From: Bacteroidota bacterium
GTDB lineage: Bacteria; Bacteroidota; Bacteroidia; Sphingobacteriales; Sphingobacteriaceae
DNA length: 46,686 bases
Assembly (NCBI GenBank): GCA_018828585.1
Contig: JAHJVW010000106.1
Location: 1-46,686 of the forward strand
Reading direction: 5' to 3'
In this document: positions 1 through 46,686 of the stretch, one piece after another
Layout: each line of letters begins with the position of its first letter
Position numbering within the stretch: position 1 is the first letter of the stretch
Position numbers and translations under genes: made by a program
Notes under the pieces: model-generated
The model's database searches: none
Told to the model about the DNA's origin: nothing
The model's input: the letters and a program-made list of their open reading frames with translations, nothing else

Positions 1-188
1 GTTTAGCTGTTATCGGAGCGGGTATTGGTATCGGACAAATTGGTGGAAAAGCCATGGAAGGTATCGCTCGTCAACCAGAAGCAGCTTCTAAAATTCAAAC
101 TAACATGATTATCGCAGCGGCTCTTGTAGAGGGTGTTGCTTTATTCGGTGTTGTTGTTGCTTTACTAGGTAATAGTCTAGGAGCATAG
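1..188 (+). CDS. atpE: ATP synthase Fo subunit c, 3' part (5' end outside window)
   Basis: The reading frame starts at base 3 and gives the last 61 residues of subunit c, the proteolipid that forms the membrane rotor ring of ATP synthase. Visible features are the glycine-rich first helix (GAGIGIGQIGG), the polar loop RQPEA that contacts subunit gamma, and the ion-binding carboxylate in ALVEGVALFG. Compared by eye with sodium-type c subunits, the usual Gln in helix 1 is Ile and the residue after the key Glu is Gly rather than Ser. This favours proton over sodium coupling (inference). The next gene is atpF, 80 nt downstream, so this is the Fo-to-F1 order of a normal atp operon. Only the N-terminal part of helix 1 is missing. 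Confidence 0.95.
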   Translation, partial: LAVIGAGIGIGQIGGKAMEGIARQPEAASKIQTNMIIAAALVEGVALFGVVVALLGNSLGA

Positions 189-200
189 GAATTTTTAATT

Positions 201-233
201 AGTAGTGATATAGCGATTGGCTATATCACTACT
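201..233 (+). promoter_or_regulatory. Perfect 14-bp hairpin between atpE and atpF
   Basis: The arms 201-214 and 220-233 are perfect reverse complements around a 5-nt loop (215-219), followed by a short T-rich stretch. The hairpin starts 12 nt after the atpE stop. It could be a leaky terminator or an mRNA 3'-end stabiliser. Either would help make more subunit c than the other subunits, since the ring needs many copies. The structure is seen; the role is inferred. Confidence 0.6.
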
Positions 234-268
234 TTTGATTTTATAAAACTTTAAAATAATTTATAGAT

Positions 269-763
269 ATGGATTTAGTATCACCAAATCCCGGACTGAT
301 TTTTTGGACATTAGTTTCATTTCTGATTCTTTTGTTCTTGTTAAAGAAATTTGCATGGAAGCCAATTTTAGAAGCTATTTTTGAACGTGAACGTTCAATT
401 GAAGATGCTTTAAACAAAGCAGAATTAGCCAGAGAAGAAATATCTCGTTTATCAAGCGAAAATGAAGCTTTATTAAAAGAAGCTCGAGTTGAGCGTGATG
501 CAATCTTAAAAGAAGCAAAAGAATTAAAAGATCAGATTGTTGCTGAAGCTAGAAATTCAGCCCAAGAAGAGGGTGCTAAGTTGATTGAAAAAGCTAAGGT
601 TGAGATTAACAATCAAAAAGCTGCTGCTTTGGATGAAGTTAAGAATCAAGTAGCAAAGCTTTCTTTAGATATTGCAGAGAAAGTTTTGCGTAAGCAATTT
701 GATGACAAACAAAAACAAGAAACTTTAGTGAGTAACTTGTTGAAGGATGTAAAATTAAATTAG
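269..763 (+). CDS. atpF: ATP synthase Fo subunit b
   Basis: A 164-residue subunit b, the peripheral stalk that holds the F1 head against the membrane part. One hydrophobic helix lies at about residues 9-27 (PGLIFWTLVSFLILLFLL), followed by a conserved FAWKPI turn. The rest is a long, highly charged coiled coil rich in Glu, Lys and Ala, as expected for the right-handed b-dimer stalk. Length is typical of bacterial b subunits (about 156-170). The ATG at 269 is preceded by an A/T-rich stretch without a Shine-Dalgarno sequence, usual for Bacteroidota. It sits between atpE and atpH, as expected. Confidence 0.95.
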   Translation: MDLVSPNPGLIFWTLVSFLILLFLLKKFAWKPILEAIFERERSIEDALNKAELAREEISRLSSENEALLKEARVERDAILKEAKELKDQIVAEARNSAQEEGAKLIEKAKVEINNQKAAALDEVKNQVAKLSLDIAEKVLRKQFDDKQKQETLVSNLLKDVKLN

Positions 764-766
764 TAT

Positions 767-836
767 TTAGTTTTTCGTTGGCTAGTTGGTTAGGCTTTAA
801 TAACGCTTAGCAAGAACTAACAAACTAAAAAACTAA
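767..836 (+). repeat. Imperfect inverted repeat in the atpF-atpH spacer
   Basis: The outer arms 767-775 and 828-836 pair perfectly (9 bp). The inner arms 783-793 and 817-827 pair at 10 of 11 positions, with a 7-nt bulge on the left side. The motif ctaacaaactaaa of the right arm recurs at 841-853, just before atpH. The spacer may form a long imperfect hairpin in the atp transcript. Function is unknown; it may be a degenerate intergenic palindrome. Confidence 0.5.
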
Positions 837-855
837 TCATCTAACAAACTAAAGA

Positions 856-1404
856 ATGTCAGAAATTAAAGTAGCATCGAGATACGCAAAGTCATTAATT
901 GATTTAGCTTTAGAGCAAAAAGCTTTAGAGGAAATTAAAGGAGATATGCAGCTTTTTGTAGATACGCTTAAAGCGAGTTCTGAATTACAGGCAGTCGTTA
1001 AAAATCCCATTATTCCTTTAAGTAAAAAGAATTCGATACTAAAAGAGATTTTTGGAGATAAAATTCATAAAGTAACTTCTGCATTTTTAAAAATTGTGGT
1101 AGATAAAGGCAGAGCAGAGATTATTTATGCTACAGCTAAAGAATTTTTAAACCAATATAACCAATACAAGAACATTGTTATTGCTAAAGTGGTTTCTGCA
1201 ACAACGTTGAATGAAAAAGCGAGAGCTGAAATTATCGATAAAGTTAAAGCTGTAACTGGTGGTGAAGTAATTTTAAATGAATCTGTTGATGCTGATTTAA
1301 TCGGAGGTTTTATTTTAACGGTTGGAGATAAACAGTTTGATAGCAGTATTGCGAGCAGTTTAAGTAGAGTAAAACAAGAATTTACCCAAAAGGTAATTGC
1401 TTAA
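856..1404 (+). CDS. atpH: ATP synthase F1 subunit delta
   Basis: A 182-residue delta (OSCP-type) subunit that joins the b stalk to the top of the alpha3beta3 head. The N-terminal start EIKVASRYAKSLIDLAL matches the family's usual 'ArrYAkALfelA' opening. The C-terminal half contains the conserved DADLIGGFILTVGDKQFDSS segment. The length matches the family (about 175-185). It lies between atpF and atpA, so the assignment rests on both sequence and order. The protein is soluble, with no signal peptide or membrane segment. Confidence 0.95.
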   Translation: MSEIKVASRYAKSLIDLALEQKALEEIKGDMQLFVDTLKASSELQAVVKNPIIPLSKKNSILKEIFGDKIHKVTSAFLKIVVDKGRAEIIYATAKEFLNQYNQYKNIVIAKVVSATTLNEKARAEIIDKVKAVTGGEVILNESVDADLIGGFILTVGDKQFDSSIASSLSRVKQEFTQKVIA

Positions 1405-1417
1405 ATTATATGTTGAT

Positions 1418-1435
1418 CCTATCGGAACTGATAGG
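1418..1435 (+). repeat. Short inverted repeat in the atpH-atpA spacer
   Basis: cctatc (1418-1423) and gatagg (1430-1435) pair around a 6-nt loop, in the 109-nt spacer before atpA. It is only 6 bp and could be chance. It is listed because the other three spacers of this operon also contain palindromes. Confidence 0.3.
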
Positions 1436-1513
1436 TATTGGATAGCAGGACAGGTAGAACAAAAGAATTATAGAAATTAATTTTTCAAAAAATAAAATCT
1501 TAAATAAAAAAAG

Positions 1514-3088
1514 ATGGTAGAAGTAAGACCAGATGAAGTTTCGGCGATTTTACGTCAGCAATTATCAGGCTTTAAGTCGGAAACTGAATTAGAAGAGGTA
1601 GGTACAGTACTCCAAGTGGGTGACGGTATTGCTCGTGTTTATGGTTTAACGAAAGTACAAGCTGGTGAGCTGGTTGAATTTGAATCAGGCTTACAAGGTA
1701 TTGTATTGAACTTAGAAGAAGATAACGTGGGTGTGGTTTTGTTGGGACAATCTGATGAGATCAAAGAAGGTGATACCATTAAACGTACAAAACGTATTGC
1801 ATCTATTAATGTGGGTGAAGGTATGTTAGGTCGTGTGGTAAATACTTTGGGAGCTCCAATAGATGGTAAAGGACCAATTGCTGGACAAACGTATGAAATG
1901 CCATTAGAGCGTAAAGCACCAGGTGTTATTTACCGTCAGCCAGTTACTGAGCCATTACAAACTGGTATAAAAGCGATTGACGCAATGATTCCAATCGGAC
2001 GTGGACAGCGTGAGTTGGTTATTGGTGATCGTCAAACTGGTAAATCTGCTGTATGTATTGATACCATCATCAATCAAAAAGAATTTTACGATGCAGGTGC
2101 GCCTGTATTCTGTATATATGTTGCAATCGGGCAAAAAGCAAGTACGGTTGCTAACGTTGTTAAAGCTTTAGAAGAAAAAGGTGCAATGGCTTATACAGTT
2201 GTTGTTGCTGCTTCTGCTGCAGAACCTGCTCCAATGCAGTTCTACGCTCCTTTTGCTGGTGCAGCAATTGGTGAATTTTTTCGCGACACAGGAAGACCAG
2301 CTTTAATTGTTTATGATGATTTATCTAAACAAGCTGTCGCTTACCGTGAGGTTTCATTATTATTGAAACGCCCTCCAGGTCGTGAGGCTTATCCAGGTGA
2401 CGTTTTCTATCTACACAGTCGTTTGTTAGAAAGAGCTGCAAAAATCAATCAAAACGATTCGATTGCTCAACAAATGAATGATTTGCCTGAATCAATCAGA
2501 AGTATAGTAAAAGGTGGCGGTTCTTTAACTGCTTTACCAATTATCGAAACTCAAGCTGGTGACGTTTCTGCTTATATCCCAACTAACGTAATTTCGATTA
2601 CCGATGGTCAGATTTTCTTAGAATCTAACTTATTCAACGCGGGTGTTCGTCCAGCTATTAACGTGGGTATTTCGGTATCTCGTGTGGGTGGTAATGCTCA
2701 GATTAAATCAATGAAGAAAGTAGCAGGAACGCTTAAATTAGATCAGGCACAATATCGGGAATTAGAGGCATTCTCTAAATTCGGGTCTGACTTAGATGCC
2801 TCTACTAAATTAGTTTTAGATAAAGGTGCAAGAAACGTTGAGATTTTGAAACAAGGTCAGTTCTCGCCAGTTACTGTTGAAAAACAAGTAGCTATTGTTT
2901 ACGCTGGTACTAAAAATTTAATGAGAAACGTTCCAGTAAATAAAATCAGAGAATTTGAAGCAGAATATACTACACAATTAGAGCAACGTCATCCAGAAGT
3001 TTTAGCAGCGTTAAAAGCTGGTAAATTTGATGATAGCTTGACTAGTGTTTTAGAAACTGTAGCAAAAGAATTATCGGCGAAATATTAA
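1514..3088 (+). CDS. atpA: ATP synthase F1 subunit alpha
   Basis: A 524-residue alpha subunit, the non-catalytic nucleotide-binding partner of beta in the F1 head. The Walker A motif GDRQTGKS is at residues 171-178. The arginine finger that completes the catalytic site on beta is Arg390 in SVSRVGG. The N-terminal beta-barrel domain and the C-terminal helical domain are complete, and the length is standard (about 500-525). The ATG at 1514 gives the usual N-terminus [17 protein letters not shown]. No beta gene (atpD) lies nearby. In Bacteroidota atpD-atpC commonly form a separate locus. Confidence 0.98.
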
Positions 3089-3091
3089 TTT

Positions 3092-3161
3092 TAGTATTGA
3101 GTAGAGCGTATAGTGTATTGAATTATCAATCGCAATACTAACTACTCAATTCTCAATACTA
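3092..3161 (+). repeat. Nested inverted repeats in the atpA-atpG spacer
   Basis: tagtattgag (3092-3101) pairs perfectly with ctcaatacta (3152-3161). Alternatively, attgagtag (3096-3104) pairs perfectly with ctactcaat (3142-3150). Variants of the same motif also occur between the arms. The whole spacer is therefore built from inverted copies of one short sequence and ends 4 nt before the atpG start codon. Its role is unknown. Confidence 0.5.
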
Positions 3162-3165
3162 GAAA

Positions 3166-4047
3166 ATGGCAAATTTAAAAGAAGTAAGAATCAGGATCAC
3201 ATCAGTAAGCTCTACTCAGCAGATTACTAAAGCGATGAAAATGGTTTCGGCTGCTAAATTAAAAAGAGCAACGAATGCAATTGTTCAGCTACGTCCTTAT
3301 GCCAATAAATTAAAAGAAATTTTAGCTAATCTTTCTGCAAGTTTAGAAGATGGTGTATCTGTTTTTACTCAGGAGCGTGAAATTAAAAACGTGTTGGTTG
3401 TTGTAATAACTTCTAACCGTGGTTTGGCTGGTGCATTCAATATGAATGCTATTAAAACTGCCAATAATTTAATAGCCGAGAAGTACAGCTCTTTTCAAAA
3501 AAGTGGAAATTTACACCTAATTGCTATTGGTAAAAAGGCTCAGGATTATTTCGAGAAACGTAAATACAATGTAATTGGTAACAACAACGAGGTATTTAAT
3601 GCTTTAAATTTCGAAAATGTTTCTGTAATTACTGAAGCTATTATGCAAGGATTTGTAGACAGCAAATATGACAAAGTAGAGGTGATTTACAATCAGTTTA
3701 AAAATGCAGCTATGCAAATTTTGACTACAGAACAGTTACTACCTGTGCCTAAGGCTGAGAAAAAAGAAAATGTTTCTGTCAATCAGATTGACTATATATT
3801 GGAGCCTTCAAAAGAAGAAATTGTCGAAGAGTTAATTCCTAAAAATATTAAATTACAATTATACAAAGCAGTTTTAGATTCACATGCATCAGAGCATGGA
3901 GCTAGAATGACCGCGATGGATAAAGCAACAGACAATGCTGGCGACTTATTGAAGAAGCTAAAACTAGCTTACAATCAAGCTCGTCAAGCGGCAATTACGA
4001 CCGAACTTTCGGAAATTGTGAGTGGTGCTGCCGCATTATCAAACTAA
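3166..4047 (+). CDS. atpG: ATP synthase F1 subunit gamma
   Basis: A 293-residue gamma subunit, the central rotating shaft of F1. Both conserved coiled-coil ends are visible. The N-terminal helix contains RITSVSSTQQITKAMKMVSA, and the C-terminal helix ends in ITTELSEIVSGAAALSN, the family's signature end. The segment VVITSNRGLAGAFN is the conserved start of the Rossmann-like middle domain. It is the last gene of the cluster: a strong terminator begins 24 nt after its stop, so epsilon and beta are not co-transcribed from here. Confidence 0.97.
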   Translation: MANLKEVRIRITSVSSTQQITKAMKMVSAAKLKRATNAIVQLRPYANKLKEILANLSASLEDGVSVFTQEREIKNVLVVVITSNRGLAGAFNMNAIKTANNLIAEKYSSFQKSGNLHLIAIGKKAQDYFEKRKYNVIGNNNEVFNALNFENVSVITEAIMQGFVDSKYDKVEVIYNQFKNAAMQILTTEQLLPVPKAEKKENVSVNQIDYILEPSKEEIVEELIPKNIKLQLYKAVLDSHASEHGARMTAMDKATDNAGDLLKKLKLAYNQARQAAITTELSEIVSGAAALSN

Positions 4048-4070
4048 CAGTAAAAATATTTGAAGAAATG

Positions 4071-4112
4071 ATTAAGCCTTCACTTCTAAAAAGAGTGAAG
4101 GCTTAATTTTTT
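4071..4112 (+). terminator. Rho-independent terminator of the atp operon
   Basis: A perfect 14-bp stem (4071-4084 with 4094-4107) with a 9-nt loop is followed directly by a T run (4107-4112). It is the clear end of the atpE-to-atpG transcript. Confidence 0.9.
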
Positions 4113-4124
4113 AATTCCTTACCA

Positions 4125-4160
4125 TAAAAAAACGCTCAAGGCTTTTGCACAAGAACGTTT
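4125..4160 (-). terminator. Terminator of the minus-strand lipoprotein gene
   Basis: Read on the minus strand, 4153-4160 pairs with 4130-4137 (8 bp, including one G-U). The 3' arm runs into a T run (4125-4131). It lies 23 nt beyond the stop of the gene at 4183 and faces the atp terminator, so the two operons end tail to tail. Confidence 0.65.
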
Positions 4161-4182
4161 AGGTATTAATTGTTAAGGTTAA

Positions 4183-4656
4183 TTATTTTTTCAATAAGAT
4201 AATTGTAGGGTTTGTATTTGAAAACGGTAGAGCGCTTTTATTTAAAGTTAGTTTCGTAATATTTAAACTTCCGCAACATCCTGAGTTTACAAAAGCCGTT
4301 TCTGCCATTAAAGTATCTTTATTTAGATTGGGTAACCTAATACTAAATTCATCGGTTCCTGGAGTAGAAAATAAAATATATTTATTCGTTCTGTCTGTGC
4401 TATCAATAGTGAAGTTTAAATTCTTATTGTGTCTTATGCTATAAATAACCACATCATTATAGTTATACTTAGCATTGCGACCAAATATCAAATCTAAATT
4501 CGAATTACTTTTATCAACAAATTTTAGTTTGAAAAACTGCACTGGTGTGATACATGAAAGTGCTGCTTGTGGGCAAATATTTGCTGAATTATCTGAGGCT
4601 ACTTTACATCCTAATAGAAAAATCAAAATGCTTACGAATAGAATTTTAAACTTCAT
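4183..4656 (-). CDS. Small predicted lipoprotein of unknown function
   Basis: A 157-residue protein starting with a lysine-containing hydrophobic leader and a lipobox LLGC (Cys17), so it is probably exported and lipid-anchored. The mature part is polar and rich in Asn, Ser and Thr. It has Cys residues near the N-terminus (ICPQAALSC) and a CC pair (SGCCGS). I do not recognise a family. It stands alone on the minus strand with its own terminator and ends tail to tail with the atp operon. It could be a lineage-specific envelope protein. The coding call rests on the clean signal peptide and the terminator. Confidence 0.7.
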   Translation of the reverse strand: MKFKILFVSILIFLLGCKVASDNSANICPQAALSCITPVQFFKLKFVDKSNSNLDLIFGRNAKYNYNDVVIYSIRHNKNLNFTIDSTDRTNKYILFSTPGTDEFSIRLPNLNKDTLMAETAFVNSGCCGSLNITKLTLNKSALPFSNTNPTIILLKK

Positions 4657-4764
4657 TTAAATTGAATCTTACTCGTAGTACGCTTTCAATTTCATTCTTG
4701 ATACATAATTTTAAAATTTACTGAAGATTTTAAGATTTGATGCCTCGTATTTAAACAATAGTCT

Positions 4765-4772
4765 TATTTTTG
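4765..4772 (+). promoter_or_regulatory. Putative Bacteroidota -7 box (TAttTTTG)
   Basis: The sequence is a full match to TAnnTTTG, followed by CAGC, a context often seen at Bacteroidota start sites, 24 nt before the ATG of the small membrane protein gene. A TTTG occurs at 4736-4739, but the spacing (25 nt) is longer than the usual 19-22, so the -33 element is uncertain. Confidence 0.5.
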
Positions 4773-4796
4773 CAGCAGATAAAACATTAAAAAATT

Positions 4797-4982
4797 ATGG
4801 TAAACGCTAACAACCCATCACATTATAAAATAATTATCGTAGGTGTTTTCATTGGTTTATTTGGAATCTTTGTAAAGCAATTTATTTATCATTCAATGGT
4901 AGTCGATTTAATTGGATGGGCATTAACTGTTATTGGCGCTGCAATTAGCATTAGTGGTGTTATGAGAATTTTGAAAGACTAA
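4797..4982 (+). CDS. Small two-helix membrane protein, unknown function
   Basis: A 61-residue protein with two hydrophobic segments (about residues 11-30 and 35-57) joined by a short loop, and few charges. I do not recognise a named family. Three things support it as a real gene: a consensus -7 box 24 nt upstream, a hairpin terminator starting 24 nt downstream, and membrane-protein composition with no competing frame. The gene appears monocistronic. Its function cannot be read from the sequence. Confidence 0.65.
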   Translation: MVNANNPSHYKIIIVGVFIGLFGIFVKQFIYHSMVVDLIGWALTVIGAAISISGVMRILKD

Positions 4983-5006
4983 TCTCTCTGATTTTGATCA
5001 TATTTC

Positions 5007-5040
5007 AAAGGCATCTGATTAATTAGATGCCTTTATATTT
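5007..5040 (+). terminator. Terminator hairpin shared with the patatin gene stop codon
   Basis: A perfect 10-bp stem (5007-5016 with 5025-5034) with loop 5017-5024, followed on the plus strand by tatatttt. It ends the small membrane protein transcript. The stop codon of the converging patatin-like gene (5019-5021, minus strand) lies inside the loop, so one arm of the stem is coding for that gene. Confidence 0.7.
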
Positions 5041-5804
5041 TCTACTTTTTCTATTGCTTTTTTAATAGAAGATATTTGATTTAAAGTTTCCTCATGTGCC
5101 AGCCAAAAAATTTCTTCCGCTTTTTTCACGTCAAAAATACTTGTCTCACCCAAACCTTTAGGCTCTATTAGTACATCTATTAGTTTCCTTTTCTCGACCA
5201 TATCATGGTTAATAGAAAGAATTGCTGCCCGTTCTATTACATGCTTTACATTTCGAAATTGCGTAACTACTGGTAGATGATTACATGAAGACCCAATAAT
5301 AAAATCGCATTCTCCAATTAAGGGTTCAACCGGAAAATTATTTAAAACTCCGCCATCTACATAAAACTTTCCATCTATTTCTATCGGGCTAAAAATACCA
5401 GGTATACAGCTAGACGCTAAAACTTTTCTAATCACTTCTCCTTTATTAAAATACACCAATTTCCCTTCCATAAAATCGGTAGCCGTAATGGTTAAAGGGA
5501 TTTCTAATTTATCAAAAGAATTATGAGGAATATAATTTCTGAAAAGAGATTCTGCACTTTCGAAATTTAAGAACGCAGGTTTTCTAAAAGCAGGTTTAAT
5601 AAACTTTAATAATTTTGTTTCCTGAAAAATTTGTAGCGCTTCATAAGGTTCTATGCCATTTGCAAATAATGCACCTACAATTGCTCCTGCACTTGTGCCG
5701 CTAATCATATCTATCTTAACTGCTTTTTCTCTGAGCGCTTTTAAAACGCCTAAGTGAGCAATCCCTCTTATCCCACCTCCACTTAAAACAATTCCAATTT
5801 TCAT
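5019..5804 (-). CDS. Patatin-like phospholipase family protein
   Basis: A 261-residue, probably cytoplasmic lipid acyl hydrolase of the patatin/RssA type. The anion-hole motif is SGGGIRG (residues 8-14), the nucleophile is Ser38 in GTSAG, and the catalytic-dyad Asp150 is in DGG. All catalytic elements are present. There is no signal peptide. Its substrate cannot be told from sequence. The start is 3 nt after the gldB stop, so the two genes are almost certainly co-transcribed. This is a compact single-domain patatin, unlike the Omp85-fused outer-membrane type. Confidence 0.9.
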   Translation of the reverse strand: MKIGIVLSGGGIRGIAHLGVLKALREKAVKIDMISGTSAGAIVGALFANGIEPYEALQIFQETKLLKFIKPAFRKPAFLNFESAESLFRNYIPHNSFDKLEIPLTITATDFMEGKLVYFNKGEVIRKVLASSCIPGIFSPIEIDGKFYVDGGVLNNFPVEPLIGECDFIIGSSCNHLPVVTQFRNVKHVIERAAILSINHDMVEKRKLIDVLIEPKGLGETSIFDVKKAEEIFWLAHEETLNQISSIKKAIEKVENIKASN

Positions 5805-5807
5805 AAG

Positions 5808-6860
5808 CTATTTTGTATCTTTTTTTTGGCTAGGATGATATTTAGCTAATCGTAATATCTTTTGAGGATCCTTCTCTAGCATTAACTCCTTTAGCGTGAT
5901 CTTCTTATTTTCATCCATATACCTTTTTACAATTTGCCAACCGATAAAAACACCCAGTTTTGGTGCCGAATCATTTTGAGTTCCTAAACCAGGTGTAAAT
6001 GGTGCTTCTGCCAAATATTTTTGAATTTTCATATAGTCCGTATCGAAAAGCAAATTTTGCTCTAGAAAATAAGCCCAAGTGTCTGATTCGAATTGATTAG
6101 CCCATTTCATCTGTTGTTCACTGTAACCCATCAGCGTACTATCAGCTTCATTAGGCTGAACTTGCTGCATGAAATACAACAGCTTCCCATTATAAATCAT
6201 TTTAGAAAGTAAGCTCTTATCTTGATCTAATTCTGGAAAAAGGTCTTCTCTTGTAACCACTTCTACTACTCGAGGGGTAATATTATTTGGAGTAAATCTT
6301 CTACTGATATATCTTGGAATACTTTCTACTAAAGCGGGATAAAACTTAGAATCTTTACCCAAAAACATATCCAAACCAATCCCAATGTAACCAACTCCAA
6401 TAGGTGTTTGGACTTGAAATCCTGAAATATAGGTTATCAATTTTGGCACTTTCCACTCGGGATATAAAGCTTTTATATTCTTAAATGCGGCTTCCAAATG
6501 TGGCTTTTGGGCATCCAAATTAGGATAAATAGAATCGGTTTCCTGCTGTAAATCCCGAAATGCCTTACCTGCGATTACTTGTCGCAAAGTCTCATAGTAT
6601 TGCGTATCTTGAGTAGTACCAAGATTTAAAATCTTTTGAAAATAATCATCATAAAATGAACCATATTTTTTCTTTAGAGCCGGAAGTTCGGTAGATAATT
6701 TAGAAGGATTTATTTTTGATAAATCTTGATCAAAACGAAGAATATTTACATCAATTTCAACGTTAGAAGTATCTATTTTACGCTCTTGATGACATGCTAT
6801 CAGAAAAAATGATATCAGAAAAAAAAGAGTAATTTTGCCGAAAGTTTTATGGTAATACAT
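5808..6860 (-). CDS. gldB: Gliding motility lipoprotein GldB homologue
   Basis: A 350-residue lipoprotein with lipobox LIAC (Cys23). The N-terminal mature part VEIDVNILRFDQDL matches the opening I associate with GldB. GldB is a lipoprotein needed for gliding and linked to type 9 secretion in Flavobacterium. It is also conserved in non-gliding Bacteroidota, so the name does not prove motility. The neighbouring nadE supports the call, because gldB and nadE are close in other Bacteroidota. No gldC-like gene follows; a patatin-like hydrolase takes that place. An alternative ATG is not obvious before the signal peptide. Confidence 0.8.
   Translation of the reverse strand: MYYHKTFGKITLFFLISFFLIACHQERKIDTSNVEIDVNILRFDQDLSKINPSKLSTELPALKKKYGSFYDDYFQKILNLGTTQDTQYYETLRQVIAGKAFRDLQQETDSIYPNLDAQKPHLEAAFKNIKALYPEWKVPKLITYISGFQVQTPIGVGYIGIGLDMFLGKDSKFYPALVESIPRYISRRFTPNNITPRVVEVVTREDLFPELDQDKSLLSKMIYNGKLLYFMQQVQPNEADSTLMGYSEQQMKWANQFESDTWAYFLEQNLLFDTDYMKIQKYLAEAPFTPGLGTQNDSAPKLGVFIGWQIVKRYMDENKKITLKELMLEKDPQKILRLAKYHPSQKKDTK
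6830..6837 (+). promoter_or_regulatory. Putative -7 box (TAatTTTG) for the barrel gene and nadE
   Basis: A full TAnnTTTG match lies inside the 5' end of gldB on the opposite strand, 55 nt before the preferred ATG at 6893. No clear TTTG is found at -33. The divergent gldB gene starts at 6860. Confidence 0.45.
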
Positions 6861-6892
6861 TACAGAAAAACATGTTTATTGGATCCGAAGTT

Positions 6893-7549
6893 ATGAAAAA
6901 GATATTATTCAGTGTTCTATTTACATTTAGTTCTTTATTAATTTTTGCGCAAAACGACCCTGGACCACGTTTTAAATTAGGTCTTACTGCACATCCAACC
7001 TTTGGTTGGCTAAAATCTGATATACAAGATGTGAAAAATGATGGTTTAAGAGCGGGCTTTAGTTACGGACTAATTGGTGATTTCTACTTTGCACCTAATT
7101 ATGCTTTCAGCACCGGAATTAAATTGAGTACCATTAATGGACAAACATCTGTTTCTGATTTTGGTCCAGCAAATCAGCCGATAAGAAACAATGTTTATAA
7201 ATTACAGTATATCGAAATTCCTGCTAAGCTTAAATTAACTACCAATGAAATTAGAGGAAATAAATTCTATGGTGAATTTGGTTTAGGAAACGGATTTAAT
7301 GTGAGAGCTAAACTTGACCAAAAAGGAGATAATGGAACGATCATTACTGAGAATAAAGATATCTCAAAAGATATTTCCTTTTATAGAGCATCATTAATTA
7401 TTGGTGCTGGCGCCCAGATCAAATTAAGTGATAAAACTGCTGTAGCAGCCGGGATATCCTATGATAATGGATTTACAAACATCCAATCTAATGGTAGCGG
7501 TAAATTACAAAACTCTTATCTAGGCCTTAATATTGCTGTATTTTTTTAA
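6893..7549 (+). CDS. Outer-membrane beta-barrel protein (OMP_b-brl_2/PorT-like)
   Basis: A 218-residue exported protein. The frame is open from an ATG at 6872, but the ATG at 6893 is preferred because it begins a normal signal peptide (MKKILFSVLFTFSSLLIFAQ). The mature part alternates polar and hydrophobic residues as in an eight-strand barrel. It contains the family-typical segment LQYIEIPAKLKL and ends in an aromatic residue (VFF), as barrel proteins do. The family is widespread in Bacteroidota and mostly uncharacterised. Some members (PorT) serve type 9 secretion, but I cannot assign this one. nadE starts 23 nt later, so co-transcription is likely. Confidence 0.8.
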   Translation: MKKILFSVLFTFSSLLIFAQNDPGPRFKLGLTAHPTFGWLKSDIQDVKNDGLRAGFSYGLIGDFYFAPNYAFSTGIKLSTINGQTSVSDFGPANQPIRNNVYKLQYIEIPAKLKLTTNEIRGNKFYGEFGLGNGFNVRAKLDQKGDNGTIITENKDISKDISFYRASLIIGAGAQIKLSDKTAVAAGISYDNGFTNIQSNGSGKLQNSYLGLNIAVFF

Positions 7550-7572
7550 TCGCATATTCTCTATTCAATTTT

Positions 7573-9213
7573 ATGAAAATAGCTTTAGCTCAACTTAATT
7601 ATCACATAGGTAACTTCGAAGATAACACTAAGAAAATAATCCAAACTATCCATAATCAAAAGCAAAATGGGGTTGATTTAGTTGTTTTTTCAGAGTTATG
7701 CATTTGCGGTTATCCACCTCGCGATTTTCTAGAATATCCTGAATTTATAGAAATATGCAAAGCTTCCGCAGATGAAATTGCTAAAGAAACTAAAGGAATT
7801 GCTTGCATTATTGGGTTGCCAATGGTTAATCCCGTTGTTGAAGGTAAAGACTTATTTAATGTCGCTTTTTTTATTGAAGATGGTGAGATTAAACAAATTA
7901 TAAAGAAGGCGCTGCTGCCAACTTATGATGTTTTTGATGAGTATCGTTATTTTGAACCTGCCAAAGAATTTAAATGTGTTGATTTCAAAGGACACAAAAT
8001 TGCATTAACTATCTGCGAAGATTTATGGAATTTAGGTGATAATCCTCTCTATCAAATTTGTCCAATGGATGAGTTGATGAAAGAAGAACCAGATTTGATG
8101 ATTAATATTGCGGCCTCTCCTTTCGCCTATAATCACGACGAGGAGCGTATTTTTGTCCTTTCACAAAATTCCAGAAAATATAATCTTCCACTTTTTTATG
8201 TCAACCATGTGGGAGCCCAAACTGAATTGATTTTTGATGGTGGCTCTCTGGTTTTTGATCGGGCGGGAGACTTAATCTCGGAGTTTGATTACTTTAAAGA
8301 AGAGGTGAGAGTTTTTGATATTGAACAAGTTCAAAGTGCTATTGTATTAAGCAAAGAAAGCCCTCGTCAAAATGATACCGAACAAGTCTACCAAGCATTA
8401 ATTTTAGGGATTAAAGATTATTTTAAAAAGTCAGGCTTTAAGCAAGCGATTCTTGGTCTTTCAGGTGGAATTGACTCAGCCGTTGTTTGTGCTTTAGCCT
8501 GTGAAGCTTTAGGCGCCGAGAATGTCATGGCTGTTTTAATGCCTTCCAAATATTCTTCAGATCATTCTATTAAAGATGCAGAGGATTTAGCAAAGAATAT
8601 TGGTTGTAAGCAAACCATTATTCCCATAAAAGATATTGCCGATGCTTTTGATGAAACTTTAGCCAAAGAATTTACAGGATTAGCAGCAAATATTACCGAA
8701 GAGAATATTCAAGCTCGTTCACGAGGAGTTTTATTAATGGCCATGTCAAATAAGTTTGGTTATATTTTATTAAACACTAGTAATAAAAGTGAGTCTGCCG
8801 TAGGTTATGGCACTTTATATGGCGATATGTGTGGAGCAATTTCTGTAATTGGCGATTGTTATAAAACGCAGGTTTATCAATTGGCCGAGTATATCAACAG
8901 AGAACGAGAAATTATTCCGATAAATACCATCAATAAAGCTCCATCAGCTGAATTGAGACCTGACCAAAAAGATTCTGATTCTTTGCCAGATTATGATATT
9001 TTAGATAAAATTCTTTTTGAATATATCGAGATGAAGAAAAGTTCAAAAGCAATCATTGCAGATGGTTATGATGAAGTATTGGTGAATCGAATTATTAAAT
9101 TAGTTAACAAAGCAGAATTTAAAAGATATCAAACGCCTCCAACTCTACGCGTTTCGCCTAAAGCTTTTGGCATGGGAAGAAGAATGCCTATTGTGGGGAA
9201 ATATTTAACTTGA
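7573..9213 (+). CDS. nadE: Glutamine-dependent NAD+ synthetase
   Basis: A 546-residue two-domain enzyme making NAD+ from deamido-NAD+, ATP and glutamine, the last step of NAD synthesis. The N-terminal nitrilase-type glutaminase domain has the triad Glu41, Lys112 (KALLPTYDVF) and Cys148 (ICEDLW). The C-terminal synthetase domain has the PP-loop SGGIDS at residues 297-302 and the typical end RVSPKAFGMGRRMPI. Length and domains are complete, so the cell can use glutamine rather than free ammonia. It converges with the gene at 9222, with only 8 nt between stops and no terminator seen there. Confidence 0.97.
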   Translation: MKIALAQLNYHIGNFEDNTKKIIQTIHNQKQNGVDLVVFSELCICGYPPRDFLEYPEFIEICKASADEIAKETKGIACIIGLPMVNPVVEGKDLFNVAFFIEDGEIKQIIKKALLPTYDVFDEYRYFEPAKEFKCVDFKGHKIALTICEDLWNLGDNPLYQICPMDELMKEEPDLMINIAASPFAYNHDEERIFVLSQNSRKYNLPLFYVNHVGAQTELIFDGGSLVFDRAGDLISEFDYFKEEVRVFDIEQVQSAIVLSKESPRQNDTEQVYQALILGIKDYFKKSGFKQAILGLSGGIDSAVVCALACEALGAENVMAVLMPSKYSSDHSIKDAEDLAKNIGCKQTIIPIKDIADAFDETLAKEFTGLAANITEENIQARSRGVLLMAMSNKFGYILLNTSNKSESAVGYGTLYGDMCGAISVIGDCYKTQVYQLAEYINREREIIPINTINKAPSAELRPDQKDSDSLPDYDILDKILFEYIEMKKSSKAIIADGYDEVLVNRIIKLVNKAEFKRYQTPPTLRVSPKAFGMGRRMPIVGKYLT

Positions 9214-9221
9214 TGAATATT

Positions 9222-9890
9222 TTAATCATTTAAAACATTTTTAAAACTCTTTAAAAATGGCTTTAGAGATCCAGAAAAGAATATAAATGATAGTTCTTTA
9301 TCTGATTTTTCGAAAGTAAACTTAGCCAAATCTTTATTTTGAGAATATACCCATTCATTATTTTCGAATAAGATTCCATAACCTTTTACTGAATAAATAG
9401 GCTGAATAGTCTTTTTAGGACATAATTCTTCTTTCAAATATTTTTTTGAATTATAAAATTTCTCTTCAGGTTGCATAGAAAAAGTTAAAGCAGATTGATC
9501 ATCCTTTTTAAAAACATAATTATTAATTGTATAAATCATCTCATTTCTTTTTTCAAATTTAATAGAGAAATCAAATTTATTAATCACGATGAGCAATGAA
9601 TCTGTTAACATAAAAATATCGTCCAAGTTTTGAGTGACTCTAACATAAACATCATTATTCTCTTTAAGGACTAGCTTTTCGTTGTGTTTTAGAGAAGAGA
9701 AATTCACTTTAATCACATTGGGTTTAATAGCATATAAACTAACTACGTCATGCTCAGAAAAAACACTTAAAGTTTGATTTTCAAATTTTTTATGATCGTA
9801 AACTTTAAGGTCAAAAGATACTTGTGCCTTTAATTGTAAAATACTTGAGAAAAAGATGAATGTGATATAAAGGATCACTTTTAACCGCAT
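9222..9890 (-). CDS. Secreted protein of unknown function
   Basis: A 222-residue protein with an N-terminal signal peptide (about residues 1-22, ending LQLKAQ). The mature part is rich in Lys, Asn, Phe and Ser and has no motif I recognise. A beta-rich periplasmic or surface protein is possible. It is the last gene of a minus-strand run that includes a two-component system, 46 nt after the DUF1345 gene, so it may be co-transcribed or separate. I see no terminator after it; it abuts nadE tail to tail. Confidence 0.65.
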   Translation of the reverse strand: MRLKVILYITFIFFSSILQLKAQVSFDLKVYDHKKFENQTLSVFSEHDVVSLYAIKPNVIKVNFSSLKHNEKLVLKENNDVYVRVTQNLDDIFMLTDSLLIVINKFDFSIKFEKRNEMIYTINNYVFKKDDQSALTFSMQPEEKFYNSKKYLKEELCPKKTIQPIYSVKGYGILFENNEWVYSQNKDLAKFTFEKSDKELSFIFFSGSLKPFLKSFKNVLND

Positions 9891-9936
9891 AACTCCAAAT
9901 TATAATATTTGTACCTATTAAAATAGCTAATCAACC

Positions 9937-10614
9937 CTAATTTATCAAGTTAGAAACTATACTTATGGTTAATGCAATTATAACAGTATTAAATACAAAT
10001 GAGATTAAACCATGAAGCAAAGCTGATCTTCTCAAAATTCGATCACCAATTTCTACATCGGATACCTGAAAAGTCATTCCCAAAACAAAAGAGAAATAAG
10101 CAAAATCAAGATAATCTGGCTCTTTTTCATCTGGGAAAGATAAACCCATTTTATACGAGCCCTTCACTTTTGGATTTTTTAAATAGTAAAGATGAGCATA
10201 CCTGAACGTGAATACAGTATGCAGCATCCACCAAGCAGAAATCACTGAACTAATAGATAAAATTAAATATTCTGCAAACTGTCTCCCTTTTAGTTCTTTA
10301 ATAGTACTTAACATTAAAACAATAGAAAAGAGCCCTATTAAACATGCCGCGATAACGAATAGGAATATAAAAGTTCTATTAGAGTCTTGCGATGAAGCGA
10401 GCTTTTTAACCTCGATGGGGTGAATAGACAAAATAGTTATCCAAGATAAAAAAAGATGGCTGATAGAATAAGCCAACCAAGTAATTAAAAATGAACTAGC
10501 ATTAAATCTTTGGGTAAATACAAAAAAGTAAGAGGCAACAGCTGTTGCTGAAATAAGTGAAATATAAAGCCTATGATGAGCATTTAATCTATTGATATGC
10601 TTTAAATATTTCAC
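9937..10614 (-). CDS. DUF1345 family membrane protein
   Basis: A 225-residue integral membrane protein with about five hydrophobic segments. The C-terminal part has the family-typical features: a DFAYFSFVLGMTFQVSD segment, then a basic stretch and LLHGLISFVFNTVIIALTI. The family is found in many bacteria and its function is unknown. It lies 12 nt after the response regulator gene, so it is probably in the same operon as the two-component system and may be part of what that system controls or senses. Confidence 0.85.
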   Translation of the reverse strand: MKYLKHINRLNAHHRLYISLISATAVASYFFVFTQRFNASSFLITWLAYSISHLFLSWITILSIHPIEVKKLASSQDSNRTFIFLFVIAACLIGLFSIVLMLSTIKELKGRQFAEYLILSISSVISAWWMLHTVFTFRYAHLYYLKNPKVKGSYKMGLSFPDEKEPDYLDFAYFSFVLGMTFQVSDVEIGDRILRRSALLHGLISFVFNTVIIALTISIVSNLIN

Positions 10615-10626
10615 AATATCATACTG

Positions 10627-11313
10627 TTAATCTTCTGTAAAACGATAGCCTACCCCACGAACCGTTTGTAAGAAATCTGGTCTATCAGGGTTAGTTTCTA
10701 TTTTCTTTCTTAACCTTACTATGTGCATATCTAAAGTACGGGTATTCACATCAGAATTGTAACCCCAAACTTCCATCATTAAATCATCCCGAGAAATAAC
10801 TTTATTCTTGTTGTTGAGGAAATACAAAAGAATTCGGTTTTCTAAAATAGTAAGCTCAATTTTTTTATTGCTTTTAAGCAAAGAATGGGTATTTGGATGA
10901 TGCTCCATATCACCAAACTTGCTGTGCTCATCTTTATCATGCACCACATATTTAACTTTACTTTCTAACATGGCCACCAAAACCTCCATGTTAAAAGGTT
11001 TGGTTACATAATCAGAAACCCCAAAATTAAACGCATCAATTTTATCAATATCTTGTGATTTAGCAGTCATCATGATGATGATTTTATCAAAACCTTTTTC
11101 TCGCACCTGAGTGCAAACTTCAGATCCCTCTTTGTCTGGCAACATCCAGTCTAGTAAAACAATTTCGGGTTGCTCACTTAATATTAAGTCAATAGCGTTG
11201 TTACCGTTACCAGTTTCTACTACTTTATAACCCTCTTTTTCTAAACGATGAGTCACTAAAAATCTAAGATTTTCATCGTCCTCAATTACTGCAACTTTAA
11301 TATCCTTTTGCAT
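10627..11313 (-). CDS. OmpR-family response regulator
   Basis: A 228-residue two-component transcription factor. The receiver domain has the acidic pair Asp12-Asp13, the phospho-acceptor Asp55 (LLDWMLP), Thr83 and Lys105 (TKPF). The C-terminal winged-helix DNA-binding domain ends in the usual TVRGVGYRF. All conserved residues are present. Its gene follows the sensor kinase gene by 3 nt, so the two form a cognate pair. Target genes cannot be told from sequence; self-regulation of this operon is possible. Confidence 0.95.
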   Translation of the reverse strand: MQKDIKVAVIEDDENLRFLVTHRLEKEGYKVVETGNGNNAIDLILSEQPEIVLLDWMLPDKEGSEVCTQVREKGFDKIIIMMTAKSQDIDKIDAFNFGVSDYVTKPFNMEVLVAMLESKVKYVVHDKDEHSKFGDMEHHPNTHSLLKSNKKIELTILENRILLYFLNNKNKVISRDDLMMEVWGYNSDVNTRTLDMHIVRLRKKIETNPDRPDFLQTVRGVGYRFTED

Positions 11314-11316
11314 TTA

Positions 11317-12987
11317 TCAGTTATCATAAGGTAATATCACTTCAAACTCTGAACCTATATTTGGTTTGCTTTTTACTGTGATGATACCATCCATAAAATT
11401 AACTAGTTCTTTACAGAAAGCTAAACCTAAGCCCACGCTTCCTTGTTGGTTATATCGATTTTGTATTCTATAAAACTTTTTAAAGATGTGATTTAATTCA
11501 TTAGCATCAATCCCAATTCCTGTATCCTTGAAAGAAAAAATAATATCTTTCTTATTTCTTGAGATTTTGATTCCCAAATTCTTACTACCAGGACTAGCAT
11601 ATTTGTAAGCATTCTCCATCAAATTATGGAAAATACTGCTTAAAAGAACTGGATCAGTATTAAATCTCTCTACATCTTCAATCTCCAAATCTATATGATA
11701 ATCAGCATATTTCAATTGAAAAGCGTCAATCATATTTTGAGCAAAAATTTCTAAGTTAATTTCTTGAGGTTTAATTGTGATAGCTTTGTTTTCAATTTGT
11801 GTGAAAGACAATAACTTATTCATCAAATCATTCAACTTATCAGCCTCTTCATCTAAAATGCGTCCATATCTTAAACGCTCTTTTTCACTTAATTCCTTTG
11901 CATTTAAAATATTACTTCCTGCAATTTTAATTACAGAAACAGGCGTTTTAAACTCGTGGGTAAAATTATTAATAAAATCATATTGAAGGCTATATAACTT
12001 CTGATTCACATTTAGATTGCGATAAATAAGTAGCGCAATAAGTGCAAGAATTAAATAGATGATAAATATTCCAACTGCAATTGGCAAAAATCTATGGTTT
12101 ACTTCCCTATTCAAAAAGCTTTGTTCGCTAGAAAAGTGAATTTTATAATCAGTAAACGCACCTGGTAAAGTAATTTCAGTACTAATAATATTGGGTTTTT
12201 CTAACATCGAGTCATAAGAAAGTGGTTTAATACTGATGTTTTGATAGAGCGCTGGATGAATATTTTTTATCTCTAGTTTATATGGATTTAGTTCGAAAGA
12301 AAAAATGTCTAAATCGTATAGCGGAGAAGATGGCTGGGTTTTAAACATCAAATCTTTATAAATTTTGATATCCTCACGCCTCGGAATATTCATATAACTA
12401 ATCTTACTAGGAACTATGCTATAGAATATTTTAAAAATCTGATCATTGGTAAGCGCTTTAGTAGTGTCAGCAGTTTCGATGAAACTGGCAAACTTTAAAC
12501 CTACTTTATTAAATTCATCACTGGTGCTTAGGGACAATAATTCCGGATCCGTCTCTCTAAAAATCACTATTGAATCTTGCGGAACATTTCTTCCAAACTT
12601 AAATAGTGTTTTTAATCCAATAGAAAACCGATTTACTTTTAAACCATCTTTAATGGGATGATTGCTGATATCTGAATCGTAAAATAAAATATGTTCTACA
12701 AAAGGATATTTTTTAAAAACGGTATCAGCATACTTAGCTGCAGAAAGCGAGTCTAAAAATCCTTGATAAAAAGAAAGTTCAGGTATTTTGTTTTGAAAAA
12801 GTCTGTTGTAAGGTTCTACAGTTTGATCTAATACATCAATCTTAAGAGAAGTAAATTCATTTTCTATAAACTTTTTGGTGAGGTTATACCCTAAAATTTG
12901 GGCTACAACCAAAGAAACGGTGATCAAAACCGTAAAGGAAATAATCAGCATAAAGTTTTTCCTATAGCTGTTATTCTTGGTTTCCAT
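11317..12987 (-). CDS. Membrane sensor histidine kinase
   Basis: A 556-residue kinase. A transmembrane helix at about 12-31 and a second at about 301-322 enclose a periplasmic region of some 270 residues with no family I recognise. The HisKA phospho-acceptor is His344 in FTHEFKTPVS. The ATPase domain shows the N box (NLMENAYKY), G1 (DTGIGID) and G2 (GSVGLGLAF). There is no HAMP domain; the helix leads almost directly into the dimerisation region. It sits 6 nt after the S9 peptidase homologue and 3 nt before its regulator, forming a compact operon. Confidence 0.95.
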   Translation of the reverse strand: METKNNSYRKNFMLIISFTVLITVSLVVAQILGYNLTKKFIENEFTSLKIDVLDQTVEPYNRLFQNKIPELSFYQGFLDSLSAAKYADTVFKKYPFVEHILFYDSDISNHPIKDGLKVNRFSIGLKTLFKFGRNVPQDSIVIFRETDPELLSLSTSDEFNKVGLKFASFIETADTTKALTNDQIFKIFYSIVPSKISYMNIPRREDIKIYKDLMFKTQPSSPLYDLDIFSFELNPYKLEIKNIHPALYQNISIKPLSYDSMLEKPNIISTEITLPGAFTDYKIHFSSEQSFLNREVNHRFLPIAVGIFIIYLILALIALLIYRNLNVNQKLYSLQYDFINNFTHEFKTPVSVIKIAGSNILNAKELSEKERLRYGRILDEEADKLNDLMNKLLSFTQIENKAITIKPQEINLEIFAQNMIDAFQLKYADYHIDLEIEDVERFNTDPVLLSSIFHNLMENAYKYASPGSKNLGIKISRNKKDIIFSFKDTGIGIDANELNHIFKKFYRIQNRYNQQGSVGLGLAFCKELVNFMDGIITVKSKPNIGSEFEVILPYDN

Positions 12988-12993
12988 TAGTAC

Positions 12994-14886
12994 CTATTTC
13001 GTAGCGTTTAAGTTTTTATCCAAGAAAATTCCTAGCTGCTTATAAAACTCCATTTTATTCTTTTGATCTCGGAAATTATGATTTTCATTATCCTTCAAAA
13101 TGTAATTTACACTTATTTGTCGTTTTCTAAGCTCTTTTACAAATTGATTCATCTCGTTTACATTAACACTAGGGTCTTTGGCACCTTGCGCTATTAAAAT
13201 TGGTACTTTAATCTTGTCTGATTGAAAAATTGGAGAGGCATATTTCAAATAATCAGCATCACTTTCTGGATTACCAATCATTTCATTTAACATTTGCTGA
13301 TAAGGCTTATAATAAGCCGGGAAACTCTTTAAATAATTAAATAAATTTATAAATCCAGAATAAGAAACGGCGCATTTGTATAACTCAGGATGATAGATTA
13401 CTTGATTTAAAGCAGCGTAACCTCCAAATCTATATCCGTAAATTCCAATTCTTTCAGGATCTGCAATTTTCTCTTTGATCAACCAATTAACGCCATCAGT
13501 AATATCATCCTGCATTTTCTTACCCCATTGTTTAAACCCAGCAGTTTGAAAAGCTTTTCCATATCCGGTTGATCCTCTGAAATTCATTTGAAATACAGCG
13601 TATCCCTTGTTGGCTAAATATTGCACTTCGGACGAATATCCCCATAAATTACGTGTAGAGGGACCTGCATGTGGCATAATAACACATGGTAAATCCTTTT
13701 TATTTTTCCCTAATGGTAAAGTTAAATATCCATGTATAGTGATTCCATCTCTACTTTTATAACTTATCGCTTGCATCGGACACATATTCGATGGATCAAT
13801 TCCTTTATTAACGTCACTTAATTTAACTAAGCTTTTATCCGTTACTTTATACAAATAATAAGCTCCAGGATCTTTATCCGTATATGTTTTTATTAAGAAA
13901 TTATCTTCTAATTTATCCTTATCAATAATTTTAAGCTCTTGATTTGGCAGCTGTGTACTAATATTATCGTACATCTCTTTAGCCTTATCATCAAAGAAAT
14001 GAGTTTCTCTTTTTGATATTTCGTATGTTAAATAAACAAGTTTCTTTTTTGATTTAGAATAAACAACGTCCATCACATCTGCTTGAGGATTTTCATAAAT
14101 CAATCTGGTTTCTTTAGCTAAACTACAATCAAAATCAACTAGCGCCATCTTATCTCTGCCTAAATTTGATAAGGCATAGATATGATTCTTTTCTTCTGTA
14201 AAACAAAGAGGCTGTAATGAATTTTTGAAGTTGTTGCTAATGATTGGTTTAAATTCTACTTGTGTGGACTCGCGAAAATACAAGGTTTCGTTTACGCCAT
14301 CACTCCCAATGGCAAGTTTAACATTTCCATTATTGTCAGAAATCCACTCAACTATGTTTCCTGGATTTTTAATAATCATTACCTTTTCACCAGTTTTCAC
14401 ATTTAGTTGGTAAACATCAAAGCTTTCAGGTACACGTTCGTTCATTGCAATTAAAATGAAGTTGTCATTCGCCTTCATTTCATCAATGACCTCTATCCTT
14501 GTCTTAGGAGAAGTATTAAACTTCTTTATTGACTTCCCATTGCTATTTACTGCAAAAGCCTGATAGTTATCATTATCATCTTTATCTTTTACATAAAACA
14601 ATCGGTTATTTCCTACCCAGAAATAATATTTAATACCTTGATCCTGATAGGAAGTTATTTGGAGTGTTTCATTTTTATCAATTGATTGAATATAAAGATT
14701 CAATTTTCCTTGAAATGGCTTTAAATATGAAAGAAATTTACCATCTGGCGATATATGAAATGATGATTTTTCAGGCTCATTAAAAAAAATGTCTGCACTA
14801 ATCTTAGTTACTTTAACGTTTTGTTGGCAACCAAATAGTAACAAACAACCAACAATAAAAATGTACTTTTTACACAGATCCTTCAT
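12994..14886 (-). CDS. S9 prolyl-oligopeptidase homologue, nucleophile Ser replaced by Arg
   Basis: A predicted lipoprotein of 630 residues. The frame is open to 14922, but the ATG at 14886 is preferred because it starts a lipoprotein signal with LFGC (Cys20). The N-terminal half looks like the beta-propeller of S9 peptidases, and the C-terminal half is an alpha/beta hydrolase domain. The expected GxSxGG motif reads GYRFGGY: the nucleophile position is Arg486, encoded by AGA at 13429-13431. Asp571 (GAKDPSVN) and His603 (NENHNF) of the triad remain, at normal family spacing. The protein is probably catalytically inactive and might be a binding or sensing protein. It is followed 6 nt later by a sensor kinase gene. 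Confidence 0.85.
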   Translation of the reverse strand: MKDLCKKYIFIVGCLLLFGCQQNVKVTKISADIFFNEPEKSSFHISPDGKFLSYLKPFQGKLNLYIQSIDKNETLQITSYQDQGIKYYFWVGNNRLFYVKDKDDNDNYQAFAVNSNGKSIKKFNTSPKTRIEVIDEMKANDNFILIAMNERVPESFDVYQLNVKTGEKVMIIKNPGNIVEWISDNNGNVKLAIGSDGVNETLYFRESTQVEFKPIISNNFKNSLQPLCFTEEKNHIYALSNLGRDKMALVDFDCSLAKETRLIYENPQADVMDVVYSKSKKKLVYLTYEISKRETHFFDDKAKEMYDNISTQLPNQELKIIDKDKLEDNFLIKTYTDKDPGAYYLYKVTDKSLVKLSDVNKGIDPSNMCPMQAISYKSRDGITIHGYLTLPLGKNKKDLPCVIMPHAGPSTRNLWGYSSEVQYLANKGYAVFQMNFRGSTGYGKAFQTAGFKQWGKKMQDDITDGVNWLIKEKIADPERIGIYGYRFGGYAALNQVIYHPELYKCAVSYSGFINLFNYLKSFPAYYKPYQQMLNEMIGNPESDADYLKYASPIFQSDKIKVPILIAQGAKDPSVNVNEMNQFVKELRKRQISVNYILKDNENHNFRDQKNKMEFYKQLGIFLDKNLNATK

Positions 14887-15085
14887 CAAATTAACATTTT
14901 TCAAGAAGATATAAGTTGACATTATTTATTTAAATTTAACCTTGTAAGGGTTTTTAGACCAACCCAAAATAACAAATTATACTACACCAAAATCTAAAAA
15001 ATCAGTAACATTTAAAATACAAGTGAAACTTTGACCCAATCACTGAATGCTTAAATCTATTTAATTTATTTACTTTTAAATATTC

Positions 15086-16891
15086 ATGATAAACTTTTTA
15101 AAATCTTTCCTTTTAGCTTTTATTTTTTTTAGCGCTATAAAAATGATGGCTCAAGATGGCTCTCGGTCTGATTTGGCTAGTCAATATTTTAAAGATGGAG
15201 ATTATGATAAAGCATTAAGTATATATGACCAACTTTATCATGCTAAAAATGGGGATCAAATATTTTATAAGGAATATCTTAACACACTTCTGAAATTAAA
15301 AAAATTTGATGAGGCCGAAAAAGTCATCAAAAAGAAAATCAAAGAAGATCCTAAAAACCGTATTGACCTTGGTCAACTTTATTTAGAAAAAGGGGAAGCT
15401 CCAGAAGCTGATAAAATTTTTAAGACCGTAATAGATGAAATGCCAGCAAATCCATTGGCGATTTCAGAAACTGCTAACATTTTTTATGGAATTGGAAATT
15501 ACGATTATGCCATTAAGACATTTTTAAACGGACGAAAATTATTAAAAGACGATGAAGCCTTCATGTATGAGTTGATTAATCTTTACAGATTTAAAAGAAT
15601 TAAAGAGGGTCTAGCTATAGAGATTTTAAAGATGGTAGAAAATCATCCAGAGTTTTTACAATTAGCCAAAAATAACATCAGCAGAACTTTCGAAAACGAA
15701 GATGACTATAACTTCCTCAAAACTCAACTTCTCAAAAAAATTCAAAAATCTCCTCAAAATATTAGTTTTATTGATTTACTAGCCTGGCAATTTATACAAC
15801 AAAAGCAATTCGATTTAGCCTTGATACAAATTATCGCTTTGGATAGAAGAACAAATGACGATGGTGGACGCGTGTTTTCTTTAGGAAGCATGCTGAGCGA
15901 CAATAAAGCTTACGATGCCGCAAATAGAGCTTACGAATACCTGATTAGTAAAGGAGAAGGCTCTCCATATTATATTCCATCCAGGGTTGCTTTATTGCGT
16001 TCAAAAAATCAACAAATATTAGAGGGTAATTACACCCCCAATGCTATCGAAAGCTTGGCAAACGAATATGAAAAACTAATCAATAAATACGGAAAAAGCT
16101 ATCAAACTATATTTGCCATTAGAGAATTGGCGCATTTAAAAGCTTTCTATCAAAATCAATTACGTGATGCTGAAAAATTATTAGAAGAATGTTTAGCTTT
16201 TAATAATCTTAAGCCCGAAACGCAATCAGAAATAAAACTAGACTTGGCAGACATCTATGTTTTAGATAACCAACGTTGGGAAGCTACCCTACTTTACGGC
16301 CAAGTTGAAAAAACTTTTAGCGGAGAGCCTTTAGGCCAGGAAGCAAAATTTAAAAATGCTAAACTTTCTTTTTATAATGGCGATTTTAGCTGGGCTAAAG
16401 CGCAATTAGATGTTTTAAAAGCCTCCACATCACAACTAATCGCTAATGATGCATTAGATTTAAGTCTTTTAATTCAGGATAATTTAGCATTTGATAGTAC
16501 AGGAAATGCACTAAAATTATATGCTAAAGCAGATTTATTACAATATAAAAATCAAGATGATTTAGCTTTAATTACTTTAGATAGTGTGAGTAAACTATAT
16601 TCTCAGAATGATTTAGCTGACGATATTTTAATGTTAAAATCTAAAATTTATTTAAAACATCATGAATATTCAAAGGCTTCAGATATTTTTAAAGATCTTA
16701 TCAAAAACTATAGTTTTAGTATCTGGGCTGATGATGCGCTTTTCAACTTAGCTATTTTAGAAGAGGATCAATTGAACGATAAAGTTAACGCTCAAAAGCA
16801 TTTTGAAGAACTCATTGAAAAATTCCCCGGTAGTTTATATGTAATAGAAGCCAGAAAAAGATTTAGAAATTTAAGAGGCGATAGTTTATAA
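15086..16891 (+). CDS. Exported TPR-repeat protein
   Basis: A 601-residue protein with a signal peptide (about residues 1-23, ending KMMAQ) and many tetratricopeptide-like helix pairs along its whole length, for example GDYDKALSIYDQLYH near the N-terminus and a repeat around residues 555-590. TPR arrays bind other proteins. This one is probably periplasmic or attached to the outer membrane from inside. It has no catalytic motif. It begins a plus-strand run that continues with DUF4286, rfbC and a pseudouridine synthase, but there is a promoter-like site before DUF4286, so co-transcription is not certain. Confidence 0.8.
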   Translation: MINFLKSFLLAFIFFSAIKMMAQDGSRSDLASQYFKDGDYDKALSIYDQLYHAKNGDQIFYKEYLNTLLKLKKFDEAEKVIKKKIKEDPKNRIDLGQLYLEKGEAPEADKIFKTVIDEMPANPLAISETANIFYGIGNYDYAIKTFLNGRKLLKDDEAFMYELINLYRFKRIKEGLAIEILKMVENHPEFLQLAKNNISRTFENEDDYNFLKTQLLKKIQKSPQNISFIDLLAWQFIQQKQFDLALIQIIALDRRTNDDGGRVFSLGSMLSDNKAYDAANRAYEYLISKGEGSPYYIPSRVALLRSKNQQILEGNYTPNAIESLANEYEKLINKYGKSYQTIFAIRELAHLKAFYQNQLRDAEKLLEECLAFNNLKPETQSEIKLDLADIYVLDNQRWEATLLYGQVEKTFSGEPLGQEAKFKNAKLSFYNGDFSWAKAQLDVLKASTSQLIANDALDLSLLIQDNLAFDSTGNALKLYAKADLLQYKNQDDLALITLDSVSKLYSQNDLADDILMLKSKIYLKHHEYSKASDIFKDLIKNYSFSIWADDALFNLAILEEDQLNDKVNAQKHFEELIEKFPGSLYVIEARKRFRNLRGDSL

Positions 16892-16914
16892 TATACCCCT
16901 ATTTACTAACTTTG
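16885..16914 (+). promoter_or_regulatory. Putative promoter directly before the DUF4286 gene
   Basis: TAacTTTG (16907-16914) is a full match to the -7 consensus. TTTA at 16885-16888 lies 18 nt upstream as a weak -33 element. The box ends 4 nt before the ATG at 16919, so a start site from it would give a nearly leaderless mRNA. Confidence 0.4.
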
Positions 16915-16918
16915 AAGT

Positions 16919-17230
16919 ATGATTATTTACAACGTAACTACAATTATTGAAGAAAGCATTCATGAAGAATATTTAAACTTTATGCATGAAATTCATATGC
17001 CCGAGGTAATGGCATCAGGTAAATTTACTTCTTGCCAGCTGCTAAGATTAACAGAGCCCATAAATGAAGGCATTACCTATTGTGCTCAATACTTCACAGA
17101 TAGTTCTACTAAACTTTCAGACTATAGGGAAACTTATTCCCCAAAACTTCAAGAAGATTTTAAGGAAAGATTCGAAAATAAATATGTCTCTTTTAGAAGT
17201 GTTTTAGAATCTATAAGTCCCATTCAATAA
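16919..17230 (+). CDS. DUF4286 family protein
   Basis: A 103-residue soluble protein of the DUF4286 family, recognised from the opening IIYNVTTIIEESIHEEYLNF and the segment HMPEVMASGKF. It is a small alpha/beta protein resembling a ferredoxin-like or antibiotic-biosynthesis-monooxygenase fold; function unknown. Its stop codon is directly followed by the rfbC start at 17231 with no spacer, so the two are translationally coupled. The start at 16919 is supported by a -7-like box just upstream. Confidence 0.85.
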   Translation: MIIYNVTTIIEESIHEEYLNFMHEIHMPEVMASGKFTSCQLLRLTEPINEGITYCAQYFTDSSTKLSDYRETYSPKLQEDFKERFENKYVSFRSVLESISPIQ

Positions 17231-17779
17231 ATGAATATTATAGAAACCCCTTTAAAAGATCTTGTCATCATAGAACCAAAAGTTTGGAAAGATGAAAGGG
17301 GTTATTTTTTTGAAAGCTTTAATGAAAAGGCATTTCAGGCTGCAGGAATAAATGCAAAATTTATTCAGGACAACCAATCCTTTTCTCAAAAAGGAGCATT
17401 AAGAGGGCTTCACGGCCAAGCAAATCTACATGCTCAAGGAAAATTAGTCCGAGTAGTTCAAGGAAAAGTTTTAGATGTTGCAGTAGATATAAGAAAAGAT
17501 TCCCCTACTTATGGTCAACATTTCAGTGCTGAATTAAGTGCAGAAAACTTTAGAATGCTTTGGGTACCTCCAGGCTTTTTACATGGCTTTTCTACTTTAG
17601 AAGACCATACCATATTCTTATATAAGTGCACAAATTTGTACGATAAAGATTCTGAAATTGGTGTGATTTGGAATGATAAAGTCTTAGCTATTGATTGGGG
17701 GTTAAAACCCGAAGAAGTAATTTTATCCCCAAAAGATTTAGACTTACCAAATTTTAAAAATTTTAAAAGTCCTTTTTGA
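17231..17779 (+). CDS. rfbC: dTDP-4-dehydrorhamnose 3,5-epimerase
   Basis: A 182-residue RmlC-type cupin enzyme that epimerises C3 and C5 of dTDP-4-keto-6-deoxyglucose in dTDP-L-rhamnose synthesis. The catalytic His61 is in LRGLHGQ, followed by the family segments [20 protein letters not shown] and [10 protein letters not shown]. Length is standard. The other rhamnose genes (rfbA, rfbB, rfbD) are not nearby; instead it lies between DUF4286 and an rRNA pseudouridine synthase with 0-1 nt spacers. A related 3-epimerase or 5-epimerase activity is possible, since these families are hard to separate by eye. Confidence 0.9.
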
Positions 17780-17780
17780 T

Positions 17781-18563
17781 TTGTCAGTACAAGAAACTTT
17801 ACGGTTAAACAAAGCCATCAGCGACACTGGTTTTTGCTCTCGTAGGGAAGCGGATAGAGTTATCGAGGAAGGTCGAGTGACCATAAATGGAGAAGAAGCT
17901 ATTTTGGGTGACCGAGTAATACCTAGCGACGACATCAGAGTCGATGGTAGAAAAATAAAGTTTAAAAATCAGGAAGATTCTGTTTATATCGCATTTAATA
18001 AACCAAGAGGAATTACTTGCACTACAGAAACTCAAGTTCCAGGCAATATCATTACTTTCATCAATCATCCTAAAAGAATTTTCCCAATTGGCAGGTTAGA
18101 TAAACCCTCTGAAGGTTTAATTTTTTTAACTAGCGATGGAAACATCGTAAACAAAATCTTAAGAGCGGGAAATAATCATGAGAAGGAATATGTTGTTACC
18201 GTAAATAAGCCAATTAATCCAGATTTTTTACGAAAAATGGGAAATGGAGTACCTATTTTGGATACCATTACAAAAAAATGCTTTATTCAAAAAGAAAGTG
18301 ATTTTGTTTTTAAAATTATCCTTACACAAGGCTTAAATCGTCAAATACGTAGAATGTGCGAGTACTTAAACTATGAAGTTACTAAACTAAAACGTACACG
18401 TATTATGAATATAAGCTTAAAAAATATTCCAGTAGGCAAATGGCGTAACTTATCCAAAGATGAATTGAATGAAATCATGAAGATGGTTGAAAACTCTAGT
18501 AAAACTGAAGAAGCCTCCATTAATACTGTACCAATAAAACCTAAGAAACATAGATATCTTTAA
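17781..18563 (+). CDS. rluF: 23S rRNA pseudouridine synthase, RluF type (TTG start)
   Basis: A 260-residue protein with an N-terminal S4 RNA-binding domain ([20 protein letters not shown]) and a pseudouridine synthase domain. The catalytic Asp107 is in [10 protein letters not shown]. The C-terminal [18 protein letters not shown] is typical of the RluF branch, which modifies 23S rRNA near U2604. No in-frame ATG lies before the S4 domain, so translation most likely begins at TTG 17781, 1 nt after the rfbC stop, probably by coupling. The extra C-terminal tail is basic. RluB is the main alternative name. Confidence 0.88.
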
Positions 18564-18669
18564 TTTCTATTTACGTTTTCTAGTCATTGATATAAGATTG
18601 TTATCATAAACTAACAATTTTGTTTTTCAATTTCGATAAATTGCAATTCAAACCTAATCTCTCTTTAAG

Positions 18670-21600
18670 ATGAAGAAATTTTCACTACTACTTTTACTTC
18701 TATCCTTATCTACAGCAATTTTTGCTCAAAAGAAATCAAAATCAACAATCAATAGTTCATTAAAATATGAGTACGACAGTGTTTTATACACCAATTTAAA
18801 ATATCGAGAAATCGGTCCATTTAGAGGGGGAAGAAGTGCTGCTGTAGTTGGCGATCTAAAAGAAAAAAATACTTTCTATATGGGTGCAACCGGCGGTGGT
18901 GTTTGGAAAACGCAAGATGGAGGTAGCAATTGGAAAAATATATCTGACAAATATTTCGGTGGTACAATTGGAGCCGTAGCTATTGCTCCATCTGATAATA
19001 GCATTATTTATGTTGGCGAAGGTGAAAATAGTTTGCGAGGCAACGTAAGTGAAGGTATAGATGGAATATGGAAAAGTGAGGACGGTGGACGAAGCTGGGC
19101 AAATATAGGCCTCAAAAACACTCGACATATTACTAGAATTATTATCGATCCTAAAAATTCTGATATAGTTTGGGTAGCTGCTAGCGGTCATTTATTTGGC
19201 CCAAGTGACGATAGAGGAGTTTATAAAACTACTGATGGTGGTAAAATTTGGAAAAAAGTATTGTTTTCAAATAACCAAGCTGGTGCCATTGATTTGGTGA
19301 TGGAGCCAGGAAACCCAAAAGTATTTTTTGCTACCACTTGGCAAGTAATTAGAACTCCCTATAGTATGGAAAGTGGTGGAATAGGCAGTGGATTATGGAA
19401 AAGTGAGGACGGCGGCGAAAACTGGAAAAATATTAGCAAATCAAAAGGATTGCCAAAAGATACTTTAGGAATTTTAGGCGTAGCAATCAGCCCATCAAAT
19501 CCTGATCGTGTTTACACCATTATAGAATCTAAGGAAGGCGGGCTTTTTAGGTCTGATGATGCAGGAAAAACCTTTACAAAAGTAAATAGTCAAAACGAGA
19601 TCAGACAACGAGCATGGTATTATAGTAAAGTATTTGTTGATCCAAAAGATGAAAATACTGTTTATGTTTTAAATGTAAATTTCTTACGCTCGAGGAATGG
19701 AGGTAAAACTTTTGAAACCATTAGAACCCCTCACGGAGATCATCATGATTTGTGGATTGATCCAGAAGACCCAAATCGGATGATTATAGGTGATGATGGT
19801 GGCGCTCAGGTTTCTTTTGATGGAGGTGAGAACTGGAGTTCCGTTCAAAATCAACCAACAGCACAATTTTATAGAGTAAGTACGGATAATCATTTCCCTT
19901 ATCGAATATTAGGTGCCCAACAGGATAATTCTACTGTTAGAATTTTATCAAGAACAAATAGTGGTTCAATCACAACAGATGATTGGATGCCTACTGCTGG
20001 TGCAGAATCTGGGTATGTTGTTGCCGACCCTTTAAATCCTGATATTGTTTATGGTGGGAATTACGGAGGTTATTTATCTCGATTAGATCACAAAACAGGT
20101 GAGAATAGAGCAATTTCTGTTTGGCCTGATAATCCTATGGGTTCTGGTGCTGATGTTTTAAAATATCGCTTCCAATGGAATTTTCCGATTTTATTCTCTC
20201 CTCATAATTCAAAAGTACTTTATACAGCAGGAAACGTTCTTTTCAAAACCATCAATGAAGGTCAGAGTTGGGAAGCTATCAGTCCTGATTTGACAAGAGA
20301 CGATAAGAAAAGGCAAGGACCTAGTGGAGGAATTATCACAAAAGACAACACCAGTGTTGAATATTATAGCACTATTTTCACCGTTCAAGAATCTCCCTTA
20401 GAAGAGAATTTAATTTGGACAGGAAGCGACGATGGCTTGTTATACCTTACAAAAGATGGAGGTAAAAACTGGCAAAACGTAACTCCTAAAGGAATGCCCG
20501 AATGGATGATGTTTAATAGTATTGATTCGGATCCATTTCAAAAAGGAACCGCTTATGTAGTTGGAACAAAATATAAGTCTGATGATTTCACACCTTACAT
20601 TTATAAAACAGCTGATTATGGTCAATCTTGGAAATTAATTACAGATGGAATTCCTTCTAATCATTTTGTAAGAGTAGTAAGAGCGGATCAAAAAAGACCA
20701 GGATTATTATATGCAGGTACCGAGTATGGCATGTATATTTCTTATAACGATGGTGAAAGCTGGAAACCATTTCAATTGAATTTACCTATCGTTCCAATTA
20801 CCGATTTAACGATTAAAGGCAATGATTTAATAGTTGCCACACAGGGTAGAGCCTTTTGGGTATTAGATGATTTAAGTCAGATTCAGCAATTAAAATCGGG
20901 CATTGCTAAAGCTAATTTATTTGTGTTTAAGCCCGGTGACAGCTACAGGACCGATGGTTATCAAAGTGCAAAAGTCAAAAATGCAGGAATGAATCCTCCT
21001 AATGGCGTTGTCATCAACTATTTCTTAAAAACCGTGACAGACTCTGCTCAAGTCTCTATCAAAATTTACGATTCGAATAAGCAACTGATTAGAGATTATA
21101 GCACAAAAGGCAAAGCTGATGAAAAAATAGAGGTCAATTCTGGAATGAATCAATTTGTTTGGAATTTAAGCTATCCTGCTGTAGAGAAAATTGAGGGTAT
21201 GATTTTGTGGAACGGAAATGTCAGCGGACCTAAAGTGCCACCAGGAAACTACTACGCAATGGTTAAAACGAAGGCTGATTCTAGCATGGTTGCTTTTACG
21301 GTTAAACCGGATCCGAATTATAATCTTTCTAGCGCTGATTATCAGGAACAATTTGATTTCTTGATGATGGTAAAGAAAAAATTTGAAGCCACACAAAATG
21401 CGATCATCGACATCAGAAAAATCAGGTCTCAAATCGAAACTTTTACGAGCAGAGGAAAAGATTTGCCTAAAGTAGTGAAAGACAAAGCACAAGCTATTGT
21501 TAAACAAATAACAACGATTGAAGAAACATTAAACCAAACAAAAGCCAAAAGCGGACAAGATGTTTTGAATTTCCCGATACGATTAAATGATAAATTATCT

Positions 21601-21786
21601 GGAGTTTATGACGTGGCTGCATCTGGCTATACCAAACCAAGCAAGCAAGTCAAAGAGGTTTATAATGACTTAGCAGGTCAAATAGATATGGAGTTGGCCA
21701 AACTAGCTGAGATCAAAAGTAAAGACATTAAAGCGTTAAATGATTTAATCATATCCAATGCTGTCCCTGTGATTACGGTAAAGTAA
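18670..21786 (+). CDS. Exported Asp-box (BNR) beta-propeller protein, VPS10/sortilin-like
   Basis: A 1038-residue exported protein with a signal peptide (about residues 1-20, ending AIFAQ). It carries about eleven Asp-box-like repeats, such as TQDGGSNWKNI, SEDGGRSWANI, SFDGGENWSSV and TADYGQSWKLI, so roughly residues 45-740 form one or two large beta-propellers. The last 230 or so residues are a beta-rich region followed by charged helices. Such proteins are often labelled 'glycosyl hydrolase' or 'sortilin-like', but no catalytic residues can be assigned here; a ligand- or protein-binding role is as likely. It has its own strong terminator. Confidence 0.88.
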   Translation: MKKFSLLLLLLSLSTAIFAQKKSKSTINSSLKYEYDSVLYTNLKYREIGPFRGGRSAAVVGDLKEKNTFYMGATGGGVWKTQDGGSNWKNISDKYFGGTIGAVAIAPSDNSIIYVGEGENSLRGNVSEGIDGIWKSEDGGRSWANIGLKNTRHITRIIIDPKNSDIVWVAASGHLFGPSDDRGVYKTTDGGKIWKKVLFSNNQAGAIDLVMEPGNPKVFFATTWQVIRTPYSMESGGIGSGLWKSEDGGENWKNISKSKGLPKDTLGILGVAISPSNPDRVYTIIESKEGGLFRSDDAGKTFTKVNSQNEIRQRAWYYSKVFVDPKDENTVYVLNVNFLRSRNGGKTFETIRTPHGDHHDLWIDPEDPNRMIIGDDGGAQVSFDGGENWSSVQNQPTAQFYRVSTDNHFPYRILGAQQDNSTVRILSRTNSGSITTDDWMPTAGAESGYVVADPLNPDIVYGGNYGGYLSRLDHKTGENRAISVWPDNPMGSGADVLKYRFQWNFPILFSPHNSKVLYTAGNVLFKTINEGQSWEAISPDLTRDDKKRQGPSGGIITKDNTSVEYYSTIFTVQESPLEENLIWTGSDDGLLYLTKDGGKNWQNVTPKGMPEWMMFNSIDSDPFQKGTAYVVGTKYKSDDFTPYIYKTADYGQSWKLITDGIPSNHFVRVVRADQKRPGLLYAGTEYGMYISYNDGESWKPFQLNLPIVPITDLTIKGNDLIVATQGRAFWVLDDLSQIQQLKSGIAKANLFVFKPGDSYRTDGYQSAKVKNAGMNPPNGVVINYFLKTVTDSAQVSIKIYDSNKQLIRDYSTKGKADEKIEVNSGMNQFVWNLSYPAVEKIEGMILWNGNVSGPKVPPGNYYAMVKTKADSSMVAFTVKPDPNYNLSSADYQEQFDFLMMVKKKFEATQNAIIDIRKIRSQIETFTSRGKDLPKVVKDKAQAIVKQITTIEETLNQTKAKSGQDVLNFPIRLNDKLSGVYDVAASGYTKPSKQVKEVYNDLAGQIDMELAKLAEIKSKDIKALNDLIISNAVPVITVK

Positions 21787-21803
21787 AAGAATAAGCTTCC
21801 ATC

Positions 21804-21837
21804 AAAAATCCGGATGATAATTCATCCGGATTTTTTT
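21804..21837 (+). terminator. Rho-independent terminator after the BNR gene
   Basis: A 14-bp stem (21804-21817 with 21822-21835) with a 4-nt loop and a T run (21831-21837), 17 nt after the stop codon. It is strong on the plus strand, and the A run also makes it symmetrical on the other strand. Confidence 0.9.
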
Positions 21838-21959
21838 ATGCTTAAACATTTAGCTTTAGATTCAATATTTTTAAAAATTGAGTAGTGTCCAAATAAATAA
21901 AACGAGGATTTTCAACTGAATCTTTGTCAAAAGTTATTTTGATACAAGTTCCACAAAAC

Positions 21960-21990
21960 AGAAAAGCTCGAGCTATGCCTCAGCTTTTCT
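21960..21990 (-). terminator. Terminator of the OmpA-family lipoprotein gene
   Basis: A 9-bp stem (21960-21968 with 21982-21990) lies 22 nt beyond the stop codon on the minus strand. T-rich sequence follows on both strands, so it can end transcription from either side. Confidence 0.65.
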
Positions 21991-22012
21991 TTTTTGTGAT
22001 TAGTTAAAAATT

Positions 22013-22855
22013 CTATTTAATCAAATTATACAGTTCATCCAATTTAGGTGAAAGTACAATCTCAATTCTTCTGTTTCTACTTCTAGCTTCAGGCGTATTT
22101 AATACTTCAATGGGTTGATATTGGCCTTTTCCTGTAGCAGTTACTCTTACTGGGTCAATCTTCTCTGTATCGGTTAAATAACGGACTACAGAAGTTGCTC
22201 TTAAGACACTTAAATCCCAATTGTCTTTTATCTGACCTAAGTTTCCAACTTTCTGATTATCGGTATGTCCTTCCACTGCTATATTGATTTCTGGCTGTGT
22301 ATTTAAAACTTTCGCCAATTCTCTTAACGCTTGTTTCCCTTTATCATCAATAACAATGGAACCAGTATCAAACAATAGTTTATCAGTTAATGAAACATAT
22401 ACCTTCCCATTTTTAATCTCAACGGTTAATCCACTTTCTTGGAAACCTAATAAAGCTTTTTGCAATTTTTCTTTTAGGGCATTTGTAGCAGCATCCCGTT
22501 TTTTTAATATCTCTTCTACTTCTTGCAATCTGGCTTCACGCTTTTTTAAATCACCAGAGAGCTGATTAATCTCAGATGAACTATTAGAGCGCAGCGCATC
22601 ATAATTTGCATTCAAAGCCTCTAATTGCTTATTTAAACCTAATATTTTAGCATTTAAACTAGCTGTATCAGCTTTTAAAGTTTCTTTCTCTTCTTCTAAA
22701 GATTGTACTTTGACTTTAGCCTCGTCCCAGCCAACATTTAAAGAGTCCCTTTGCGTTAATAAGGTCTCGTATTTCTTTTTTGAAAGTACAACACAAGAAC
22801 TCATGAATAATAATACACCTACAAAAATTAATAAGCTCGATTTTAATTTCATCAT
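22013..22855 (-). CDS. OmpA-family peptidoglycan-binding lipoprotein
   Basis: A 280-residue lipoprotein (lipobox MSSC, Cys21), then a coiled coil of about 110 residues rich in Glu, Leu and Lys, then an OmpA/MotB-type C-terminal domain. This has the peptidoglycan-binding signatures VEGHTDNQKVG and ARSRNRRIEIVLS. It probably links the outer membrane to the cell wall. Its start codon overlaps the stop of the DUF2461 gene in an ATGA, so translation is coupled. A hairpin terminator follows. It is the last gene of the DUF983-DUF2461-OmpA run. Confidence 0.92.
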   Translation of the reverse strand: MMKLKSSLLIFVGVLLFMSSCVVLSKKKYETLLTQRDSLNVGWDEAKVKVQSLEEEKETLKADTASLNAKILGLNKQLEALNANYDALRSNSSSEINQLSGDLKKREARLQEVEEILKKRDAATNALKEKLQKALLGFQESGLTVEIKNGKVYVSLTDKLLFDTGSIVIDDKGKQALRELAKVLNTQPEINIAVEGHTDNQKVGNLGQIKDNWDLSVLRATSVVRYLTDTEKIDPVRVTATGKGQYQPIEVLNTPEARSRNRRIEIVLSPKLDELYNLIK

Positions 22856-23517
22856 GATAAAATTGCTTGATTTAAGAATATACTAAATGGATAAATTAAT
22901 TGTAAACCTTCAATTACATTTTCAACCGCTTTATCGTCCATCAAATCTACATCTAAAAAAGAATGCGTAACGGTAAAGCTTTTTAGCTTTAATAACTCGA
23001 TATATGGATGATCCGCTTCATATCCTTTTGGAGAGGTTTTCAACTTTTCATTTTGATCCAAATCTGAAAAATAAGATTTAAACTTTCTATCTTCAATGAT
23101 ATTTAAAAAGTCTTTTGTATTGTAATCAATCTCTTGTCTGATGGATTTTAAATGATCGGCTTGAGGCATCCAATAACCACCGGCAACAAAACTATTTCCA
23201 GGCTGGATATGAATATAATAACCTGGCCCATCATTACCCTTTCCTTTGGAAGAAACCCCAATTCCGAAATTATTCTTATAAGGAGATTTATCTTTACTAA
23301 ATCTCACATCCCGATAAATACGCATCACGCATTTCTTAGCCGTTAATTCAGGAGGAATGAATGTATCAATTTTTCGAAATTGGCTTAGAATGGCATCGGC
23401 AAAAGCCTCCACATTTTCCTTTGCGGCTAAATATCTATCTTTATTTTTCTGAAACCAGTCGCGGTCGTTATTTTCAATTAAATCTGTAATAAAAGAAAAT
23501 GTTTCTTTTTTAATCAT
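22852..23517 (-). CDS. DUF2461 family protein (TIGR02453)
   Basis: A 221-residue soluble protein. The frame is open to 23532, but the ATG at 23517 is preferred since it gives the family-like start MIKKETFSFITDLIENNDRD. Conserved segments are WFQKNKDRYLAAKEN, MRIYRDVRFSKDKSPYK and a GYYIHIQPGNSFVAGGYW block. The family is common in Bacteroidota and has no known biochemical role. It overlaps the DUF983 gene by 8 nt upstream and the OmpA gene by 4 nt downstream, so the three are one translational unit. Confidence 0.88.
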   Translation of the reverse strand: MIKKETFSFITDLIENNDRDWFQKNKDRYLAAKENVEAFADAILSQFRKIDTFIPPELTAKKCVMRIYRDVRFSKDKSPYKNNFGIGVSSKGKGNDGPGYYIHIQPGNSFVAGGYWMPQADHLKSIRQEIDYNTKDFLNIIEDRKFKSYFSDLDQNEKLKTSPKGYEADHPYIELLKLKSFTVTHSFLDVDLMDDKAVENVIEGLQLIYPFSIFLNQAILS

Positions 23518-23899
23518 GATCGTAATGTTCAACGTAATGAATCTTGGGCGAAAGCCAATACAATAAAATCACCCTAGAATATCTAAAATTAACAGGCGCT
23601 AACAAAAAACTGAAAAGCAAAATTGTAAAAATGTAAATCCAAGGAGATTCTAATTCACCAGAAAACACATAGGTAGCTATACCAACAGAAACTCCTAAAG
23701 CAACATTTAATGCATATCCAACATACATTGCTGCATAAAAATATCCTGGCTCAACCTCGTAACGTAAACTGCAATGGGGACAAAATTCAAACATTTTTTG
23801 AAAAGAAAAACCGTACATCGTATTTTGGAAAAGATCACCTCTTCTGCAACGTGGGCATTTTGCATGAAGCATTGCTTCTGCTTTAGGTGTTTTAGCCAT
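23510..23899 (-). CDS. DUF983 membrane protein with zinc-ribbon-like cysteines
   Basis: A 129-residue DUF983 protein. Four cysteines in two pairs (CPRC at residues 15-18 and CPHC at 40-43) form a probable zinc ribbon, followed by two transmembrane helices at about 56-75 and 86-105. The motif YEVEPGYFYAAMYVGYA is typical. DUF983 genes also sit near cytochrome oxidase genes in other bacteria, and here the cox run ends only 57 nt upstream. The start codon follows a terminator hairpin by 9-14 nt, which is unusual. Confidence 0.88.
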   Translation of the reverse strand: MAKTPKAEAMLHAKCPRCRRGDLFQNTMYGFSFQKMFEFCPHCSLRYEVEPGYFYAAMYVGYALNVALGVSVGIATYVFSGELESPWIYIFTILLFSFLLAPVNFRYSRVILLYWLSPKIHYVEHYDHD

Positions 23900-23907
23900 G
23901 TGTAAAT

Positions 23908-23942
23908 ATAAAAAAACCCATCTGTTTCTATCAGATGGGTTT
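23908..23942 (-). terminator. Terminator between the cox run and the DUF983 gene
   Basis: On the minus strand, 23932-23942 pairs perfectly with 23914-23924 (11 bp, 7-nt loop), followed by a T run (23908-23916). It begins 14 nt after the stop of the 91-residue CxxC protein gene. The T run ends about 9 nt before the DUF983 ATG, so the DUF983 operon needs readthrough or a promoter overlapping the hairpin. Confidence 0.85.
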
Positions 23943-23955
23943 GTATAAATCGTTA

Positions 23956-24231
23956 TTAATTTAAATGAATTTTCTCTTCTCTAATATCTATAGCAACATT
24001 TTTTTTCCTATACTTTTTATACCATAAAAACCCGATACCTGCCATGGCAATGTAAGGTGCTGCTAATAAATACATGATGCCTCCGTTTAAGCCTTTTCCA
24101 GTAGACCCTCCACCTTTGAGGTTAGACTCTACCGTAGCTTGACACATTGCACATTGTGCTTTTGCAGGCGCTGATATAATTGCTGGTGCAATCAAAATAA
24201 ATAATACAATTAGTATCCTAAAAACTCTCAT
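23956..24231 (-). CDS. Small exported CxxC membrane protein in the oxidase cluster
   Basis: A 91-residue protein with a signal peptide (about residues 1-26) directly followed by QCAMCQATVESN, placing a CxxC pair (Cys27, Cys30) at the very start of the mature protein. A glycine-rich linker and one transmembrane helix (about 53-70) lead to a basic cytoplasmic tail. It is the last gene of the ACIII/oxidase run, next to the DUF420 and Sco-like genes. I know no assigned function; a periplasmic copper- or thiol-handling assembly role fits the position but is inference. If the signal is not cleaved, it would have two membrane helices. Confidence 0.75.
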   Translation of the reverse strand: MRVFRILIVLFILIAPAIISAPAKAQCAMCQATVESNLKGGGSTGKGLNGGIMYLLAAPYIAMAGIGFLWYKKYRKKNVAIDIREEKIHLN

Positions 24232-24242
24232 ATTTTAAAAAA

Positions 24243-24815
24243 TTAAAAATTATAATAAGGTGAAATCATCAAATATACTACTACACCTGTTGTTGTAACA
24301 TATAACCAAATTGGAAAACTCCATCGCACCAATTTTTTATGTTTCTCTATTTGCATTTGTAAGCCTCTTTGAAAACTCATTAAAATTAATGGTAAAACTG
24401 AAGCTGCTAAAATGATATGACTAACTAATATAACGTAATAAATGTATCTTAGATTACCCGCAATTGAAATTTCGTTTGCACTCAAAACACCATCGTGATT
24501 TACATCTCCAAACTTGGTTTCAGGAGCGAAGTAATGAAATAAGATGTAGGAAACCAAGAACAATGAGGATAATGAAAATGTAATGATATTTATTCTTTTA
24601 TGAAGTTTTATATTTTTCTGTTTAATAGCCAATAATGAGCTTATTAGTAAAATGGTACAAGTTCCATTAATAATAGCGTTTAGTTTTGGTAAATTATAAA
24701 CGAAAGCAGGAGTAGCTATTGTAACTGGAATAATTTTCCTATTCAGGATTACAACAAAAACAAAAACAAAGATTGATACCCCTGTAATCAATCTAAAAAT
24801 TAACTTATCGTTCAT
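24243..24815 (-). CDS. DUF420 (CtaM-like) membrane protein with EF-hand loop
   Basis: A 190-residue protein with about five transmembrane helices. The C-terminal half shows the DUF420 pattern: an ILVSHIILAASVLPLILM helix, HKKLVRW, and WLYVTTTGVVVYLMISPYY. In Gram-positive bacteria, DUF420 proteins (CtaM/YozB) are needed for heme-copper oxidase activity, so an assembly role is likely. Between two helices lies a complete 12-residue EF-hand loop, DVNHDGVLSANE (residues 104-115), with acidic or Asn ligands at positions 1, 3, 5 and 12 and Gly at 6. It stands 40 nt after the Sco-like gene. Confidence 0.88.
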   Translation of the reverse strand: MNDKLIFRLITGVSIFVFVFVVILNRKIIPVTIATPAFVYNLPKLNAIINGTCTILLISSLLAIKQKNIKLHKRINIITFSLSSLFLVSYILFHYFAPETKFGDVNHDGVLSANEISIAGNLRYIYYVILVSHIILAASVLPLILMSFQRGLQMQIEKHKKLVRWSFPIWLYVTTTGVVVYLMISPYYNF

Positions 24816-24855
24816 TATTTATTAACATTTTTAAAACCAATCAGTTTCAAAATTT

Positions 24856-25554
24856 TTATTTAATTTTTCGTAGCTCTTCGGTAATTAAAACTTTGATCTC
24901 ATCACTCAGCTTACTGATTTCATCAACAGAAGAACTAGCATAATAACCTCTTATTCTATGATCGGCGTCTAACAAAATTAACTTATCACTAAATATGTAT
25001 TCACCTTTATCTTCGGATGATTTTATGGCATTGACAAAAAATTGATTTTTCGCTAGATTCAGTATTTTTGATGAATCCATTGTTACAAAATCCCATTTAC
25101 CAGGTTTAGCTCCTATCATTTTCGCGTAATTTCTAAGAACTGATACGCTATCTTGCGCAGGATCAATAGAAATAGAAATAAACCTGATGATCTTATTTTC
25201 TTTAAATTCTTCAAAAATACTTTTAACGGCTTGGTTAATTGTAGGTGTCAACAGTTGATCTTTTGAATAGAAAAAATTTATTAAAATAAGTTGTTTCTTG
25301 ACCGATCCTAGATTCAAGGAATCTGCATTACTAGTGATAAAATTAACATCCGGAATTTTATGATAAATAGTATCTGGAATTTTTACCCCTTTTTTAGTAT
25401 GAAAAGTTGAAGCAACTATTTTAGGCCCAAAAATAGGAAGTGGCTTATATCTATTTTTACCTTTTGCCTGTAGCATATAATATAAAAATCCCGGTACCGC
25501 TAATATCGTTACCAGGATTAATATTTTAAATATGGGGAATTTGTTCTTACTCAT
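24856..25554 (-). CDS. Sco1/SenC-like protein lacking the copper ligands
   Basis: A 232-residue protein with one N-terminal membrane anchor (about residues 8-28) and a thioredoxin-like domain. The region LILINFFYSKDQLLTPTI aligns with the Sco copper site 'FFxTxCxxxCP', but the two cysteines are Asp99 and Thr103. The usual ligand His corresponds to Asp190 in EYIFSDKLILLD. Segments ISIDPAQDSVSVLRNYAK and KWDFVTMD are otherwise Sco-like. Copper binding by the normal site is therefore not possible. It overlaps the subunit IV gene by 4 nt (ATGA), so it is made together with the oxidase. It may have become a structural or chaperone partner. Confidence 0.82.
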   Translation of the reverse strand: MSKNKFPIFKILILVTILAVPGFLYYMLQAKGKNRYKPLPIFGPKIVASTFHTKKGVKIPDTIYHKIPDVNFITSNADSLNLGSVKKQLILINFFYSKDQLLTPTINQAVKSIFEEFKENKIIRFISISIDPAQDSVSVLRNYAKMIGAKPGKWDFVTMDSSKILNLAKNQFFVNAIKSSEDKGEYIFSDKLILLDADHRIRGYYASSSVDEISKLSDEIKVLITEELRKIK

Positions 25555-25892
25555 AAGTTCATATGAGAATTCAAATAATTTCCCTCAGTTAACATCAGAA
25601 TAATAAAATAGATGATAAATATAAAGGAAACCAGAATACCCACAATGAGTGTATATTTCTCAAATCTTAAGTGCATAAAAAACGCTACAATATAAAATGC
25701 TTTTACTAATGTTAAAATAACATAGGCAAAGTTTTTAATATGTTGAGGCAAAACAGATTCAGGAATGGCTAATGCTAAAATAAATTCTACAATGGTAATA
25801 CCTAAAAGAATAAAAAAAACTTTCCAAATCTTTTTTTTGGTCATTGATTCATGCTGTTCAGCATGTTCTAAATGAGTGTTATCTGACGACAT
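25551..25892 (-). CDS. Cytochrome c oxidase subunit IV
   Basis: A 113-residue membrane protein with three helices (about 22-42, 51-74 and 80-103), matching the small subunit IV of bacterial caa3/aa3 oxidases (COX4_pro type). The conserved helix-2 segment VKAFYIVAFFMHLRFE is clear. The N-terminal 17 residues are polar and carry three His. Such subunits stabilise the oxidase core. The gene follows the second subunit III gene by 19 nt and overlaps the Sco-like gene. Confidence 0.92.
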   Translation of the reverse strand: MSSDNTHLEHAEQHESMTKKKIWKVFFILLGITIVEFILALAIPESVLPQHIKNFAYVILTLVKAFYIVAFFMHLRFEKYTLIVGILVSFIFIIYFIILMLTEGNYLNSHMNL

Positions 25893-25911
25893 TTTTATAA
25901 TTTATTAAAGA

Positions 25912-26610
25912 TTAAACTAAATAAAAGAAGGTAAATACAAATACCCAAACTAAATCAACAAAGTGCCAGTATAAACCAACTTTTTCCACCATAAGGTAAT
26001 GTCCTCTCTTTTCGAAAACACCAGTTAAAACCATAATTAGAATAATGATATTAATGATTACCCCAGTGAATACGTGGAAACCATGGAAACCCGTAATGGT
26101 AAAAAATAAATTCGCGAACTGATGTGCACTTACAGAATCGGCACCTAATTCCTTAATTACATCGGCGCTAGGAATAGCTCCCCACCAAAAACCTTCATGG
26201 TGTAAATGTGTCCACTCTAAAGCTTGGCAGCCTAAAAACATTAAACCTCCAATTATTGTAGCAACCATCCACCAAACTACTTCTTTCTTAGCGTTACGAT
26301 GACCAGCTTCAACAGCCAATACCATTGTTACAGAGCTCGCAATTAAGATGAAAGTCATTAAGCCCACAAAAACTAAAGGTGCTCCATGATCTGCAATTCC
26401 TGGAAAAGATTGGAAAACCAAATCTGGATCTGGCCAAGTCATCTTACTAAAACGTTGTGCTCCGTAATAAATCAAAAATGCAGAGAATGTAAATGCATCT
26501 GATAAAAGAAAAAACCACATCATCAATTTTCCATATTCTATGGAAAATGGAGAACGACCACCAGCCCAAGGGGTGGTTTTAACTTCGTCTAATTTTGCTG
26601 TTGTATCCAT
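25912..26610 (-). CDS. ctaE: Cytochrome c oxidase subunit III (second paralogue)
   Basis: A 232-residue heme-copper oxidase subunit III with five to six helices. Family segments are WFFLLSDAFTFSAFLIYYG, the FFTITGFHGFHVFTGVIIN helix and WHFVDLVWVFVFTFFYL at the C-terminus. Subunit III has no redox centre and supports proton uptake and stability. It lies 34 nt after a shorter subunit III gene, so two paralogues are made in tandem. This longer one has an extra loop between helices (about residues 60-75 and 118-150). Confidence 0.93.
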   Translation of the reverse strand: MDTTAKLDEVKTTPWAGGRSPFSIEYGKLMMWFFLLSDAFTFSAFLIYYGAQRFSKMTWPDPDLVFQSFPGIADHGAPLVFVGLMTFILIASSVTMVLAVEAGHRNAKKEVVWWMVATIIGGLMFLGCQALEWTHLHHEGFWWGAIPSADVIKELGADSVSAHQFANLFFTITGFHGFHVFTGVIINIIILIMVLTGVFEKRGHYLMVEKVGLYWHFVDLVWVFVFTFFYLV

Positions 26611-26644
26611 TAAATAATATAGCTTGAAAACTCGTTGTAAAACT

Positions 26645-27226
26645 TTACTGGTTCAAAAGTAAGAAAACGTACAAATAAATCCACAAAATATCTACAAAAT
26701 GCCAAAAAATAGAGGCGATTTCCATTCTGAATAGATTAGTAACGTTAGGTAATTTTTTATAACTGCTTTTTAAAGCAGTTATTAGGATCATTAATCCTGC
26801 AATAATATGTATAATATGAGCTAAAGTAAACACATATACAAACGTAATGGTGGCGTTACTGTTGATGAAATAAATACCAAGATTAGTCCAAACAGACCAG
26901 CCGTAAACCTGCATCCCAATAAAAACGAGACCTAGAAAAAATGTTATCCAAAGACCAATTTTCTGATTTGCAAATTTTAATCGTTTTGCTTGAAGGTAAG
27001 AATAATGTAGTGTAAAACTGCTAAGGATGATTACTGCAGTACTATACATAAAAATTTTGGGCAATGGTACGTTCAAAGTTTTCCCAACTCCATCGCCAGA
27101 ATAAACAATAAAACCGCTTGTTAAGCCTGCAAAAAATATAATTGAAGAAACCATGAATAACCACATGATAAATTTCTTAGGCTGTAAATTGTGCCTATCT
27201 ACTTCGTTTGCTTTGTTTTGCACCAT
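26645..27226 (-). CDS. ctaE: Cytochrome c oxidase subunit III (first paralogue)
   Basis: A 193-residue subunit III homologue with five helices. Recognisable segments are MWLFMVSSIIFFAGLTSGFIVY, FTLAHIIHIIAGLMILI and the end WHFVDILWIYLYVFLLL. It is shorter than the downstream paralogue. The start codon is 1 nt from the heme O synthase stop, so the two are tightly coupled. Tandem subunit III genes are a common Bacteroidota arrangement. One copy may act as the structural subunit and the other in supercomplex contacts (inference). Confidence 0.93.
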   Translation of the reverse strand: MVQNKANEVDRHNLQPKKFIMWLFMVSSIIFFAGLTSGFIVYSGDGVGKTLNVPLPKIFMYSTAVIILSSFTLHYSYLQAKRLKFANQKIGLWITFFLGLVFIGMQVYGWSVWTNLGIYFINSNATITFVYVFTLAHIIHIIAGLMILITALKSSYKKLPNVTNLFRMEIASIFWHFVDILWIYLYVFLLLNQ

Positions 27227-27227
27227 C

Positions 27228-28085
27228 TTATTTTAAATTAAAAAGTAAAACCAATTGTACTACAGGTAAATAGATAAAACTTCCATACATTAGGTTTTGC
27301 GCCGATTTAACATCTAATTTTCTAACTAATGTTAATGCTTGATAAGAAAAAATCAACCCCATAATTAAAGAAACTCCACCAATAGCATACCCTCCAAACC
27401 CATAATAGGTGGGTAATAGACTTACTGGAATAAGTATTAATGTAGATAACCAAGTAATTATAGCACTTGTTTTATCTCTTTTTGTCGTAGGTAACAACCT
27501 AAAACCTGCCTTTTTATAATCATCGTCTAAAACCCAGGCAATTGCCCAAAAGTGGGGGAATTGCCAAACAAACTGAATAGCAAAAAGCACTAATGCTATT
27601 TTATCTATCTGTCCATGGGCAGCAACATATCCAATTAAAGGTGGTAAGGCACCTGGTATAGCTCCAACTAATACCGCTATAGGAGATTTTTGCTTTAATG
27701 GTGTATATATGAACGCATAAAACAAAATTGAAAAAACCGATAAATAACCTGTCGCTGGGTTTAAACTTCCTAATAAATAAGTTCCGAAAATTCCCATGAT
27801 CAGACTCAAAACTAAGGCTTGTCCGTTAGTCATCCTGCCAGATGGCAAAGGACGATCCATTGTACGTTTCATCAACTTATCTAAATCTTTTTCGATAATC
27901 TCATTGAATCCGTTAGCTGCTGATGTTACCAAAAAGCCTCCAATAATTAATATGAGCCAATTATACCAATTAATACTCTCCTGACTTTCGGATGCTATTA
28001 AAAAGGAAATAGACGCCGAGAAAACCACCAAAAAAGTAAGTCTTAACTTCACTAAATTCTTAAAATCTTTTAAAAACGTTCCCAA
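27228..28085 (-). CDS. ctaB: Heme O synthase (protoheme IX farnesyltransferase)
   Basis: A 285-residue UbiA-family membrane enzyme that adds a farnesyl group to heme B to give heme O. The active-site region has N61, E65, D69, then MKRTMDRPLP (residues 72-81). The first acidic residue is Glu where many bacterial CtaB proteins have Asp, as also seen in eukaryotic Cox10. Eight to nine helices are present and the length is normal. It lies 6 nt after the heme A synthase gene, and together the two make the heme A needed by the neighbouring oxidase. Confidence 0.95.
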   Translation of the reverse strand: MGTFLKDFKNLVKLRLTFLVVFSASISFLIASESQESINWYNWLILIIGGFLVTSAANGFNEIIEKDLDKLMKRTMDRPLPSGRMTNGQALVLSLIMGIFGTYLLGSLNPATGYLSVFSILFYAFIYTPLKQKSPIAVLVGAIPGALPPLIGYVAAHGQIDKIALVLFAIQFVWQFPHFWAIAWVLDDDYKKAGFRLLPTTKRDKTSAIITWLSTLILIPVSLLPTYYGFGGYAIGGVSLIMGLIFSYQALTLVRKLDVKSAQNLMYGSFIYLPVVQLVLLFNLK

Positions 28086-28091
28086 AATTCT

Positions 28092-29150
28092 TTATTTAAT
28101 AACTACAGATTTTGTCTTCATTAAAATTAAAGACAAATAAAACTGGCATCCAAATAACATTGTAGCAAATAATACATGAGTTGCTTGTGCCCATGCTGCC
28201 AAATCAAAATAACTTAGCGCAATACCTGTTATCATTTGAGCACCTAAAATCATCAAAAGATAAAATGCAAATGAATTAAGAATCGATATCTCACTAAATC
28301 TCTTTCGAATGATAAAAAATAACCCCAAATTAACAATCACAATAATCAATGCCCATTCTCTATGGTCCATGAAAATTTTACCGACCTCATTAAGCCATTC
28401 TCCTCTTTTTAATTCAGGAAATTGAGAACTTACAAAATCTACGGTTTCCCTTACTTCAGTACCAATAGTAATTTGGATAACCGAGGTAACTAAAGCTATC
28501 ACTGCTATTATCTTAACCCAAATAAGAGATCGGCTTGTTTTAATTTCCTCATTTAATGATTTCACATCATAGTAAGTATATATAGTAATTGCCAAAATTA
28601 AAACGGCAAGTAACATATGCACTGTAATTAACCAAGCTAGTAGATTAGTAGACACTACAATAGAGCCTAACCAAGCTTGAATTGCTACTAAAATTAAATT
28701 TAAAGAACTCAACCAGAAAACCCTACTTCTACTCTTAAATAACTTGAAAGCGAAAATAAAATTGAATAAAAGAAAAATGCCCGTAATTGCCCCAATTAAT
28801 CTATTTATATATTCAGTATAGGTTTTAAAAGGATTAAACTCTTCTGGAATTTTGATGCTTTCATCATGCCTTACCTTGTTAGCTAAATCAGGGTAACCAG
28901 ATTTAACTAACAATTTTGCAAATCTTTCATTCTTCTCTAAACGCTCTGCAACATACTTCTCTTGATAATCTTGAGGCAATTGAGAAACATCTGTAGGCGG
29001 TATGTACTGATCAAAACATTTTGGCCAATCTGGGCAGCCCATGCCCGAACCTGAACTTCTAACTATTCCTCCTGCGAGAATTAATAAAAAGAGCGAAACA
29101 ATAGAGATTAAGTTAAACTTTAGAAATCGTTGCTCAGCTTTGGCGTACAT
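28092..29150 (-). CDS. ctaA: Heme A synthase (CtaA/COX15)
   Basis: A 352-residue membrane enzyme that oxidises the C8 methyl of heme O to a formyl group, giving heme A. The family start LILAGGIVRSSGSGMGCPDW is followed by PKCFDQYIPP, and heme-ligand His residues lie in later helices (for example LITVHMLLA and QATHVLFATM). Eight helices are visible. Length is close to the proteobacterial/mitochondrial type rather than the short Bacillus type. It follows CoxI by 75 nt, with a hairpin in the gap, and precedes ctaB by 6 nt. Confidence 0.95.
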   Translation of the reverse strand: MYAKAEQRFLKFNLISIVSLFLLILAGGIVRSSGSGMGCPDWPKCFDQYIPPTDVSQLPQDYQEKYVAERLEKNERFAKLLVKSGYPDLANKVRHDESIKIPEEFNPFKTYTEYINRLIGAITGIFLLFNFIFAFKLFKSRSRVFWLSSLNLILVAIQAWLGSIVVSTNLLAWLITVHMLLAVLILAITIYTYYDVKSLNEEIKTSRSLIWVKIIAVIALVTSVIQITIGTEVRETVDFVSSQFPELKRGEWLNEVGKIFMDHREWALIIVIVNLGLFFIIRKRFSEISILNSFAFYLLMILGAQMITGIALSYFDLAAWAQATHVLFATMLFGCQFYLSLILMKTKSVVIK

Positions 29151-29165
29151 TATTTATTATAAAAG

Positions 29166-29197
29166 TTAGGGTATCTGTTATGATACAGATACCCTAA
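29166..29197 (-). promoter_or_regulatory. Perfect 13-bp hairpin between CoxI and heme A synthase genes
   Basis: The arms 29166-29178 and 29185-29197 pair perfectly with a 6-nt loop. On the minus strand a short ctttt follows, then the ctaA start codon 16 nt after the stem. It may be a weak terminator or RNA-processing hairpin that lowers expression of assembly genes relative to the structural subunits upstream. Confidence 0.6.
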
Positions 29198-29225
29198 ATA
29201 TTTTCACTAATATAGAGAGGCGTGT

Positions 29226-31121
29226 TTATTTAACTTCTTCTCTTTTATCAACAGATTTATGATCAATATTCCACCTTTCCTGTATTCTTTCTGCTTCTTC
29301 ATTGCCTTCAAAATCATGAGGTAAATTAGAACTCATTGTTTCTGACAATGGCGTGATTTGAGTAATAAAGTCAGCATCATGTCCTGGTTTACTATAATCG
29401 TAAGCCCAACGATAAACAGTAGGAATCTCACCAGGCCAGTTGCCATGAAGACGTTCTACTGGAGTGGTCCACTCTAAAGTATTTGCCTGCCAAGGATTTT
29501 GAGTTGATTTTTCTCCAAAAAATATAGAATAGAAAAAATTAAATAAGAAAGCAACCTGTGCGACAGCACCTAAAATGGCTGCCCAAGTAATAAATACGTT
29601 TACCGATAACCATTTTTGCATAGATTCAAATTCTGTAAAAGCATAGTATCTACGAGGAACTCCATCTAATCCCATAAAGTGCATTGGGAAGAAAACTAGA
29701 TACGCTGAAATAAATGTTAACCAAAAATGTAAGTAGCCTAATTTAGGATTCATCATTCTTCCAAACATTTTAGGGAACCAATGATAGATACCTGCTAACA
29801 TCCCAAATATAGCTGCTGAACCCATCACCAAGTGAAAGTGAGCTACTACGAAATAGGTGTCATGCAAATTAATGTCTAAAGCAGCATTTCCCAACCAAAT
29901 ACCGGTTAAACCACCAGAAATAAAGAAAGAAACCAAACCTATTGCAAATAACATGGCAGGTGTAAATCTGATATTACCTCTCCATAGTGTTGCTAACCAA
30001 TTAAAGGTTTTAACTGCTGAAGGTACGGCAATGATTAAGGTGGTAATCATGAATACCCCACCAAGGAATGGATTCATCCCCGTGACAAACATGTGATGCC
30101 CCCAAACAACGAACGAAAGTACCGTTATACCAATTAAAGAATAAACCATGGCATGATACCCAAAAATTGGTTTTCTTGAATTTACAGACATTACTTCAGA
30201 AGCAATACCCATTGCTGGCATAATTACAATATAAACTTCTGGGTGACCTAAGAACCAAAATAAATGTTCCCACAAAATAGGGCTACCTCCTTCATTTGCT
30301 AAAGCTTGACCTCCGATGTATATGTCGGAAAGGTAAAATGATGTTCCAAAACTACGATCGAAAATTAAAAGAACTATTCCTGCTACCAAAACTGGGAAAG
30401 ATAAAATACCTAATATGGCAGTTAAAAAGAAAGCCCAAATTGTCAAAGGCATTTTCCATAAATCCATACCTTTTGTACGCATGTTTAATATGGTTGAAAC
30501 ATAATTGATACCTCCCATTAATGATGAGGCAACAAATAAAACCATGGAAACTAACCAAAGCGTCATTCCCAATCCAGAACCTGGCATTGCTTTAGGCAAA
30601 GCAGATAATGGGGGATAAATGGTCCATCCTGCTCCTGCAGGTCCTGATTCGATAAAGAACGTAGATAACATAATCGCACTAGCAGTAAAAAAGAACCAGT
30701 ATGATAACATGTTCATAAACGGAGATGCCATATCTCTAGCACCTAACTGTAATGGTATTAAAAGGTTAGAAAAAGTTCCACTAAGGCCAGCAGTTAATAC
30801 AAAGAATACCATAATGGTACCATGTATCGTAACTAAAGACAAATAGAAGTTTGGATCTAATCTACCTTCTGGAGCAAATTTACCCAACAAAACTTCTAAT
30901 AGAGGGAAGCTTTTATCAGGATAAGCTAATTGAATTCTAAATAGAATCGATAAACCCATAGCAATTACGCCCATGATAATTCCCGTAATTAGGAATTGTT
31001 TAGCTATCATTTTATGATCTTGACTAAATACGTATTTAGTTAAGAAAGTTTCTTTATGATGCTCGTGAGAGTGATCATCATGATGTACTGCACTTGAGTT
31101 AGGAATTGCAATTGTTGACAT
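29226..31121 (-). CDS. ctaD: Cytochrome c oxidase subunit I (aa3 type)
   Basis: A 631-residue catalytic subunit that reduces oxygen and pumps protons. Ligands seen: His100 (heme a), His293 of HPEVY with Tyr297 (CuB and the cross-linked Tyr), His342-His343 (CuB), His428 (heme a3) and His430 (heme a). Glu295 in HPEVY marks the A1-type D-channel. The K-channel Lys position appears to be Thr387 (RFTPAML). The N-terminus has a His-rich cytoplasmic stretch before helix 1, and the C-terminus has a polar tail of about 90 residues. It follows CoxII by 20 nt. Confidence 0.97.
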   Translation of the reverse strand: MSTIAIPNSSAVHHDDHSHEHHKETFLTKYVFSQDHKMIAKQFLITGIIMGVIAMGLSILFRIQLAYPDKSFPLLEVLLGKFAPEGRLDPNFYLSLVTIHGTIMVFFVLTAGLSGTFSNLLIPLQLGARDMASPFMNMLSYWFFFTASAIMLSTFFIESGPAGAGWTIYPPLSALPKAMPGSGLGMTLWLVSMVLFVASSLMGGINYVSTILNMRTKGMDLWKMPLTIWAFFLTAILGILSFPVLVAGIVLLIFDRSFGTSFYLSDIYIGGQALANEGGSPILWEHLFWFLGHPEVYIVIMPAMGIASEVMSVNSRKPIFGYHAMVYSLIGITVLSFVVWGHHMFVTGMNPFLGGVFMITTLIIAVPSAVKTFNWLATLWRGNIRFTPAMLFAIGLVSFFISGGLTGIWLGNAALDINLHDTYFVVAHFHLVMGSAAIFGMLAGIYHWFPKMFGRMMNPKLGYLHFWLTFISAYLVFFPMHFMGLDGVPRRYYAFTEFESMQKWLSVNVFITWAAILGAVAQVAFLFNFFYSIFFGEKSTQNPWQANTLEWTTPVERLHGNWPGEIPTVYRWAYDYSKPGHDADFITQITPLSETMSSNLPHDFEGNEEAERIQERWNIDHKSVDKREEVK

Positions 31122-31141
31122 AATCTCCTTCAGTTTTTATC

Positions 31142-32335
31142 TTAATTGTTTAATGCAATTTTATTTTCTTTACTAGCTACATTTTCTTTCATAGCTAATT
31201 GATATTCTTTCTTCATATCGTCTGTAACGATAGGTTTTTGTTCTTTTACCCATTTGTCGTACTCTCTTTGAGTAACAACCCTTACTGCGAACTGCATATT
31301 GTAGTGTTGAGCTCCACAAATTTTGGCACAATATAATCGATATTTAAAATTAGGGTCGTTTGTTTTGACTTTCATTTCGGCAGTAGTTATTCTAGGTGTA
31401 AATTGAAAGAAAGTGGACATCCCTGGAACACAATTCATTTGTACTCTAAAATGAGGCATGTAAAAACTGTGCAAAACATCTTGAGAAGTTAACGTAAATC
31501 TAACTGATTTGTTTACTGGTAAAACAATTTCTGTGACCTTTAAATCATCATAGTTATGCTTGTCTGCAAGATCTAATCCTAAACTATTCAAGCCTCCTAA
31601 ACTACCTATTAACTTATAGTTTTTACGCCCACTCACATTATCCTTACCTGAGTATCTTACTTCCCATGCAAACTGATGAGCTGTTACATCAACTTGTAAA
31701 GCACTCTTCATTTGGTCAGACGAAATATTTGTTATTCCTCTCCAAGTAAAGAAACCCATTAATACCAATACAGTTAAAGCAATAGCTGGAATAACGGTCC
31801 AATACTTCTCAAGGGTGTTGTTATGAGGATAATAGTAAGCTTTACGTTTAGCCTTGTAATTGTATTTGTAAGCGAAAAGAAAAAGTAAAATATGAGTGAT
31901 AACGAATACGATAGTTGTGATAACTAAGGTAATTCTAAACATGGAATCGATTTTTAAACCATGTTCTGAAGCAGCTTCAGGTAGAATTTGAGCTCCTTGA
32001 ACGGTATAGCACCAATATGCACCATATAATCCAACAACTAAAGTCACTGCAAATAAAATACCATTCACTTTATTCCAAGCAATACCTTCTTTTTTTCCTT
32101 GAATTTGTTTGGTCAATTCATAAACATGCAAAACCTTACCAATGATGCCAATAACCACACAAATTAGCAGGAACAATATCAAATAGTATCCAACAGTTTT
32201 ACCTAAACCATCTGTTTTACTTACTGTATCAGTGGCAACACCCGCTGCTTGAGCCATTACTTGTTGGAAAGATAATCCGACAATTCCTGTTAAGGCAAGC
32301 AATGATTTTAAATTCAAATATCTCTTAATATCCAT
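31142..32335 (-). CDS. ctaC: Cytochrome c oxidase subunit II with CuA site
   Basis: A 397-residue electron-entry subunit. CuA ligands are His289 (LHSFYMP), Cys336, Cys340, His344 and Met347 (CAKICGAQHYNM). The central residue of the CxExC motif is Lys338 instead of Glu. The protein begins with a probable signal peptide, then extra helices at about 49-66 and 90-112 before the usual two-helix hairpin (about 130-152 and 175-197), so it is longer than classic CoxII. There is no fused cytochrome c domain, which fits electron delivery by the ACIII cytochromes next door. It follows actF by 23 nt. Confidence 0.95.
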   Translation of the reverse strand: MDIKRYLNLKSLLALTGIVGLSFQQVMAQAAGVATDTVSKTDGLGKTVGYYLILFLLICVVIGIIGKVLHVYELTKQIQGKKEGIAWNKVNGILFAVTLVVGLYGAYWCYTVQGAQILPEAASEHGLKIDSMFRITLVITTIVFVITHILLFLFAYKYNYKAKRKAYYYPHNNTLEKYWTVIPAIALTVLVLMGFFTWRGITNISSDQMKSALQVDVTAHQFAWEVRYSGKDNVSGRKNYKLIGSLGGLNSLGLDLADKHNYDDLKVTEIVLPVNKSVRFTLTSQDVLHSFYMPHFRVQMNCVPGMSTFFQFTPRITTAEMKVKTNDPNFKYRLYCAKICGAQHYNMQFAVRVVTQREYDKWVKEQKPIVTDDMKKEYQLAMKENVASKENKIALNN

Positions 32336-32358
32336 TTTAAAATTAAATCTTTATTAGT

Positions 32359-33555
32359 TTATATATGATGGTTTAAACTTTCTTCTAGGAATGGGTGATT
32401 TTTTGGTGCTAATGAAACCTTACTTAAAGAAGTCAATACTGAAAATGCAAACAACCCAACAAAACCAATTATAGTCCCAATTTCAATGATTCCAAATCCT
32501 GCTGCCTCTCCGAGTGTTCCTGGCATAATCATAATATAATAATCCAACCAATGTCCGCACAATAATATGATACAAACAACCAACAACATATTTGTTTTTC
32601 TTTTAGCATCTCTTGACATTAAAATTAAAACTGGTGACATGAAATTGATGATGAGATTTAACCAAAATAATGGCATATAGAAACCTTCCAATCGTTTGTA
32701 GAAATAAACTGTTTCTTCTGGCATGTTTGCATAGTATATCAATAAAAATTGTGCAAACCAGATATAAGTCCAAAAAATAGAGAAACCAAAAACGAATTGC
32801 CCTAAATTGTGAAAATGATTGTCATTTATCCAACCTAAATAACCTGCCTTTTTTAATAGAATTAATGTAACAGTGATGGCCGCTAAACCAGAAACCCACA
32901 TTGCAGCAAAATTGTACCAACCAAACATGGTGGAGAACCATTCAGCTTCTAATGACATAATGGTATCAAAAGCCCATAGTGGAGTTGTAAAGCCAAAGAT
33001 TACTAGAAATATAGCTGAATATTTTATGCTTTTTTTATAGCTACTTAAACCCCCGTGTAAATCCTCGTTAGTGGAGAGCTTGGTAATCACCATCCCTAAA
33101 ACACTATAAGCCGTTAAAAAAATCACTAATCTTGATAAAAAGAATAATGGCGTTAAATAAAATGCTTTTGAAGAACTGAAATTTGCTGCCTCTTCTGGAC
33201 TATTCCAATGATAAAGATTGTGGGAAAAGAGACCCGCTGCCACTATAATGACTAAAACAATACTTGCAAAAGGTAATACTCTGGCAAAAGATTGTGGAAC
33301 ACGAAGTAAAGCTGCTGACCATCCTGCTTGTGCTACAAATTGGATAGCCAAGAAAAACAAACCTGCTGCGCAAACACAGGTAAAATAATAACTCATTAAT
33401 AATAAGTTAAGGAAAGTACGCTCAGAATTACCTGATAAAAACCCATAGGCTACTACTGCTATGCCTATGATGATACCAACAATACTTAATATTTTAGCTT
33501 TACCACTAAAATTAAATTGCTCTGAAAAATTATATGAATGTTGATGAGCTCCCAT
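32359..33555 (-). CDS. actF: Alternative complex III subunit ActF
   Basis: A 398-residue membrane protein with about ten helices, the ActF quinol:cytochrome c oxidoreductase subunit. The order actA-actB-actC-actD-actE-actF directly before cox genes supports the name. Segments FDTIMSLEAEWFSTMFGWYNF and SIFWTYIWFAQFLLIYYANMPEET are typical of this family and resemble NrfD-type quinone-interacting proteins. The N-terminus has a short His-containing cytoplasmic stretch. It lies 16 nt after actE and 23 nt before the CoxII gene. Confidence 0.9.
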   Translation of the reverse strand: MGAHQHSYNFSEQFNFSGKAKILSIVGIIIGIAVVAYGFLSGNSERTFLNLLLMSYYFTCVCAAGLFFLAIQFVAQAGWSAALLRVPQSFARVLPFASIVLVIIVAAGLFSHNLYHWNSPEEAANFSSSKAFYLTPLFFLSRLVIFLTAYSVLGMVITKLSTNEDLHGGLSSYKKSIKYSAIFLVIFGFTTPLWAFDTIMSLEAEWFSTMFGWYNFAAMWVSGLAAITVTLILLKKAGYLGWINDNHFHNLGQFVFGFSIFWTYIWFAQFLLIYYANMPEETVYFYKRLEGFYMPLFWLNLIINFMSPVLILMSRDAKRKTNMLLVVCIILLCGHWLDYYIMIMPGTLGEAAGFGIIEIGTIIGFVGLFAFSVLTSLSKVSLAPKNHPFLEESLNHHI

Positions 33556-33571
33556 ATTTATATTAATTCTA

Positions 33572-34156
33572 TTATTGTCCTTTTTGTAATTCGTGAACGT
33601 ACATGATTACTTTCCATCTTTCTTCAGGAGATAGTTGAGATGCATAAGATCCCATTAAATTTAATCCATATTGGATAGTATGATAAATCTTACCATCAGT
33701 TAAATCCTTCATTGCACCACCTCTAGAAGAATTCCCACTTGAATATGAAGGTGGAGCTGGATATTTACCTAACTCTACGATACGACCATTTCCCTGTCCT
33801 TTTTCACCGTGGCATGGGCTACAAAAAGCAATATATAATTGCTGGCCTTCAACCAAATTTTGTTTAGTCACTGAAATCGGACTTACAATCCCAGAGCTTG
33901 CAGCTAAATAACCTTCAGTAGTATTTGGATATTCATCAAACCTTGTAAATCCTATTGGAGTAGTTCCAGCAGGTGGTACTTGAGCAGAAATTCCATTTTC
34001 GAAGATTGGATTTTTTTGGTCAGGGTTGTAAGCAATTGGATAATACATGTTTGGCGCATACTCCAAGCCTCTGCTACGCTTATCGTGGCATGAACTTAGA
34101 ATTGCAACTACTGCAACCGCTAAAAATGTCAATCCTAATATATTTGTCTTATTCAT
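33572..34156 (-). CDS. actE: Alternative complex III monoheme cytochrome c, ActE
   Basis: A 194-residue lipoprotein (SSC, Cys23) with one heme c site, CSPCH at residues 112-116. A probable Met ligand is in GLNLMGSYASQL. The motif LSPEERWKVIMYVHELQ near the C-terminus is standard for class I cytochromes c. ActE carries electrons from the Fe-S/heme wire of ACIII towards the oxidase. The long linker between the lipid anchor and the heme domain (about 75 residues) would let the domain reach partners. It overlaps actD by 8 nt. Confidence 0.93.
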   Translation of the reverse strand: MNKTNILGLTFLAVAVVAILSSCHDKRSRGLEYAPNMYYPIAYNPDQKNPIFENGISAQVPPAGTTPIGFTRFDEYPNTTEGYLAASSGIVSPISVTKQNLVEGQQLYIAFCSPCHGEKGQGNGRIVELGKYPAPPSYSSGNSSRGGAMKDLTDGKIYHTIQYGLNLMGSYASQLSPEERWKVIMYVHELQKGQ

Positions 34157-34685
34157 AACTCAAATATTTTCTATCGTTGTGCTTAATTTCAATAGCACCC
34201 GCTTCTTTTAATAAACTATCTACTTTTTCACTATCAAAACCTTTGTTTGCATCAATTGCAATAACAAAACGATCTGCAGTAGCTCTAAGTTCCATCACCC
34301 TTGGTGTTCTTCCTGGGAAAAGATGATTTCTAAAAAAGAAAGCTCCTACCATACCGAAAGCACAAAAGAGAACGGTCAACTCAAAAGTAATTGGAATAAA
34401 ATCTGGTATTGCAAAATTCGGCTTACCACCAACATTCATTGGCCAATCCTGTACCATCATAAAGTAAATCATCCCAAATGCAGTAAATGTTCCTGTGATA
34501 CCACATATAAATGCAACGATACCTAACCTGCTTTTCTTAACACCTAATTTAGCATCTATTCCGTGAATAGGCATTGGTGTAAAAACATCGTAAATACTAA
34601 TGTTATTTTCTTGAAGCTTGTCAATCCCATGCATCATATCATCGGGATCTTCAAAAAGGCCTAAAATATATTTGATATTACTCAT
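34149..34685 (-). CDS. actD: Alternative complex III subunit ActD (DUF3341)
   Basis: A 178-residue protein with a soluble N-terminal part of about 55 residues, two transmembrane helices (about 56-77 and 98-115) and a soluble C-terminal part. Family-typical segments are the opening YILGLFEDPDDMMHGIDKL and FRNHLFPGRTPR. ActD has no cofactors and is a structural subunit of ACIII. The gene begins 2 nt after the actC stop and overlaps actE, in line with translational coupling of the complex's subunits. Confidence 0.92.
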   Translation of the reverse strand: MSNIKYILGLFEDPDDMMHGIDKLQENNISIYDVFTPMPIHGIDAKLGVKKSRLGIVAFICGITGTFTAFGMIYFMMVQDWPMNVGGKPNFAIPDFIPITFELTVLFCAFGMVGAFFFRNHLFPGRTPRVMELRATADRFVIAIDANKGFDSEKVDSLLKEAGAIEIKHNDRKYLSYE

Positions 34686-34687
34686 TG

Positions 34688-36160
34688 TTAAATTTTTACG
34701 TAATCAGCTTGTTCTACACTATCAAATTTCTCTAAAGATTCTACATAATATTCTGCTTCTTCAGATTTAATTCTTCCTTCTGCTATTAATTTTTTCTTCG
34801 ATTGCTCGGATGATGTTTTGACTAATAATCTTACCTCGGCCATAGCAACGGACGGTAACACTCTGATGAATAATAAGAATAAAGTAAAGAATACACCAAT
34901 AGAGCCTATAAATACAGAAATATCAACCCATGTTGGGTAAAACATAGCCCAACTCGATGGCAAATAATCTCTATTTAAAGATAGTACAATGATGACAAAA
35001 CGTTCGAACCACATACCAATGTTTACTACAATTGATAGACACCATGAAATCGCGATGTTAGTTCTGATACTCTTAAACCAGAAAAGTTGTGGCATTAATA
35101 CGTTACATCCGTACATCATACAACCTGCCCACCAGTAAGGACCAGTGAAACGGTGAATAAAAGTGTATTGTTCAACCTCAACACCAGAATACCAAGCGAT
35201 AAAGAATTCTGATAAATAAGCTACCCCTACAATCGAACCTGTTAATACAATGATTTTATTCATTGATTCTATATGGAACATGGTGATATAATTCTCTAAT
35301 CCTAATACTTTACGGGTAACTAATAACAGTGTTTGAACCATCGCAAATCCCGAAAAAATAGCACCTGCAACAAAGTAAGGAGGAAAAATAGTGGTATGCC
35401 ATCCTGGCTCTAATGAAGTTGCAAAGTCCATAGATACAATCGTGTGCACTGATAAAACCAATGGTGTTGCTACACCTGCAAGAACTAAAGATACCGTTTC
35501 GAATCTTTGCCAAGTTTTTACTGACCCATTCCATCCAAAAGAAAGGATGGAATAAATCCTCTTTCTTAAACCTGTTGCTCTATCTCTGATAGCTGCAATA
35601 TCAGGTAACAAACCTACATACCAGAAAACTAATGAGACTGAGAAATAAGTAGAGATAGCAAAAACGTCCCAAACCAAAGGGGAGTTAAAGTTAACCCAAA
35701 GTGATCCAAACTGATTTGGCAATGGTAAAGGCCAATAAGCTAACCAAGGGCGTCCCATGTGGGAAACTACGTAAGTAGCAGCACAAATAACAGCGAAAAT
35801 CGTCATCGCCTCTGCTGATCGGTTAATGGAGTTTCTCCAGTTTTGACGGAAAAGTAATAATACTGCCGAAATTAAGGTCCCGGCGTGGCCAATACCTACC
35901 CACCAAACAAATCCAGTGATATCCCAAGCCCAGCCAACTGTTTTATTCAAACCCCAAGCTCCTATTCCATTCCAAAATGTATAACTAACTGCGAAAAGCC
36001 ATAGACAAGCGCCCATTGCTGCCACAATAAACCCTATCCACCAAGCTCTGTTTGGCTTATTTTCTACAGGCCACAATACATCATCAGTGATTTTAGTATA
36101 GGTGATGTTCTTTCCTGTAATTAAAGGCTCTCTTAATATTGATTCGTGATGAGATGACAT
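34688..36160 (-). CDS. actC: Alternative complex III quinol-binding membrane subunit ActC (NrfD-like)
   Basis: A 490-residue NrfD/PsrC-type membrane protein with about ten helices. In ACIII it holds the menaquinol oxidation site facing the ActB Fe-S clusters. Family segments include GFVWWVGIGHAGTLISAVLL, FRQNWRNSINRSAEAMT and HTIVSMDFATSLEPGWH. It has no metal-binding motif of its own. It lies 23 nt after actB and 2 nt before actD. Confidence 0.95.
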   Translation of the reverse strand: MSSHHESILREPLITGKNITYTKITDDVLWPVENKPNRAWWIGFIVAAMGACLWLFAVSYTFWNGIGAWGLNKTVGWAWDITGFVWWVGIGHAGTLISAVLLLFRQNWRNSINRSAEAMTIFAVICAATYVVSHMGRPWLAYWPLPLPNQFGSLWVNFNSPLVWDVFAISTYFSVSLVFWYVGLLPDIAAIRDRATGLRKRIYSILSFGWNGSVKTWQRFETVSLVLAGVATPLVLSVHTIVSMDFATSLEPGWHTTIFPPYFVAGAIFSGFAMVQTLLLVTRKVLGLENYITMFHIESMNKIIVLTGSIVGVAYLSEFFIAWYSGVEVEQYTFIHRFTGPYWWAGCMMYGCNVLMPQLFWFKSIRTNIAISWCLSIVVNIGMWFERFVIIVLSLNRDYLPSSWAMFYPTWVDISVFIGSIGVFFTLFLLFIRVLPSVAMAEVRLLVKTSSEQSKKKLIAEGRIKSEEAEYYVESLEKFDSVEQADYVKI

Positions 36161-36183
36161 ATCTTAAATTATATTTTTAAATA

Positions 36184-39100
36184 TTAAGCTTCTTGCAATC
36201 CTGTATTAGTGATTTTCGTCATATATCCTACACCAGGCAGTACATTTAATTCTTCTAAAACGTAATATGTTCTTTCGTTTGTTAATGCTTTTGTAACCGC
36301 TGAATTAGGATCATTAGCATCCCCAAATACAATGGCATTTGCAGGACAAGTTTGTTGACAAGCAACTTTAATGTCACCGTCTTTAACTGTTCTTTTTTCT
36401 ATTTTCGCTTTTAATTTACCAGCTTGAATCCTTTGAATACACATCGAACATTTCTCCATTACTCCACGGAAACGTGTAGTAACATCAGGATTTAGTACTA
36501 ATTGTGTGAATTCATTGTTTAAATAGTTATCAAAACGAGAATCATTCCAGTAGTTGAACCAATTGAAACGACGGACTTTGTAAGGACAGTTATTTGCGCA
36601 ATATCTTGTGCCTACACAACGGTTATAGGCCATGTGATTTAAACCCTCGTTAGAGTGAACAGTAGCCAATACTGGACAAACCGTTTCACAAGGTGCATGA
36701 TCACAATGTTGACACATCATTGGTTGATGAACAACAGAAACATTTTCAAATTTCCCTCCAGCCTGAGCTAATTCATCTTCCTGAGTTATTGCTTTTCCTT
36801 CTTCGTTGAAAGTATAATAACGATCAATACGAATCCAATGCATCTCTCTACGACGACGTACTTCATCTTTACCTACAACCGGAACGTTATTCTCAACATT
36901 ACAAGCAGTAATACAAGCACCACAACCAGTGCAAGCATTTAAATCAATTGCCATTACCCAATTATGACCTGGATGATCGTATTTACCCCAAAGGTCTACG
37001 TCCTCATGTTTTTTACCATGATTTCCACTACCATGGGCCGGATCTTTTTTATAATCTGCGAAAGTTGTTTCTCTTACGATATCTCTTCCTTCAATAGAAT
37101 GGTGAGTTTGGGTTTGAGCCAATTCTTCGTATCCACCTGTTTTTGAAATAGTGACGTTATTGGCAAACTGATAAGTTCCGTTAGCAAAAGTTAAGAAAGG
37201 ATATGCGTTTTTACCAACGTTATCACCTACTTTACCTGCTTTTGTTCTACCGTAACCCAATGCAACAGAAACAGTTCCGTGTGCTTGACCTGGCTGGAAA
37301 AGTACAGGCAAATCGATTGCGTATTCAGCATTCTTTACAGTAACTACATCAAACTGTGCAACACCTAATGTTTCAGCGTATTTTGGATTGATGGCTACAT
37401 AATTATCCCAAGTCACTTTAGATACTGGATCTGGAGTTTCTTGTAATAACGGATTGTTAGCCTGGTTACCAGAACCAACAGTTACTGATTGATAAATATG
37501 TAATTGTATGTCTTTTGAAAGTGCTTCACTTTGTTGAGCTACTAAAGATGAAGCTTTACCTAAATCTCCCGAAAAACTGTACGATGAAGCTGTTTTGGCT
37601 GGAAGGGCGATAAAACCACTTTGCAAAACATCATCCCATTTTTTACCAGCAGCTGGTAAAACAGATTTTTCCCAATTGCTTCTTACATAAGCATAATAAT
37701 CTTGAATAGGTTGATTAGCCCAAACTAATAAACTAGTTTCTGCCTGACGAGTATTATAAATAGGATTGATAGTTGGCTGTACCAAGGAATAATAACCTTC
37801 CACAGCATTTTCATCTCCCCAAGATTCTAAAAAATTATGATTAGGTGCAATAACTTGACATAAAGACGCAGTCTCGTCAGCTCTATCTGCAAATGAAACA
37901 GTGAGATCTACCTTTTTAATTCCTTCGGCAAAGTCTTTAGATTTTGGATGATTGTAAGCTGGATTAGACTCCAAGAAAATTATAGCTCCAACCTTACCTG
38001 CTTTCATATTAGCTAATAAAGCCGCGAAGTCAGCATCATTTCCTAGAAATTGATGAGAAGAATTATCTAAATCTATTGTAGTTCCGTAACTCCCTAAATA
38101 ACTATTAATAGCATTTACAATAGTTTGCGTAGCAACTTCATTTGAACCAGAAACTACTAAAGCAGCTCCCTTAGCATTTGACAATTCTTTTGCAGCTAAT
38201 TTAATAGCGCTATCAACTACTTTGTTTTCTAAAGTTGTATTTCCTAATGAGGAACCCGTTAAAGCAGCATATAAAGCTAATAAAGCAGGTCCTTCTTCTG
38301 ATAACTTTAACGCAATTCTTGAATCTGCTTTTGAACCTGTTAAGCTCATCCCCGATTCGAAATGAATATGTCTCGACATTTTCTTCTCTTGAAGAGAAGC
38401 CAAGTTTCTATTACTTACGTATTGCTTAGTAAATTGTACCGGAGAAATCCAAGAACCTAAGAAATCTGTACCGAAAGCAACAATAACATTTGCTTTATCA
38501 AAATGATACTGAGGTAAAACAGCTTTACCAAAACTAGCCTCGTTTGCTTTTATAATGCCTGAATAAGAAACAGGATCAATCATTACATGTTCAGAAGCTG
38601 GATATTTTGATTTAAAATCAGTGATTGTTGATTTTGTAGATGGACTATTTATTGTTGAACTTAAAATAACAATACTCTTTCCAGAAGCCTGTACTTTAGC
38701 TAACTCCGTTTTCATGTGCTGATCTACATCTTCCCAAGATTTTTCAACACCTTTAAATAAAGGTCCTTTTAATTTTGAGTTATCATAAAGATCTAAAACT
38801 GCAGCTTGCGCTTGAGCATTCAACCCTCCCTGATTTATTAAGCAGTTAGGATTTCCTTCAATTTTGATTGGACGGCCCTCACGAGTTTTAACCAAAATAC
38901 TTCCACCTTTGTAGCTGGATGAATAATAGTTAGGCATACCAGGAGTTACTTCTTCTGGTTTGATTAAATAGGGAACCGATTTAACAATCGGGGCCACATT
39001 ACAAGCAGCTAAACTTACTGCACCTATACCAAATCCCATCGCTTTCAAGAAATCTCTACGCGGAGTTGGTACTTTTAAACTCGAACCTGATAATAATTCT

Positions 39101-39204
39101 TCTACAGGAAGAGGTTCTGCGAATTCGTTTTTATTCTTTTCGACGAACTCAGGAGTCTTTTGAACTTCCTCTAAACCTTTCCAATATTTCTTTGTGCTTT
39201 CCAT
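36184..39204 (-). CDS. actB: Alternative complex III Fe-S subunit ActB (Tat-variant exported)
   Basis: A 1006-residue fusion. The N-terminus has an internal Tat-like signal (RRDFLKAMGFG, Arg49-Arg50), then AAC at 66-68, where Cys68 may be lipidated. About residues 80-650 form a molybdopterin-oxidoreductase-like domain that has lost the cofactor in this family. The last 250 or so residues are a ferredoxin domain with four cysteine sets, starting CTGCGACITAC (Cys758), then CQHCDHAPCETVCP, CVGTRYCANNCP and CSMC...CQQTCP, fitting several [4Fe-4S] clusters and one [3Fe-4S]. It passes electrons from ActC to the ActA hemes. Confidence 0.95.
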   Translation of the reverse strand: MESTKKYWKGLEEVQKTPEFVEKNKNEFAEPLPVEELLSGSSLKVPTPRRDFLKAMGFGIGAVSLAACNVAPIVKSVPYLIKPEEVTPGMPNYYSSSYKGGSILVKTREGRPIKIEGNPNCLINQGGLNAQAQAAVLDLYDNSKLKGPLFKGVEKSWEDVDQHMKTELAKVQASGKSIVILSSTINSPSTKSTITDFKSKYPASEHVMIDPVSYSGIIKANEASFGKAVLPQYHFDKANVIVAFGTDFLGSWISPVQFTKQYVSNRNLASLQEKKMSRHIHFESGMSLTGSKADSRIALKLSEEGPALLALYAALTGSSLGNTTLENKVVDSAIKLAAKELSNAKGAALVVSGSNEVATQTIVNAINSYLGSYGTTIDLDNSSHQFLGNDADFAALLANMKAGKVGAIIFLESNPAYNHPKSKDFAEGIKKVDLTVSFADRADETASLCQVIAPNHNFLESWGDENAVEGYYSLVQPTINPIYNTRQAETSLLVWANQPIQDYYAYVRSNWEKSVLPAAGKKWDDVLQSGFIALPAKTASSYSFSGDLGKASSLVAQQSEALSKDIQLHIYQSVTVGSGNQANNPLLQETPDPVSKVTWDNYVAINPKYAETLGVAQFDVVTVKNAEYAIDLPVLFQPGQAHGTVSVALGYGRTKAGKVGDNVGKNAYPFLTFANGTYQFANNVTISKTGGYEELAQTQTHHSIEGRDIVRETTFADYKKDPAHGSGNHGKKHEDVDLWGKYDHPGHNWVMAIDLNACTGCGACITACNVENNVPVVGKDEVRRRREMHWIRIDRYYTFNEEGKAITQEDELAQAGGKFENVSVVHQPMMCQHCDHAPCETVCPVLATVHSNEGLNHMAYNRCVGTRYCANNCPYKVRRFNWFNYWNDSRFDNYLNNEFTQLVLNPDVTTRFRGVMEKCSMCIQRIQAGKLKAKIEKRTVKDGDIKVACQQTCPANAIVFGDANDPNSAVTKALTNERTYYVLEELNVLPGVGYMTKITNTGLQEA

Positions 39205-39243
39205 TTAAGCTATATAAGAATGTAATCGTTTTTTACTGATTAA

Positions 39244-40629
39244 TTAATAATGACATTTTCCACACTCGATACCACCTAAGACAGCAGCAGTAATTTTGTC
39301 ACCTTTTTTAATTTTTTCGTGAGCTGCAATTAGTTTATCGTAATAAGCATTGCCTTTAGAGTTAACCTCAGTTTCTTTGTGACAATTGATACACCATTTC
39401 ATTGTTAATGGTGAATATTGATAAACCTCTTGCATGGTTTGTATTGGCCCATGACATTTTTGACATTGGATACCCGCAACTTTTACGTGTTGAGAGTGAT
39501 TAAAATAAGCCAAATCAGGTAAATTATGAATTCTTACCCACTCAATTGGCTTAGGATTATCTCCATATTTTTGAGTTTCAGGATTGTAGTCTAATGCTGA
39601 ATATATTTTATTAATCTCTGGGGAGATTTTTCCATCATATTTTTCAGTTGCTTGAACGTATTTATGACAGTTCATACAAATATTTAACGATGGAATTGTT
39701 GCGTTTTTTGACTTCCAAGCTCCTGAGTGACAATATTGACACTGAATTTGGTTGGTACCCGCATGCAACTCGTGAGAGAATTTAATAGGTTGAATTGGTT
39801 GGTATCCTTGCTGAACACCTGTATTCCATAAATCCATCCATCCAAAAGATGCAAGAGTAATAGTTATAGCTAGAACAGCAAAGAAAACAAACTTTTTGTT
39901 TTTCATCAGTTTCTTAACTGTCACCAATCTATCTTTTGGCTCTCCTTCTTCATCTTCTTCTTCGGCGGGTAATATTACTTCGCCATCCTTCTTTAACAAA
40001 AGACGTTCTAAAGTTCCAATTACTCTGTTTAAAACTAAGATAACTAAGAAAGCAATAACTACTACCGCAATTAAACCAATCAACATGAAGTCACTAATAC
40101 CTTCTGATGAAGCAGCACCAGTAGCTCCGTTTGCACCACCAGCAGCTGGAGCAGTAGCTGCCGCAGCTAATTTATCTCCTTCAACTTTTATATAAGATAA
40201 AATATTATCGATATCTCCGTCAGAAAACTGAGGAAATGGCGTCATGGCTGCTTTGTTGTATTCGTTATAAATAGCAACAGCACCTTTATCTCCAGTAGCA
40301 ATAAAAGCGGGAGAATTTTTGATCCACTTGTGTAGCCACTCGTTACTTTGTTTTTCATTCACCCCCATTAAAGCGGGGCCTAAAACCCTTTTATTGAGGG
40401 CATGACAGGAAGTACAGTTAGCTTTAAACAGTGCTTCACCAGCCGTGGCATCCCCTTTTACAGATGATGTCGCAGCAGGAGCAGCAGCAGTCTTAGATGA
40501 GTCTGCTGGTGCAGCATGAGCAAAAGAAATACCGATAGAACCTAAAGTAACCGCTGAAAGTAGCGTGAAGGACCTGAATAATTTCCTAAAATCAGATGAG
40601 AAGTTTCTCATATTGAGTTTGTTATACAA
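39244..40629 (-). CDS. actA: Alternative complex III multiheme cytochrome c, ActA, with extra N-terminal heme domain
   Basis: A 461-residue exported cytochrome with six CxxCH motifs. The N-terminal part is a signal peptide (about 1-39) and an Ala/Ser-rich linker. Then comes a monoheme cytochrome domain (CTSCH at 72-76) with a Met-containing distal segment (NKAAMTPFPQFSD). After a membrane helix (about 180-203) and another near 250-270, a pentaheme region starts with CQYCH (297-301) and ends with CGKCH one residue before the C-terminus. The start could also be the Met at 40611, giving 455 residues. It is the first gene of the respiratory run, with a promoter match about 66 nt upstream. Confidence 0.93.
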   Translation of the reverse strand: MYNKLNMRNFSSDFRKLFRSFTLLSAVTLGSIGISFAHAAPADSSKTAAAPAATSSVKGDATAGEALFKANCTSCHALNKRVLGPALMGVNEKQSNEWLHKWIKNSPAFIATGDKGAVAIYNEYNKAAMTPFPQFSDGDIDNILSYIKVEGDKLAAAATAPAAGGANGATGAASSEGISDFMLIGLIAVVVIAFLVILVLNRVIGTLERLLLKKDGEVILPAEEEDEEGEPKDRLVTVKKLMKNKKFVFFAVLAITITLASFGWMDLWNTGVQQGYQPIQPIKFSHELHAGTNQIQCQYCHSGAWKSKNATIPSLNICMNCHKYVQATEKYDGKISPEINKIYSALDYNPETQKYGDNPKPIEWVRIHNLPDLAYFNHSQHVKVAGIQCQKCHGPIQTMQEVYQYSPLTMKWCINCHKETEVNSKGNAYYDKLIAAHEKIKKGDKITAAVLGGIECGKCHY

Positions 40630-41016
40630 ATATTAAAATGTTTAAGACCTAAAAAATGTTTTGTTCTTGTGCTAAACTTCACATTTTCGAACCACAAAAG
40701 TATAATTATTTACTCATGGGCTGACAAATTGGTGACTGATTTTAACAATTTAGAATTATTCTAAATAAAGAGGCTTAATTGCATCTATTAGATATTTAAA
40801 CCCCTTTTTAGCTACTTCTTTAAAATTCTAATCTAAAATTGTTTGCTCAAAGATTAATCAAGTATTGATTTTTAAATTAAGTTGTTTTAACCAATTATTT
40901 CTTTTGCTAAAAAATGATTAACATCATTACTTGAACCAGTATAATTTAGTATTGATGAAGAATACAATGGAAAGATCATTTTTTTTAATTCTTTACACAT
41001 CTACTAATTATAGAAC
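40630..41016 (-). other. 387-nt gene-free stretch upstream of the respiratory operon
   Basis: No gene is supported here. It separates the end of the deoxyhypusine-synthase-like gene (41017) from actA (start 40629), both on the minus strand. It holds the putative act promoter near 40695-40728. The rest is AT-rich with only weak inverted repeats (for example gtatt/aatac around 40956-40972) and an 8-T run near 40980. I see no clear terminator for the upstream gene, so long regulatory DNA is possible. Confidence 0.6.
40695..40728 (-). promoter_or_regulatory. Putative promoter of the act-cox operon
   Basis: On the minus strand, TTTG (40725-40728) is followed after 22 nt by TActTTTG (40695-40702), matching the Bacteroidota -33/-7 consensus. 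A start site a few bases further on would give a leader of about 60 nt before the actA ATG. No other match this good lies upstream of actA. Confidence 0.6.
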
Positions 41017-41997
41017 TTATTGTTTCAAAATCCAAGCAAACATTAAAGGAACTACGATCGTTGCATCGGACTCCACAATGAATTTTGGGGTATGAATATC
41101 TAATTTTCCCCATGTAATCTTTTCATTTGGAACAGCCCCAGAGTACGAACCATAAGATGTAGTAGAATCAGAAATTTGACAGAAGTAACTCCAGAAAGGA
41201 ATATTTTCCATTTCCATATCTTGGTAAAGCATAGGGACTACACAGATTGGGAAATCGCCTGCAATCCCACCTCCAATCTGGAAGAAACCAATACCTTTTC
41301 CGTCAGAGTTTTTTGGATACCAATCTGCCAACCAAGTCATATATTCTATCCCACTTTTCATAGTAGAAGCCTTTAACTGACCTTTGATTACATACGAGGC
41401 AAAGATATTTCCCATAGTGGAGTCTTCCCATCCTGGAACTACAATTGGCAAATTCTTTTCGGCAGCGGCTAACATCCAAGAGTTCTTTGGATCAATTTCA
41501 TAATACTGTTCTAGGTCGCCACTTAATAACATTTTGTACATGTATTCGTGAGGGAAATAGCGCTCACCTGCAGCCTCTGAATCTTTCCAAATTTTCTCAA
41601 TGTGCTTTTGTAAACGACGAAAAGCTTCCTCTTCTGGAATACATGTATCCGTTACACGGTTGTAATGATTTTCTAATAAATCCCATTCATCTTGCGGACT
41701 TAAATCACGGTAATTAGGTACTCTTTTATAATGAGAATGTGCCACTAGGTTCATGATATCTTCCTCCAAATTTGCTCCTGTACAAGAGATGATTGCGACT
41801 TTATCCTGACGAATCATCTCGGCTAATGAAATTCCCAGCTCTGCTGTACTCATGGCACCAGCAAGGGTAATCATCATTTTACCACCTTCTAATAAATGTG
41901 TTTCGTAACCTTTTGCAGCATCCATTAAAGCAGCAGCATTAAAATGCAGGTAATTCTTTTCTATAAATTGTGAAATTGGACCTCTTTCCTGACTCAT
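41017..41997 (-). CDS. Deoxyhypusine synthase-like protein
   Basis: A 326-residue member of the deoxyhypusine synthase family, whose classic members move an aminobutyl group from spermidine to a Lys of eIF5A. Bacteria lack eIF5A, so the substrate here differs; polyamine or homospermidine-type chemistry is possible. The NAD-binding region IISCTGANLEED and the C-terminal VESDATIVVPLM are conserved. By eye against the human enzyme, the catalytic Lys329 is kept (Lys298 in TWGKL) with Trp296 and Glu292, but His288 corresponds to Asp248 and Asp316 to Tyr285. It is transcribed alone from a good promoter match. No polyamine genes are adjacent. Confidence 0.88.
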   Translation of the reverse strand: MSQERGPISQFIEKNYLHFNAAALMDAAKGYETHLLEGGKMMITLAGAMSTAELGISLAEMIRQDKVAIISCTGANLEEDIMNLVAHSHYKRVPNYRDLSPQDEWDLLENHYNRVTDTCIPEEEAFRRLQKHIEKIWKDSEAAGERYFPHEYMYKMLLSGDLEQYYEIDPKNSWMLAAAEKNLPIVVPGWEDSTMGNIFASYVIKGQLKASTMKSGIEYMTWLADWYPKNSDGKGIGFFQIGGGIAGDFPICVVPMLYQDMEMENIPFWSYFCQISDSTTSYGSYSGAVPNEKITWGKLDIHTPKFIVESDATIVVPLMFAWILKQ

Positions 41998-42014
41998 AAT
42001 TTTTAAATTTTTTT

Positions 42015-42047
42015 CAAAAATAGGATTTTAGGGTGGATGCAGCGAAA
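42015..42047 (-). promoter_or_regulatory. Putative promoter of the deoxyhypusine synthase-like gene
   Basis: On the minus strand, TTTc (42044-42047), 21 nt, then TAttTTTG (42015-42022), a full -7 match 17 nt before the ATG. It is back to back with the plus-strand promoter at 42052. Confidence 0.6.
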
Positions 42048-42051
42048 CAGA

Positions 42052-42082
42052 TTGAATTTTGATTAAAGGAAAAACTATATTG
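42052..42082 (+). promoter_or_regulatory. Putative promoter of the Omp85-like gene
   Basis: TTG (42052-42054), 21 nt, then TAtaTTG (42076-42082) followed by CACC. This is one base short of the full -7 consensus, but with the usual spacing and downstream context. It lies 18 nt before the ATG at 42101. Confidence 0.4.
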
Positions 42083-42100
42083 CACCCCCAAAAAGATTAA

Positions 42101-43228
42101 ATGAAAAAAATTCTTTATTGCATATTGCTCCTGACAATCCACTTTCAGGTTTTTGCTCAAAAAAAATTAATCAAAAAATTATTTTCAAATGATACTACCA
42201 GACACAATAGCTTTTTACCTGTTCCTTTAATTGGGTACTCGCAAGAAGCTGGCTTAACCTTAGGAGCAGTTGGTATTTATTCTTTTTATACTGATAAAGA
42301 GGATCCAAATATTAAAGCTTCTCAAGCCTATGGAGTATTAGGCTTCAGTACCAAAAAACAAATACAAATTAGCTTTAAAGCTGATGTTTGGACTAAGGGA
42401 AATAAATACCATTATATAACTGAGGCTAAGTATATCAATCAACCTTTCAATTTCTATGGAATCGGAAATACCTCTCCATTGGCTAATGAAGACCGACTAA
42501 ACCTAAAAAGATTTAGATTAAATGGAGAGCTAGAGCGAGAAGTAGCTAAAAGACTTTATTTAGGTGGAGGTTTAGAGTACGAACACCTTACATACTCCGA
42601 TAAAGAAATTGGCGGAATTTACACGACTGATCCTACAATTATCGGCCGAAATGGCGGACAATTTTTATTTTTAAAAGCGACTTCATTTTTCGATTCCAGA
42701 GATAATATCCCTTATCCTTCAAAAGGTTTTTACCTAAAAGGTCAGTTCAGTTATGCTCCAAATTTTTTTGGCGCAACAAACTTTAATGGCAGTTTATTTA
42801 CACTAGATGCCCGAAACTTCTACAAGCTGAGCAACAAGCTAAATTTAGCCTTAAACGCAACCTATGAGGGTGTTTCGAGCAAAAACCCTATTCCTTTTTA
42901 TAATTTACCTCAATTAGGAAACGATCAATTTATGAGAGGTTATTATGCTGGCCGTTTCCGCGATGAAAATTTGCTAACCTCGCAAGCTGAGCTGCGATAC
43001 AGAATTATCCCACGCTTTGGACTGGTTGCTTTTGGGGGAACTGGAAAAGTTTATAAGAATGGTGGTTTTAGCAAGAGTGATTTTAAACCTACTTATGGTG
43101 TAGGTGCAAGAATATTTTTTGATTTAGAAAAAGGCTTAGCCGTCCGTTTGGATTATGCCATGGGCGAAAAACCTGTTGGAGAAAAAAGGATTTCTGGCTT
43201 TTATGTTTCGCTTGGAGAGGCTTTTTAA
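42101..43228 (+). CDS. Omp85/BamA-type outer-membrane barrel without POTRA domains
   Basis: A 375-residue exported protein with a signal peptide (about 1-19, ending VFAQ), a short basic helix-like stretch (KKLIKKLF), then a barrel of about 16 strands. The Omp85 barrel hallmark 'RGY/RGF' is present in FMRGYYAGRFRDENL, and the C-terminus ends in Phe (SLGEAF). No POTRA domain precedes the barrel, so the protein resembles the POTRA-less Omp85 subfamily found in Bacteroidota rather than BamA or TamA. Function is unknown; insertion or transport of outer-membrane components is possible. It is monocistronic with a strong terminator. Confidence 0.85.
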   Translation: MKKILYCILLLTIHFQVFAQKKLIKKLFSNDTTRHNSFLPVPLIGYSQEAGLTLGAVGIYSFYTDKEDPNIKASQAYGVLGFSTKKQIQISFKADVWTKGNKYHYITEAKYINQPFNFYGIGNTSPLANEDRLNLKRFRLNGELEREVAKRLYLGGGLEYEHLTYSDKEIGGIYTTDPTIIGRNGGQFLFLKATSFFDSRDNIPYPSKGFYLKGQFSYAPNFFGATNFNGSLFTLDARNFYKLSNKLNLALNATYEGVSSKNPIPFYNLPQLGNDQFMRGYYAGRFRDENLLTSQAELRYRIIPRFGLVAFGGTGKVYKNGGFSKSDFKPTYGVGARIFFDLEKGLAVRLDYAMGEKPVGEKRISGFYVSLGEAF

Positions 43229-43257
43229 GTAACAACTCTAATCAAATCTCATTTTAA

Positions 43258-43290
43258 AAGGAGTTCAATTTTTTGAACTCCTTCTTTTTT
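43258..43290 (+). terminator. Rho-independent terminator after the Omp85-like gene
   Basis: An 11-bp perfect stem (43258-43268 with 43273-43283), 4-nt loop, then cTTTTTT (43284-43290), 29 nt after the stop codon. The acylase gene starts 39 nt later, so it has a separate start or depends on readthrough. Confidence 0.9.
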
Positions 43291-43329
43291 AACTAAATTA
43301 AGCTCTTCATCATATTCAACCCTTAGCAA

Positions 43330-45498
43330 ATGAAAAAACTCTTACTGTTAATTTGTTTCCCTTCTCTCCTTTTTGCCCAAAAATTCACCAAAGAGGAAAT
43401 CAAAAATTGGAAGGCTCAAGCTCAAAAAGTAGAAATCATTAGAGATAATTACGGCGTTCCACATATTTATGGCAAAACAGATGCTGACGCAGTTTTTGGT
43501 TTGTTATATGCACAATGTGAAGATGATTTCAAACGAGTTGAAATGAATTATGTAGAGAAATTGGGTAGGTTATCTGAAGTAAATGGAGCAAAAGATCTAT
43601 ATAATGATTTACAAATCCGTTTGTTGGTTGATTCCACAGAAGCAATTGCTGATTACAATAGTTCTGAACCTTGGATGAAACAACTATTGAATGCTTACGC
43701 AGATGGTATCAACTATTACTTATATACGCATCCAAAAGTCAAACCCGCTCTGTTAACAAAGTTCAAACCTTGGTATCCTTATTTATGGACTGATGGAAGC
43801 ATCGGCGCAATTAGTACAGCAGATTTATCAATTGGCGAATTAAAAAACCTCTATTCTGGTGAGAAAGAAACAGGAGTAATCGCACCAAAGCATTACGACC
43901 AACAAACTGGCTCTAATGGTTTTGCGATTGCACCTCAAAATACTGCTTCAGGGAATTCTATCTTATATATCAATCCACACACCACATTTTATTTTCGTCC
44001 AGAAGTGGAAATCAATAGTGAAGAGGGGTTACGTGTTTATGGAGCAGTAACTTGGGGACAATTTTTTATTTATCAAGGTTTTAATGACTACTGCGGCTGG
44101 ATGCATACTTCTAATAATGTGGATGTTGCTGATGCTTATATCGAAAAAATCATATCAAAAGGTAATGACTTGTTTTACGAATATGATGGGAAGTTAAATC
44201 CAGTTATTCAAAAGAAAATGATTGTTAAATATACAGAAGAAGGTAAAATGAAGCAAAAAATATTCAATACTTTCTTTACCAATAACGGACCAGTAATGGC
44301 CAAAAGAGATGGGAAATGGATCAGTTTGACCTCTTATAACCGAGCAGCAAAAAGTTTAGTACAAAGTTGGGTTCGTACTAAATCGAAAGGTTTGGCAGAT
44401 TATACCAAAGCAATGGATATGCTGGCCAATACTTCAAACAATACTGTATTTGCCGATAGAGATGGAAACATAGCTTACTGGCATGGAAACCATATTCCAA
44501 AAAGAGATCCAAAATATGATTGGACAAAACCAGTAGATGGTTCAACATCTGCGACAGCATACCAAGGTTTACATACGGTTAATGAAGGCGTTCACGTTTA
44601 CAACCCGAAGAACGGTTGGTTACAAAATTGCAATTCTACTCCTTTTACCTCGGCAGGGATTTATAGCCCTAAAAAGAGCAATTATCTTTCTTACATGGCG
44701 CCAGATGGAGAGAACTTTAGAGGGATTAATGCCGTAAAAGTTTTGAGCAAAGAACATCAATTTACTTTAGATAAAATTATTGAAACTGGATATGACACCT
44801 ATTTGTCCGCTTTTGAAGTACTCATTCCGCCTTTATTAAACGCTTATCAGGCTAAAGCCGATGCTTATCCAAACCTTAAAGAACCTATGGAGATTTTGAA
44901 AAAATGGGATTACCGTTCGGGTGTAAATTCGGTTGCCACCACTTTAGCTATTGAATGGGCGCAAAAATTAAGTCCTTCGATAATGCAGGTTTACGTAGAT
45001 GCTGGTGAAAAAGATCAAGTGGAGAAAACTCAAGAATTTGCCAAAACCGCTTCCTCTGATAAACTATTAGGCACTTTAACCGAAACCATAAACGAACTTC
45101 AAACAAAATTTGGAAAATGGCAAATGCCTTGGGGCGAGTTGAATCGTTTCCAAAGATTGACCGGGAACATCAACGAAGTTTATGATGATAACAAAGAAAG
45201 TATACCGGTAGGTTTTGCATCTGCTTTGTGGGGACAATTGCCTTCCTTTAACAGCAGATATATGGATGGTACTAAAAAACGCTATGGCGTGAGCGGAAAT
45301 AGTTTTATTTGTGCTGTAGAGTTTGGACCTAAAATTAAAGCAAAATCATTATTGGCGGGTGGAGAAAGTGGCCATGTGAATTCACCTCATTTTAATGATC
45401 AAGCTCAAGCATACGCCGATGGAAAATTTAAAGATGTTTTATTTTATAAAGAGGACGTACTGAAACATGTGGAGAAGCAATATCATCCAGGAGATTAG
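43330..45498 (+). CDS. Penicillin-acylase-type Ntn hydrolase (peptidase S45 family)
   Basis: A 722-residue periplasmic amidase. The signal peptide is residues 1-17 (ending LLFAQ), then an alpha chain with the family start VEIIRDNYGVPHIYGKTDAD, and the self-cleavage site QQTGSNGFAIAP. The new N-terminal Ser195 would be the nucleophile of the roughly 528-residue beta chain. Later family segments are DYCGWMHTSNNVDVADAY and GESGHVNSPHFNDQ. Substrates may be N-acyl homoserine lactones, cyclic lipopeptides or other N-acyl amides; the sequence does not decide. The gene stands alone between two hairpins. Confidence 0.92.
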   Translation: MKKLLLLICFPSLLFAQKFTKEEIKNWKAQAQKVEIIRDNYGVPHIYGKTDADAVFGLLYAQCEDDFKRVEMNYVEKLGRLSEVNGAKDLYNDLQIRLLVDSTEAIADYNSSEPWMKQLLNAYADGINYYLYTHPKVKPALLTKFKPWYPYLWTDGSIGAISTADLSIGELKNLYSGEKETGVIAPKHYDQQTGSNGFAIAPQNTASGNSILYINPHTTFYFRPEVEINSEEGLRVYGAVTWGQFFIYQGFNDYCGWMHTSNNVDVADAYIEKIISKGNDLFYEYDGKLNPVIQKKMIVKYTEEGKMKQKIFNTFFTNNGPVMAKRDGKWISLTSYNRAAKSLVQSWVRTKSKGLADYTKAMDMLANTSNNTVFADRDGNIAYWHGNHIPKRDPKYDWTKPVDGSTSATAYQGLHTVNEGVHVYNPKNGWLQNCNSTPFTSAGIYSPKKSNYLSYMAPDGENFRGINAVKVLSKEHQFTLDKIIETGYDTYLSAFEVLIPPLLNAYQAKADAYPNLKEPMEILKKWDYRSGVNSVATTLAIEWAQKLSPSIMQVYVDAGEKDQVEKTQEFAKTASSDKLLGTLTETINELQTKFGKWQMPWGELNRFQRLTGNINEVYDDNKESIPVGFASALWGQLPSFNSRYMDGTKKRYGVSGNSFICAVEFGPKIKAKSLLAGGESGHVNSPHFNDQAQAYADGKFKDVLFYKEDVLKHVEKQYHPGD

Positions 45499-45508
45499 CA
45501 ATGGAAAC

Positions 45509-45541
45509 TAGAGCATACGAAATTATTTTTTGTATGCTCTA
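45509..45541 (+). terminator. Hairpin between converging genes
   Basis: A 10-bp perfect stem (45509-45518 with 45532-45541) lies between the stop of the acylase gene and the stop of the converging kinase gene. The T run is in the loop rather than after the stem, so it is an atypical terminator that may act on both strands. Confidence 0.5.
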
Positions 45542-45547
45542 ATTCAC

Positions 45548-46686
45548 TTAAAACGGAATAAATATCACAAACTCGGCATATTCTCCTTCTTGGGTATCAA
45601 GTTTCAAACTACCGCCATGTCCTTTGGTAATGATATCATAACTCATGGATAAACCTAAGCCAGTACCTTCTCCAGTTGGTTTGGTAGTGAAAAATGGTTG
45701 GTAAATTTTATCCAATACTTTTTTAGGAATTCCTAAACCATTATCTCTAACCTTAATCTCAACTCCGTCTTCTAGTTTTTTTGTAGTGACACTTACCGTA
45801 GGTTTATAACTTTCAGGCGCACTTTTTTTCTTCTCTTCTACCGAATAAAAAGAGTTGTTAAACAAATTCAACAAAACCCTTCCTATATCTTGTGAAACTA
45901 CATTTATCATTCCTAGATGCTCATCATAATTAGTATCCATTGTAGCATTAAAGCTTTTATCCTTAGCCCTTAAACCATGATAACTCAAACGTAAATATTC
46001 GTCTGCAATAGCGTTAATATCTGTTTCTACTTTATTTCCAGAACTTGTTCTAGAGTGTTGCAACATTCCTTTAACAATAGCATCTGCTCTTTTACCATGT
46101 TGGGTGATTTTTCCTAAATTTTGTCTAATATCTTTAGCAATTGCAATCACATCTTCTGTATTATTATTCTGAAGCTCCTCTTCCATTTCGTCTAAAAGTT
46201 CCATGCTAACTTCAGAAAAGTTATTTACAAAATTTAGTGGATTTTGAATTTCATGTGCAATACCAGCAGTTAGTTCTCCAAGCGAGGCCATTTTCTCATG
46301 ATGAATCAGTTGTGTTTGAGTAGTTTTTAATTCGGCTAAAGCTTCTTCTAATTCTTCTTTTTGCTTAGTGAGTTCGGCCGTACGTTCTTCAACCTGATTC
46401 TCTAATTGCATTTTCTTAAGCTCTAAAGCTCTTTTATGTTCTTCTTCTATTTGTCTTTGTAGTTCATCTTTTTTTCTGGCTTTTTTCTGGCGATTATGCA
46501 TAAACAACATCGCAAATATCCAAATTATCGCAAAGCTTGAAGCGTTGCTAAAGTAACTGTCATACTCTTTATAAAGTCCATTATTAATGAGCTTAACAAG
46601 CTCTGAAATAAATTCAATAAAGATTAAAGGTATTACGGAATAAATAATTGTTCTTGAAACTTTAAACTCTTCATTTTTAGATACCA
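45548..46686 (-). CDS. Sensor histidine kinase, 5' end outside window
   Basis: The frame is open from the stop at 45548 to the window edge (378 residues seen). The Met at 46510 is internal, not the start. Upstream of it are two hydrophobic segments (RTIIYSVIPLIFIEFISELV and SFAIIWIFAMLFM), so the kinase is membrane-bound. Next come a charged coiled coil of about 60 residues, the HisKA motif LTAGIAHEIQNPLNFVNNF, and the ATPase domain with DNGLGIP and GEGTGLGLSMSYD. HisKA proteins with this 'HEIQNPLNF' form and coiled coil are common in Bacteroidota. No regulator gene is visible. Confidence 0.93.
   Translation of the reverse strand, partial: VSKNEEFKVSRTIIYSVIPLIFIEFISELVKLINNGLYKEYDSYFSNASSFAIIWIFAMLFMHNRQKKARKKDELQRQIEEEHKRALELKKMQLENQVEERTAELTKQKEELEEALAELKTTQTQLIHHEKMASLGELTAGIAHEIQNPLNFVNNFSEVSMELLDEMEEELQNNNTEDVIAIAKDIRQNLGKITQHGKRADAIVKGMLQHSRTSSGNKVETDINAIADEYLRLSYHGLRAKDKSFNATMDTNYDEHLGMINVVSQDIGRVLLNLFNNSFYSVEEKKKSAPESYKPTVSVTTKKLEDGVEIKVRDNGLGIPKKVLDKIYQPFFTTKPTGEGTGLGLSMSYDIITKGHGGSLKLDTQEGEYAEFVIFIPF

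Follow-up and report, generated by a model that had tools for sequence, protein, structure and literature searches.

What does a Sco-family gene do in a cytochrome oxidase operon once its protein has lost the residues that would bind copper? The question is raised by a gene at 24856–25554 (minus strand) of the window, the 46,686-nt stretch of a Sphingobacteriaceae contig analysed here. Its 232-codon frame is intact and its ATG overlaps the stop codon of the COX4 gene (ATGA), in agreement with the initial annotation of a Sco-like gene coupled to that of CoxIV. The product, which we call pseudo-Sco, matches the Pfam family SCO1-SenC (PF02630; E 1.4e-9, 38.4 bits against a cut-off of 22.8) and, by phmmer, Bacillus Sco1 (1on4, E 1.1e-8); its best PDB matches are Sco proteins, and an NCBIfam search with the protein gave no match. 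Measured against the traits of PF02630 members, it has the sequence and fold similarity and the membrane anchor, and lacks both the CxxxC motif and the histidine.

In HMMER and ortholog alignments, the columns of the CxxxC cysteines of Bacillus Sco (BsSco) and of 58 ligand-complete orthologs are occupied by Asp99 (codon 25258–25260, minus strand) and Thr103 (25246–25248, minus strand), as had been noted initially. The histidine had been assigned to Asp190 (24985–24987, minus strand), an assignment we rejected: the alignments place the His column two residues earlier, at Phe188 (24991–24993, minus strand), where ‘YIFSDK’ stands against ‘FIHSPM/FIHSEK’ in orthologs and ‘QVIHQS’ in BsSco, and residue 190 is not conserved (P, S, E or D in most copies), CxxxC-bearing orthologs included. 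A substitute CxxxC elsewhere in the protein would have undone the argument, and there is none, as pseudo-Sco has 0 cysteines; its histidines are residues 52, 65 and 199. Sequencing error is very unlikely, since an ortholog that is 95% identical (genome G138) has the same D/T/F combination and 58 of 149 family orthologs are ligand-free. With neither CxxxC nor His, pseudo-Sco is expected to carry out no copper or disulfide chemistry, and the ligand loss argues against its delivering copper to CuA.

We surveyed 151 Sphingobacteriaceae genomes and obtained 149 operonic orthologs, 141 directly and 8 through CoxC; the two others were unreadable at this place (the G143 contig stops within COX4, and G079, 60% complete, gave no CoxC match). 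At columns 99, 103 and 188, all three ligands are present in 58 orthologs and none in another 58, with at least one missing in 91. The 33 partial states comprise both cysteines without His (22), His without either Cys (8), the first Cys with His (2) and the second Cys only (1). Replacements are diverse: D/T/F, N/x/F, S/V/H, N/N/V and others in the genus of the window, mostly D/S/I in group g17, and G/V/Y, S/I/Y, A/S/F and others in g14. Members of g3 and g15 keep CxxxC and have Tyr or Phe (once Leu) in place of His, with one genome there (G150) having lost all three. Absence of the operonic gene from g5, g8 and g18 was considered and ruled out, as COX4 and DUF420 flank a diverged, ligand-deficient Sco gene in these 8 further genomes. 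Separately, four operonic Scos have CxxC, a thioredoxin-like spacing, and not CxxxC (L065 in G066, L080 in G085, L129 in G076 and L140 in G048); the three from g20 keep His and that of G048 (g7) has Thr there.

This census bears on whether pseudo-Sco could still handle metal through other residues. Asp99 and Ser103 are constant in the 18 g17 copies, and the 8 of 149 copies that retain His without either Cys would also suit such a function. The three positions vary, however, both between and within genera, and 51 of the 58 fully ligand-less copies have no cysteine at all, so that we regard continued metal handling as extremely unlikely.

The CxxxC-less copies do not form a single clade. A tree of 158 rows, from which the ligand columns had been left out, requires at least seven changes in CxxxC and at least eight in His; it was built quickly, and it drew warnings about long rows (OWN_L001, G008, G037) and about g5 joining g8. 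A more careful tree of 56 rows, picked by hand with the longest branches left out, gives five changes for CxxxC and four for His, and the best tree that holds its 25 CxxxC-less rows together is rejected (p-AU 1.8e-7). Partial states are found in both directions. Because the paralogs examined are intact, as is the clade of g11, g23 and g24 near the root, the direction of change was probably loss, not gain.

Repeated loss could mean that the gene is a functionless relic, kept by translational coupling or by its polar position, and the great divergence of the operonic copies in g5 and g8 would fit this explanation. Evidence for selection comes from close pairs of genomes. Among CxxxC-less pairs dN/dS ranges from 0.030 to 0.152 (12 of 15 gave a value and four rest on dS above 1.4; the pairs were picked by hand and their genomes overlap, so they are not independent), compared with 0.031–0.112 for intact pairs (9 of 10 gave a value) and 0.058–0.074 for three His-less pairs. 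Relative site rates, calculated for 60 CxxxC-less and 58 intact rows, show where constraint has been kept and where it has been relaxed. Rates are 0.38 in CxxxC-less against 0.52 in intact rows for the anchor and juxtamembrane region, 0.44 against 0.78 for residues 47–66, and 0.44 against 0.56 for the C-terminal region (medians 0.39 and 0.35). The thioredoxin core evolves faster when ligand-less (1.44 against 1.14), and the three metal positions, which at 0.10 are among the slowest 5% in intact rows, reach 0.82 in CxxxC-less ones, a rate in the middle of the range for the protein.

The faster core and the recurrent disappearance of the ligands are what a relic might display, yet dN/dS lies well below 1, anchor and C-terminal residues are invariant across several genera, and the frames are open without internal stops in all 141 operonic matches and the 8 others; a functionless gene is accordingly very unlikely. 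The ligand-less copies are neither sequencing errors nor products of simple decay, and the earlier suggestion of ligand loss without decay holds. The conservation of the N- and C-termini is also found in intact orthologs and for that reason is by itself no proof of a new role. At the level of sequence comparison, the data demonstrate a Sco-family protein of predicted thioredoxin fold, lacking ligands and cysteines, that is retained under selection beside an intact CuA subunit.

The conserved parts are concentrated at the two ends of the protein. A membrane helix is predicted at residues 8–30 (25465–25533, minus strand) and a C-terminal helix, with conserved DEIK and E..R, at residues 210–231 (24862–24927, minus strand), in both cases from a low-confidence structural model together with conservation. 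The AlphaFold model, made from an alignment of five sequences, is weak (mean pLDDT 60.8), and at residues 160–188 too weak for the loop bearing Phe188 to be interpreted; a Foldseek search with it nonetheless has BsSco 1xzo as its top match (E 8.6e-11). In 66 CxxxC-less copies, P21, Y36, L39, G43, D61, D196, R202, G203, Y205 and E226 are conserved at 100%, and N34, K45, H65, D218, E219 and R229 at 97–98%. Pro21, within the membrane helix, is invariant in operonic Scos, ligand-bearing and ligand-less alike. Together with N34 and Y36 it marks the operonic type, the paralogs having gaps or other residues at these positions.

COX4 (25551–25892, minus strand; PF03626) lies upstream and overlaps pseudo-Sco, and a DUF420 membrane protein (24243–24815, minus strand; PF04238, E 5.6e-42) is encoded next downstream. 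Across the 141 operons, COX4 and CoxC stand directly upstream of the Sco gene in every case and DUF420 lies at most 1.1 kb downstream in 137; two of the other four are cut by the contig end (G104 and G070) and two show none (G067 and G008). Further upstream in the window are CoxA (29226–31121, minus strand) and CoxB (31142–32335, minus strand), the latter with an intact CuA motif (CAKICGAQHYNM; first His in QDVLHSFYMP). Of the 141 operons, 130 reach CoxB; all of these have CxxxCGxxHxxM and 129 have the first CuA His, the odd one (G080) being on a contig that begins shortly before the CoxB motif. CoxA is one of three heme-copper oxidase subunits I in the genome, and the other two read as cbb3-like, namely a ccoNO fusion (contig C75) and the first of two neighbouring genes, ccoN-like and ccoO-like (contig C55).

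As described in the excerpts of PMC9145763 available to us, CtaM is a DUF420 oxidase-assembly protein required for aa3 activity in Staphylococcus aureus and for that of aa3 and caa3 in Bacillus subtilis, and we infer that pseudo-Sco and its CtaM-like DUF420 neighbour may work together. Beyond DUF420, a small membrane protein with a CxxC motif is encoded at 23956–24231 (minus strand), and it had been suggested that this neighbour could be part of what makes up for the lost ligands. We rejected this idea on finding the gene with intact and ligand-less Sco alike. Among operons with intact Sco it occurs in 42 of the 55 that were readable, another three being truncated; among fully ligand-less ones the figure is 20 of 52, which ties it in no way to the loss. 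After the CxxC protein, the frame at 23510–23899 is weakly DUF983-like (19.4 bits, below the cut-off of 22.6) and has two CxxC pairs; a similar frame appears in many family operons. Another small CxxC membrane protein (CEACNQNQ) follows the cbb3-like oxidase gene pair on C55 of the same genome (L182, 87–377), and by eye its layout resembles that of the protein at 23956–24231, so that both may represent a common small oxidase partner.

The constant place of the Sco gene would also suit a protein that stays in the Bacteroidota aa3 oxidase as a structural subunit, or in the supercomplex of this oxidase with alternative complex III, as opposed to a transient assembly factor. All 149 family genomes that could be read have the gene in this operon, in the window its ATG overlaps the COX4 stop codon, and the invariant proline of the membrane helix and the conserved juxtamembrane and C-terminal stretches would likewise fit a subunit. 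No solved complex supports a subunit, however: a PDB search with COX4 of this operon found no relative at E 0.01 (one with the DUF420 protein likewise found none), the Sco matches are themselves Sco proteins, and the text on the Flavobacterium johnsoniae supercomplex (PMC8552683) has no word starting with Sco. On balance we consider a permanent subunit unlikely.

If pseudo-Sco does not bring copper, a different protein may. Searching the same genome with PF02630 turned up two more Scos that have both the CxxxC motif and the histidine, L001 (contig C77) and L002 (C75), along with weaker matches to two other thioredoxin-like proteins on C53, so the second, normal Sco that had been anticipated does exist. 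Both L001 and L002 start, by our own reading, with lipobox-like signal stretches. Searches of this genome for PCuAC and Cox11 gave no match. With the CuA motif of CoxB intact and canonical Scos at hand, the alternative initially raised, that CuA is built in another way, is probably not needed. All 91 ligand-deficient Sphingobacteriaceae genomes (61 lacking one or both cysteines, that is 60 and the window's own genome, 22 His-less and 8 of g5, g8 and g18) also have a Sco with C, C and H, as do 12 of 12 ligand-deficient genomes from other families. These paralogs come from searches with L002, itself canonical, which partly selects for the intact state, though not for presence in every genome, and their copper role is assumed from the motif.

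The two types of Sco also appear to differ in how they are anchored, as the lipobox pattern is found in 0 of 149 operonic copies as against 49 of 60 paralogs, and the other 11 paralogs have a Cys after a signal-like stretch. Only one Sco match (with both queries) was obtained in 9 of 151 genomes. Two of these, G079 and G143, could not be read at the operonic place; the remaining seven (G010, G023, G024, G043, G060, G070 and G080) keep C, C and H in the operonic Sco, but form one clade and so provide no independent test. We also asked whether the canonical paralog belongs to a cbb3 cluster and dropped the idea, as there was no ccoNO match in stretches of up to 4 kb on each side of the paralog in 60 other genomes; in the window's own genome, L002 lies about 8 kb beyond the ccoNO gene on C75. 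By eye, L001 has a YHYH-motif gene and a MORN-like gene as neighbours, and the 3.4 kb read there shows no oxidase gene.

The same pattern extends beyond the family. From a class sample of 60 genomes (two of the family) we took the 30 loci that best matched CoxC. Outside the family lie 28 of these, and 25 of the 28 have a gene at the Sco place: 13 have all ligands and 12, from 11 families, are ligand-deficient. The flanks of L274 and L286 showed no gene at the Sco place, and L279 stops too soon to be read there. Nine of the 12 have no ligand, L263 and L288 have both cysteines without His, and L268 has the first Cys only. Sco similarity is above the Pfam cut-off for L265, L266, L268 and L290 and was found by the L002 search for L263, L281 and L282; L288 is below the Sco cut-off and scores better as AhpC-TSA, and for L264, L269, L272 and L273 the assignment comes from place and end motifs alone. 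In L264 (G178) and L273 (G205), from two other families, the ligand-less gene at the Sco place is followed directly by a canonical lipoprotein-type Sco. At L289 (G197), after position 3163, a lipoprotein-like gene follows Sco by eye, in place of DUF420.

From the conservation of the protein and its place in the operon, we lean, with somewhat more confidence than doubt, towards a copper-independent role for the membrane-anchored pseudo-Sco in oxidase assembly, the copper probably being provided by lipoprotein-type Scos. The copper-free assembly or structural partner put forward in the initial annotation fits the conservation data, whereas the partnership as such remains inferred. The transmembrane helix, the juxtamembrane stretch (N34, Y36, L39, G43, K45) and the C-terminal helix would dock on oxidase subunits (CoxB, COX4) or on the DUF420/CtaM protein; the thioredoxin-like domain would hold or position CoxB, and one of the canonical lipoprotein Scos would load CuA. 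Once the paralog had taken over copper loading, pseudo-Sco could have tolerated the loss of its ligands. More tentatively, it is possible that Bacteroidota have a two-part Sco system, in which a copper-free membrane protein, either a docking platform or a permanent aa3 subunit, is paired with a lipoprotein Sco that brings the copper, and that the ancestral job of the operonic Sco was non-metal; if so, it would follow that the ligands were lost repeatedly while the gene was kept.

The operonic genes form a natural bacterial series (intact, Cys-only, His-only and ligand-free), and each ligand-deficient genome examined also has a canonical paralog. This makes a non-metal Sco role directly testable and renders the copper-chaperone label for such genes doubtful in many Bacteroidota genomes. 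Among the matches listed in our literature search on ligand-free or bacterial Sco proteins and the ACIII-oxidase operon, the bacterial case is not described, though an earlier mention is possible.

The closest precedent, by analogy, is HCC2 of the plant Arabidopsis. The excerpts available of PMC3971200, PMC6696091 and PMC6307045 present it as a Sco-family protein with a membrane-anchored thioredoxin-like domain that has lost both Cys and His while the canonical paralog HCC1 is kept. Compared by description, pseudo-Sco is HCC2-like in having lost all three ligands beside a canonical paralog. The role of HCC2 is unsettled in these excerpts, and why a ligand-less Sco still acts is named an open question in that of PMC6696091. 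The same three excerpts describe HCC2 as missing these three residues, dispensable for COX, connected with the UV-B response and able to rescue a yeast sco2 sod1 strain in part, which would allow pseudo-Sco a copper-independent role in stress or redox sensing, unrelated to the building of this oxidase. Such a role is improbable in our judgement, given that the gene follows COX4 in the cox operon in all 149 family genomes read and that pseudo-Sco has no cysteine for thiol redox chemistry. HCC2 itself differs in being mitochondrial and in still having other cysteines (excerpt of PMC6307045), while pseudo-Sco is set apart by its recurrent losses, its partial states, its place in an oxidase operon and the absence of cysteine from most ligand-free copies. 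As the losses recurred inside Sphingobacteriaceae, a ligand-free ancestor shared with HCC2 is unnecessary. With BsSco/YpmQ and the SCO1-SenC proteins (PF02630; 1xzo, 1on4), pseudo-Sco has in common similarity in fold and sequence, a single membrane anchor and the link to cytochrome oxidase, but not the CxxxC or the His. Yeast Sco1/Sco2 and human SCO1/SCO2, as presented in the excerpts of PMC6307045 and PMC3971200, are likewise two paralogs with different roles in one cell, except that they keep the copper motif.
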